Part shown: positions 1 through 31,601 of the stretch, piece by piece | How the letters are laid out: each line of letters begins with the position of its first letter | How positions within the stretch are numbered: position 1 is the first letter of the stretch | Origin: a virus | DNA length: 31,601 nt | IMG/VR virus record: IMGVR_UViG_3300044515_000017 | Span: 1 to 31,601 of that record | Reading direction: 5' to 3' (one strand) | Translations under genes and position numbers: made by a program | Notes under the pieces: generated by a model | Told to the model about the DNA's origin: nothing | Seen by the model: the letters and a program-made list of their open reading frames with translations, nothing else | Database searches by the model: none

Positions 1-2
1 GC

Positions 3-320
3 GACTACAAGGATGGCGACCGCGCGGCCATCCCGGTCGTGATCACCGATGTGTGGGGGGCGGGTGGGTTACCTCACCGCGAGGGGCCTCAGATCGAGTG
101 GGAGTTCGCTGGCGGTGTTGAGGCTGGCGACCCGTACGTCACGAGCGGAGTGGCCGACGCTGCCGTGGTCATGCCGTGTCCTGACGCGGAGCGGATGGCG
201 CTGCTGGAGGCGGTCCTGCTAGCTGCACAGGACGAACTTACCTACGGGGTGCCCACAGGGTCGCACACGCGCGAGATTATGGCGAATGCCATCGCAGCCC
301 TAGACGCCACTTCGCAGTAA
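3..320 (+). CDS. PWPDAER-family small protein, 5' partial
   Basis: The frame is open from the left edge, so the true start lies outside the window; 105 residues remain. No known function. The C-terminal half carries PCPDAERMALLEAVLLAAQ followed by an amphipathic helix ending in IAALDA. The same block (PWPDAER, then a helix ending in IL-DA or similar) recurs in the genes at 4781-5074 (+) and 23060-23359 (-), so this is one member of a local paralogous family. The N-terminal part is a variable, probably beta-rich segment. It is followed by about 80 bp without a + strand gene. That it is coding is well supported by the shared motif; the role is unknown. Confidence 0.75.
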   Translation, partial: DYKDGDRAAIPVVITDVWGAGGLPHREGPQIEWEFAGGVEAGDPYVTSGVADAAVVMPCPDAERMALLEAVLLAAQDELTYGVPTGSHTREIMANAIAALDATSQ

Positions 321-397
321 CTCCGCCCACCGCCGTACCCGTTTGGAGACTCGGGCTGTAGAGGCGGGGCCGCGAGTGCGAGGCCAGCGCTACCGCC

Positions 398-601
398 TCA
401 GCCCTCCAGCGCTCCGGCCATCCTTCCACCGGAGGGGCCTGTATGCGAGATGGGGTCGGCCCGGCCCGCCCAGCGCCCATCGTACTCCGGATGTGTAGGG
501 GTGTTGCGTAAGGCGGCCTGCGAGAGGTACAGTGCCTCCCAGCGCTCCGGGACCAGCCGGAGGGGCGAGATGAACGCCCAAGCCGCCTTCGCAGGGCTCA
601 T
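398..601 (-). CDS. Small hypothetical protein (67 aa)
   Basis: Unrecognised 67-residue protein on the minus strand between two + genes. The composition looks like a real protein: RWEALYLSQAAL then TPTHPEYDGRW, with mostly G/C third codon positions. An AGG lies about 10 bases before the ATG, a weak ribosome site. The DNA holds two related blocks, around 408-437 and 540-567 (CAGCGCTCCGG ... CCGGAGGGGC), each an imperfect hairpin, encoding the PERWEAL and RMAGALEG segments. Its isolated minus orientation is odd. It could instead be a noncoding hairpin region. Confidence 0.4.
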   Translation of the reverse strand: MSPAKAAWAFISPLRLVPERWEALYLSQAALRNTPTHPEYDGRWAGRADPISHTGPSGGRMAGALEG

Positions 602-651
602 CTTACCTGCGCGAGGTTCCTCATGTCGATGGTGCAGGCTAGAGAGGTCCG

Positions 652-891
652 GTGGGCATAGCGCTCTGCGGCTCCTGCAACCGACCCTTCGACCAGCGCG
701 GGTCGCTCGCTTTGATCTGCGCTACCTGCCGAGGACCACAACACTGGGTCGCTCCCGAGGACAGAAACCCGGTTGAGCGATCCGTCCCCACCCCCGGTGA
801 CCGAACTCCTCTCCGCAGCCACGGTCGGCTCGGTGCCGCCATCGTGCAGGTGCGCGAGGAGCAGGGGAGGAAGCGCAAGCGGAAGCCATAG
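652..891 (+). CDS. Zinc-ribbon mini-protein (79 aa)
   Basis: The GTG start is chosen because AGAGAGG lies 4-5 bases upstream and an in-frame stop sits just before at 640. Two CxxC knuckles (CGSC, then CATC about 15 residues later) in the first third suggest one zinc ion held by four cysteines. The tail is very basic, ending RKRKRKP, which would suit nucleic-acid binding. Similar two-knuckle mini-proteins are numerous in this window. The function is unknown; zinc binding is inferred from cysteine spacing. Confidence 0.6.
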   Translation: MGIALCGSCNRPFDQRGSLALICATCRGPQHWVAPEDRNPVERSVPTPGDRTPLRSHGRLGAAIVQVREEQGRKRKRKP

Positions 892-1316
892 CCTGACCGA
901 CCCACTCGGGGATGTCAGGGTCTCCGAGGCGAACGACGACCGCCACTGTCACAGGTGGCAATGCCAAACGAGGCGACTGGTCGGGCTTTTTCAGGTTGTC
1001 TAGGGGGGGATTTACACGTCCCGGAGGGACACCGCCAGTCACGGAGGCATGCGAACGCAGAGAGCGCCGACGCTTAGTGACGAGTGTTCGGACGGCGCGA
1101 AGTGCTGGCCAAGGGAGCGAGAGACGGGGGCTCGGCGCAGACGCTGCGGAGACTGAGCGCGGGGCGCTTGCAGTAAGACCGAGCCATAGCACCGCGCGTG
1201 GTTGAGAGAGGGCAGAAGGAGGAGAAAATCCCGCCACGCGAAAAACGCCGCCGCACGCTAGGATTTGGCCCTCGCCAAACGTCTCATGTGTGCACACCCA
1301 CGCACCGGAGGCGGCC
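892..1316 (+). other. Gene-free stretch with hairpins
   Basis: I see no convincing gene here. The long open frames on both strands have low-complexity R/P/S/A composition and look accidental. Visible structure: an inverted repeat GCCAC...GTGGC at about 950-967, a T5 run after GTCGGGC at about 973-979, and a perfect hairpin TTTGGC-CCTC-GCCAAA at 1264-1279, just upstream of the next gene. TAGGAT at 1259-1264 resembles a -10 element. No clear -35 was seen. Confidence 0.4.
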
Positions 1317-1648
1317 ATGCGCATCCACCGCGGCCTCGTAGCCCTCGCAGTCATCGCGTCCTGCCTCACGCCCATCGCGGCCACACGGATCGCCACGGCA
1401 TGCGCCCGCCCCTGCGCAGAGTCGCCGGCAGGGCGTGGTGCGGGGACCGGAGCGCCGTCCTCGAGCAGCCGGTCCGGGCGGTCTGGCCAGCCACGTCGGA
1501 GCTCCGCAGCGCCCACGCACAGGCCCACGGGCAGCCGATCCTCGCAGCCGCACGCCAGGGCGCCTCAGCGGCCCTCCACGCCGCCTACGCCACCCTCGAC
1601 GCCCGTGCCGTCACCGAGCGCCACTCCGACGCCCTGAGTCGCGTATGA
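1317..1648 (+). pseudogene. Exported alanine-rich protein, apparent -1 frameshift
   Basis: An ATG at 1317 follows GGAGG at good spacing and opens a clear signal-peptide-like N-terminus (MRIHRGLVALAVIASCL...). In that frame the second half becomes a long S/P/R run with G/C in all codon positions, which looks noncoding. In the -1 frame the same DNA gives a helical sequence (AVLEQPVRAVWPATSELRSA ... DARAVTERHSDAL) ending at 1648 with a more normal codon pattern. The two halves join if the frame slips back by one at GGGG (1442-1445). This could be a sequencing indel, a genuine mutation or programmed -1 frameshifting. The joined product would be about 110 residues and exported. Function unknown. 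Confidence 0.45.
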
Positions 1649-1662
1649 TCGGGGCATGATCG
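1644..1662 (+). promoter_or_regulatory. Putative leaderless promoter with direct repeat
   Basis: TATGAT at 1644-1649 is followed by only six bases before the ATG at 1656, so transcription would begin at or next to the start codon, giving a leaderless mRNA. The 7-mer ATGATCG occurs twice, at 1645-1651 and 1656-1662, 11 bp apart (one helical turn), a possible operator for the HTH protein encoded here. No -35 box is evident. Confidence 0.4.
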
Positions 1663-1961
1663 ACCATGCGTGCGATACCAGACACTTCCAACGGCTCCCT
1701 GCGCCGTACCAGACGGCCGTGGATCGGATGCGACGCGAGCGGATCATGGAGGAGTTCCGCCACCGCTCCACCGAGGCGAAGCCGTGGCCTACGGTGCGCG
1801 AACTGACGGACCACGTTGGGCTCACGTCAAGCTCCACGGTGCAGTACCACCTGAACGCCCTACTAGCCGAGGGTAGGCTCGTCCAGCACCACGCTACGGG
1901 GTCGCGGACCATCCTGCTGCCGGCACGGGATGAGCCCTGCGGGGAGTGTGGGCGGCGATGA
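1656..1961 (+). CDS. LexA-type winged-helix DNA-binding protein
   Basis: 101 residues. The central part, PTVRELTDHVGLTSSSTVQY, then HLNALLAEGRL, matches the LexA N-terminal winged-helix domain (repressor DNA-binding only). There is no Ser-Lys autoprotease domain, so it is not a full LexA and should not self-cleave by the RecA route. The C-terminus holds a CGEC pair that could bind metal. It is the first gene of a chain of overlapping small + strand genes and sits on a probable leaderless promoter with a direct repeat, so autoregulation of this operon is plausible. The fold is well supported; target sites and role are inferred. Confidence 0.8.
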   Translation: MIDHACDTRHFQRLPAPYQTAVDRMRRERIMEEFRHRSTEAKPWPTVRELTDHVGLTSSSTVQYHLNALLAEGRLVQHHATGSRTILLPARDEPCGECGRR

Positions 1962-2215
1962 CCACCACATGCCCGATGGATGGCACGCCTCTAGTCGAAC
2001 AGTGGCGGCGGTCCCTCGACTGCGGAGAGCACTGCTACGTGGTCGATCTGCTCTGTGACGAGGCCGACGAGGTAGCGGCGAAGCATCACTTCCTCCCTTG
2101 CAAGATCGCTAAAGCCGACAAAGGAACGGTGCGGCTGTCCATCACGTTCGAGGACGAGGAGTCGCAGGTTGCAGCGCGCGATGCCTTGATCAAGGCGCTC
2201 GAGGATCGGGGATGA
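1958..2215 (+). CDS. Cys-rich small protein (85 aa)
   Basis: Starts at the ATG of an ATGA overlap with the preceding stop. Unrecognised. Cysteines near the N-terminus (TTTCPMDGTPL, then DCGEHCYVVDLLC) could form a metal site. The second half (KGTVRLSITFEDEESQVAARDALIKAL) looks like a beta strand followed by a helix. Translationally coupled to the LexA-type gene and to the next zinc-ribbon gene. Confidence 0.7.
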   Translation: MTTTCPMDGTPLVEQWRRSLDCGEHCYVVDLLCDEADEVAAKHHFLPCKIAKADKGTVRLSITFEDEESQVAARDALIKALEDRG

Positions 2216-2394
2216 GCGAGAACTGTCCACGCTGCGGGCGTCCCTGCCCCTACGTCATCCAGAACGGTCAGTGCATCCAATGCCATGACGCCACCTACCT
2301 CGCACGCCTCGCCGCCGAGGATGCCGCGTGGGGAGAGCGGATGGAAGCCATCAACCTACTCCGGTACACCTATCACCGGGCGCGGTTGTCATGA
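2212..2394 (+). CDS. Zinc-ribbon mini-protein (60 aa)
   Basis: ATGA overlap with the previous gene sets the start. The N-terminal half is a compact ribbon: CPRC at residues 5-8 and CIQC about 16 residues later, followed by a helical tail (AEDAAWGERMEAINLLRYTY). Probably binds one zinc ion. No enzyme signature. One of a run of two-knuckle mini-proteins in this operon. Confidence 0.75.
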   Translation: MSENCPRCGRPCPYVIQNGQCIQCHDATYLARLAAEDAAWGERMEAINLLRYTYHRARLS

Positions 2395-2642
2395 GCGACC
2401 AGCGCACCTGCACCTGCGGCCATCCGTGGTCTTGGCACGCAGCACCTACCGCATATGCGTGCTGCGCGGTGGCGCTCAGTAGCCGCGAGCGGTGCTCCTG
2501 CTCGGGGTTCTCCGACAAGGACGTCATCCGAGAGGACGGGTACGCAAGGAAGCGCATCAGTGAGTCCGAGTGGCCACCACAGTTCAGGATCCCGCCCAGT
2601 TCGATCCCGCTCAGCTCGATCACTCTGTGGGAACTACCATGA
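2391..2642 (+). CDS. Cys/His-rich small phage protein (83 aa)
   Basis: Start taken at the ATG of an ATGA overlap. The first 45 residues hold CTCGHPWSWH, then CC, then CSCSGF. This C-x-CGH...H...C...C-x-C pattern recurs in small actinophage proteins, from general recognition rather than a search, and is probably a metal-binding knuckle. The C-terminal 40 residues have no recognisable motif and are rich in P, S and I. Function unknown. Confidence 0.75.
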   Translation: MSDQRTCTCGHPWSWHAAPTAYACCAVALSSRERCSCSGFSDKDVIREDGYARKRISESEWPPQFRIPPSSIPLSSITLWELP

Positions 2643-2863
2643 CCGAAAGACGCATAGACCCGCGCCCAGCCGAGACGGTCAGCCGCCTTGACGACGACCC
2701 CTTCGCCATGAGCGCCGAGGAGTGGGAGATGGTCCAGCAGTACCGCTGGGAGTATTACGACGGCGAGCCCTACGTCCCACGTCGCGAGGATGGGTACTGG
2801 GAGGACAGGGACGCCATCCACGCACCGGAAGGGTGGGCGTATCGAGCCGGGAGGCGAACATGA
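2639..2863 (+). CDS. Acidic W/Y-rich small protein (74 aa)
   Basis: ATGA overlap with the previous gene. The middle is rich in acidic and aromatic residues (SAEEWEMVQQYRWEYYDGEP, then DGYWEDRDAIHAPEGWAYRA). No cysteine, no membrane segment, no known domain. Acidic, tryptophan-rich phage mini-proteins sometimes act as inhibitors of host DNA-binding proteins, but nothing here shows that directly. Confidence 0.7.
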   Translation: MTERRIDPRPAETVSRLDDDPFAMSAEEWEMVQQYRWEYYDGEPYVPRREDGYWEDRDAIHAPEGWAYRAGRRT

Positions 2864-3108
2864 GCGACTGTCAGCGACCCGACTGCGATCGTCCGTCGCC
2901 CCACCTCCACGGCGATGAGTTCGGCCATCGTGACGCCCTACGTGCGCTCCTGCTGGCTGGCGTCGTCCGGCACGACGTGGACATGGTCGATGTCCTCATC
3001 CGTCCCCTTGACGAACTCGTGAGGGACGATATGGTCGATGCGGTGCGCACGATCATGGAAGCGTCGAGGCGCCCCGCAACCTGCGTTCCCGTGGACCCTG
3101 AGCCGTGA
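2860..3108 (+). CDS. Hypothetical protein, CxxxC/His N-terminus (82 aa)
   Basis: Start at the ATG of an ATGA overlap; GGGAGG lies just upstream. The N-terminus (CQRPDCDRPSPHLHGDEFGH) clusters two Cys and three His residues, a possible metal site. The rest is predicted helical (ALRALLLAGVVRHDVDMVDV). It is the last gene of the first + strand run; 152 bp of noncoding DNA follow before the next promoter. Confidence 0.7.
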   Translation: MSDCQRPDCDRPSPHLHGDEFGHRDALRALLLAGVVRHDVDMVDVLIRPLDELVRDDMVDAVRTIMEASRRPATCVPVDPEP

Positions 3109-3227
3109 GCGCCGCTTCCCGTGGCTCCCACGTCTCGCCCATCGGCTGAGGCTGCCGGGCTACCGCTGAGGGCCTGATCCCGTCGCCTTCTGGATACACC
3201 CGACGCAGATGGCGGTGAAGAGGGCGT

Positions 3228-3260
3228 ACGCTAGATGCCTTAGCGTGCTATACTGCTGGC
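3228..3260 (+). promoter_or_regulatory. Extended -10 leaderless promoter with inverted repeat
   Basis: TGC-TATACT (3246-3254) is an extended -10 element. The ATG at 3261 follows after six bases, so the transcript should be leaderless or nearly so. Immediately upstream is a perfect inverted repeat ACGCTA-(7)-TAGCGT at 3228-3246, in the position of a promoter operator. No good -35 is visible, which fits an extended -10 promoter. It would drive the second small-gene run, 3261-6378. Confidence 0.55.
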
Positions 3261-3452
3261 ATGGACACCATCACCGTCTCCGTCATGGTCTGCAAGGACT
3301 GCGGCGCTCGCTATTCCACAGTCGGTAGCGGAGGCACGGCAGCCCATACGCGTGCCACCGGACACTCGGCATGGCGCACCGTGCGCGAGATCCGCGAGGC
3401 CACACCCTCGCGCATCTCATATCAGCCGGGCTGCGGAGAGCCCACTTCATGA
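3261..3452 (+). CDS. C2H2-type zinc-finger mini-protein (63 aa)
   Basis: First gene behind the 3228-3260 promoter; no ribosome site because the message is probably leaderless. Residues 11-35 read CKDCGARYSTVGSGGTAAH, then TRATGH: C-x2-C-x12+-H-x5-H, the spacing of a classical C2H2 zinc finger, uncommon in bacteria but known in phages and a few bacterial regulators. It may bind DNA and act early. The C-terminal tail has no motif. Confidence 0.7.
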   Translation: MDTITVSVMVCKDCGARYSTVGSGGTAAHTRATGHSAWRTVREIREATPSRISYQPGCGEPTS

Positions 3453-3754
3453 CCGCCCCCGTCAACGCGCAGATCACCTCCCTGCGTACCGAGGGCAGCG
3501 GACGACTCTACGCGGCCCAGCCTCAGACCGTGACCCACGCCTCATCCATGGACGCTGCAAGTGCCGCACTCATGGTCAGAATGCGACGTGCTGGCCACTC
3601 TCCACGACGAGACGGCAAGGGCCTGCGAACTAGCTGGACTGCCGCTGGATACACCTGTCGCCGATGCGCTCGTGGATGGTTGGTCGTCAAACTTGAGCAG
3701 AGAGCAGGGTGGTACATCGACCCCATCTCACTCTGTCCGAGTAGGGCATCGTGA
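3449..3754 (+). CDS. Hypothetical protein with CxxC knuckle (101 aa)
   Basis: ATGA overlap fixes the start. The first 65 residues are polar without a known domain. A knuckle YTCRRCARGWLV lies at about residues 76-87, and a lone Cys near the end (LCPSRAS). A TAAG-YTC-x2-C core followed by a GW-containing strand suggests a half zinc ribbon. Function unknown. Confidence 0.65.
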   Translation: MTAPVNAQITSLRTEGSGRLYAAQPQTVTHASSMDAASAALMVRMRRAGHSPRRDGKGLRTSWTAAGYTCRRCARGWLVVKLEQRAGWYIDPISLCPSRAS

Positions 3755-3966
3755 CCAACCAACCCATCACGCAGATCACTGGCCTTCGGATAGACGGCTC
3801 CCACCTCGTCGCGGAGCTGGCGATCGACCTCGAGGCGCTCAACCTCACCCAGGTCTGCGCTCACTGCCGTCAGCCCATGGGCGCGGAGCGGAGCACAAAG
3901 CGCTTCTGCTCGGGGGCGTGTCGGGCAGCAGCACGGCGGCGCACCCAGCAAGGAGGACCAGCGTGA
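3751..3966 (+). CDS. FCS-like zinc-ribbon protein (71 aa)
   Basis: GTG start in a GTGA overlap. The C-terminal half has CAHCRQPMGAERSTKRFCSG followed by ACRAAARRR: C-x2-C, then RFCS-x2-CR with a basic helix. This is a compact zinc knuckle often seen at the ends of small DNA-binding proteins. The N-terminal half (ITQITGLRIDGSHLVAELAI) looks like two beta strands. Likely nucleic-acid binding; partner unknown. Confidence 0.75.
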   Translation: MTNQPITQITGLRIDGSHLVAELAIDLEALNLTQVCAHCRQPMGAERSTKRFCSGACRAAARRRTQQGGPA

Positions 3967-4253
3967 GCACCAAGCAGCGCAAACTGTACGGCTATGTGTA
4001 CGACGAGGACGAGGGCTCGCCGCTTGGCCCGACCGGGCGCATTGGCATCTTGGGCACGACCGTCTCTCCATCGCTCGATCTGGTTGAGCAGCGAGCGCGA
4101 GGGAAGATGGACGAGTTCCCCGGCGTCGAGGAGGTCCGACTAGTCCGCGTCGAGTCCGTGACACATGCCGCTACCCTGCTTGGAGTGACTGTCGGTTGGG
4201 TGCCCGGCGGGGTTTTGGAGGTTTGGCGACGGGCGAAGGGAGGCCCAGCATGA
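3963..4253 (+). CDS. Hypothetical alpha/beta protein (96 aa)
   Basis: GTG start in a GTGA overlap, preceded by an ideal AAGGAGG at about 3949-3955. No cysteine. Alternating strand and helix pattern: KLYGYVYDEDEG, RIGILGTTV, a helix with EQRARGKMDEFP, then EEVRLVRVESV. No family recognised. The strong ribosome site suggests it is made in larger amounts than its neighbours. Confidence 0.7.
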   Translation: MSTKQRKLYGYVYDEDEGSPLGPTGRIGILGTTVSPSLDLVEQRARGKMDEFPGVEEVRLVRVESVTHAATLLGVTVGWVPGGVLEVWRRAKGGPA

Positions 4254-4495
4254 GCACCAGCGACTCCTGCGCGCTCTGCGGACAGCCTACTCCTGCCGCT
4301 GCAAGACACCTGTGTGACGCTTGCTACTGGGCTACCGCTGCGGCACTGGGCATAGAACCGTTAGCGGCCGAGGCTCTCCGTGCTAGGGCCAATCCTGAGC
4401 CCCACGCCGACTGCATGCCCGGATGGTGCGTGCTTCCTCCCAGCGATCCTCGGCATACTAACCACCCAGCACCACACCACGGAGACCCAGCATGA
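4250..4495 (+). CDS. Zinc-ribbon mini-protein (81 aa)
   Basis: ATGA overlap with GGGAGG upstream. The N-terminus holds CALCGQPTPAAARHLCDACY, a two-knuckle ribbon, followed by a helix (ATAAALGIEPLAAEALRARA) and a His/Pro-rich tail with two further Cys. Probably zinc-binding; function unknown. Confidence 0.75.
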   Translation: MSTSDSCALCGQPTPAAARHLCDACYWATAAALGIEPLAAEALRARANPEPHADCMPGWCVLPPSDPRHTNHPAPHHGDPA

Positions 4496-4779
4496 GCACC
4501 ATCACCGCCGAACAGGAGGCTGCGCTGCGAGCCATTCAGTCACGTATCGCCGCATGGCTGGTGGCTCTCCATCCCACGGCCGACCTATACTCTGAGGATC
4601 TACACAGAGAGGCTGAAGAGATCGGGCTGTCCATCGTGATGGCCGCCAAGAACGCTGCGGAAACGGCTCTGGCTGAGCGCGAGGCAAGGCTGGACGCCGC
4701 CCTACGTGACATCCGCAATGCCATGCGCGCAGGCAGATGGAGCACCATTGGCGATATCCTACACACAGTGGGACACTGA
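4492..4779 (+). CDS. Helical protein sharing a C-terminal block with the PWPDAER family (95 aa)
   Basis: ATGA overlap fixes the start. Almost entirely helical. The last 31 residues (ARLDAALRDIRNAMRAGRWS, then TIGDILHTVGH) align with the C-terminus of the next gene product (ERLAILDAALGEIRNLI ... ILRISDILDATGY). The two neighbours therefore appear related by duplication or by swapping of an N-terminal domain. The N-terminal part (EQEAALRAIQSRIAAWLVAL) differs. Function unknown. Confidence 0.7.
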   Translation: MSTITAEQEAALRAIQSRIAAWLVALHPTADLYSEDLHREAEEIGLSIVMAAKNAAETALAEREARLDAALRDIRNAMRAGRWSTIGDILHTVGH

Positions 4780-4780
4780 G

Positions 4781-5074
4781 ATGAGCACCTACAAGCAGGG
4801 CGACGTAGTGGCGGTGCGCGGAGAGGTCGCCGAAGTCCACGGAAACTCACGATGGAGTCGGGTCGTGGTTAGGGCTGGCCATCTGCAAGACACCATCTCA
4901 ACCAAAGCCAACGAGCGTGGTCAGGCACTCGTTGCACCCTGGCCCGACGCCGAGCGCCTCGCCATACTGGATGCGGCCCTGGGCGAGATCCGCAACCTGA
5001 TACTCCACACGCCCGTGAACTGGTCCTCTGCCATCCTGCGTATTAGCGACATCCTCGACGCGACTGGGTACTGA
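4781..5074 (+). CDS. PWPDAER-family small protein (97 aa)
   Basis: Starts one base after the previous stop (TGAG-ATG). The N-terminal half looks like a small beta barrel: GDVVAVRGEVAEV, then WSRVVVRAG. The C-terminal half is the shared block APWPDAERLAILDAALGEIR, then a terminal helix ending ILDATGY. The genes at 3-320 and 23060-23359 have the same order: GD-x-V barrel-like segment, PWPDAER, helix. This is the best preserved copy. Role unknown; possibly a small DNA- or protein-binding adaptor, which is speculation. Confidence 0.7.
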   Translation: MSTYKQGDVVAVRGEVAEVHGNSRWSRVVVRAGHLQDTISTKANERGQALVAPWPDAERLAILDAALGEIRNLILHTPVNWSSAILRISDILDATGY

Positions 5075-5075
5075 G

Positions 5076-5252
5076 ATGCCCACCGAACCTGCCGTCACCG
5101 TAGAGCGTGCTGCATCCGACAAGGTCTGGGAGGCAAAGGATCTCCTCATTGACGTATGCGCGCTCGCGCTACCACATAACCGGCAGGAGGCTCGCCGCAC
5201 CATCTCTCAGACACAGCGGCTGCTCACCGAAGCCAAGGCGCTGCTGTCATGA
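5076..5252 (+). CDS. Small helical protein (58 aa)
   Basis: Begins one base after the preceding stop, with the same TGAG-ATG arrangement as its neighbour. The translation is strongly helical (DKVWEAKDLLIDVCALALPH, then EARRTISQTQRLLTEAKALL), consistent with a two-helix hairpin. No known family. Confidence 0.6.
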   Translation: MPTEPAVTVERAASDKVWEAKDLLIDVCALALPHNRQEARRTISQTQRLLTEAKALLS

Positions 5253-5296
5253 GCCACGTGGCGGTACGGGCTGGTTCCGCAAGGCACACGCCATGA
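5249..5296 (+). CDS. 15-codon coupling ORF
   Basis: A 15-residue frame (MSHVAVRAGSARHTP) whose ATG overlaps the previous stop (ATGA) and whose stop overlaps the next ATG (ATGA). Without it there would be 40 bases between two otherwise tightly coupled genes. It may be a translational relay rather than a functional peptide. Chance cannot be excluded at this length. Confidence 0.3.
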   Translation: MSHVAVRAGSARHTP

Positions 5297-5793
5297 GCAC
5301 ATCGTGTGGCGTTCAGGGTCGGGTCCATCAGGTTGGGCGATGGTGGTGGACGTGGGAGGTCAGAAGGGAAGGAGCGAGCCTGCAAGTCTCGGGTGTCGCT
5401 GTCACCAGACGGGCAGCTCTAAGACAAGCCAAGCGGTGCGCCAAGAGGGAACTACGGAGGATGAGATGGGAGGAGGAAACCGAGACGGTTGCCCTCGCCA
5501 CGACCTGTGAGTCCCACATGGACCTCCCTAATCACAAAGTGGCTGCGCCAGAGGATGGTATTGCGGTGAACGAGTACGAGCCGGACTCGTGGAGCGTCAC
5601 GCCCAGCGAAGCTGCCGAGCGCACGCGGGCTGTCGCAGAAGCTACACGTGGGATGCCAGCAGTGCTACGTGATGAACTGTTACGTAGAAATAGGGTCCAG
5701 CCGAGGCGAATGGTGTTGCATCGAGCGCCGCCGCGTCCGCGCCCCTCCCGCCCTCGTCGTCTGTGGCTCTGGCTGACCGGGTGGCTGCCATGA
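5293..5793 (+). CDS. Basic W-rich hypothetical protein (166 aa)
   Basis: ATGA start. The N-terminal 60 residues (GRVHQVGRWWWTWEVRREGA, then VTRRAALRQAKRCAKREL) resemble a short strand-helix module: an aromatic strand, then a TRRxALRxAxR helix. The middle is acidic (EEETETVAL) and the C-terminus is very basic and Pro/Arg-rich, ending in WLWLTGWLP. Modular charge pattern; no enzyme signature. Function unknown. Confidence 0.65.
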   Translation: MSTSCGVQGRVHQVGRWWWTWEVRREGASLQVSGVAVTRRAALRQAKRCAKRELRRMRWEEETETVALATTCESHMDLPNHKVAAPEDGIAVNEYEPDSWSVTPSEAAERTRAVAEATRGMPAVLRDELLRRNRVQPRRMVLHRAPPRPRPSRPRRLWLWLTGWLP

Positions 5794-5873
5794 CCCCAGT
5801 GGAGTGGATCGCGCTAGTCAGTGTCGCCGTAGGCATGGGCGCCGTTATCGCAAGGTACCTGTGGTGGCGCTGA
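5790..5873 (+). CDS. Single-pass membrane micro-protein (27 aa)
   Basis: ATGA overlap with the previous gene. The 27 residues are nearly all one hydrophobic helix (VEWIALVSVAVGMGAVIARY) ending in LWWR, which would place the basic C-terminus inside. Very small phage membrane proteins can modulate lysis or block superinfection; nothing more specific can be said. The overlap on one side and TGAGC-ATG on the other support translation. Confidence 0.5.
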   Translation: MTPVEWIALVSVAVGMGAVIARYLWWR

Positions 5874-5875
5874 GC

Positions 5876-6058
5876 ATGAGTAAGTGCGCCACCTGCGGGA
5901 CGCCCGTACAGCGATCCACCGCAGCCGCTATCGTCTGGACCGACCCGCCGCAGATGTGGTGCTTCGCCTGCTGGGACAGCGACGACGAGGCCGTGGAGCA
6001 GTACCGGGACGCTCAGGTGGTGGGTATGCCTCCAGGGCGACTGTGGGGTCGGCTATGA
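5876..6058 (+). CDS. Zinc-ribbon mini-protein (60 aa)
   Basis: The start is the ATG two bases after the previous stop. KCATCGTP at the N-terminus and MWCFACWD about 26 residues later form a CxxC-CxxC ribbon; an acidic helix follows (DSDDEAVEQYRDAQVVGM). Probably binds zinc. Function unknown. Confidence 0.7.
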   Translation: MSKCATCGTPVQRSTAAAIVWTDPPQMWCFACWDSDDEAVEQYRDAQVVGMPPGRLWGRL

Positions 6059-6378
6059 GGGTGCGCCTCTGGCGACTGCGGCCGACCACGCTGCGCGTGA
6101 ACATGCTGCTTCTTCTCTCTGCGAGACGCGCCACCAGCGCCGACAACCTCAGCGAGGACATGGGGATACCGCACAAGGTGGCCGTGCAACTGCTTACCGA
6201 GTTCGCGCACCGTGGGTGGCTTGACTTCCACGGCCAGTGGTCCAGTGACAGCCAGATGCGAGACTGGTACGCACTCACCGATGCGGGATGGGATGAGGTG
6301 CGGCGACACTGGCCTATGGTGCACAGATATCGCCTCAGGGCCGAGCGTCAGGCCACCCCCTCGTCCACAGATGCATAG
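6055..6378 (+). CDS. Winged-helix DNA-binding protein (107 aa)
   Basis: ATGA start. Reads as a winged helix: helices LRVNMLLLLSARRATSADNL and EDMGIPHKVAVQLLTEFAHR, a GWLDF strand, then the wing and DWYALTDAGWDEV, the typical YxLTxxG step of PadR/MarR-like proteins. Likely a transcription factor acting as a dimer. Last gene of the left + strand run; its 3' end overlaps the convergent head gene by 31 bp. Compare the PadR-like gene at 30180 and the fragment-like gene at 10722, which share the LTD-x-G step. Confidence 0.75.
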   Translation: MRVRLWRLRPTTLRVNMLLLLSARRATSADNLSEDMGIPHKVAVQLLTEFAHRGWLDFHGQWSSDSQMRDWYALTDAGWDEVRRHWPMVHRYRLRAERQATPSSTDA

Positions 6379-7532
6379 TCACCCTGAGCCGCCCATAGCG
6401 GACCATCCGCAGCGTCGTCCCACGCAGAGTATGAATACACGACGAAATGAGGGCAGCGCGGGTGAGCTGGAATGTCCATCATCGCGCACACGTCCGCAGG
6501 CTGCTCGCCGAGGCCGATGAAATCCATGCAGCCTGTGCACTCCGCGGCGTAGGGTTCCACGTGGCCGGTCTCGGCCGCTCCCTTGTTACGCCGGTTGAAC
6601 TCTCGCCCCGCACCGTTGAACGAGATGGACGCCTGATGGTTGGCCCACATGCTGGCCTTCCAGTCCCGCCTACCCTGTAGCCAGTCGTCCATAGCCCCAC
6701 GCACCGCCATCCTGCGCTCCTCAGGCGTCAGCACGGCCTCTCCGCGCATCCTCGTACCAGGCGCCACCTCGAGCCAGCGTGCCCCCACCGCAGACGCCGC
6801 ATCACGGTTCCACGTCTCCGCGATCTGCTTCGCCACGGCGGTCGACTCATCACGCAGCGCAGAGAGCACAGCAGGGTCAGTGATACCCCGTACCGGAGCG
6901 CGGCCCAGACCTGCCAACTGCGTGTTGATCCCGGCCAGATAGGCGCGCGTCTTGAGCTCCAGCAGCATGCCGGCGAGGTCGGTGGCGTCCGCAGCGTCCA
7001 TCGCGTAGTCCGAGTACAACGCCTTGACGTACGCGGGAGGTTCCGCGGCGAACATCAGGTAGTCCAGCCCACCCTCGGAGAGCATCAGGCGGCCCACGGC
7101 GTCACCCACGAGCGTTCGGTCCTGATGGCTGACGTCGAAGTCTGGATGGACACCCTGTGCGGTCTGCACGGCGTAGATGTGGTGGGTGCCGTTGGCGATG
7201 GCGCTGACGTAGCGGCGGAAGGCTTGCAGGTAGAGCGGATCCGTGAGGTGCTGTAGGACGCTCGGGATGGCGTCTGGTGCCTCTATGGGCGCCTGCTGGG
7301 CCTGCTCCTGCCCCTCAGCGTCGAGTTCTGCGTCCGCCTGCACGTCTGTCTGGCCGGTGGCGTCCGTACCGAGTTCGCCCTGCGCCCTGACCTTGGCGTG
7401 CCACTCCGCGACCGATGACTTGTTCGCTCCGACCAGCGCCGCAGCCTTGCGGTAGGACGCGCCCTCACGTACAGCGTCGATCGCGGCCTTGCGCCTATCC
7501 TCGGGGTGGCGGAAGGCGAGGCGGTCAGGCAT
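6348..7532 (-). CDS. Mu gpF-like head morphogenesis protein with N-terminal HTH
   Basis: 394 residues, last gene of the leftward operon. The C-terminal third ends in ECTGCMDF ... IPAHPRCPHFVVYS, matching the Cys/His signature at the end of phage Mu gpF (SPP1 gp7-like) minor head proteins, which sit at the portal and are needed for head assembly or DNA ejection. Residues 12-49 form an HTH of transposase/terminase type (DRRKAAIDAVREGASYRKAA, ALVGANKSSVAEWHAKV), followed by a Q/A/D-rich linker to about residue 85. HTH plus gpF is an unusual combination. The start overlaps the upstream stop by eight bases (ATGCCTGA). The C-terminal call is moderately firm; the HTH is clear. Confidence 0.7.
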   Translation of the reverse strand: MPDRLAFRHPEDRRKAAIDAVREGASYRKAAALVGANKSSVAEWHAKVRAQGELGTDATGQTDVQADAELDAEGQEQAQQAPIEAPDAIPSVLQHLTDPLYLQAFRRYVSAIANGTHHIYAVQTAQGVHPDFDVSHQDRTLVGDAVGRLMLSEGGLDYLMFAAEPPAYVKALYSDYAMDAADATDLAGMLLELKTRAYLAGINTQLAGLGRAPVRGITDPAVLSALRDESTAVAKQIAETWNRDAASAVGARWLEVAPGTRMRGEAVLTPEERRMAVRGAMDDWLQGRRDWKASMWANHQASISFNGAGREFNRRNKGAAETGHVEPYAAECTGCMDFIGLGEQPADVCAMMDIPAHPRCPHFVVYSYSAWDDAADGPLWAAQGDYASVDEGVA

Positions 7533-7770
7533 CGCGCTCGTGCAGTTCGGCGGCCCGCTTCGCCCGCACCTCGGACCTCGCGCCCTGCCATGCTCCCGCA
7601 GCAGTTTCCACCAGCGCCCAGATGCTCAGCGCGGTGACGTAGGGGACGAGCCCAGCCCAACCTGTCACGAAACTCACCGGCAGCATGACGACCCACAGGC
7701 AAGCGCGCAGACCATGGAACCACACCCAGAACTGCGGACTGTCGATGGCATCACGCATCCACTCCCTCAT
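7525..7770 (-). CDS. Two-TM membrane protein, holin-like (81 aa)
   Basis: Start taken at an ATG giving MREWMRDAIDSP. Two hydrophobic helices (VWFHGLRACLWVVMLPVSFV; VPYVTALSIWALVETAA) are followed by a basic, charged tail (RSEVRAKRAAELHERDA). This matches the size and layout of small phage membrane proteins and some holins, but it lies between structural genes rather than beside a lysin. It overlaps its neighbours by 20 and 8 bp. Confidence 0.65.
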   Translation of the reverse strand: MREWMRDAIDSPQFWVWFHGLRACLWVVMLPVSFVTGWAGLVPYVTALSIWALVETAAGAWQGARSEVRAKRAAELHERDA

Positions 7771-7999
7771 CCCATAGCCACGCCAACTCGCTGTCATACT
7801 CAGGATGGCCGTGCACCTTGTCGAACGTCTCAAAGTCAGGCCAGATGCTGTGCGACTGTAGGTGCGTCAGCCAGCGGACAACGACCGTGCCGTCAGCGAA
7901 CTCAACGCCCTCTAATTGCGGCTCCTCTGGCGTGTTCGCGTAGCCGCCTGCAAGGTGCTGCGCTGGCGGGTTGCGGCGGTAGAGGCGGAACGTCCTCAT
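7751..7999 (-). CDS. Conserved-type small phage protein (82 aa)
   Basis: Recognisable as the kind of short actinophage protein with EGVEFADGTVVVRWLT followed by SIWPDFETFDKVHGHPEYDS: a two-strand DGTVVxRW hairpin, then a W...HGH segment ending in a WLWDE helix. Such proteins have no assigned function. The pattern is recalled, not searched. Six bases after the preceding micro-gene. Confidence 0.7.
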   Translation of the reverse strand: MRTFRLYRRNPPAQHLAGGYANTPEEPQLEGVEFADGTVVVRWLTHLQSHSIWPDFETFDKVHGHPEYDSELAWLWDEGVDA

Positions 8000-8005
8000 A
8001 CGTGC

Positions 8006-8113
8006 TCAGTGGCCATGCCGCCTCGCATCGAGGTTCCACATCACGCAGACAGCCACGCTCACGCATGCCTCAGCGATGGCGACAGCAGAGGCGAGCCAGA
8101 ACTCTACGGTCAC
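8006..8113 (-). CDS. Single-pass membrane micro-protein (35 aa)
   Basis: GTG start in a GTGA overlap with the upstream stop, the same arrangement as most genes of this operon. Translation: one hydrophobic helix (VEFWLASAVAIAEACVSVAV, then CVMW) and a basic tail NLDARRHGH. Likely an inner-membrane peptide. Its function is unknown; the coupling supports it as a real gene. Confidence 0.55.
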   Translation of the reverse strand: MTVEFWLASAVAIAEACVSVAVCVMWNLDARRHGH

Positions 8114-8346
8114 GGGCGCGGCTCCACCGTGGTGCGCATCCACCGCTCGGTAAGACCCCGCCGCTCGGCTTGCCAGTCCTGAAACTCGGGCTCCATCGAC
8201 CGCAGCAGCGTCAGCTTCTCGATAAACGGCAGTGTCAACTTCACTCGCTGCATGGCGAGGTAGTTGGCAAGGTCGTTCCAGTTGTCCAGCGGGACGCGAT
8301 ACCCACCTGTGCTCTCTACGTCCACGCCGCTATCCATCAGTGCCAT
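8110..8346 (-). CDS. Hypothetical helical protein (78 aa)
   Basis: Starts at an ATG (an alternative ATG lies three codons downstream) overlapping the previous gene. Sequence: GGYRVPLDNWNDLANYLAMQ then VKLTLPFIEKLTLLRSMEPE, probably helical, no cysteines, no membrane span. No family recognised. Confidence 0.65.
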   Translation of the reverse strand: MALMDSGVDVESTGGYRVPLDNWNDLANYLAMQRVKLTLPFIEKLTLLRSMEPEFQDWQAERRGLTERWMRTTVEPRP

Positions 8347-8614
8347 CCTGCGCGATCAGCGCGCCAGCCTCAGCGAAGGCGTCACGTACGACCACAGGGT
8401 TGGCGGTACTGCACGTCATGTAGATGCTACCCATCTGCGCCACATACCGCTCGCAGTATTCACGTTCTGACAGACCGACCAGAGCGCATGCTTCGGAGAT
8501 CCGTGGCTCGCGGTAGAGGCGTCGAGCACGCGCATAGCGACTGACCATCTCGTCGTGAATGTCAGCCACTTGCATGGCGCCAACTCCGCTGCACGACATC
8601 GATACTTGCATCAT
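8330..8614 (-). CDS. Small protein paralogous to the 15185-15412 product (94 aa)
   Basis: An ATGATG overlaps the portal stop, and GGGGAGGAAG lies just upstream. The core EMVSRYARARRLYREP ... EREYCERYVAQMGSIYMTCS aligns with the product of 15185-15412 (ELVARYRNARQWYRQH ... EQAYCRRFVADLGPIVTQTS), so the two genes are paralogs within one operon. Predicted helical. A second good start exists at 8575. Unknown function; one copy lies after the portal and the other before the terminases. Confidence 0.7.
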   Translation of the reverse strand: MMQVSMSCSGVGAMQVADIHDEMVSRYARARRLYREPRISEACALVGLSEREYCERYVAQMGSIYMTCSTANPVVVRDAFAEAGALIAQDGTDG

Positions 8615-10500
8615 GCCTTCCTCCCCAACCCTGCGATGAACTCCGACAGTCTGCCCTCATACTGCGAGGCGATCACGCGGTGCTGCGGCACGACGACGGA
8701 CTCCGCAACCCCCGCATGCCGCAACCTCCCCGCCTTGGCATCCGCGTTCACCTTGCGCACCACCTCCTCGGGCGTCTGCTCGCTCATGCGTATCTGGTAG
8801 GGCCTGCGCGTCCGCTTCAGCCGATCCGACGGGCGCTCTGGCTTCTGTCCTACCTCTGCGCGCATGTCCGCCAGCGACCCTACGAACGCCTCCGTGGCGC
8901 GGATCCTGTTGCGGTCCACGTCGGTCAGCCTGCCTTGCGGACGATCCCACGGCCGACGCGCCCACGCCTCGTTGAACTTCTGCCGCCCGTTCTGCGCCGC
9001 CGATGTGGTGATCTCCGCTCCGCTCGGTGTGGCTCCGTCCGCTGCCGCTGGTGGGGCCACGGGTTGCCCTCCGACCGTGATGCCCATGCCCGTCGACGTG
9101 CCCGGGATGGGGTAGCGTGGGCCGGGGTGGCCGATTGGATACTGCGACTCGCCGGCGATGGTCTCGATCAGCGACTTGAGTGACTCATCGGTGACCGAGT
9201 TGTCCCGCTCCGGCATCTCCATCTGCTCGCGCACCCAGTCCTCGAGCGAATCATCAGGCGTCAACACGCCCCACTGCGACAGCGAGCCGATGCCTCTGGC
9301 CAGCCGCTCGAAGTTGCGCTGCCCGATCGGACCATGAACCAACCTCGGCATGTCGCCGGCCGTCACGCCCGCGAAGTTGTATCGCATCAGCGTGGGAATG
9401 CCGGGAGCCAAGTTGAACACCTGCGCCGTGTAGTTTGCCACCGCACCGATCGCCATGAGGAACAGTTCGCTCTGGTCTGTGCTCAGCGAGTACGACCCGA
9501 CACCCTTGGTCCCCAGCTGCACGAACTGTGCCAGGATGGACATGAGGATGGCGGTGTCGTGGTGGTCGATCGCATCCTGCATGGCGCGGCCTTCGATCTT
9601 GTTTGTCAGCAGCGCCACGCCGATGTGCTCCGGTGCGATGACCGCGGCGTTCTCCGACACGCGCATGTTCTGGCCAATCTGCCTAGCCGCCGCCACCTCG
9701 CTCGCCGAGAAGTCCTCTGGGAAGCTGATGTGCGGAATACCGACGTAGGAGCGCTCAAGCCCGATCGCCTGGATCTTGCGCAGATCGTCCTTGTACGACC
9801 ACGGCTGGAAGGCTTGACGTATGAGCGGGCGACCATCGAAATTGTCCCCCAGCATGTCGCTGACCCAGATCAGCAACTTCTCGCGAGGGATGGTGATCTG
9901 CTCGTAGGTGGGAGGGGCCTGCTGCGTCATGCTCACGAGCTCGCGCTTGCGAGACCCGCTGCGAGAGTCGATCTCCTCCACGTTCCATCGGTATTTGCTC
10001 AGCTGGCTGCGATAGGCCAGCTTCGACCACCCGACGTAGTTCGCGTACTCGCCGTCCTCGATGATGTCGTACACGATCTCGGAGACGGAAAACCCGGCCC
10101 AGTTCATCGTCAACGCCTGCCGAAGCACGTCGTCCATGCTCTGCGTGCCGAACTCCCACAGACACCAATGGATGAAGTCGGCTCCCGCGACGTGCTTGGG
10201 ATCCTCGCTCGCGGGCTCCACGTACCACCGCGCCGCCCGGATGGGCAGTTCCACCGCTCTCAGCGCCGCCGCCACCGTGGGATCCATGCTCATCTGCTGC
10301 AGCAGGCGCAACCCGCGGTCACCCTGCAGGGCGACGTTGGGATCCTCGAACACCTGACCGGACTGCAGGCGCGTTCCCGACACGCCGACCTCGCGCAGAT
10401 CAACCTGCGACCGCTGGTCCTTGGGCAGCCCGCGCCGTGCGTCCGCCAGCCTGATCGTGCCGTTGCCGTTCGGGATGAGGATGCCGCCAGGGTCAGGCAT
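8611..10500 (-). CDS. Portal protein, Mu gp29-like (DUF935 type)
   Basis: 629 residues from the ATG whose codons overlap the upstream stop (ATGCCTGA). It would form the dodecameric ring at the capsid vertex through which DNA enters and leaves. The core resembles Mu gp29-like portals: MSMDPTVAAALRAVELPIRA, then WAGFSVSEIVYD, then IPREKLLIWVSD and DGRPLIRQAFQPWSYKDDL. After about residue 450 the chain becomes P/G-rich (PRYPIPGTSTGMGITVGGQP), and a charged helical C-terminal extension follows. The family assignment rests on remembered motifs and on the position between terminase and the gpF-like gene, which is the usual order terL-portal-gpF. Confidence 0.85.
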   Translation of the reverse strand: MPDPGGILIPNGNGTIRLADARRGLPKDQRSQVDLREVGVSGTRLQSGQVFEDPNVALQGDRGLRLLQQMSMDPTVAAALRAVELPIRAARWYVEPASEDPKHVAGADFIHWCLWEFGTQSMDDVLRQALTMNWAGFSVSEIVYDIIEDGEYANYVGWSKLAYRSQLSKYRWNVEEIDSRSGSRKRELVSMTQQAPPTYEQITIPREKLLIWVSDMLGDNFDGRPLIRQAFQPWSYKDDLRKIQAIGLERSYVGIPHISFPEDFSASEVAAARQIGQNMRVSENAAVIAPEHIGVALLTNKIEGRAMQDAIDHHDTAILMSILAQFVQLGTKGVGSYSLSTDQSELFLMAIGAVANYTAQVFNLAPGIPTLMRYNFAGVTAGDMPRLVHGPIGQRNFERLARGIGSLSQWGVLTPDDSLEDWVREQMEMPERDNSVTDESLKSLIETIAGESQYPIGHPGPRYPIPGTSTGMGITVGGQPVAPPAAADGATPSGAEITTSAAQNGRQKFNEAWARRPWDRPQGRLTDVDRNRIRATEAFVGSLADMRAEVGQKPERPSDRLKRTRRPYQIRMSEQTPEEVVRKVNADAKAGRLRHAGVAESVVVPQHRVIASQYEGRLSEFIAGLGRKA

Positions 10501-10729
10501 GGGCCACGGCGACGCGCTGCGCATCGTCCAGCGGGTCGAACTCCACAATGCCATGCACGCCGCTCGGGCGCGCACTAGATGGGTAGCCATGCACGCTCAG
10601 TACGCCGCATCCCGGACAGCAAGACCACCAACGCTCGATGTCCGCATGCTCGCCCAGCGTGAACGTCAGACGGACCGCAGTACCGCAGCGATAGCAGTCT
10701 GACGAGATGGCATGTTCAGGATCAGGCAA
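10493..10729 (-). CDS. Zinc-ribbon protein (78 aa)
   Basis: TTG start chosen because it overlaps the upstream stop (TTGCCTGA) and is preceded by GGGGGA; no ATG or GTG is as well placed. Contains CYRCGTAV at about residues 12-19 and CCPGCG about 26 residues later, with beta segments between (RLTFTLGEHADIERWWS). A four-Cys ribbon, probably zinc-bound, immediately before the portal gene. Role unknown. Confidence 0.65.
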   Translation of the reverse strand: MPDPEHAISSDCYRCGTAVRLTFTLGEHADIERWWSCCPGCGVLSVHGYPSSARPSGVHGIVEFDPLDDAQRVAVAHA

Positions 10730-10952
10730 CGGGATCCCCCATGTCCGGCATCCCGTAGGCGGCGACCGAGATGAACTGGCTCGCAGAGAGTGTGTCCGGG
10801 TCGATGCCGAGCGCCAGCACCTTACGCAGCGCCGCCGCCTCACCTGCGTCCGTGAGCGCCCATGTGTCCGGCTCGTCACCGTAGGGAGCGACGAGGCCAG
10901 CCTGGACAGCGCGGTCCCACTTTGCGTTCAGCGTGTCGGTGTCCAGTGCCAT
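10722..10952 (-). CDS. Small wing-like protein (76 aa)
   Basis: Start ATG six bases after TACTGT, so the message may be leaderless. The N-terminal part (KWDRAVQAGLVAPYGDEPDT, WALTDAGEAAALRKVLAL) resembles the last helix and wing of a winged-helix domain (GLV ... WALTDAG), as in the genes at 6055 and 30180, but the first helices are missing. It may be a truncated regulator or an adaptor. Its product reads into the zinc-ribbon gene by an 8-bp overlap. Confidence 0.6.
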   Translation of the reverse strand: MALDTDTLNAKWDRAVQAGLVAPYGDEPDTWALTDAGEAAALRKVLALGIDPDTLSASQFISVAAYGMPDMGDPVA

Positions 10953-11076
10953 GGCCGGACAGTAGCGGACGCTTGCACCCTGCCCGTCCGTATGTCCGGA
11001 CAGAGGAGAGGCCACCGCCCACATTGGACAATGGCCTCCCTGGTCAACGGACCGGCCCAAGGGGATTAGACCGTCG
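10953..11076 (-). promoter_or_regulatory. Internal promoter with TGTCCGG operator elements
   Basis: The only sizeable gap inside the leftward operon. On the minus strand a -10-like TACTGT (10964-10959) lies six bases before the ATG at 10952. The perfect palindrome TGTCCGGACA is at 10993-11002. The half-site TGTCCGG recurs directly over the start region (10961-10955). Further upstream are CATTG-GA-CAATG (11022-11033) nested in GAGGCCA...TGGCCTC (11008-11038). Together these suggest a regulated promoter for portal and head genes. No -35 is evident. Confidence 0.45.
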
Positions 11077-11364
11077 TCAGTCTAGCAGGGAAGTATCCCG
11101 TTGGCGACTCCGATGCAGCGCCACCACCGCACCCCACAAGTCTACAGGCTCGCCTGACACCTCAGCCTTGCTCTCCACTCCCAGCGTGACAGAGCCGGTG
11201 GTCCACGGCGCGCTGAGTTTCGCCCAGTCCCCATGGAACTCGACCACCGTCTCGGGATCGAACACGACCGACACTGCGGAGACGCTAACCAACTGACGAC
11301 CACCCTTGCGACAGACGCTGATCGACCCATCCTCATGCGTCAGAGCAACGGTTCGTCTTTTCAC
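11077..11364 (-). CDS. Hypothetical beta-rich protein (95 aa)
   Basis: GTG start in a GTGA overlap, with GGGAGG upstream. Mostly beta strands: [55 protein letters not shown]. No known domain, no cysteine ribbon. Placed between the broken SLOG gene and the internal promoter region. Confidence 0.65.
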
Positions 11365-11704
11365 GCTACCGCCTCCCTGCGCTGTAGGTTGAAGTTCGGC
11401 CGCATCCCCGGCACGACGACGGTCCGCCAGCCGCAACCATGGCCGTAGTGGTACACCCTCTCCACACCGTGCTCCACCGACCGCTCGATCATGTCCCGCG
11501 TCCCTCGCGACACGGTCAGATCGTCAGCGAAGGCGATCACCCAGTCTGGCCGCCCCTCGTCCAGCATGCGCTGATTGCGGATCACCCCTGCGGCACGCCC
11601 GATGCTCCAGTCTGCCGGGTAGGCGCGCACCTCGATGCCCATAGCGTAGGCCAACCGGGCGTCTCGTCCTGCCAGTCGCGCGAGCCTGCGATGAGGAGCC
11701 TCAC
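11361..11704 (-). pseudogene. SLOG/DUF2493-family gene with internal deletion and frame change
   Basis: The C-terminal frame is clearly DUF2493 (SLOG-type nucleotide-binding Rossmann fold): [20 protein letters not shown], then [12 protein letters not shown] and SRGTRDM. The canonical N-terminus is also present but in another frame: the GTG at 11704 (GTGA overlap with the upstream stop) gives [14 protein letters not shown]. At about 11664 the frame must shift to reach [12 protein letters not shown]. Roughly 40 residues normally found between SRDW and GAD are missing. So the gene has an out-of-frame deletion. Alternatively a shortened product from the ATG at 11708 (115 aa) is used. SLOG proteins bind or cut nucleotide-derived ligands in stress and defence; this copy is probably inactive. 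Confidence 0.6.
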
Positions 11705-11991
11705 ACATTCACCCAATGGTCACGCTCTGCTCGACGCTTGAGCCAGTCCGGCGGCTCGGCGTCACGGCGGTGGTCGCGACAGCGCAGACAGAAGTGCGGA
11801 CACTTGCGATCGATCTCGTCCACCAATTCGTCAGGAGTACCTGATCTATCCCGAATATCGCGTAGCAGGAAATACCACGCTACCGCCGACTCCTCCTCGG
11901 GAGTGGCAGGTGCCGCCCTGCGCGTCTCTGCACGGTAGCGACGCGATCCCGGGATGCGCTCGCCCGGACGTTGCGCTGAGGTGTCGCTCAC
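11701..11991 (-). CDS. Hypothetical protein with Cys/His cluster (96 aa)
   Basis: GTG start in a GTGA overlap with terL. The N-terminus is basic and polar; the middle is a helix ([18 protein letters not shown]); the C-terminus contains [15 protein letters not shown], a Cys/His cluster that could bind zinc, then [14 protein letters not shown]. No family recognised. Confidence 0.65.
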
Positions 11992-13328
11992 ACCGGCCTC
12001 CTGGACAGCAGCCCAGTCGGCACCGCAAGCTCGCGGTTGACCGCTGCCAAGTCGCTACTGTCGCTGCGAAACGTCAACTGCGAGTAGGCGCCGCTCAGGC
12101 AGTCCACGATATCGTCATGGCCTCCCGGGAACGCCTCGAGTTCGTCCATCACCTCGCTGTACCACCTCGCTGCTACCACGCTGATCTCCCCGTGGCTGGC
12201 CGCCGCGCTGCACGCCCGAGCCCTGACCTCCTTCGGGCCAGTCTCCTTGACGCCCTTCGCATCATAGCCTCGCAGCAGGCGCCGGATGGTGGCGCTGTAG
12301 TGCTTGCCGGCCGACCCCGGCTCCTCGCCCCACCGCACGCTCACCTCGCGGCCGTCGATGATGGCCTGATTAGCGATGACCTCCTCCACCTTCCCCGGAC
12401 CCCATCGACCGCGCACCACGTCCACGATGTATGCCTGTCCGCGGTGGTCCTGGCAGAGCAGCAAGCCGACGGTCCAGTCTGGGTCTTTGTTCGTCTCGCT
12501 CTCCTCTGTCGCCGCAGTGTCCCACCACCGGATCTGACGCCGCAACGCACGCGGTAGCGTTTCGATGACGGGGAACCACTCGCGCTTGAACATGTTGCCA
12601 GCGACAGTGACGTCCCAGTCACCCTTGAGTAGACGCGCTCGCGTTACGGGATCAAGGCGCATGAGGTTGGCAACGTAGGCGTCACGGTCGATGTGCGGGT
12701 TATCAGCGATAGTTGCACGAACGAAGGGACGTTCAGGCTTCGGCGCCATCGGTGAGAACCGCGCCTTGTACCAATCATGACCAGGGCCGCCAGGGTTGGT
12801 GGCAGACCGCATCAGTCCCGGCACGTCAGATCCTGCCAACCGACGGATACGTGAGAACAGGAACAGATAGTCTTGCTCCCTGAACATCGTGCACTCATCG
12901 AAAGCAACGAGCGAGAGTTCCGACGACTGATAGCGCAGGCGGTCCACGCTGGCCTCGAGATAACCGAAGGTGAGCGATGCGCCAGATGGGAACCTGAACG
13001 TAGACGACTGCGCATCCCATCGCACCTTGCCGCCCAACCATGCGAACGCGCGATCCAGCAGTGCACCGGGCAGCGTGAGCTCGCGGTGCGTTTTGCGGAG
13101 GATCAGGCCGGCGTATGTTGGACGGTCCACGTACATCAGCGCCGCCATCAACAAGGAGTCGCTCTTGCCGCCGCCGGCGGCTCCTCCCACACCCACCTCC
13201 TCTTGCGTGAGAGCGAGGAACGCAGCCTGTATCGGCGTCGGGTCGTGAGGGATGTACGGGTTACGCGCTACGTTCTGCTTTACCCACAGGACGCGGCGGC
13301 CGATCTCCTCAACGGTCGGGAGTGGCAT
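11988..13328 (-). CDS. terL: Terminase large subunit
   Basis: Packaging motor ATPase and nuclease. 446 residues from the chosen ATG. Q adenine-type motif TPIQAAFL near residue 31; Walker A GGAAGGGKSD at 48-57; Walker B LVAFDE at 140-145; coupling motif SATNPGG. The C-terminal RNase H-like nuclease shows IRWWDTAATEE and, near the end, GGHDDIVDCLSGA. Length is normal for phage terminases. An upstream in-frame start at 13406 would add 26 residues with a CxxC, but that DNA is coding for the zinc-ribbon gene in another frame, so the 13328 start (20-bp overlap) is preferred. It follows terS and the ribbon gene and precedes the portal, the usual packaging order. Confidence 0.95.
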   Translation of the reverse strand: MPLPTVEEIGRRVLWVKQNVARNPYIPHDPTPIQAAFLALTQEEVGVGGAAGGGKSDSLLMAALMYVDRPTYAGLILRKTHRELTLPGALLDRAFAWLGGKVRWDAQSSTFRFPSGASLTFGYLEASVDRLRYQSSELSLVAFDECTMFREQDYLFLFSRIRRLAGSDVPGLMRSATNPGGPGHDWYKARFSPMAPKPERPFVRATIADNPHIDRDAYVANLMRLDPVTRARLLKGDWDVTVAGNMFKREWFPVIETLPRALRRQIRWWDTAATEESETNKDPDWTVGLLLCQDHRGQAYIVDVVRGRWGPGKVEEVIANQAIIDGREVSVRWGEEPGSAGKHYSATIRRLLRGYDAKGVKETGPKEVRARACSAAASHGEISVVAARWYSEVMDELEAFPGGHDDIVDCLSGAYSQLTFRSDSSDLAAVNRELAVPTGLLSRRPV

Positions 13329-13569
13329 CCGGTACTGGTATCTCGTCGTCTGTCGCCAACCGTCCGGCGTATACGCTGTGCCACACACCGCACACTGGAC
13401 AGTCAAGCGGCCTGACAGGATCGCCAGCGCGAAAGATCATGAGTATCGGGTTGGCTTGGCAGTTAGCGCAGCGCCCAACCATCCGGTAGATGTTCTGCGT
13501 GCGATCTTGGCACCTACTGCATTCGCATTTTCCACTGGCGGTCGCAACCATCGCCATCCCCCCAGTCAT
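13309..13569 (-). CDS. Six-Cys zinc-ribbon protein next to terL (86 aa)
   Basis: ATGA overlap with terS. Three knuckles: CECSRC at about 15-20, GRCANCQ at about 32-38 and CPVCGV at about 57-62, then SVYAGRLATDDEIP. The mix of YRMVGRCANC and RLA-x2-DEIP is typical of a small ribbon protein found near packaging genes in many phages, recalled rather than searched. It may bind DNA or another packaging factor. The last 20 bp overlap the start of terL. Confidence 0.75.
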   Translation of the reverse strand: MTGGMAMVATASGKCECSRCQDRTQNIYRMVGRCANCQANPILMIFRAGDPVRPLDCPVCGVWHSVYAGRLATDDEIPVPDATPDR

Positions 13570-14096
13570 GCTGCACCCTCGTCATACCGACGCCGCCCGT
13601 TGGGCTTTACCACAGGCGCATCTACCACATTACGCACAGCAGGCTCCGTCAGGCGCGGCACATCTGCCACCCGTGGCGCATCCTCAACCGTCCCCGCTCC
13701 CAGCGCCGCCATCGCCATAGTGATCGCGGTTGTCAAGGCGCTCTGCGACACGTCCACCTTGACGGTATGGGTCGTGTGTCCGCTCACCTCTGCCTGCACA
13801 TCGACGCGGTTACCGAAGTACGCACGCGATATCGGCGAGCGCTCAAGAAACCACATGTCTGCCTTGGGGTCGCCCGCCAGCGCCGCGTCCTCGATACGCT
13901 TGATCCTGCGGTAGACGCTCTCGGCCTCGGCCTCCTCCACTGCGCGACGCAGATGGGGGCTCATGCGTAGCCAGCGAAAGAACGTCTGCGAGGTGACGCC
14001 GACCGCCGGTCCTGCCAACGTGCGCGGTGTGCCCATGCGGATCACGTCGAGCATGGACGCCTCGACGGCGGGGCGGTTGGCGATGGGCGCGCCCAC
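13566..14096 (-). CDS. terS: Terminase small subunit
   Basis: 176 residues from a GTG that overlaps the upstream stop by one base (TAGTG). The N-terminal HTH (MGTPRTLAGPAVGVTSQTFF, RWLRMSPHLR) recognises packaging sites. The following helix pair EEAEAESVYRRIKRIEDAAL, GDPKADMWFLERS matches the common terS core in which the alanine helix ends in WFLER. The C-terminal 60 residues are variable. TerS oligomers bind the pac or cos site and deliver DNA to TerL. The neighbourhood (ribbon gene, then terL) supports the call. Confidence 0.85.
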   Translation of the reverse strand: MGAPIANRPAVEASMLDVIRMGTPRTLAGPAVGVTSQTFFRWLRMSPHLRRAVEEAEAESVYRRIKRIEDAALAGDPKADMWFLERSPISRAYFGNRVDVQAEVSGHTTHTVKVDVSQSALTTAITMAMAALGAGTVEDAPRVADVPRLTEPAVRNVVDAPVVKPNGRRRYDEGAA

Positions 14097-14677
14097 TACT
14101 CTCGCCCCCACGGCCACCACGCACGCCAGCGGGGCTCTGCGGGCAGCGTGTAGGTACTGTCGCCCGTAGTGCCGATCTGTTCGCCGTACTCCGCGGCGTA
14201 GTGCTCGATGCCGGAGCGCGGGATGATCGGCAGTCCGTAGCGCTGCGACGCACGTTCGAGCAGGGTTCGCCAGCGGACCATGTCCACCTCGCCTCGTGAC
14301 CTGAACGGATACCATGCGTCCTCGGTCAGCAGACAGAGCGGTTGGGCGTACTCCGCACGAATGGTCTGTGCCTTGCTCGTGCCGTGGTACGTGCTGCCGT
14401 ACATGGTCGCCACACCGATGACGGGGTCCTGCACCGTGCTGATCGACCCACGCCAGAGTTCGTCGAAGATGCCGGCCAGCGTGGTTCGGGCGTAGATACC
14501 GCAGCGGCATGGCCCGTATGGTGCTGCGTGGTCAGGATGCCGGCCGGTCATGATGGGCTGCCTGCACTCTGCGACCAACTGCGCACCGACCGGCCACGTG
14601 ACGAACTCGAAGATGCTCAGCAGCCGTCCGAGTTCGTCAACCCTCCACGCGCGGTATCCGACGATAGGCGCACTCAT
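14096..14677 (-). CDS. Conserved-type phage protein, YRAW...CGIYA (193 aa)
   Basis: ATG start in an ATGA overlap. Begins PIVGYRAWRVDELGRLLSIF with WPVGAQLVAEC, then HAAPYGPCRCGIYARTTLAG. This Cys/His pattern (YRAW at the start, then H-x-AP-x-C-x-CGIYA) is typical of small actinobacterial and actinophage proteins of unknown function. The C-terminus has EIGTTGDSTYTLP-like beta segments and ends in a Trp-rich tail (PRWRAWWPWGRE). Probably a metal-binding adaptor; the exact role is unknown. Confidence 0.7.
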   Translation of the reverse strand: MSAPIVGYRAWRVDELGRLLSIFEFVTWPVGAQLVAECRQPIMTGRHPDHAAPYGPCRCGIYARTTLAGIFDELWRGSISTVQDPVIGVATMYGSTYHGTSKAQTIRAEYAQPLCLLTEDAWYPFRSRGEVDMVRWRTLLERASQRYGLPIIPRSGIEHYAAEYGEQIGTTGDSTYTLPAEPRWRAWWPWGRE

Positions 14678-14775
14678 GCAGGCACGGGCTCCGCGGGCTC
14701 GGGGACGGGCATGGGGATGACGATGGGCTCGGGTGCGCCCCGCTCGTCCAGCCGCTCGTCCTCGTCGCGTCTCAC
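14674..14775 (-). CDS. Acidic Pro-rich micro-protein (33 aa)
   Basis: GTG start overlaps the upstream stop (GTGA) and the stop overlaps the next start (ATGA), which supports translation. Sequence: RRDEDERLDERGAPEP then a Pro-Val/Glu-Pro run (VIPMPVPEPAEPVP). Low complexity and disordered; could be a linker peptide or a coupling ORF. Function unknown. Confidence 0.5.
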   Translation of the reverse strand: MRRDEDERLDERGAPEPIVIPMPVPEPAEPVPA

Positions 14776-15188
14776 GTGCGTACCCTCCCCAAGGACGGAG
14801 GCGCCAGCGATGCAGCCCGCATGTCCTCCTCGGCCACCTGCCTGCCCTTCATGTAGCGTGCCCGGACGTCACACAGGAACGAGGCGATCCACAGGAAGTC
14901 GGCGGACGGCGGAACACCAGCAGACGCGTCCAGTGATGCGCCGCCGTCTGGCGGAATGGTCACCATGGCGAGCGTGTACGTGCCGGGGAGTTCGCGACCG
15001 TCGATCACCAACCCGCCACCCTGCGCGAACACAGAAACGTTCAGCCGGTACGTGCTGTCACCCTCGAGAGCGAGCACCCTTGACGCCACGATGAGGTGAT
15101 AGAGGCCAGCGCCGTTGCCTGGGATCCAACGCACGTCGAGCGGGGCATCTGGGCTGGCGAACGCGAGGATGTAGGGGTGGGTGGTCAC
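14772..15188 (-). CDS. Hypothetical beta-rich protein (138 aa)
   Basis: GTG start in a GTGA overlap. The chain looks like a beta sandwich: TTHPYILAFASPDAPLDVRW, LYHLIVASRVLALEGDSTYR, LNVSVFAQGGGLVIDGRELP, GTYTLAMVTIP, then a helical end with ADFLWIASFLCDVRARYMKG. The DSTY-x-L step also occurs in the products of 14096-14677 and 26827-27405. Function unknown. Confidence 0.65.
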   Translation of the reverse strand: MTTHPYILAFASPDAPLDVRWIPGNGAGLYHLIVASRVLALEGDSTYRLNVSVFAQGGGLVIDGRELPGTYTLAMVTIPPDGGASLDASAGVPPSADFLWIASFLCDVRARYMKGRQVAEEDMRAASLAPPSLGRVRT

Positions 15189-15412
15189 AGGTGCTGCCCC
15201 GCCTCGTCGTATGCCGCGCCTTCCAGCCACGCGATGTTCGCCATGGCCACGGTGCTGGTCTGCGTGACGATCGGCCCCAGGTCCGCGACGAACCGGCGGC
15301 AGTACGCCTGCTCGTCCTCGTCCGTCTCGACGTGCTGGCGATACCACTGACGGGCGTTGCGGTAGCGGGCCACGAGCTCGGGGTAGACGCTCTGGGTAGG
15401 CGTGTCGGTCAT
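15185..15412 (-). CDS. Small protein paralogous to the 8330-8614 product (75 aa)
   Basis: ATGA start with the next gene. Helical: VYPELVARYRNARQWYRQHV and EQAYCRRFVADLGPIVTQTS. The shared L/MVxRYxxARxxYR then YCxRFVA-x2-G-x-I pattern with 8330-8614 shows duplication. It lacks the extra acidic N-terminus of the other copy. Function unknown. Confidence 0.65.
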   Translation of the reverse strand: MTDTPTQSVYPELVARYRNARQWYRQHVETDEDEQAYCRRFVADLGPIVTQTSTVAMANIAWLEGAAYDEAGQHL

Positions 15413-15627
15413 ACAGTCGCTCCGGGCTTGTCCAACTCAGCCGTCCACTCAGCCGTCAGCGCGGCCTGCTCTGCCTTGCTCATAGTCGAGGTCGTGTAGG
15501 GCACACTGATATCGGTCAGAGAGCAGTCAACATGGACGGGTGGACGACCAGCGAGTACCCACCGGATGTACCCGATGCGGTCACGCACCCTCCAAAACGT
15601 CCTACGAAGCATAAGAGGCACCGTCAC
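15409..15627 (-). CDS. Hypothetical protein (72 aa)
   Basis: GTG start in a GTGA overlap (GTG ACG GTG CCT). N-terminal basic helix TVPLMLRRTFWRVRDRIGYI, then VHVDCSLTDISVPYTTST and a C-terminal helix SKAEQAALTAEWTAELDKPG. No known domain. Confidence 0.6.
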   Translation of the reverse strand: MTVPLMLRRTFWRVRDRIGYIRWVLAGRPPVHVDCSLTDISVPYTTSTMSKAEQAALTAEWTAELDKPGATV

Positions 15628-15836
15628 GTGAACAACACCTCCACCGACCTCGTGCACTGAAGGCATCCGAACATGGGTGGACCGCCACTGGGCTTCGGCA
15701 TCAAGGCAACCATCGCCTCCTTGCACTCCACGCACCGCAGGGTCATGGTGTACGCCGCCACGTCGGCGTCCTCTGGCGGGAACAGAGTGGCGATCTGGGC
15801 CGCGAACGAGATCTCCTCGGTCTGCTCAGCCATCAT
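15624..15836 (-). CDS. Zinc-ribbon mini-protein (70 aa)
   Basis: Start at an ATG (tandem ATGATG, 15836/15833) just inside the end of the ParB-like gene. Contains RCVECKEAMVALMPKPSGGP, then FGCLQCTRSVEVLF: two CxxC knuckles 21 residues apart, a clear ribbon. Zinc binding is likely; function unknown. Confidence 0.65.
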   Translation of the reverse strand: MMAEQTEEISFAAQIATLFPPEDADVAAYTMTLRCVECKEAMVALMPKPSGGPPMFGCLQCTRSVEVLFT

Positions 15837-16815
15837 CGCCACCCAAGGCACGCACTGCCGCCAGCGCCTCGCCCATGGCCACCCGAGACTGATGCGTCAG
15901 TCTACGCAGAAGATCGTCCACCGCTTCCTCCGTTGGCGCGCACTGCAGGATGAAACTCGGCTCCCGCCACTCGCTCTCACGCGGGTAGAACCGCTCCTCG
16001 CCACCAATGAGCCGCCTGCGTGCCGTTGGGTTAGGGGCTTGGTACCGGAAGGTGACCGTGCAGGCGATCATGCGCAGATGGTCAGACACGTCGAGGGCGG
16101 CTGGGTCGAAGTTTTCGTCCTCGTCGTCGGGCTCGTCAGGACCGTTACCGTTGAGCTTGCGCCGCGCTTCGGACACCGACCGAGCCTTGCCCTCATGGAT
16201 CGCCTCTGCCACGCGCTCCTGCTCTTCGGTGTCGAGTCGCCCCAGGGTGAGAAGGTCGGTCTGACTGTTCGCCACGCCCGTCGACCGGATGGCGTCGCGG
16301 ATCTCCCGAGGGAGACGCATGACGATCTCCACCCGCATCCTTGCGGTCCGCTCTCCCAGCCCAACCTGCTCCGCGATGGCCTTCGTGGTCATGGGAGGTC
16401 CGGCAACATTTGCCGGTCCTACTTCTGTGTGTTGGTTGTTGCCGCGTTCGGCTCGTAGACCCATCTGCCGAAGGATCTCGCTCCGTCTTACGAGATGCTC
16501 GCCCTGCTCAAGAATGGTCAGCGAGTGGTGCTGTAAGTTCTCGTCGATCTCTGCGAGTTCGGCATCGAGCGGGTCATAGTCCTTCACCAACGCAGGGATG
16601 GCCGACCACCCGAGGGACTTGCAGGACAGCAGGCGGTGGTACCCACATACAAGGATCCAACCCGAGTCGTCGGCCCTGACCGTGATCGGGTTGAGCAATC
16701 CAGACCGCTGGACGCTCTGCTGGAGTTCGGAGAAGTCCGACCGCTCACGCTTGCGCGGCAACTCCACCGTGATCTGGTCGATGGGCAGCAGTACGTACTC
16801 AGAGGCCATGATCAC
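15826..16815 (-). CDS. ParB-like DNA-binding protein
   Basis: 329 residues from the GTG of a GTGA overlap; an ATG at 16809 is an alternative start. The N-terminal ParB/Srx-like domain shows LPIDQITVELPRKRERSDFS, LNPITVRADDSGW and the nucleotide-binding GYHRLLSCKSLGWSAIP (about 58-74; GxHRxxA in ParB). Residues 155-185 form an HTH (TTKAIAEQVGLGERTARMRV). The C-terminal third is an acidic linker (DEPDDEDENFD) then an unassigned domain (HLRMIACTVTFRYQAP...EAVDDLLRRLTHQS). No ParA ATPase was seen, so it may be a regulator or nuclease-like ParB rather than a segregation protein. Divergent from the translocase operon and flanked by a palindrome-rich control region. Confidence 0.8.
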   Translation of the reverse strand: MIMASEYVLLPIDQITVELPRKRERSDFSELQQSVQRSGLLNPITVRADDSGWILVCGYHRLLSCKSLGWSAIPALVKDYDPLDAELAEIDENLQHHSLTILEQGEHLVRRSEILRQMGLRAERGNNQHTEVGPANVAGPPMTTKAIAEQVGLGERTARMRVEIVMRLPREIRDAIRSTGVANSQTDLLTLGRLDTEEQERVAEAIHEGKARSVSEARRKLNGNGPDEPDDEDENFDPAALDVSDHLRMIACTVTFRYQAPNPTARRRLIGGEERFYPRESEWREPSFILQCAPTEEAVDDLLRRLTHQSRVAMGEALAAVRALGGDDG

Positions 16816-17162
16816 CGTCCCGAGGCATACACATGCTCTAGCTTGCGAAGCCCCCGCGAGTTGCGCACGGCGGCCAGGGCACACACCGGGCACCGCGTGG
16901 GCTGCCGACCTCGGTGTAGGACGCAGTGCAGTGCCCGCCCCTCATCCCCGAAGATATCCGCGAGTTCGCCCACCGCTGCAATAGCATCCTCGGTGAGCTT
17001 CTGTTTCCGCAGAACCTTGCCGTCAGCGTGGATGCTGTCGAGATGGCGATCGGCGTCTGCCATGGCGGCTGTGTATGCGAGCGGCGAGGTGCTGAGCGGT
17101 CGGGTGGACCTTGTGGCTCCGCTCACTGGCGGGCAACCGCTCCAGTCCGTGCAAGCCGACAC
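16812..17162 (-). CDS. Leading gene of the leftward operon, CxxC protein (116 or 83 aa)
   Basis: Two starts compete. A GTG at 17162 lies seven bases after TATCTT, the geometry of a leaderless message, and gives MSACTDWSGCPPVSG... (116 aa). An internal ATG at 17063 gives the 83-residue core MADADRHLDSIHADGKVLRK with no clear ribosome site. The C-terminal part holds HCVLHRGRQPTRCPVCALAA, a Cys/His cluster, then a basic helix. Function unknown; coupled to the ParB-like gene by GTGA. Confidence 0.6.
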   Translation of the reverse strand: MSACTDWSGCPPVSGATRSTRPLSTSPLAYTAAMADADRHLDSIHADGKVLRKQKLTEDAIAAVGELADIFGDEGRALHCVLHRGRQPTRCPVCALAAVRNSRGLRKLEHVYASGR

Positions 17163-17404
17163 ACTGCGAAAGATAGCACCTACGCAGGGTAGTCGTGCAA
17201 CCCGAGTGCAAACCCGTGGTCTCGGGTGCCCTCCGTGGCCTCGCGCGTACGCGGGTAGCGCGCACTAGGCGCGCATCACGCCACGCCTGCACGGGCTCGC
17301 GCACGAGGCACTGGAGTTCCGTGGTATCGCGACCCCCTAGCCTCACAGCCTCACGGCCCTGTATGATCCACGTCAACACCAACCCACCAGCGGAGACCCA
17401 GCCC
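17163..17404. promoter_or_regulatory. Divergent control region with inverted repeats
   Basis: Leftward: an extended -10 TGC-TATCTT (minus, 17178-17170) with TTGCAC about 19 bases upstream (17200-17195). Rightward: TATGAT at 17362-17367 followed by GGAGA before the ATG at 17405. Between them: ACCCGAG-(14)-CTCGGGT at 17200-17227, the palindrome CGCGTACGCG at 17244-17253, and GCGCGC-ACTAG-GCGCGC at 17258-17274. The ParB-like protein encoded next door is an obvious candidate binder, but that is inference. Confidence 0.55.
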
Positions 17405-17626
17405 ATGCCCAAGACCAACCTCGCAGTCGCCCCGGACCACTCGGTCGGTCCGGAGGAGAACCATCGCACCGTCACCGTCATCTTCGAGTCCGATATGGCT
17501 TGGGATGAGTTCGGAGAGCTGGTCAAGTACCTCAAGCGGCGCGTCGGGTCTAACGAGGCCACCCGGGTGCGCGTCACGGACGAGAACGGCAACCCTCTCC
17601 GTGCTCGCCTCACCGGCAGCTTCTGA
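17405..17626 (+). CDS. Hypothetical small protein (73 aa)
   Basis: GGAGA about nine bases before the ATG supports this start; an in-frame ATG at 17363 overlaps the -10 element and is unlikely. Sequence HRTVTVIFESDMAWDEFGEL, VKYLKRRVGS, TRVRVTDENGNPLRARL: strand, helix, strand. First gene of the translocase operon. No family recognised. Confidence 0.7.
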   Translation: MPKTNLAVAPDHSVGPEENHRTVTVIFESDMAWDEFGELVKYLKRRVGSNEATRVRVTDENGNPLRARLTGSF

Positions 17627-17645
17627 ACTCGGAGGCAAGGCGGGA

Positions 17646-17879
17646 GTGAGGAAGCACATCGGGATACATGCCTACTTCACCCACGCTGAGCGTGACTGGC
17701 TCCGCGAGATGGGCGATACGGCTCACGACCTGTACAAGAACTCAGTCCCAGTGCCCTCCAAGCTCTACTCGCTCTCACGGGTGATCCGTGCCTCTGTCCG
17801 GGTGGCGATGCGTCACCCGGACGAGGTGCTGGAGGCGGTGCGGGCGGACGCAGCGAACGCCGAGGAGGACGACGGATGA
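17646..17879 (+). CDS. Hypothetical helical protein (77 aa)
   Basis: GTG start after GGAGG (17631-17635). KHIGIHAYFTHAERDWLREM, then PVPSKLYSLSRVIRASVRVA and an acidic tail DAANAEEDDG. The region SKLYSLSRVIRASVRVAMRH is basic and could bind DNA. It overlaps the next gene by ATGA. Unknown family. Confidence 0.7.
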   Translation: MRKHIGIHAYFTHAERDWLREMGDTAHDLYKNSVPVPSKLYSLSRVIRASVRVAMRHPDEVLEAVRADAANAEEDDG

Positions 17880-18175
17880 TCCCCGCAGCCATCCTGCTCG
17901 TGATCGCAGCGGCCGGTTTCGACGCGGTAGTGCACGTCCCGATCGAGCAAGCCCTCGCGGTGTTCGTCGGCCTCCCGCTGTTCCTGCTCGGCTTCGCGTG
18001 GGTACTCGTCCGCATCACCCAGCCCCCCGTTGCCCGCCCTGTTCGGCGTCCCGTGCGTGGTGAGGTCGTCGTGTCTCGACCGCCCGTCTACCGCATCGCC
18101 GATACCCAGTACGGCACGCCCATCCCCGCACCTCGCCTGCGGATCCTCCGAGGCGACAGGAACGACGCGCCATGA
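17876..18175 (+). CDS. Two-TM small membrane protein (99 aa)
   Basis: ATGA start. Two N-terminal hydrophobic helices (PAAILLVIAAAGFDAVVHVP; ALAVFVGLPLFLLGFAWVLV) then a basic Pro/Arg-rich cytoplasmic tail (RPVRRPVRGEVVVSRPP). Placed just before a membrane-anchored ATPase, so it may be a membrane partner of that protein. This is inference from position. Confidence 0.7.
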   Translation: MIPAAILLVIAAAGFDAVVHVPIEQALAVFVGLPLFLLGFAWVLVRITQPPVARPVRRPVRGEVVVSRPPVYRIADTQYGTPIPAPRLRILRGDRNDAP

Positions 18176-18465
18176 GCAAGATCGACCCGACGCGGTACTG
18201 CGGCCATCCACTTTGCTCCGGGCATGTCCACGACGGGGCGGACCCGCGCGACTCCCGCATCGCTGAATTGAAAGAGAACAAGGTTCGCCTCGCGAACCTG
18301 TGCGAGACGTCCCAGAGGCTAAGCGATCGCTTCCTGGAACGAGCACGCACCGCATGGGATCTACTGACCGAGGCGCTGGAGGTAGGGCTGAACCCTGACA
18401 ACTTCGATAGCGTCGGCTTGGAGGCACGCATCCGCTCCGAACTCATGGATGAGCCACTGCCATGA
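18172..18465 (+). CDS. Coiled-coil-like protein with N-terminal Cys/His cluster (97 aa)
   Basis: ATGA start. N-terminus: RYCGHPLCSGHVHDGADPRD, a C-x-H-x-C-x-H cluster of possible metal-binding type, then a long helix (SRIAELKENKVRLANLCETS ... ARTAWDLLTEALEVG). Probably an oligomeric adaptor. Function unknown. Confidence 0.65.
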   Translation: MSKIDPTRYCGHPLCSGHVHDGADPRDSRIAELKENKVRLANLCETSQRLSDRFLERARTAWDLLTEALEVGLNPDNFDSVGLEARIRSELMDEPLP

Positions 18466-20210
18466 GCGTGCTTTACGGCGGCGGGTTGGTCGCGGCCCTC
18501 GGGTTCTGCGGCCTCGGCCTCGGCTACGCGGTGAACGCGATCAACACGCCCGCCCCCACCCCCGCGCAGATCCGCATCCAAGAGAAGGCACAGGCCCTGC
18601 ACCTCAGCCAAGAGCAGCAGCAGGCCCAGATTGACGCTCTGAACGCCAAGCTGGACTCGGAGTGGCACTTCGACCGTGCCTCAACGTGGCTGCGACTGCT
18701 GGAGATCGGCGGTCTTGCCACCCTGACCGTCTGCATCCCAGCAGGAGCCTTGGGCGGTACCGCTTGGCTCATCCACCACAGCCGCAAGGAACTGCCGACC
18801 AAGGATCTCCGCGTTGGGCTCCGGGGGATGGACTACGAGCAGAAGCGGACGATCCTTCGCGATCGGCTGCACGTCGCCGCCATTGCGGCCGGCAACCCCG
18901 CACTGCCGAAAAACCTCGCGCACCTGCACACCGTCCAGTCCCCACGGATCACTGGCGGTCAGGCCAATCTCGTTGAGGAGCCACCGCTGACCATCTCCCG
19001 TATCCCTGACGTGCCGAGTGTGGGACGGCTGATCCAGTCCGGCGAGATCGGCGGTAACCGACCGCTCCTGTTCGGCTACGCGGAGACCGGAGGTGTGAGG
19101 CACGAGGGACGGGAGCATTTCTCCATCGCCATCGTCGGCAAGCCAGACTTCGGCAAGTCGAACTCAGGCGGCGTGGTGTTCGCCCAGCACGTCCTCCTCG
19201 GCGCAGACGGCGTCCTCTGCGACCCCCACGCCGGCAACCCGCGCAGCCTCGCCACCCGGCTGGCACCGCTCGAGGAGGCGGGCGTGTTCCTGCTGCCAAC
19301 CGCGGACAGCCCGAAGGAGATCCTATCGGCGGTTAGAACGGTCCACGGAGAGCTCAAGGCGCGAGAGGGACGGCAGAAGCGGTGGCGCAAGGACAACGGC
19401 CCCAGCGTCCCGGCGCCCAAGGATCGGCTCCTCTCGCTCGTCATCGACGAACTGCCAGAGCTGCTCCGCGGCGAGCTTGCCGACGACCTCCCGCCCCTGC
19501 TCGCAGACATCATTCAGGCTGGCCCGAAGATGAACATAGTCGCCTTGCTCATGGGCCAGCAGTGGGCCACTATCGCCGTCGGCGGGGCGATGGTCCGCAA
19601 CTCTATCCCGGCAGCGATCCTCCACAACTGCCGTTCCGTCGATGCCCGAGCGGCCTCCGGGCTCCGCAGCGCGAACATCCCTGATGGCGTCGAGATGCTT
19701 GGGCAAGGCGAGGCGTTCATGGTCGCACCAGGCGTCAGTGCGGTGCGAATCACGGTGCCTCGCCTGGAGGCGGATGACCTCGTCGAGGTGGCGCGACTGG
19801 CCGCAGCGCAGCGCGGGAACGGGCTCGGGAACGGCGCGGACTTACGGTTCCTGCGCCAAGGAACGGCAGTAGGAACGACGATCATGGAGGCTGCGGTTCC
19901 CGCACGGATTTCGGCCGGTTCCGAATACGAATCCGCCGTTCCTCGCGCGGGCGCGCGGGCGCGCGTAGGGGACGAGCGGGCAGACAAGATCATCGCCATG
20001 CTCACGGCCGGCAAGAAAATCCCTGCTATCGCCAAGGCCCTCTACCAGCCCACGGTGGGTACGGAGCGGCTGGTCGGCAACGCCTACTACGCAGCGACCG
20101 ATGAGGTAACCGAGGTGATCGCGGAGTGGGTAGCTGCCAAGGCACAGACCGAAACGCAGCCACCGCTGACCATCCTGCCGATGGACGACGAAGCTAAGGA
20201 GAGCGATTGA
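18462..20210 (+). CDS. Membrane-anchored HerA/FtsK-like DNA translocase ATPase
   Basis: 582 residues. TM helices at about 3-25 and 80-105, with a Gln-rich coiled coil between (EQQQAQIDALNAKL). A P-loop ATPase follows: Walker A GKPDFGKS at 226-233, DPHAGNP at 254-260 (a DPK-like FtsK/TraG step), Walker B LSLVIDE at 324-330, then a helix of MGQQWAT sensor type. The last 80 residues (DERADKIIAMLTAGKKIPAI, AKALYQPT) look like a small helical DNA-binding domain. This resembles the TraB/FtsK/VirD4/HerA group that moves DNA at the membrane, and actinobacterial mobile-element proteins in particular. The usual FtsK gamma domain was not seen. Its job here is inferred: DNA transfer, segregation or defence. 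Confidence 0.8.
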   Translation: MSVLYGGGLVAALGFCGLGLGYAVNAINTPAPTPAQIRIQEKAQALHLSQEQQQAQIDALNAKLDSEWHFDRASTWLRLLEIGGLATLTVCIPAGALGGTAWLIHHSRKELPTKDLRVGLRGMDYEQKRTILRDRLHVAAIAAGNPALPKNLAHLHTVQSPRITGGQANLVEEPPLTISRIPDVPSVGRLIQSGEIGGNRPLLFGYAETGGVRHEGREHFSIAIVGKPDFGKSNSGGVVFAQHVLLGADGVLCDPHAGNPRSLATRLAPLEEAGVFLLPTADSPKEILSAVRTVHGELKAREGRQKRWRKDNGPSVPAPKDRLLSLVIDELPELLRGELADDLPPLLADIIQAGPKMNIVALLMGQQWATIAVGGAMVRNSIPAAILHNCRSVDARAASGLRSANIPDGVEMLGQGEAFMVAPGVSAVRITVPRLEADDLVEVARLAAAQRGNGLGNGADLRFLRQGTAVGTTIMEAAVPARISAGSEYESAVPRAGARARVGDERADKIIAMLTAGKKIPAIAKALYQPTVGTERLVGNAYYAATDEVTEVIAEWVAAKAQTETQPPLTILPMDDEAKESD

Positions 20211-20785
20211 TGGGTGTCGTGTGGCTCGATTGCGAGACGACCGGGCTGGATCCTGAGCGTCACGAGATATGGGAACTCGGGTTCATCGTGGACGTACTCC
20301 CGGGACAGGAGTGGGAGTTTCAGCTTCCCGTCGACCTCTCGCGTGCTGACCCGACCGGGCTGAGGATCGGCAGGTTCTACGAGCGCCGCTACGTCATCGC
20401 TCCGCACATCCCTGTGGCCGACCTCTGTCGCTGGCGGAATACGCCGGACAGCGAGTGGGTCATCACCACCCCGCGGGAGTGTGCCGAGATCGTGGCACGG
20501 CTCCTCGACGGCGAGCACATGGTAGGAGCGGTGCCATCGTTCGACGCTGCGTTCCTGAGCCGCTGGCTGCGGGCGAACGGTCACGCGCCGACGTGGCATT
20601 ATCACCTCGTAGACGTGGAGAACCTTGCCGCTGGCAAGTTGATGATCGAGCCGCCGTGGAATAGCGACGACCTCACGCGTGGGCTGGGGCTTGAGGTGGA
20701 CGAGGCGGGGCGCCACACGGCCATGGGCGACGCGCGCTGGGCGAAGCGGATGTACGAGGCCGTGTTCGCGTGGGAGGGAGAGTGA
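20210..20785 (+). CDS. DnaQ-like DEDDh 3'-5' exonuclease
   Basis: 191 residues; the ATG overlaps the previous stop (TGATG). Motif I WLDCETTG (D7, E9), motif II VPSFDAAFL (D112) and motif III GRHTAMGDA (H169, D174) give the full DEDDh catalytic set of two-metal exonucleases (DnaQ, RNase T, oligoribonuclease group). It should remove nucleotides from DNA or RNA 3' ends. No polymerase domain is fused. Its place between two membrane ATPases suggests end processing of translocated DNA. Confidence 0.85.
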   Translation: MGVVWLDCETTGLDPERHEIWELGFIVDVLPGQEWEFQLPVDLSRADPTGLRIGRFYERRYVIAPHIPVADLCRWRNTPDSEWVITTPRECAEIVARLLDGEHMVGAVPSFDAAFLSRWLRANGHAPTWHYHLVDVENLAAGKLMIEPPWNSDDLTRGLGLEVDEAGRHTAMGDARWAKRMYEAVFAWEGE

Positions 20786-20997
20786 TGGGCGCTGAGTCTC
20801 CAAAAGGCGACGCACCGCGCCGTGAGCACTCCGATGAGTGGTGCGAGGCCCTTGACCGAGAGAGGCGGGCCAAGATCGCAGAGTTGGAGGCAGAGGTGGA
20901 TGCGCTGCGAGCAGAGCGGGATCGCCTGCTCGCCATGTTGGCGCCAGATGAGTACGGGCTGCCGACTGGCCCGGCGCTGGCGCCTGAGGATCGGTGA
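20785..20997 (+). CDS. Coiled-coil protein (70 aa)
   Basis: TGATG overlap sets the start. A strong coiled coil: EWCEALDRERRAKIAELEAE, VDALRAERDRLLAM. The tail is P/G-rich (GLPTGPALAPEDR). No catalytic motif. Probably a small oligomerisation partner of the neighbouring translocases. Confidence 0.7.
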   Translation: MGAESPKGDAPRREHSDEWCEALDRERRAKIAELEAEVDALRAERDRLLAMLAPDEYGLPTGPALAPEDR

Positions 20998-21003
20998 CGC
21001 TGT

Positions 21004-23079
21004 GTGGCTAGCCCCTTCCGCGTCTACCCCGGCAGCACCTACCCAGAATGTTGGCCAGACCTCAGCCGCAAGTTCCGCCGAGGCAAGAGGTGCAAGCGGT
21101 GTGGTACGGATCGGGCGCTACAGGCTCACCACAAGAACCGCAGACCGAACGACTGCCGGCGGGCTAACCTCATGGTGCTCTGCCGCCCCTGCCATGAGAG
21201 AGAGCATGGGCGCAAGTTCCCCGATCTACCCGGAGGTGTGATGGCGACCCGGACCAGACGGCCAGCGAGGCGGGCCAAGGCGCCCAGGATCACCCACGAC
21301 CAGCGGCGCAACCTGCACGGCATCGGGGCGATCGTGGCGGCGCTGCTGTCCATCCCGCTCCTGCTCATCCCGCAGGGGTCGGTGCTCACGGACTGGCTGG
21401 GGGTGGGCGGGGATGCTCTGCTCGTGGCCGGACTGCTGCTGGTGGGAGTCCGGCTGCTGCTGGGCCACGGTCACGCCTCGATCTGGGGTGTGGGCATGGC
21501 GATCCCAGGCGTGGTAGGGCTGGTCGGACTGGCGTCGACAGGATGGGCGGGCCAGATCGGCGCAGGGTTGGCGGACTACACCGCGGCTCACGTCGGGCCG
21601 TGGTGGGCAGCGCTGGCTCTGCTGGGGCTGACCGTTGCGGGGCTGGTACTCGCTGTGGATCTGGACGTGCCGACCGTGAGCAGGGCGGTGTGGGCGCGCC
21701 TGCGAGGCTGGCTGGGGTCGGAGCGGGTCGGTAACTGGCTGCGCGGGACGGAGACTGAGGACGAGCCCGAGTCTCCAATCGTCACCGCTGAGCCCGTCTC
21801 CACCGCGAGCCGCAAGCACGCTGGCGACATGCCGCCGTGGCTGCGAGGGCCGCTCGAGGACGCCAAGGCCAACCCGCCGCAGCCCATGCTGCCGCTCGAG
21901 GACGACCGCGGCACGAGCCTCAGCGTGGCGGTCGTGGACGCACCTCGCCGGCACCGCACCACGCCGGATATCCGCATCCTCGATGACGCCCCGGTGGACA
22001 CGGGGAAGATGCGCGACCGCGACCGCGCCGTTGGCGAACTGCTCGTCTCGAGCCTCACGCTGCTCAACGCGCCGGCCACGATCACGGAGATCAACGGCGG
22101 TCCGGGGGCCACGCAGTACGTCATGCGGGCCACACCGGGAGTGACCGCCAGGAAGTACGCAGGGACGCAGACCGACCTCGCCCTCGCCCTCGGATCCGCG
22201 GTGCGCGTGCAGGCTCCCATCCCCGGACAGGCTGCGATCGGCATCGAGGTGGCGCACGCAGACCGACAGATCGTCACCCTGCGCAGCGTCCTGCAGTCCC
22301 CCGAGTTCGTCCGGATCGCCCATCACTCACATGTGGCCTTGGGGATCGGCGCCGACACCTCTGGCAGGCCGGTGATCGCTGACCTCGCCCGCATGCCCCA
22401 TCTGCTCATCGGAGGCACCACGGGGAGCGGCAAGTCCACGCTGGTCCGGGCGCTCATGGCCTCGCTGCTACTGCAGTCCAGCCCCGCCCAGGTTCGACTG
22501 GTCATGATCGACCCCAAGCGCGTCGAGTTCACGCCCTATGCCAGACGCGGCGGCATCCCCCATCTGTGGCGGCCCGTCGTCACCGAGCCAGAGGAGGCGG
22601 TGGGCGTCCTGACGTCCCTCGTGGAGGAGATGGAGGACCGCTACCGGATGCTGGCCGCTGCGAGCGTGGAGGATCTGGACGGCTACAACGCCGTGGCCGA
22701 CCCTCTGCCTCGCATCGTCGTGGTGATCGATGAGCTCGCCAGCCTCATGCTCACGGTCGGCAAGGAGGTGGAGACGTTGCTGTGCCGCCTCGGTGCGGAA
22801 GGTAGGGCGGCCGGCGTGCACCTCGTCGTCGCCACCCAGAGCCCACGGTCAGACGTCATCACAGGACTGCTCAAGGCGAACCTGCCGAGCGCCATCGGGC
22901 TGCGTGTCACCTCGGTCACGGAGAGCCGCATCGTGCTGAACGAGAAGGGCGCCGAGACCCTGAGCGGCCCCGGCGACCTCCTGCTCAAGCTGATGGACGA
23001 CGGGACGGCGAGGCGGTTGCAGGGGGCACTGATCACGTCGAAGGAGTTGGACCGGGTGCTCACTCACTGGACGGGGTAG
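21004..23079 (+). CDS. HNH nuclease fused in frame to an FtsK/SpoIIIE-type DNA translocase
   Basis: 691 residues from a GTG. Residues 30-68 form an HNH nuclease: C30, C33, H42, H43, N55, C60, C63, H64, H68 (LQAHHKNRRPND ... NLMVLCRPCHEREH). Four TM helices follow (about 106-123, 137-154, 161-178, 199-219), a linker, then an FtsK motor: Walker A GGTTGSGKS (470-478), IDPKRVEF (502-509), Walker B IVVVIDE (571-577), ATQSPRSDV. The C-terminal gamma DNA-recognition domain of FtsK is absent. There is no stop between the nuclease and the motor. However, an ideal GGAGG-TGTG-ATG at 21241 could also start the motor alone, giving two nested products. It converges on the next gene by 20 bp. Confidence 0.85.
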   Translation: MASPFRVYPGSTYPECWPDLSRKFRRGKRCKRCGTDRALQAHHKNRRPNDCRRANLMVLCRPCHEREHGRKFPDLPGGVMATRTRRPARRAKAPRITHDQRRNLHGIGAIVAALLSIPLLLIPQGSVLTDWLGVGGDALLVAGLLLVGVRLLLGHGHASIWGVGMAIPGVVGLVGLASTGWAGQIGAGLADYTAAHVGPWWAALALLGLTVAGLVLAVDLDVPTVSRAVWARLRGWLGSERVGNWLRGTETEDEPESPIVTAEPVSTASRKHAGDMPPWLRGPLEDAKANPPQPMLPLEDDRGTSLSVAVVDAPRRHRTTPDIRILDDAPVDTGKMRDRDRAVGELLVSSLTLLNAPATITEINGGPGATQYVMRATPGVTARKYAGTQTDLALALGSAVRVQAPIPGQAAIGIEVAHADRQIVTLRSVLQSPEFVRIAHHSHVALGIGADTSGRPVIADLARMPHLLIGGTTGSGKSTLVRALMASLLLQSSPAQVRLVMIDPKRVEFTPYARRGGIPHLWRPVVTEPEEAVGVLTSLVEEMEDRYRMLAAASVEDLDGYNAVADPLPRIVVVIDELASLMLTVGKEVETLLCRLGAEGRAAGVHLVVATQSPRSDVITGLLKANLPSAIGLRVTSVTESRIVLNEKGAETLSGPGDLLLKLMDDGTARRLQGALITSKELDRVLTHWTG

Positions 23080-23359
23080 AGGCTAGCGGATCACGCCGTG
23101 GCTGGAGAGCCGCTGCGATCGTGTTCAGGATGCTGACGTCATCGCCAAGGTCGGGCCGGATGCGCTCGGCAATCCAAGCATCAGCCTTGCGCAGAGCCGC
23201 CTCCAGCCATCGCTCGCGCTCGGCGTCAGGCCACGGCGCCAACTCGTCAACCGGAACAGGACTGCCCGTGTTATCGCCCGAGCACCAGACCTTGCCGTTG
23301 TCGACGTCGATCACCTCGACGAGTTGCGCCACCATGTCGCCGATCTCGTAGGAGCTCAC
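23060..23359 (-). CDS. PWPDAER-family small protein (99 aa)
   Basis: GTG start in a GTGA overlap. EIGDMVAQLVEVIDVDNGKV then ELAPWPDAERERWLEAALRK and a C-terminal helix ending SILNTIAAAL. Third member of the PWPDAER family, on the opposite strand and far from the other two. It ends 20 bp inside the FtsK gene. Function unknown. Confidence 0.7.
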   Translation of the reverse strand: MSSYEIGDMVAQLVEVIDVDNGKVWCSGDNTGSPVPVDELAPWPDAERERWLEAALRKADAWIAERIRPDLGDDVSILNTIAAALQPRRDPLASTPSSE

Positions 23360-23505
23360 TGAGATCCCTCCTGCCGCCGCTGGCGCCGCGCACGGAGGGC
23401 GTAGCACTGGTCCGCGACGATGCCGGCGACCACCGCGAGCAGGATGAGCGCCGCCACGGTGACGGGCAGTTGCCACCACTCCGTCCCCGCAGGCGACAGG
23501 CTCAC
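23356..23505 (-). CDS. Single-pass membrane micro-protein (49 aa)
   Basis: GTG start in a GTGA overlap. SLSPAGTEWW then one hydrophobic helix LPVTVAALILLAVVAGIVA, then a basic tail (RARRQRRQEG), the topology of a short type I protein or small pinholin. Function unknown. Confidence 0.6.
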   Translation of the reverse strand: MSLSPAGTEWWQLPVTVAALILLAVVAGIVADQCYALRARRQRRQEGSQ

Positions 23506-23720
23506 GACGCGTCCCCTGCCTTCGGCCACCACGCGGGCTCCGCGGTCGGAGCGACGCGCTCGAACCGCTGCCACACTCCCGGGCCGTAGGCCGCAACCAT
23601 CGCATGACCGTTATGGACCCGTAGCTGGCCAAGGTCGTTGGTCGTGGCGCAGCACAACGGATGATCGAACTTGTAGACCATGACCGTGCCGTCGGTGAGG
23701 GTCACGCGAAACTCAGTCAT
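23502..23720 (-). CDS. Hypothetical protein (72 aa)
   Basis: ATGA start. Beta-rich: TEFRVTLTDGTVMVYKFDHP, QLRVHNGHAMVAAYGPGVWQ. A CC pair and two His residues might bind metal. No family recognised. Confidence 0.65.
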   Translation of the reverse strand: MTEFRVTLTDGTVMVYKFDHPLCCATTNDLGQLRVHNGHAMVAAYGPGVWQRFERVAPTAEPAWWPKAGDAS

Positions 23721-23959
23721 CGTTCGTCTCCAATATGTCCGTCCAACTCTGCTGGCAGCCGTCCCGTCTCCACGGCCCATCGCAGGATGGTCGATGTCCA
23801 CCACCACGGCCGGCCGCTGATGGTGCCGTCTGCTTGGGGAAGGCGGTTGCGGCGGCGCTTTGCCCATTCGTGGACGGTCCCGATCCCCACCGGATAGCCG
23901 CGCTCGGTGAGGAGTGCTGCGATCTCCTTCTCGCCGAGGGGAATGTCAGGCGTGGTCAT
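23717..23959 (-). CDS. Excisionase-like/MerR-type HTH protein (80 aa)
   Basis: ATGA start. LGEKEIAALLTERGYPVGIG, TVHEWAKRRR and a wing GRPWWWTSTILRWAVETGRL match HTH_17/Xis-type small winged proteins that bend DNA: the E-x2-ALL-x2-RG helix, TVHEW recognition helix and W-rich wing are seen. If it is an excisionase, the element should carry an integrase elsewhere; none was found here. A transcription regulator is the alternative. Confidence 0.7.
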   Translation of the reverse strand: MTTPDIPLGEKEIAALLTERGYPVGIGTVHEWAKRRRNRLPQADGTISGRPWWWTSTILRWAVETGRLPAELDGHIGDER

Positions 23960-24177
23960 CGGCGCCGATCCTCTGGGGCGAACCGGCAGTCGTGGACGTG
24001 GCTACCCCACTCAGCGAGATGGCACGAGCAGGCTGTCGACATGCGGACATCCTCCTCGATATCCGCGCCCTCATCACCCACTAGAGACCGCGCCATGCGC
24101 CTGACGAGGCGCTCCAGGGTGCCGATACGCTCCAGCGCTTCGTCAAGGCGCGGATCCATGCAGTTCTCCTCAGTCAT
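23956..24177 (-). CDS. Coiled-coil protein with Cys/His tail (73 aa)
   Basis: ATGA start. N-terminal helix DPRLDEALERIGTLERLVRR, then an acidic stretch, then TACSCHLAEWGSHVHDCRF, a C-x-CH...H-x-H-x-C cluster that may hold zinc. Function unknown. Confidence 0.65.
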   Translation of the reverse strand: MTEENCMDPRLDEALERIGTLERLVRRMARSLVGDEGADIEEDVRMSTACSCHLAEWGSHVHDCRFAPEDRRR

Positions 24178-24707
24178 CGTGCATCCCTCGCATCCACGTC
24201 GGTCTCGCCCTGCGCCACCCCGCCGTAGTTGATGAGCAGGAACAACTCGCGCTCCTCGGCCTCGGTGCGGAGCTTGGTCTGGTACGTGGCGACGGTTGAA
24301 CTGCGGAACCGGCGCTGGGCGGGCAGGGCCAGATCCTCGAACCACACCCACTCAGCATCCCTCGACCTGATGACCAGATCCATCGTGTTGAACCACTCTG
24401 CTGGCACACACAGCCGATCGCCGAGGAAGTCGAGGATCGCCTCGATGCGCTGCTTGCCGTCCACCACCCGGTCCGGCGCCATGATGTCCCGGCTGTTGAG
24501 GAACACGGCGCCGATCGGCAGGCCCATGAGCAGAGACTTGATCAGGTTGCGCTTGCGCTCCACGCCCCACACCGAGCCGCGCTGGTAGGAAGGATTGAGG
24601 TCGATCCGGTCAGGCACCTCGGCCAACATCCGGTAGTGGTCGACCGGGTAGGAGTACATCTGCGGCTGAACCCGCGGCAGCCCTCGGGTTGTGGTGCCCT
24701 CGGTCAT
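24174..24707 (-). CDS. Short DUF262 (GmrSD N-terminal-like) protein
   Basis: 177 residues; ATGA start. Shows the DUF262 signature: RIDLNPSYQRGSVWGVERKR, NLIKSLLMGLPIGAVFL, then DRVVDGKQRIEAILDFLGDR (DGKQR at 83-87). This ParB-like fold binds NTP and is the N-terminal half of GmrSD-type modification-dependent restriction enzymes. The C-terminal DUF1524 HNH nuclease is absent, so it is a single-domain form. It could be a phage anti-restriction decoy, an NTP-driven regulator or a piece of a defence gene; no data favour one. Confidence 0.8.
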   Translation of the reverse strand: MTEGTTTRGLPRVQPQMYSYPVDHYRMLAEVPDRIDLNPSYQRGSVWGVERKRNLIKSLLMGLPIGAVFLNSRDIMAPDRVVDGKQRIEAILDFLGDRLCVPAEWFNTMDLVIRSRDAEWVWFEDLALPAQRRFRSSTVATYQTKLRTEAEERELFLLINYGGVAQGETDVDARDAR

Positions 24708-24985
24708 CGCGGCAACTCGAACTGCGCAGCGGCCAAGGCGACGATCGCCATCAGTTCGTCCGTGTCGATCATGACGCCAGACGCCTCGAGCAGCGTCCAT
24801 GTGGCAGCGTCCTTTCCGTCGTCGAGGTGGCGCTCCTGTACGAACTCCGGAGCCAACTGCCGCAGCATGGGGAGCGAACGGCGAACGATATCCCAACGCT
24901 CATCGGCGCGTGCCTCGCTGTCAGCGCGCCAGCGGTCCATGTCGGCAGCCACCGCCGCTCGTGCCTTGTCTGTCGCCTTGCTCAT
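24704..24985 (-). CDS. Hypothetical helical protein (93 aa)
   Basis: A strong AAGGAGG nine bases upstream sets the start. Helical: KATDKARAAVAADMDRWRAD, RRSLPMLRQLAPEFVQERHL, ending SGVMIDTDELMAIVALAAAQ. No cysteines or motifs. The good ribosome site suggests its own efficient translation. Confidence 0.65.
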   Translation of the reverse strand: MSKATDKARAAVAADMDRWRADSEARADERWDIVRRSLPMLRQLAPEFVQERHLDDGKDAATWTLLEASGVMIDTDELMAIVALAAAQFELPR

Positions 24986-25067
24986 CGGTCGTTCCTCCTT
25001 GCGTCCGGGCTGGGGACCGGATCTGCGCATTACCGACGCCCGCCAGCGTCGTCCCTCTGCGAGTAGG

Positions 25068-25349
25068 TCAGTCGGTCAGCGCCATGTGGTAGCCAGCGAA
25101 CTTGCCGCGGTTGTAGGCGTCGGCCTCGACGTCGCCCCTCTCGCGGGCAGCCTCGGCCTTCGCCAGATAGTCACGCATCCGCATGTCGAGTTCGCTCGTG
25201 GCCTCTGTGGCGCCCAGCCGGTTGATCAGTTGCACGGCATGGCTGGCAGAGTTGGCCAGCGCGATCCAGTAGGTTTTCCGGTCGTCTCGCGCGGTGCGGG
25301 AGATATCGAGCGCGTCTGCCGCGTTCTGGGTGGTGACGGCGATGTTCAT
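25068..25349 (-). CDS. Hypothetical helical protein (93 aa)
   Basis: Start at the ATG after GGGAACGC. Helical throughout: TQNAADALDISRTARDDRKT, YWIALANSASHAVQLINRLG, then RDYLAKAEAARERGDVEADA. The last segment (AEAARERGD-x-EA) resembles the short neighbour at 25426. Unknown function. Confidence 0.6.
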   Translation of the reverse strand: MNIAVTTQNAADALDISRTARDDRKTYWIALANSASHAVQLINRLGATEATSELDMRMRDYLAKAEAARERGDVEADAYNRGKFAGYHMALTD

Positions 25350-25425
25350 TCTTGCGTTCCCGTTTCGGCCGGTAGCTGTCCGGCTCTCTTCAGGCGGGAT
25401 GCTTCCCGCGACGGGGAGGAGTGGG

Positions 25426-25569
25426 TCAGCGAAGGGATGCGATATGGGCTTGGGTGCGCAGGTTGGCTGCGCGCAATTCCATGTAGCTAGCGGCCTCGAG
25501 GTTTCCTTCCGCACGAGCGTACAGTGCACTCATCTCCAGGCTGGCGATCGTGGCTTCGGTAGCGTTCAT
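25426..25569 (-). CDS. Small helical protein (47 aa)
   Basis: The translation NATEATIASLEMSALYARAE, GNLEAASYMELRAANLRTQA is helix-like and repeats the RAEGNLEAA pattern of the product of 25068-25349. No good ribosome site was seen. It lies seven bases after the stop of the next upstream gene on the minus strand. Confidence 0.45.
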   Translation of the reverse strand: MNATEATIASLEMSALYARAEGNLEAASYMELRAANLRTQAHIASLR

Positions 25570-25575
25570 GTCTGG

Positions 25576-25779
25576 CTAGCTCTGACGGATGGCAGCGGCG
25601 CCGCCGTGCACCGTTGCGTTGTGGAGGTTGACCCATCCGATGGCGCTACCCTCATGGTTGGTGTTACTGCTGAGGTTGCAGGCATCGCAGCCCACGTTCC
25701 ACCGCTTGCTGGGGGTGCCGTTCTTCAGGATCCTGGTCGAGGGGCCGATGGTGATGGTGGCGTTGGTGGCGGTGCTCAT
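25576..25779 (-). CDS. Small Cys/His protein (67 aa)
   Basis: AGGAG eight bases before the ATG. TITIGPSTRILKNGTPSKRW then GCDACNLSSN and a H-x2-x-H tail (WVNLHNATVHGG). One CxxC knuckle plus two histidines suggests a metal site. First gene of the leftward set; a palindrome lies upstream. Confidence 0.65.
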   Translation of the reverse strand: MSTATNATITIGPSTRILKNGTPSKRWNVGCDACNLSSNTNHEGSAIGWVNLHNATVHGGAAAIRQS

Positions 25780-25804
25780 CTCGGTGGCTCCTGCGGGCTG
25801 GCTG

Positions 25805-25814
25805 ATGACGTCAT
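25805..25814. promoter_or_regulatory. Perfect palindrome ATGACGTCAT
   Basis: A ten-base perfect palindrome in the 106 bp between the start of the minus gene at 25779 and the possible small + gene at 25886. Position fits an operator for the leftward set. No convincing -35/-10 pair was found on either strand around it. Confidence 0.3.
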
Positions 25815-25885
25815 TGTCCCTCAAGACGGGACAGAGCGCAACCCCTACCGCCACTCCGTTACACGGGCGCGACACCCTCCCCGCC

Positions 25886-26056
25886 ATGCTGAGCGGGATG
25901 GCCGCCCCTCACCTCGCCGCCCTCGCGCTGCTGGTCCTCGGCGTCCTGGGTGCGATCCGCTACGCCGCTGGCATCCTGCGTCCGCCCTACCGTCCCCATA
26001 CCCGCGTCGGGCGTCGGCTGCGGAGGCTCCGGAGACGGGATCGTCGCCGGTGGTAG
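25886..26056 (+). CDS. Possible single-pass membrane protein (56 aa)
   Basis: MLSGMAAPHLAALALLVLGV, LGAIRYAAGILRPPY, then a very basic tail (RTRVGRRLRRLRRRDRRRW-like). Good codon pattern but no clear ribosome site; an in-frame ATG at 25805 would extend it. Weak call. Confidence 0.35.
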   Translation: MLSGMAAPHLAALALLVLGVLGAIRYAAGILRPPYRPHTRVGRRLRRLRRRDRRRW

Positions 26057-26065
26057 ACGGCACTC

Positions 26066-26089
26066 CGATACCGTGGTATCGTGGTCGGC
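26066..26089 (+). promoter_or_regulatory. Operator-overlapped leaderless promoter
   Basis: A perfect inverted repeat CGATACC-GT-GGTATCG (26066-26081) overlaps a weak -10-like TATCGT (26077-26082). The ATG at 26090 is seven bases further, so the message would be leaderless. A repressor bound to the palindrome would block this promoter. Drives the right-hand operon by position. No -35. Confidence 0.5.
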
Positions 26090-26293
26090 ATGGCACAGGT
26101 AAGGCTCATCGAAGGCGCTGAGATCACTCCGGCCATGGGCTGGCGGGCACTCTGCCGCGAGGAACGGTGCCGGTGGAGCGCGTCGGACGTGAGCAAGGTT
26201 CGGGTCCAGATCGCCTGCATCCGTCACGAACACCCGTGCTGGGCGCCAAGCTACGGCAGGATTCGCGAGGATACGATCACACGGAGCAGGTAG
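26090..26293 (+). CDS. Small Cys-rich protein (67 aa)
   Basis: First gene of the right-hand operon; probably leaderless. RLIEGAEITPAMGWRALCRE then CRWSASDVSKVRVQIACIRH, EHPCW: four Cys and two His in the middle, likely a zinc fold. It sits directly behind the operator, so it may regulate its own promoter. Unknown family. Confidence 0.65.
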   Translation: MAQVRLIEGAEITPAMGWRALCREERCRWSASDVSKVRVQIACIRHEHPCWAPSYGRIREDTITRSR

Positions 26294-26344
26294 CACACCT
26301 GCCCGATACAGCCCCGGCAGAACGATCGGGGAGGAGGCATCGAC

Positions 26345-26830
26345 ATGGCACAGACCCAGCCTGAGACGGTCGCAGAGGAGATCGCTAGGCTCACCCGCAA
26401 GACACGCAAGTCACCGGCAGAGCGCCAGCGGCTGGTCGAATTGCAGATCGCATGGTCGCAGGGCGAACAGGAGCAGCGGGCCACGGAGCGGGCACGGGAG
26501 GCCGTGTTGGTTGCCACCGATCGCAAGGACCACTACGTCACCCATCTGCTGAACAGCATCGGCGAGCAGACGTCTCTGATCGCGCGACGGATGCGTGAGA
26601 ATGCCGACGGCATCGATCGCGACATGGCCCGTGCCATCGCCAATCTGGACGCTGGCTCCGATGGCTGGAGGCAGTACGTCGAGCGCGTCGAGTGGACGCT
26701 GAACGAGGCAGTCCAGACGGATACGGCCTTACGCGCTGTCCGCGCCATGGCCAGTTGCTCAGAGTTGCTGCAGGCCGTCGCCGAGAAGCGTCAGGAGCGC
26801 GCCCAGACCGCCACGGAGACGCAGTCATGA
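26345..26830 (+). CDS. Helical hypothetical protein (161 aa)
   Basis: GGGGAGGAGG upstream gives a strong start. Almost entirely helical and charged: EEIARLTRKTRKSPAERQRL, VELQIAWSQGEQEQRATERA, then a second long helix to EKRQERAQTATE. Possibly a coiled-coil scaffold. No enzyme signature. ATGA overlap with the next gene. Confidence 0.7.
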   Translation: MAQTQPETVAEEIARLTRKTRKSPAERQRLVELQIAWSQGEQEQRATERAREAVLVATDRKDHYVTHLLNSIGEQTSLIARRMRENADGIDRDMARAIANLDAGSDGWRQYVERVEWTLNEAVQTDTALRAVRAMASCSELLQAVAEKRQERAQTATETQS

Positions 26831-27405
26831 CCGACCTCGCACAGGCCATCGTGGACATGACCGCTGCGGCGAAGGGACGGCAGGTCGCACGGGCCGAGCT
26901 TGACGCGGCCACGGAGCGGGTGGCGCAGGCGATCGTCGGGCCGCTGCGCTCTGGGGACAGCGTGACCTTATACCGGACCTCTGACGGGTGGGAGGTCGCT
27001 TGGGAGGCCGAGGACGTCGAGGACGTGCTGGTCTACGAGACCGTCACGGTTGGCGTGGAGCGGGTGACGTGGCCGATCTCCGCATCGCCGAACGCCAGTA
27101 TTCACTCCGGATACCCGCATCCGCACGGCGCTAACGCGCTGGTGATCGGCAGCGCCGTAATCGGTGACCCACGCGTCGGCATCAAGACCATCGCTCCGTA
27201 TGTCGCCGGCAGCCGCGTCGGCATCCTCGGGATCGCCCTGTCCTCTGACTCGACGTACACCCTCCACCTCGCCACTGGAGAGGAGCGACTGCGCTTTGTG
27301 GACATGGCTCCGGCCATCGTGGAGGCATTCCGCAAGCTGACAGAGACGCAGGCCGAGGCGTTCAGCAAGGGCGCCGAGACCGTGACCAGAACGGTGGTGC
27401 GCTGA
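26827..27405 (+). CDS. Hypothetical beta-rich protein (192 aa)
   Basis: ATGA start. Helical N-terminus (AIVDMTAAAKGRQVARAELD), then a beta domain GDSVTLYRTSDGWEVAWEAE, GYPHPHGANALVIGSAVIGD, SDSTYTLHLATGEERLRFVD. Ends in a helix (EAFRKLTETQAEAFSKGAET). The DSTY step is shared with 14096-14677 and 14772-15188. No known function. Confidence 0.7.
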   Translation: MTDLAQAIVDMTAAAKGRQVARAELDAATERVAQAIVGPLRSGDSVTLYRTSDGWEVAWEAEDVEDVLVYETVTVGVERVTWPISASPNASIHSGYPHPHGANALVIGSAVIGDPRVGIKTIAPYVAGSRVGILGIALSSDSTYTLHLATGEERLRFVDMAPAIVEAFRKLTETQAEAFSKGAETVTRTVVR

Positions 27406-27406
27406 G

Positions 27407-27628
27407 ATGAGAGCGACGCTGGCGTTCATGGACGCCTTCAGTAACCCCAACGTGATCCAGTGGAAGTTGTGGCTCGCGCTGGCTGGGATCGCCTTCTACA
27501 TCGCCGGGCCAGCCGTGTATATCGCGCTGCGGTACGACCCGATGGGAGCGCATTCCGAGGCACTGGCTACAGGCGCGACCATCTTCGCCATCGGCTTGGC
27601 GCTCATCGGCATCGTGGTGATCTTCTGA
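27407..27628 (+). CDS. Two-TM small membrane protein (73 aa)
   Basis: Starts one base after the previous stop (TGAG-ATG). Two membrane helices: WKLWLALAGIAFYIAGPAVY and LATGATIFAIGLALIGIVVI. A short polar loop between. Candidate small holin or membrane modulator; no lysin is adjacent. Confidence 0.65.
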   Translation: MRATLAFMDAFSNPNVIQWKLWLALAGIAFYIAGPAVYIALRYDPMGAHSEALATGATIFAIGLALIGIVVIF

Positions 27629-27629
27629 C

Positions 27630-27821
27630 ATGGCCACCTCCTCCACGATCCGCACACGCAGGGTCGGTCAGTTCGTCGTCGTGAGCGGGCTCCCCAAGGC
27701 ACACATGGCCAGCCGACGCAAGACCAGTCGGAGGACCAACGCGATGATTCTCGGCATGCCGCGGTGGCTGGCGCTCGGCCTGCTCGTCCTCGTGATCGTC
27801 TCCTGCGTGAGTGTGCACTGA
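27630..27821 (+). CDS. Basic single-TM protein (63 aa)
   Basis: N-terminus very basic (STIRTRRVGQFVVVSGLPKA, HMASRRKTSRRTN), then one TM helix (WLALGLLVLVIVSCVSVH). This is a C-terminal tail-anchor layout. Function unknown. Confidence 0.6.
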   Translation: MATSSTIRTRRVGQFVVVSGLPKAHMASRRKTSRRTNAMILGMPRWLALGLLVLVIVSCVSVH

Positions 27822-27822
27822 G

Positions 27823-27978
27823 ATGGGCGGCATCAGGCCGATGCATCTGATCGTCGGAGCAGTGGCCGTGTGGTTCCTGTTCGGCGGCGGCGCCCAGAGT
27901 TGCGGCACCGTTGGCAGCGCGGGTGGGTACAGCCACTCCGGTGGACACCACTCGCACCATCATCATGGAGAGGACTGA
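27823..27978 (+). CDS. His-rich membrane micro-protein (51 aa)
   Basis: TGAG-ATG start. One TM (MHLIVGAVAVWFLFGGGAQS), then CGTVGSAGGYSHSGGHHSHH, HHGED: seven histidines in the last 15 residues. This may bind a metal outside the membrane. Function unknown. Confidence 0.6.
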   Translation: MGGIRPMHLIVGAVAVWFLFGGGAQSCGTVGSAGGYSHSGGHHSHHHHGED

Positions 27979-27979
27979 G

Positions 27980-28162
27980 ATGTGGCAGCTTGACCAAGCC
28001 CTCGCAGCGCACCGAGACCGCCCCGGCGACGCCACGCGGCATGCCATCCTGGCTGCGGCGGACGCACTCACGGCGAGCATCCTGCGGCGCGACGGAGGAC
28101 GGCTGGGGTGGGCTGCCATGTTCGACCGCCAAGCGCACAGCCTGTTGGAGGTGGCAACGTGA
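27980..28162 (+). CDS. Hypothetical helical protein (60 aa)
   Basis: GGAGAGG just upstream sets the start. WQLDQALAAHRDRPGDATRH, AILAAADALTASILRRDGGR, LGWAAMFDRQAHSLLEVAT: helical repeat-like. No known family. Confidence 0.65.
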   Translation: MWQLDQALAAHRDRPGDATRHAILAAADALTASILRRDGGRLGWAAMFDRQAHSLLEVAT

Positions 28163-28494
28163 ATCTGCCTGATGACTGCGAGTTGACATATGCAGTCTAC
28201 TCCGAGGCATGGTATGCGAAGGCCTTGACCGCGTGCACACCGAGCATAACCATCATGGCCAGTCACAGGGGAGGCGGGGCGGCGTGGGAGTTCGACGTGG
28301 AGGAGCACGATCTAGGCAAGCCTGCACTGCGACTGCGCATGTTCAGCGACTCGTGGGATGCCTTCGCGCAGATCCCGGCGTTCTTCACGGCGCTGTGCGT
28401 AGACGGCCCGTGCACCCTTGTGGACCTACGGGAGATACTAGCCCGTCTCGGTGCGCGAGACACCACCCAGCGGAAGCATGGAGTGCAGCCGTGA
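28159..28494 (+). CDS. Hypothetical alpha/beta protein (111 aa)
   Basis: GTG start in a GTGA overlap. PDDCELTYAVYSEAWYAKAL, TPSITIMASHRGGGAAWEFD, then a helical segment WDAFAQIPAFFTALC and TLVDLREILARLG. Mixed fold; function unknown. Confidence 0.65.
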   Translation: MNLPDDCELTYAVYSEAWYAKALTACTPSITIMASHRGGGAAWEFDVEEHDLGKPALRLRMFSDSWDAFAQIPAFFTALCVDGPCTLVDLREILARLGARDTTQRKHGVQP

Positions 28495-28694
28495 TCCCGC
28501 AGACCGAGTACGATTCACGCTACCCGCACCTGACGCCGTCCGCTATCGCGCCTTCCGGCCTACTGGTCAACGTCACCTGCGAGAAGTGCGGACACCGGAA
28601 CCGCCTTGAGCGCAGGCGTACTGCAGCAGAGGTGTTTCATCTCGTCTGCCATGGGTGCGAGGCCATCCTGCGCACGGAATACGTACCGACATGA
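28491..28694 (+). CDS. Zinc-ribbon mini-protein (67 aa)
   Basis: GTGA overlap start. NVTCEKCGHRNRLERRRTAA and HLVCHGCEAILRTEYV: two CxxC knuckles about 24 residues apart. Zinc likely. Confidence 0.7.
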   Translation: MIPQTEYDSRYPHLTPSAIAPSGLLVNVTCEKCGHRNRLERRRTAAEVFHLVCHGCEAILRTEYVPT

Positions 28695-28927
28695 GCGGCG
28701 GTCGCTGCGTCCCAGAGCCGCTCCAGCGGACCATCGTGTGCGCCTACTGCAAGGAGACCCACGAGGTGATCGACTCCATGCCATCGATGATTCAGGCTGT
28801 TCGCTGCGGAGAGGAGACCTACATCGTCGGTATGAATTGGCGAGTGATGCACCCATCGCGCGCCGATGGCACGCATATACCCGGATACCTTGCGAGCCGC
28901 CCCTACGTCCCAGAGGAGTCCGAGTGA
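28691..28927 (+). CDS. Hypothetical protein with CxxC (78 aa)
   Basis: ATGA start. TIVCAYCKETHEVIDSMPSM (one knuckle) then a lone Cys (VRCGEETYIVGMNWRVMHPS). Possible half ribbon; function unknown. Confidence 0.65.
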   Translation: MSGGRCVPEPLQRTIVCAYCKETHEVIDSMPSMIQAVRCGEETYIVGMNWRVMHPSRADGTHIPGYLASRPYVPEESE

Positions 28928-29100
28928 CCACCGCAACCGCCGTCCGTACGCACCTCATCGTCGGCATGGCCTACACGGAGGGACGCTGGTACGCCCTCTG
29001 CAACTGCGGGCAGTGGACGGTTGCCCCGACCGCTGACGAGGCGCTCGACGCCTACTCGCTGCACCAGGACGGACCGATCGCCCCGCAGGAGGCAGCATGA
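28924..29100 (+). CDS. Small Cys-knuckle protein (58 aa)
   Basis: GTG start in a GTGA overlap. RTHLIVGMAYTEGRWYALCN, CGQWTVAPTADEALDAYSLH: a short beta hairpin with C-x-C, then a helix. Family unknown. Confidence 0.65.
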   Translation: MTTATAVRTHLIVGMAYTEGRWYALCNCGQWTVAPTADEALDAYSLHQDGPIAPQEAA

Positions 29101-29339
29101 TGGCGACAGATGACGTGCTCACGGAGGGAGAGACCCTGCTGTTCGAGCCCTGCGCTGGCGAGCCGCTTCGTAAGCGCGCCTTCGCTTCGTGGGCTATGCA
29201 GCATGGCGCTACTCTGATCCGCATTGTACGTGCAGCGCAGAAGATCCGCGAGCACCACAACCAAGGCTTACCGGTCTACCCGTGGCATCCGCTTGCGACC
29301 GAACTGGACGCTGCACTCGACGCTCTGGGGGATCCCTAA
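29097..29339 (+). CDS. Hypothetical helical protein (80 aa)
   Basis: ATGATG start overlapping the previous stop. LTEGETLLFEPCAGEPLRKR, AFASWAMQHGATLIRIVRAA, then a helix ending LDAALDALGDP. It precedes the SGNH hydrolase and overlaps it by TAATG. Confidence 0.65.
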   Translation: MMATDDVLTEGETLLFEPCAGEPLRKRAFASWAMQHGATLIRIVRAAQKIREHHNQGLPVYPWHPLATELDAALDALGDP

Positions 29340-30016
29340 TGGCGACGATCACCGTCCCCGACAACGGCAGCATCTGGGCGTTCGGAGACAGCATCACGGC
29401 CGGATCGTGGCTGCCGCATGTGTCCGACTGCTGGGTGTCGCGGGTCAACCTGCGCATCGGCGGGGACGGCTGTGCAGCGATCACCAACAAGGGCGTCGGC
29501 GGCCTGATGCTGCATCCCGGTGCGTCCACGTGGGCGACGCTGGAGCCGGTGGTACGCGCCGCCCTCGCCGCAGGACCAGCGCCGACCTCTGTCATCACGC
29601 TGATCGGCACGAACGACCTCACCACGCACGACTTCCGCGCCATGCCCGACCCCATGTCTCTGGAGAACTCCAAGCAGGCCATGATCGCCGTGGACGTGCT
29701 GCTGCAAGTCGCAGGCGTCAAGAAGCGGCTGTGGTGCACGATCCTGCCGAGAGGGCCACGGGCTGCGCAGACCAGCACCACACTGCCCACCGCCCAGCCT
29801 GACGGGTGGCTACCCGAGCTCGAGACGCGCCGCAAGTCGTGGAACGCCTGGATGCGCGCAATGTGGGGGCCAAAGGGACAGCTCATCGACCTCGACGGCG
29901 TGCTGGGCGAGGATGCCAACGGGATGGTCACTCAGCCCCTTCTGCTGGACGGGCTGCATCCGAACGCGTGGGGAGCCTTGCTCATCGCCGACGCCATGCC
30001 GCGGTTCTGGCAGTGA
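29339..30016 (+). CDS. SGNH/GDSL-family hydrolase
   Basis: 225 residues; TAATG overlap. Block I WAFGDSIT (catalytic S18), block II KGVGGLM (G53/G54), block III IGTNDL (N92) and block V DGLHPN (D204, H207) give the Ser-His-Asp set of the SGNH family. No signal peptide. These enzymes remove acyl groups from cell-surface polymers or lipids; in phages they act in tail spikes or in lysis. The neighbour downstream is a two-TM protein, which could be a holin, so a lysis role is possible. Confidence 0.85.
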   Translation: MATITVPDNGSIWAFGDSITAGSWLPHVSDCWVSRVNLRIGGDGCAAITNKGVGGLMLHPGASTWATLEPVVRAALAAGPAPTSVITLIGTNDLTTHDFRAMPDPMSLENSKQAMIAVDVLLQVAGVKKRLWCTILPRGPRAAQTSTTLPTAQPDGWLPELETRRKSWNAWMRAMWGPKGQLIDLDGVLGEDANGMVTQPLLLDGLHPNAWGALLIADAMPRFWQ

Positions 30017-30183
30017 TCCTCACGCCATCCGCCGTGCTCATGGTCATCGGCCTCTGGTATGGGCTCCGTGAGAGAGCAATCGGCATAGGGTTGGACGGAG
30101 AGTACGTGGTGGTAATCACGGGGCAGATGATGCTCGTGGCGTCGGTCATCTTGAGCGCCGTTCTTGTGGCGGTATCGGCATGA
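30013..30183 (+). CDS. Two-TM small protein, possible holin (56 aa)
   Basis: GTG start in a GTGA overlap. TM1 ILTPSAVLMVIGLWYG and TM2 VVVITGQMMLVASVILSAVL VAVSA. Short polar turn (RERAIGIGLDGEY). Adjacent to the SGNH hydrolase, so a holin is a fair guess, not shown. Confidence 0.6.
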   Translation: MILTPSAVLMVIGLWYGLRERAIGIGLDGEYVVVITGQMMLVASVILSAVLVAVSA

Positions 30184-30476
30184 CCAGGGGCCGCCTGTCT
30201 GCGTGGCTGTACCGCCTTCGCCATCGGCGCGAACTCGCGACCCAACGCGTGCTGGAGACGCTCAGCAAGGGCGACTACAGCGGCCTTGGGCTGATGCGTG
30301 ACGCTCACGTCGGCGCCGGGTTGCTGTACCCTATCCTCGCTCGGCTAGAGCACGAGGGGCTAGTAGAGAGTTTCTGGGAGCCACACACCCTCGGACCGAG
30401 TAGGCCAAGGCGACGCCTTTTCCGCATCACGGACCTCGGCAGGCAGCAGACGCACTCAGACCGGAGCAAGGCATGA
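30180..30476 (+). CDS. PadR-like winged-helix regulator (98 aa)
   Basis: ATGA start. The basic N-terminus is followed by QRVLETLSKGDYSGLGLMRD, AGLLYPILARLEHEGLVESF and RRRLFRITDLGRQQT, which fits the PadR fold: helix 3 with LLYPILARLEHEGLV, then the wing and RITDLG step. It probably represses transcription. The C-terminal dimer helix of PadR is short here. Overlaps the next gene by ATGA. Confidence 0.8.
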   Translation: MTRGRLSAWLYRLRHRRELATQRVLETLSKGDYSGLGLMRDAHVGAGLLYPILARLEHEGLVESFWEPHTLGPSRPRRRLFRITDLGRQQTHSDRSKA

Positions 30477-30829
30477 CGACGCGCAGGCGTGGCCGCTGGC
30501 ATGCACGCTGGCAGTGGCGCCGCAAAGTACTCCCCGGCGTGCGCCTTAACCTCAGTCTCGGCGGTCCCTCCGTCACGGTCGGGCCGAAGTGGTATCACCG
30601 CACCTTCGGGCGCAACCGCTCGCGTACGGTCATCGACCCGCCCGGGCCGGGATACATCGAACGCGTACACGGACACGGCAGCCACGCCCAGCACGGGCAC
30701 GGGTGTGCCATCGCCATCATACTGCTGGTCGGCGCTGCGCTCTCCGTCACCTCGCTCTGGCCTGCGGGATGGGTGCTCGTCGGAGGCTCCCTGCTGGCGG
30801 TTGTCACATCGGTGCTGGATCGCGAATGA
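30473..30829 (+). CDS. DUF4236-like protein with C-terminal membrane helices (118 aa)
   Basis: ATGA start. RKVLPGVRLNLSLGGPSVTV, GPKWYHRTFGRNRSRTVIDP, PGPGYIE matches DUF4236 (the LNLS-x-GGPS-V step followed by a PGPG end). A His-rich stretch (HGHGSHAQHGHG) and two hydrophobic helices (AIAIILLVGAALSVTSLWP; WVLVGGSLLAVVTSVL) follow. DUF4236 has no known function. Confidence 0.75.
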   Translation: MTTRRRGRWHARWQWRRKVLPGVRLNLSLGGPSVTVGPKWYHRTFGRNRSRTVIDPPGPGYIERVHGHGSHAQHGHGCAIAIILLVGAALSVTSLWPAGWVLVGGSLLAVVTSVLDRE

Positions 30830-31601
30830 CCGCAGAGCCCATCGCCAAGGTCGTCAGTGATCTGCGCTCAGGACGTGTTCGCCTGCTCGAACTTCCCGAA
30901 ACGGAGCACGCAAAGGGCTCTGCAGCGGAAGCCCTGCGGTTGGTTATTGGCTCATCCCCAACAGTTGTCGACGCTACCGAGATCTACCGCTCCATCCCTC
31001 AGTCCGCTCGAGCGAACACCGTTTACGGGGACTATCCATGCATCGCGCCACCCTTCGGCGAGGCAGCCATCGGTTACGTGGACCGACAAGGTTGCGTCTG
31101 TGTACTTCACATGGTTGCTTCAGAGGCCACGGACACCTCACCCATAGAGCGATCCCTGAGCCCGACCAGGAGCCGTACCTTCCTGCCGTCGAACCCAACA
31201 GGAACCATCGACTGGGACCGGGTGCGGTGGAGCATGCATGCGATTGCATGGCTCGGTGGCCCATCGCTCCCGACCATGGGGCCGTGTCACGGCTGGGAGA
31301 TATACATCTATGAGGACGGCTCTCCCGCCAATATCCAAGGCGGATATCTGTGGGGGCACACCATACCTGAACTCGGTGACGACTACGTCATCAGCCAAGA
31401 CCGCACCCTACTGGTATTACTCGGCACCCTGAACTTCCTGTCATGCCGCAACGTGGAACTCGTAGAGCCTCAACGGCCTCGCCCAGAGCGTCGGCGCCTC
31501 ATCGCCACCGGGGTGACCGTCAAAACGCTCAATGTGTATCCCGTCGGGCGTTCCAGCCGCGGGGGCGCAGGGAGCCAGAGCGGGGGCGTGCCGCTTACCA
31601 G
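30826..31601 (+). CDS. Unknown phage-type protein, 3' partial
   Basis: ATGA overlap sets the start; the frame stays open to the right edge (258 codons). AAEALRLVIGSSPTVVDATE, IDWDRVRWSMHAIAWLGGPS, TLLVLLGTLNFLSCRNVELV, then RRRLIATGVTVKTLNVYPVG and an S/G-rich stretch. The LNFLSCRNVELVE step is one I recall from a widespread phage-encoded family of unknown function. The expected end of the family is not in the window. Confidence 0.6.
   Translation, partial: MTAEPIAKVVSDLRSGRVRLLELPETEHAKGSAAEALRLVIGSSPTVVDATEIYRSIPQSARANTVYGDYPCIAPPFGEAAIGYVDRQGCVCVLHMVASEATDTSPIERSLSPTRSRTFLPSNPTGTIDWDRVRWSMHAIAWLGGPSLPTMGPCHGWEIYIYEDGSPANIQGGYLWGHTIPELGDDYVISQDRTLLVLLGTLNFLSCRNVELVEPQRPRPERRRLIATGVTVKTLNVYPVGRSSRGGAGSQSGGVPLT

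What the first reader, a model, noticed from the sequence alone, without database searches (positions are those of the whole stretch)
21004..23079. HNH nuclease joined in frame to a membrane FtsK motor, with an optional internal start
No stop separates a complete HNH motif (C30, C33, H42, H43, N55, C60, C63, H68) from a four-TM FtsK motor that lacks the gamma domain. The ideal GGAGG-ATG at 21241 means two products are possible, the fusion and the motor alone. An N-terminal HNH on an FtsK motor is unusual and would place a nuclease at the membrane next to a DNA pump. This is my main candidate for an undescribed architecture.
Basis: partly seen in the sequence, partly recalled or inferred. Interest (0 to 1): 0.75.

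Follow-up and report, generated by a model that had tools for sequence, protein, structure and literature searches.

The report
Phage HNH nuclease–membrane DNA pump fusion
This phage gene encodes a membrane-anchored DNA-pumping motor with a DNA-cutting (HNH) domain joined to its front end, and because two other phages keep the same joined gene in the same place it is a real, selected protein design that has apparently not been described before.

Summary
ORF 21004-23079 (691 aa) has no stop between an HNH domain (residues ~24-72) and a four-TM FtsK alpha/beta motor that lacks the gamma domain. It is not a sequencing accident. Two other viral contigs (L142 on a 109.8 kb contig, L143 on a 79.1 kb contig) carry the same 706-aa HNH-4TM-FtsK gene at the collinear position. 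The junction differs by exactly one codon (LPGGVMATR / LPAGGVMATR), so the reading frame survived an indel. The HNH part is under purifying selection (dN/dS about 0.15). The strong internal GGAGG-ATG at 21241 is also conserved, and an HNH-less relative's motor starts in the same way, so fusion and motor-alone products are both plausible; neither was measured. Of 71 viral FtsK-like proteins scanned, only these three have an HNH. Nine carry an N-terminal PD-(D/E)XK nuclease and one an N-terminal Mrr nuclease, all without TM segments. So phages have armed FtsK motors with nucleases several times, and this is the membrane-anchored HNH version. Most likely it works as a translocase-coupled nuclease acting on DNA at the inner membrane, perhaps to exclude or restrict other DNA. 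The role is inferred, not shown. I found no paper describing this architecture.

The parts
21004..23079 (+). HNH-4TM-FtsK fusion gene, GTG start, 691 aa
   Evidence: Open frame; syntenic 706-aa orthologs in L142 and L143
20993..20997 (+). weak Shine-Dalgarno-like GGTGA, 6 nt before the GTG start; overlaps the stop of the upstream gene
   Evidence: sequence; not conserved in L142/L143
21073..21219 (+). HNH (His-Me finger) domain core, residues 24-72: two CxxC pairs, HH, N, H
   Evidence: PHROG HNH profiles, PADLOC ZorE HNH; dN/dS about 0.12 versus L142
21232..21243 (+). internal GGAGG plus ATG (motor-only start); a TGA in the +1 frame overlaps the ATG
   Evidence: conserved in L142/L143 although the flanking codons differ; L053 motor begins MSTRRRTSRRQPARR, like MATRTRRPARR
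21313..21663 (+). four transmembrane segments, residues 104-122, 134-152, 158-176, 202-220; 8 Lys/Arg before TM1 predict N-in
   Evidence: hydropathy
21964..22251 (+). FtsK alpha domain, residues 321-416
   Evidence: PF17854 E 2.7e-13
22321..23070 (+). FtsK beta/RecA motor, residues 440-689; Walker A GGTTGSGKST, Walker B VVVIDELA
   Evidence: PF01580 E 1.9e-51; AF2 pLDDT above 90, Foldseek match to 6t8b (FtsK on dsDNA), target TM-score 0.88
24174..24707 (-). neighbouring stand-alone DUF262/GmrSD_N (ParB-like) protein, 177 aa, kept near the fusion in all three phages; partnership only inferred
   Evidence: PF03235 E 5e-15; present in G000, G001 and G002; L142/L143 near-identity block ends at its start codon

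Best explanation
A tailed phage encodes a real fusion protein: a cytoplasmic N-terminal HNH nuclease, then a four-helix membrane anchor, then an FtsK alpha/beta hexameric dsDNA pump without the gamma (sequence-reading) domain. The gene has two start sites: a weak GTG that gives the nuclease-motor fusion, and a strong internal GGAGG-ATG that gives the motor alone. Mixed rings with some HNH-bearing subunits are therefore possible. The likely mode of action is that the ring loads on DNA at the inner membrane without sequence direction, moves it by ATP hydrolysis, and the HNH on the same membrane face nicks or cuts the moving DNA. The likely purpose is conflict with other DNA (incoming phage or plasmid, or the host chromosome near the septum). 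Shown: domain order, conserved frame, selection on the HNH, intact motor motifs, conserved internal start. Inferred: membrane topology, hexamer, use of both starts, cutting, and purpose.
For: Open 691-aa frame; two syntenic 706-aa fusions with a one-codon indel at the junction; HNH dN/dS about 0.15, all catalytic and zinc residues invariant; codon-position bias p = 0.009; motor fold equals FtsK on dsDNA; no gamma; 4 TM, N-in; internal SD-ATG conserved and matching the natural N-terminus of an HNH-less relative. Conflict role: HNH closest in PADLOC to ZorE, motor closest to SspH; ZorE is an HNH nickase recruited by a membrane motor complex (PMC11890865); HerA/FtsK plus nuclease is a published anti-invader theme (PMC10853773); other viral FtsK proteins carry PD-(D/E)XK or Mrr nucleases; a DUF262/GmrSD_N gene sits nearby in all three phages.
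Against: No biochemical data. The HNH model is low confidence (pLDDT 58 alone, 51-74 in the full model), and Foldseek hits to HNH folds are not significant. Pfam HNH is under its cut-off. Only three genomes are known, two of them near-identical over much of the gene. The gene is not in a recognised defence operon. The HNH could be a mobile domain or a structural zinc domain. No host is known.
Confidence: 0.6

Rival explanations
1. The HNH and the motor are functionally two genes that share a frame. The motor is made mainly from ATG 21241, and the HNH is a homing-type, mobile nuclease that reads into it by accident.
For: Strong internal SD and weak upstream start; TGATG overlap at the ATG; weak codon signal over the HNH; left edge of the L142/L143 near-identity block lies inside the HNH 5' end, as homing-type exchange might leave.
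Against: No stop exists after the HNH in any of three phages although the junction took a one-codon indel, so any HNH translation gives a fusion; same syntenic place in all three; no free-standing close HNH relative was found.
Confidence: 0.2
2. The HNH fold is a zinc-binding DNA or protein docking module rather than a nuclease, as DotN is on the DotL coupling ATPase; the protein is a DNA pump with an adaptor.
For: Weak Foldseek top hits of the HNH model are DotN (E about 1), an HNH-like partner of a membrane ATPase of the wider FtsK/HerA superfamily (the DotN role is from general knowledge).
Against: The HNH catalytic residues H42, H43, N55 and H64 are invariant in all three proteins, and the profiles that match are nuclease families.
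Confidence: 0.12
3. The protein serves the phage's own genome (segregation of a plasmid-like prophage, concatemer processing, or moving phage DNA at the membrane) rather than conflict.
For: ParB-like gene in the window (15826-16815); HNH proteins aid packaging in many phages (general knowledge, and titles found); phage FtsK-related genes often have unknown roles (PMC8190038 says so for gamma-like genes).
Against: A normal terminase pair is present and the gene is about 8 kb from it; no gamma domain for orienting on own DNA.
Confidence: 0.25
4. Sequencing or assembly error joined two genes.
For: A TGA in the +1 frame ends exactly at the ATG.
Against: Two other contigs keep the frame with a 3-nt difference at the junction.
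Confidence: 0.01

Closest known systems
Cellular FtsK/SpoIIIE
   Same: 4TM plus linker plus alpha/beta motor; motor about 40% identical to FtsK structures 2iut/6t8b
   Different: N-terminal HNH; no gamma domain; short linker; phage-encoded
Phage FtsK/SpoIIIE-like proteins (phrog_1358, e.g. Omega-type mycobacteriophage translocases)
   Same: phage-borne FtsK motor
   Different: the two mycobacteriophage proteins examined (433 and 442 aa) start at the motor, without TM segments or HNH
Viral PD-(D/E)XK-FtsK and Mrr-FtsK fusions seen here (L093, L094, L101, L105, L111, L112, L113, L117, L128; L121)
   Same: N-terminal nuclease on an FtsK motor in a viral contig
   Different: other nuclease folds; no TM segments; L121 keeps a gamma domain
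HerA/FtsK capture systems (DndH, SspH and relatives; PMC10853773)
   Same: FtsK/HerA motor joined to nuclease functions against invading DNA; SspH is the best PADLOC match of the motor
   Different: large multi-domain proteins with REase-type nucleases, no 4TM anchor reported in the passages read
Zorya II (ZorAB membrane motor plus ZorE HNH nickase; PMC11890865)
   Same: HNH most like ZorE; nuclease brought to a membrane motor
   Different: Zorya's motor is a MotAB-like ion-driven complex in separate genes; here an ATP-driven DNA pump in the same polypeptide
GmrSD (DUF262 plus HNH) type IV restriction
   Same: a DUF262/GmrSD_N gene lies near the HNH protein in all three phages
   Different: separate, opposite-strand genes, and the HNH is on FtsK

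Membership tests
FtsK/SpoIIIE translocase | RecA-like beta motor with Walker A and B | tested here: met
   PF01580 E 1.9e-51; GGTTGSGKST and VVVIDELA
FtsK/SpoIIIE translocase | alpha domain before the motor | tested here: met
   PF17854 E 2.7e-13
FtsK/SpoIIIE translocase | four N-terminal TM segments | tested here: met
   four hydropathy peaks
FtsK/SpoIIIE translocase | C-terminal gamma winged helix (canonical cellular FtsK) | tested here: not met
   no PF09397; protein ends at residue 691 directly after the motor. So FtsK-like, not a canonical chromosome-dimer FtsK
HNH (His-Me finger) nuclease | H-N-H catalytic residues and zinc CxxC pairs, ordered beta-beta-alpha | tested here: met
   sequence and invariance; predicted E39-42, E57-60, H61-68, low confidence
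HNH (His-Me finger) nuclease | score above the curated Pfam cut-off | tested here: not met
   12.9 bits versus 21.4; 18.5 for L142; PHROG and PADLOC HNH models match at 1e-6 to 1e-8
HNH (His-Me finger) nuclease | DNA cleavage | not testable with these tools
   needs biochemistry
HerA/FtsK capture defence system (DndH/SspH) | companion defence genes of those systems in the operon | tested here: inconclusive
   only a DUF262/GmrSD_N gene nearby; no Dnd/Ssp genes seen among the proteins scanned
Zorya II | ZorA and ZorB genes | tested here: inconclusive
   no ZorA/ZorB match among the ten proteins scanned with PADLOC; not every window gene was scanned and the contig is a fragment

The most novel reading that the evidence does not exclude
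A previously undescribed class of phage membrane machine: an HNH nuclease built into a four-TM FtsK pump, made in two forms from one gene, acting (perhaps with the nearby DUF262 protein) as a membrane-sited restriction or exclusion device that pulls DNA in and cuts it.
Probability: 0.35. Interest if true: 0.85.

Novelty: new variant of a known kind. Interest (0 to 1): 0.62.

Why it matters
FtsK pumps and HNH nucleases are both common, but a nuclease fixed to a membrane DNA pump suggests DNA can be caught and cut where it crosses or meets the membrane. It also fits a wider pattern seen here: viral FtsK motors have gained N-terminal nucleases of at least three kinds (HNH, PD-(D/E)XK, Mrr), which makes the unknown role of phage FtsK proteins testable.

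Tried and rejected
Whole-protein searches of IMG/VR and of genome contigs with 8-residue patterns found no fusion; only the HNH domain used alone found the two orthologs. A search for neighbours through the terminase gave no syntenic FtsK, and one through the 582-aa gene gave nothing. HNH against annotated phages: no match; HNH-TM against plasmids: only distant generic HNH. Relatives by taxonomy cannot be drawn for a virus record, so bacterial and archaeal genomes were not surveyed beyond three (none). A programmed frameshift that would end the HNH at the TGA before ATG 21241 was considered and set aside, because the in-frame fusion is conserved across an indel and needs no such event. A DnaQ exonuclease fusion first suspected in some viral FtsK proteins (PHROG 'exonuclease') proved to be PD-(D/E)XK. 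The HNH-only AF2 model was too weak for a fold claim.

Full report
What was checked. The frame 21004-23079 is open for 691 codons. HNH profile families match residues 25-73 (best E 4.5e-7 for the domain alone; ZorE-type HNH 1.8e-7), although the Pfam HNH model is below its cut-off. The rest is FtsK alpha plus FtsK_SpoIIIE with no gamma match. Four hydrophobic segments lie between residues 104 and 220, with 8 Lys/Arg just before the first, which predicts a cytoplasmic N-terminus on the same side as the motor. AF2 places the motor with pLDDT above 90, and it matches FtsK motor structures on dsDNA.

Is the fusion real? In the window alone the codon signal over the HNH is weak in all frames, and a TGA in the +1 frame ends exactly at the motor's ATG, so an indel error was a fair suspicion. 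The HNH domain used alone as a query found two other viral contigs: L142 (109.8 kb contig) and L143 (79.1 kb contig), 88% and 83% identical over residues 1-80. Both carry one intact 706-aa ORF, HNH-4TM-FtsK, from a GTG start. At the junction they read LPAGGVMATR where the window reads LPGGVMATR: exactly one codon more, frame kept. The three contigs are collinear over much of the window, so this is an orthologous gene of a phage group, not one odd contig. Versus L142 the HNH shows dN 0.061 and dS 0.41, and substitutions fall 6/5/17 over codon positions (p = 0.009): the HNH is translated in this frame and kept by selection. There is no stop after the HNH in any of the three, so any translation from the GTG gives the fusion.

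Two products? The upstream GTG has a poor ribosome-binding site that differs among the three phages, while GGAGG four bases before ATG 21241 is the same in all three even though the codons around it differ (GGA GGT GTG versus GCA GGA GGC GTG). An HNH-less viral relative, L053, begins its motor protein with MSTRRRTSRRQPARR, the same kind of start as MATRTRRPARR at 21241. The simplest reading is that the motor's ancestral start is 21241, the HNH was added in front, and both starts remain usable. No expression data exist.

How unusual? Of 71 viral FtsK-like ORFs scanned with PHROGs, an HNH appears in 3, all of this group. Pfam shows 9 others with an N-terminal PD-(D/E)XK nuclease and 1 with an N-terminal Mrr nuclease, none of which has TM segments. 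No annotated phage or plasmid record covers 80% of the query. Literature searches found no HNH-FtsK fusion, within an open-access library only.

The gene parts have different histories. Versus L142 the HNH (90% aa identity), the basic stretch (93%) and the TM part (72%) are much closer than the linker (35%) and the motor (48%), which suggests domain exchange. L142 and L143 are near-identical from about codon 24 of the HNH to the start codon of a DUF262/GmrSD_N gene, while the sequence on both sides differs. The same DUF262 gene is at 24174-24707 (minus) in the window. This hints that the fusion and the DUF262 gene travel as one module, but co-transfer is not proof of joint function.

How it probably works. 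Sequence supports an ATP-driven dsDNA translocase ring anchored in the inner membrane, without the gamma domain that orients cellular FtsK on chromosomes, with an HNH on the cytoplasmic face. I think it most likely handles DNA in conflict: the HNH is most like ZorE, an HNH nickase recruited to a membrane motor complex in Zorya II (PMC11890865), the motor is most like SspH among defence proteins, HerA/FtsK pumps coupled to nucleases are a published anti-invader theme (PMC10853773), and DUF262 (ParB-like) plus HNH is the make-up of GmrSD (PMC12839542). Tyrosine recombinase genes in both larger contigs suggest the phages may be temperate, which would suit exclusion of other phages. A role in the phage's own segregation or DNA processing, or a mobile HNH with a motor made mostly alone, remain open. 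I put about 0.6 on the translocase-coupled nuclease reading, about 0.35 on its being an exclusion or restriction device, and above 0.95 on the fusion frame being real.

Noticed in passing
L093, L094, L101, L105, L111, L112, L113, L117, L128 (about 4.0-6.1 kb, or 2.7-4.6 kb in L111); L121:4623-6344: Viral FtsK-like proteins with an N-terminal PD-(D/E)XK nuclease (nine) or an N-terminal Mrr_cat nuclease (one), no TM segments: soluble nuclease-FtsK fusions.
   Followed up: partly
24174-24707 (-): Stand-alone DUF262/GmrSD_N (ParB-like) protein kept near the HNH-FtsK gene in all three phages; the L142/L143 near-identity block ends at its start codon.
   Followed up: partly
21106-21156: 51-nt run with no substitution among the three phages inside the HNH active-site region, although dS around it is about 0.4: recent recombination or an extra DNA-level constraint.
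   Followed up: no
11988-13328 (-): The terminase large subunit has no close match in the otherwise collinear G001/G002 and is nearest to methanogen phage psiM2 and Gordonia phages: mosaic replacement of the terminase.
   Followed up: no
18462-20210 (+): 582-aa protein without any Pfam hit, only a non-significant PHROG hit, and no annotated-phage match; kept in G002 at about 67-72% but hardly in G001.
   Followed up: no
L158:1722-2780: Viral ORF with the same kind of HNH (YPSNW...CKRCG...LCRPCHEREHGREF) followed by a proline-rich linker, a zinc-ribbon-like CxxC pair and one C-terminal hydrophobic segment: possibly another membrane-tethered HNH.
   Followed up: no
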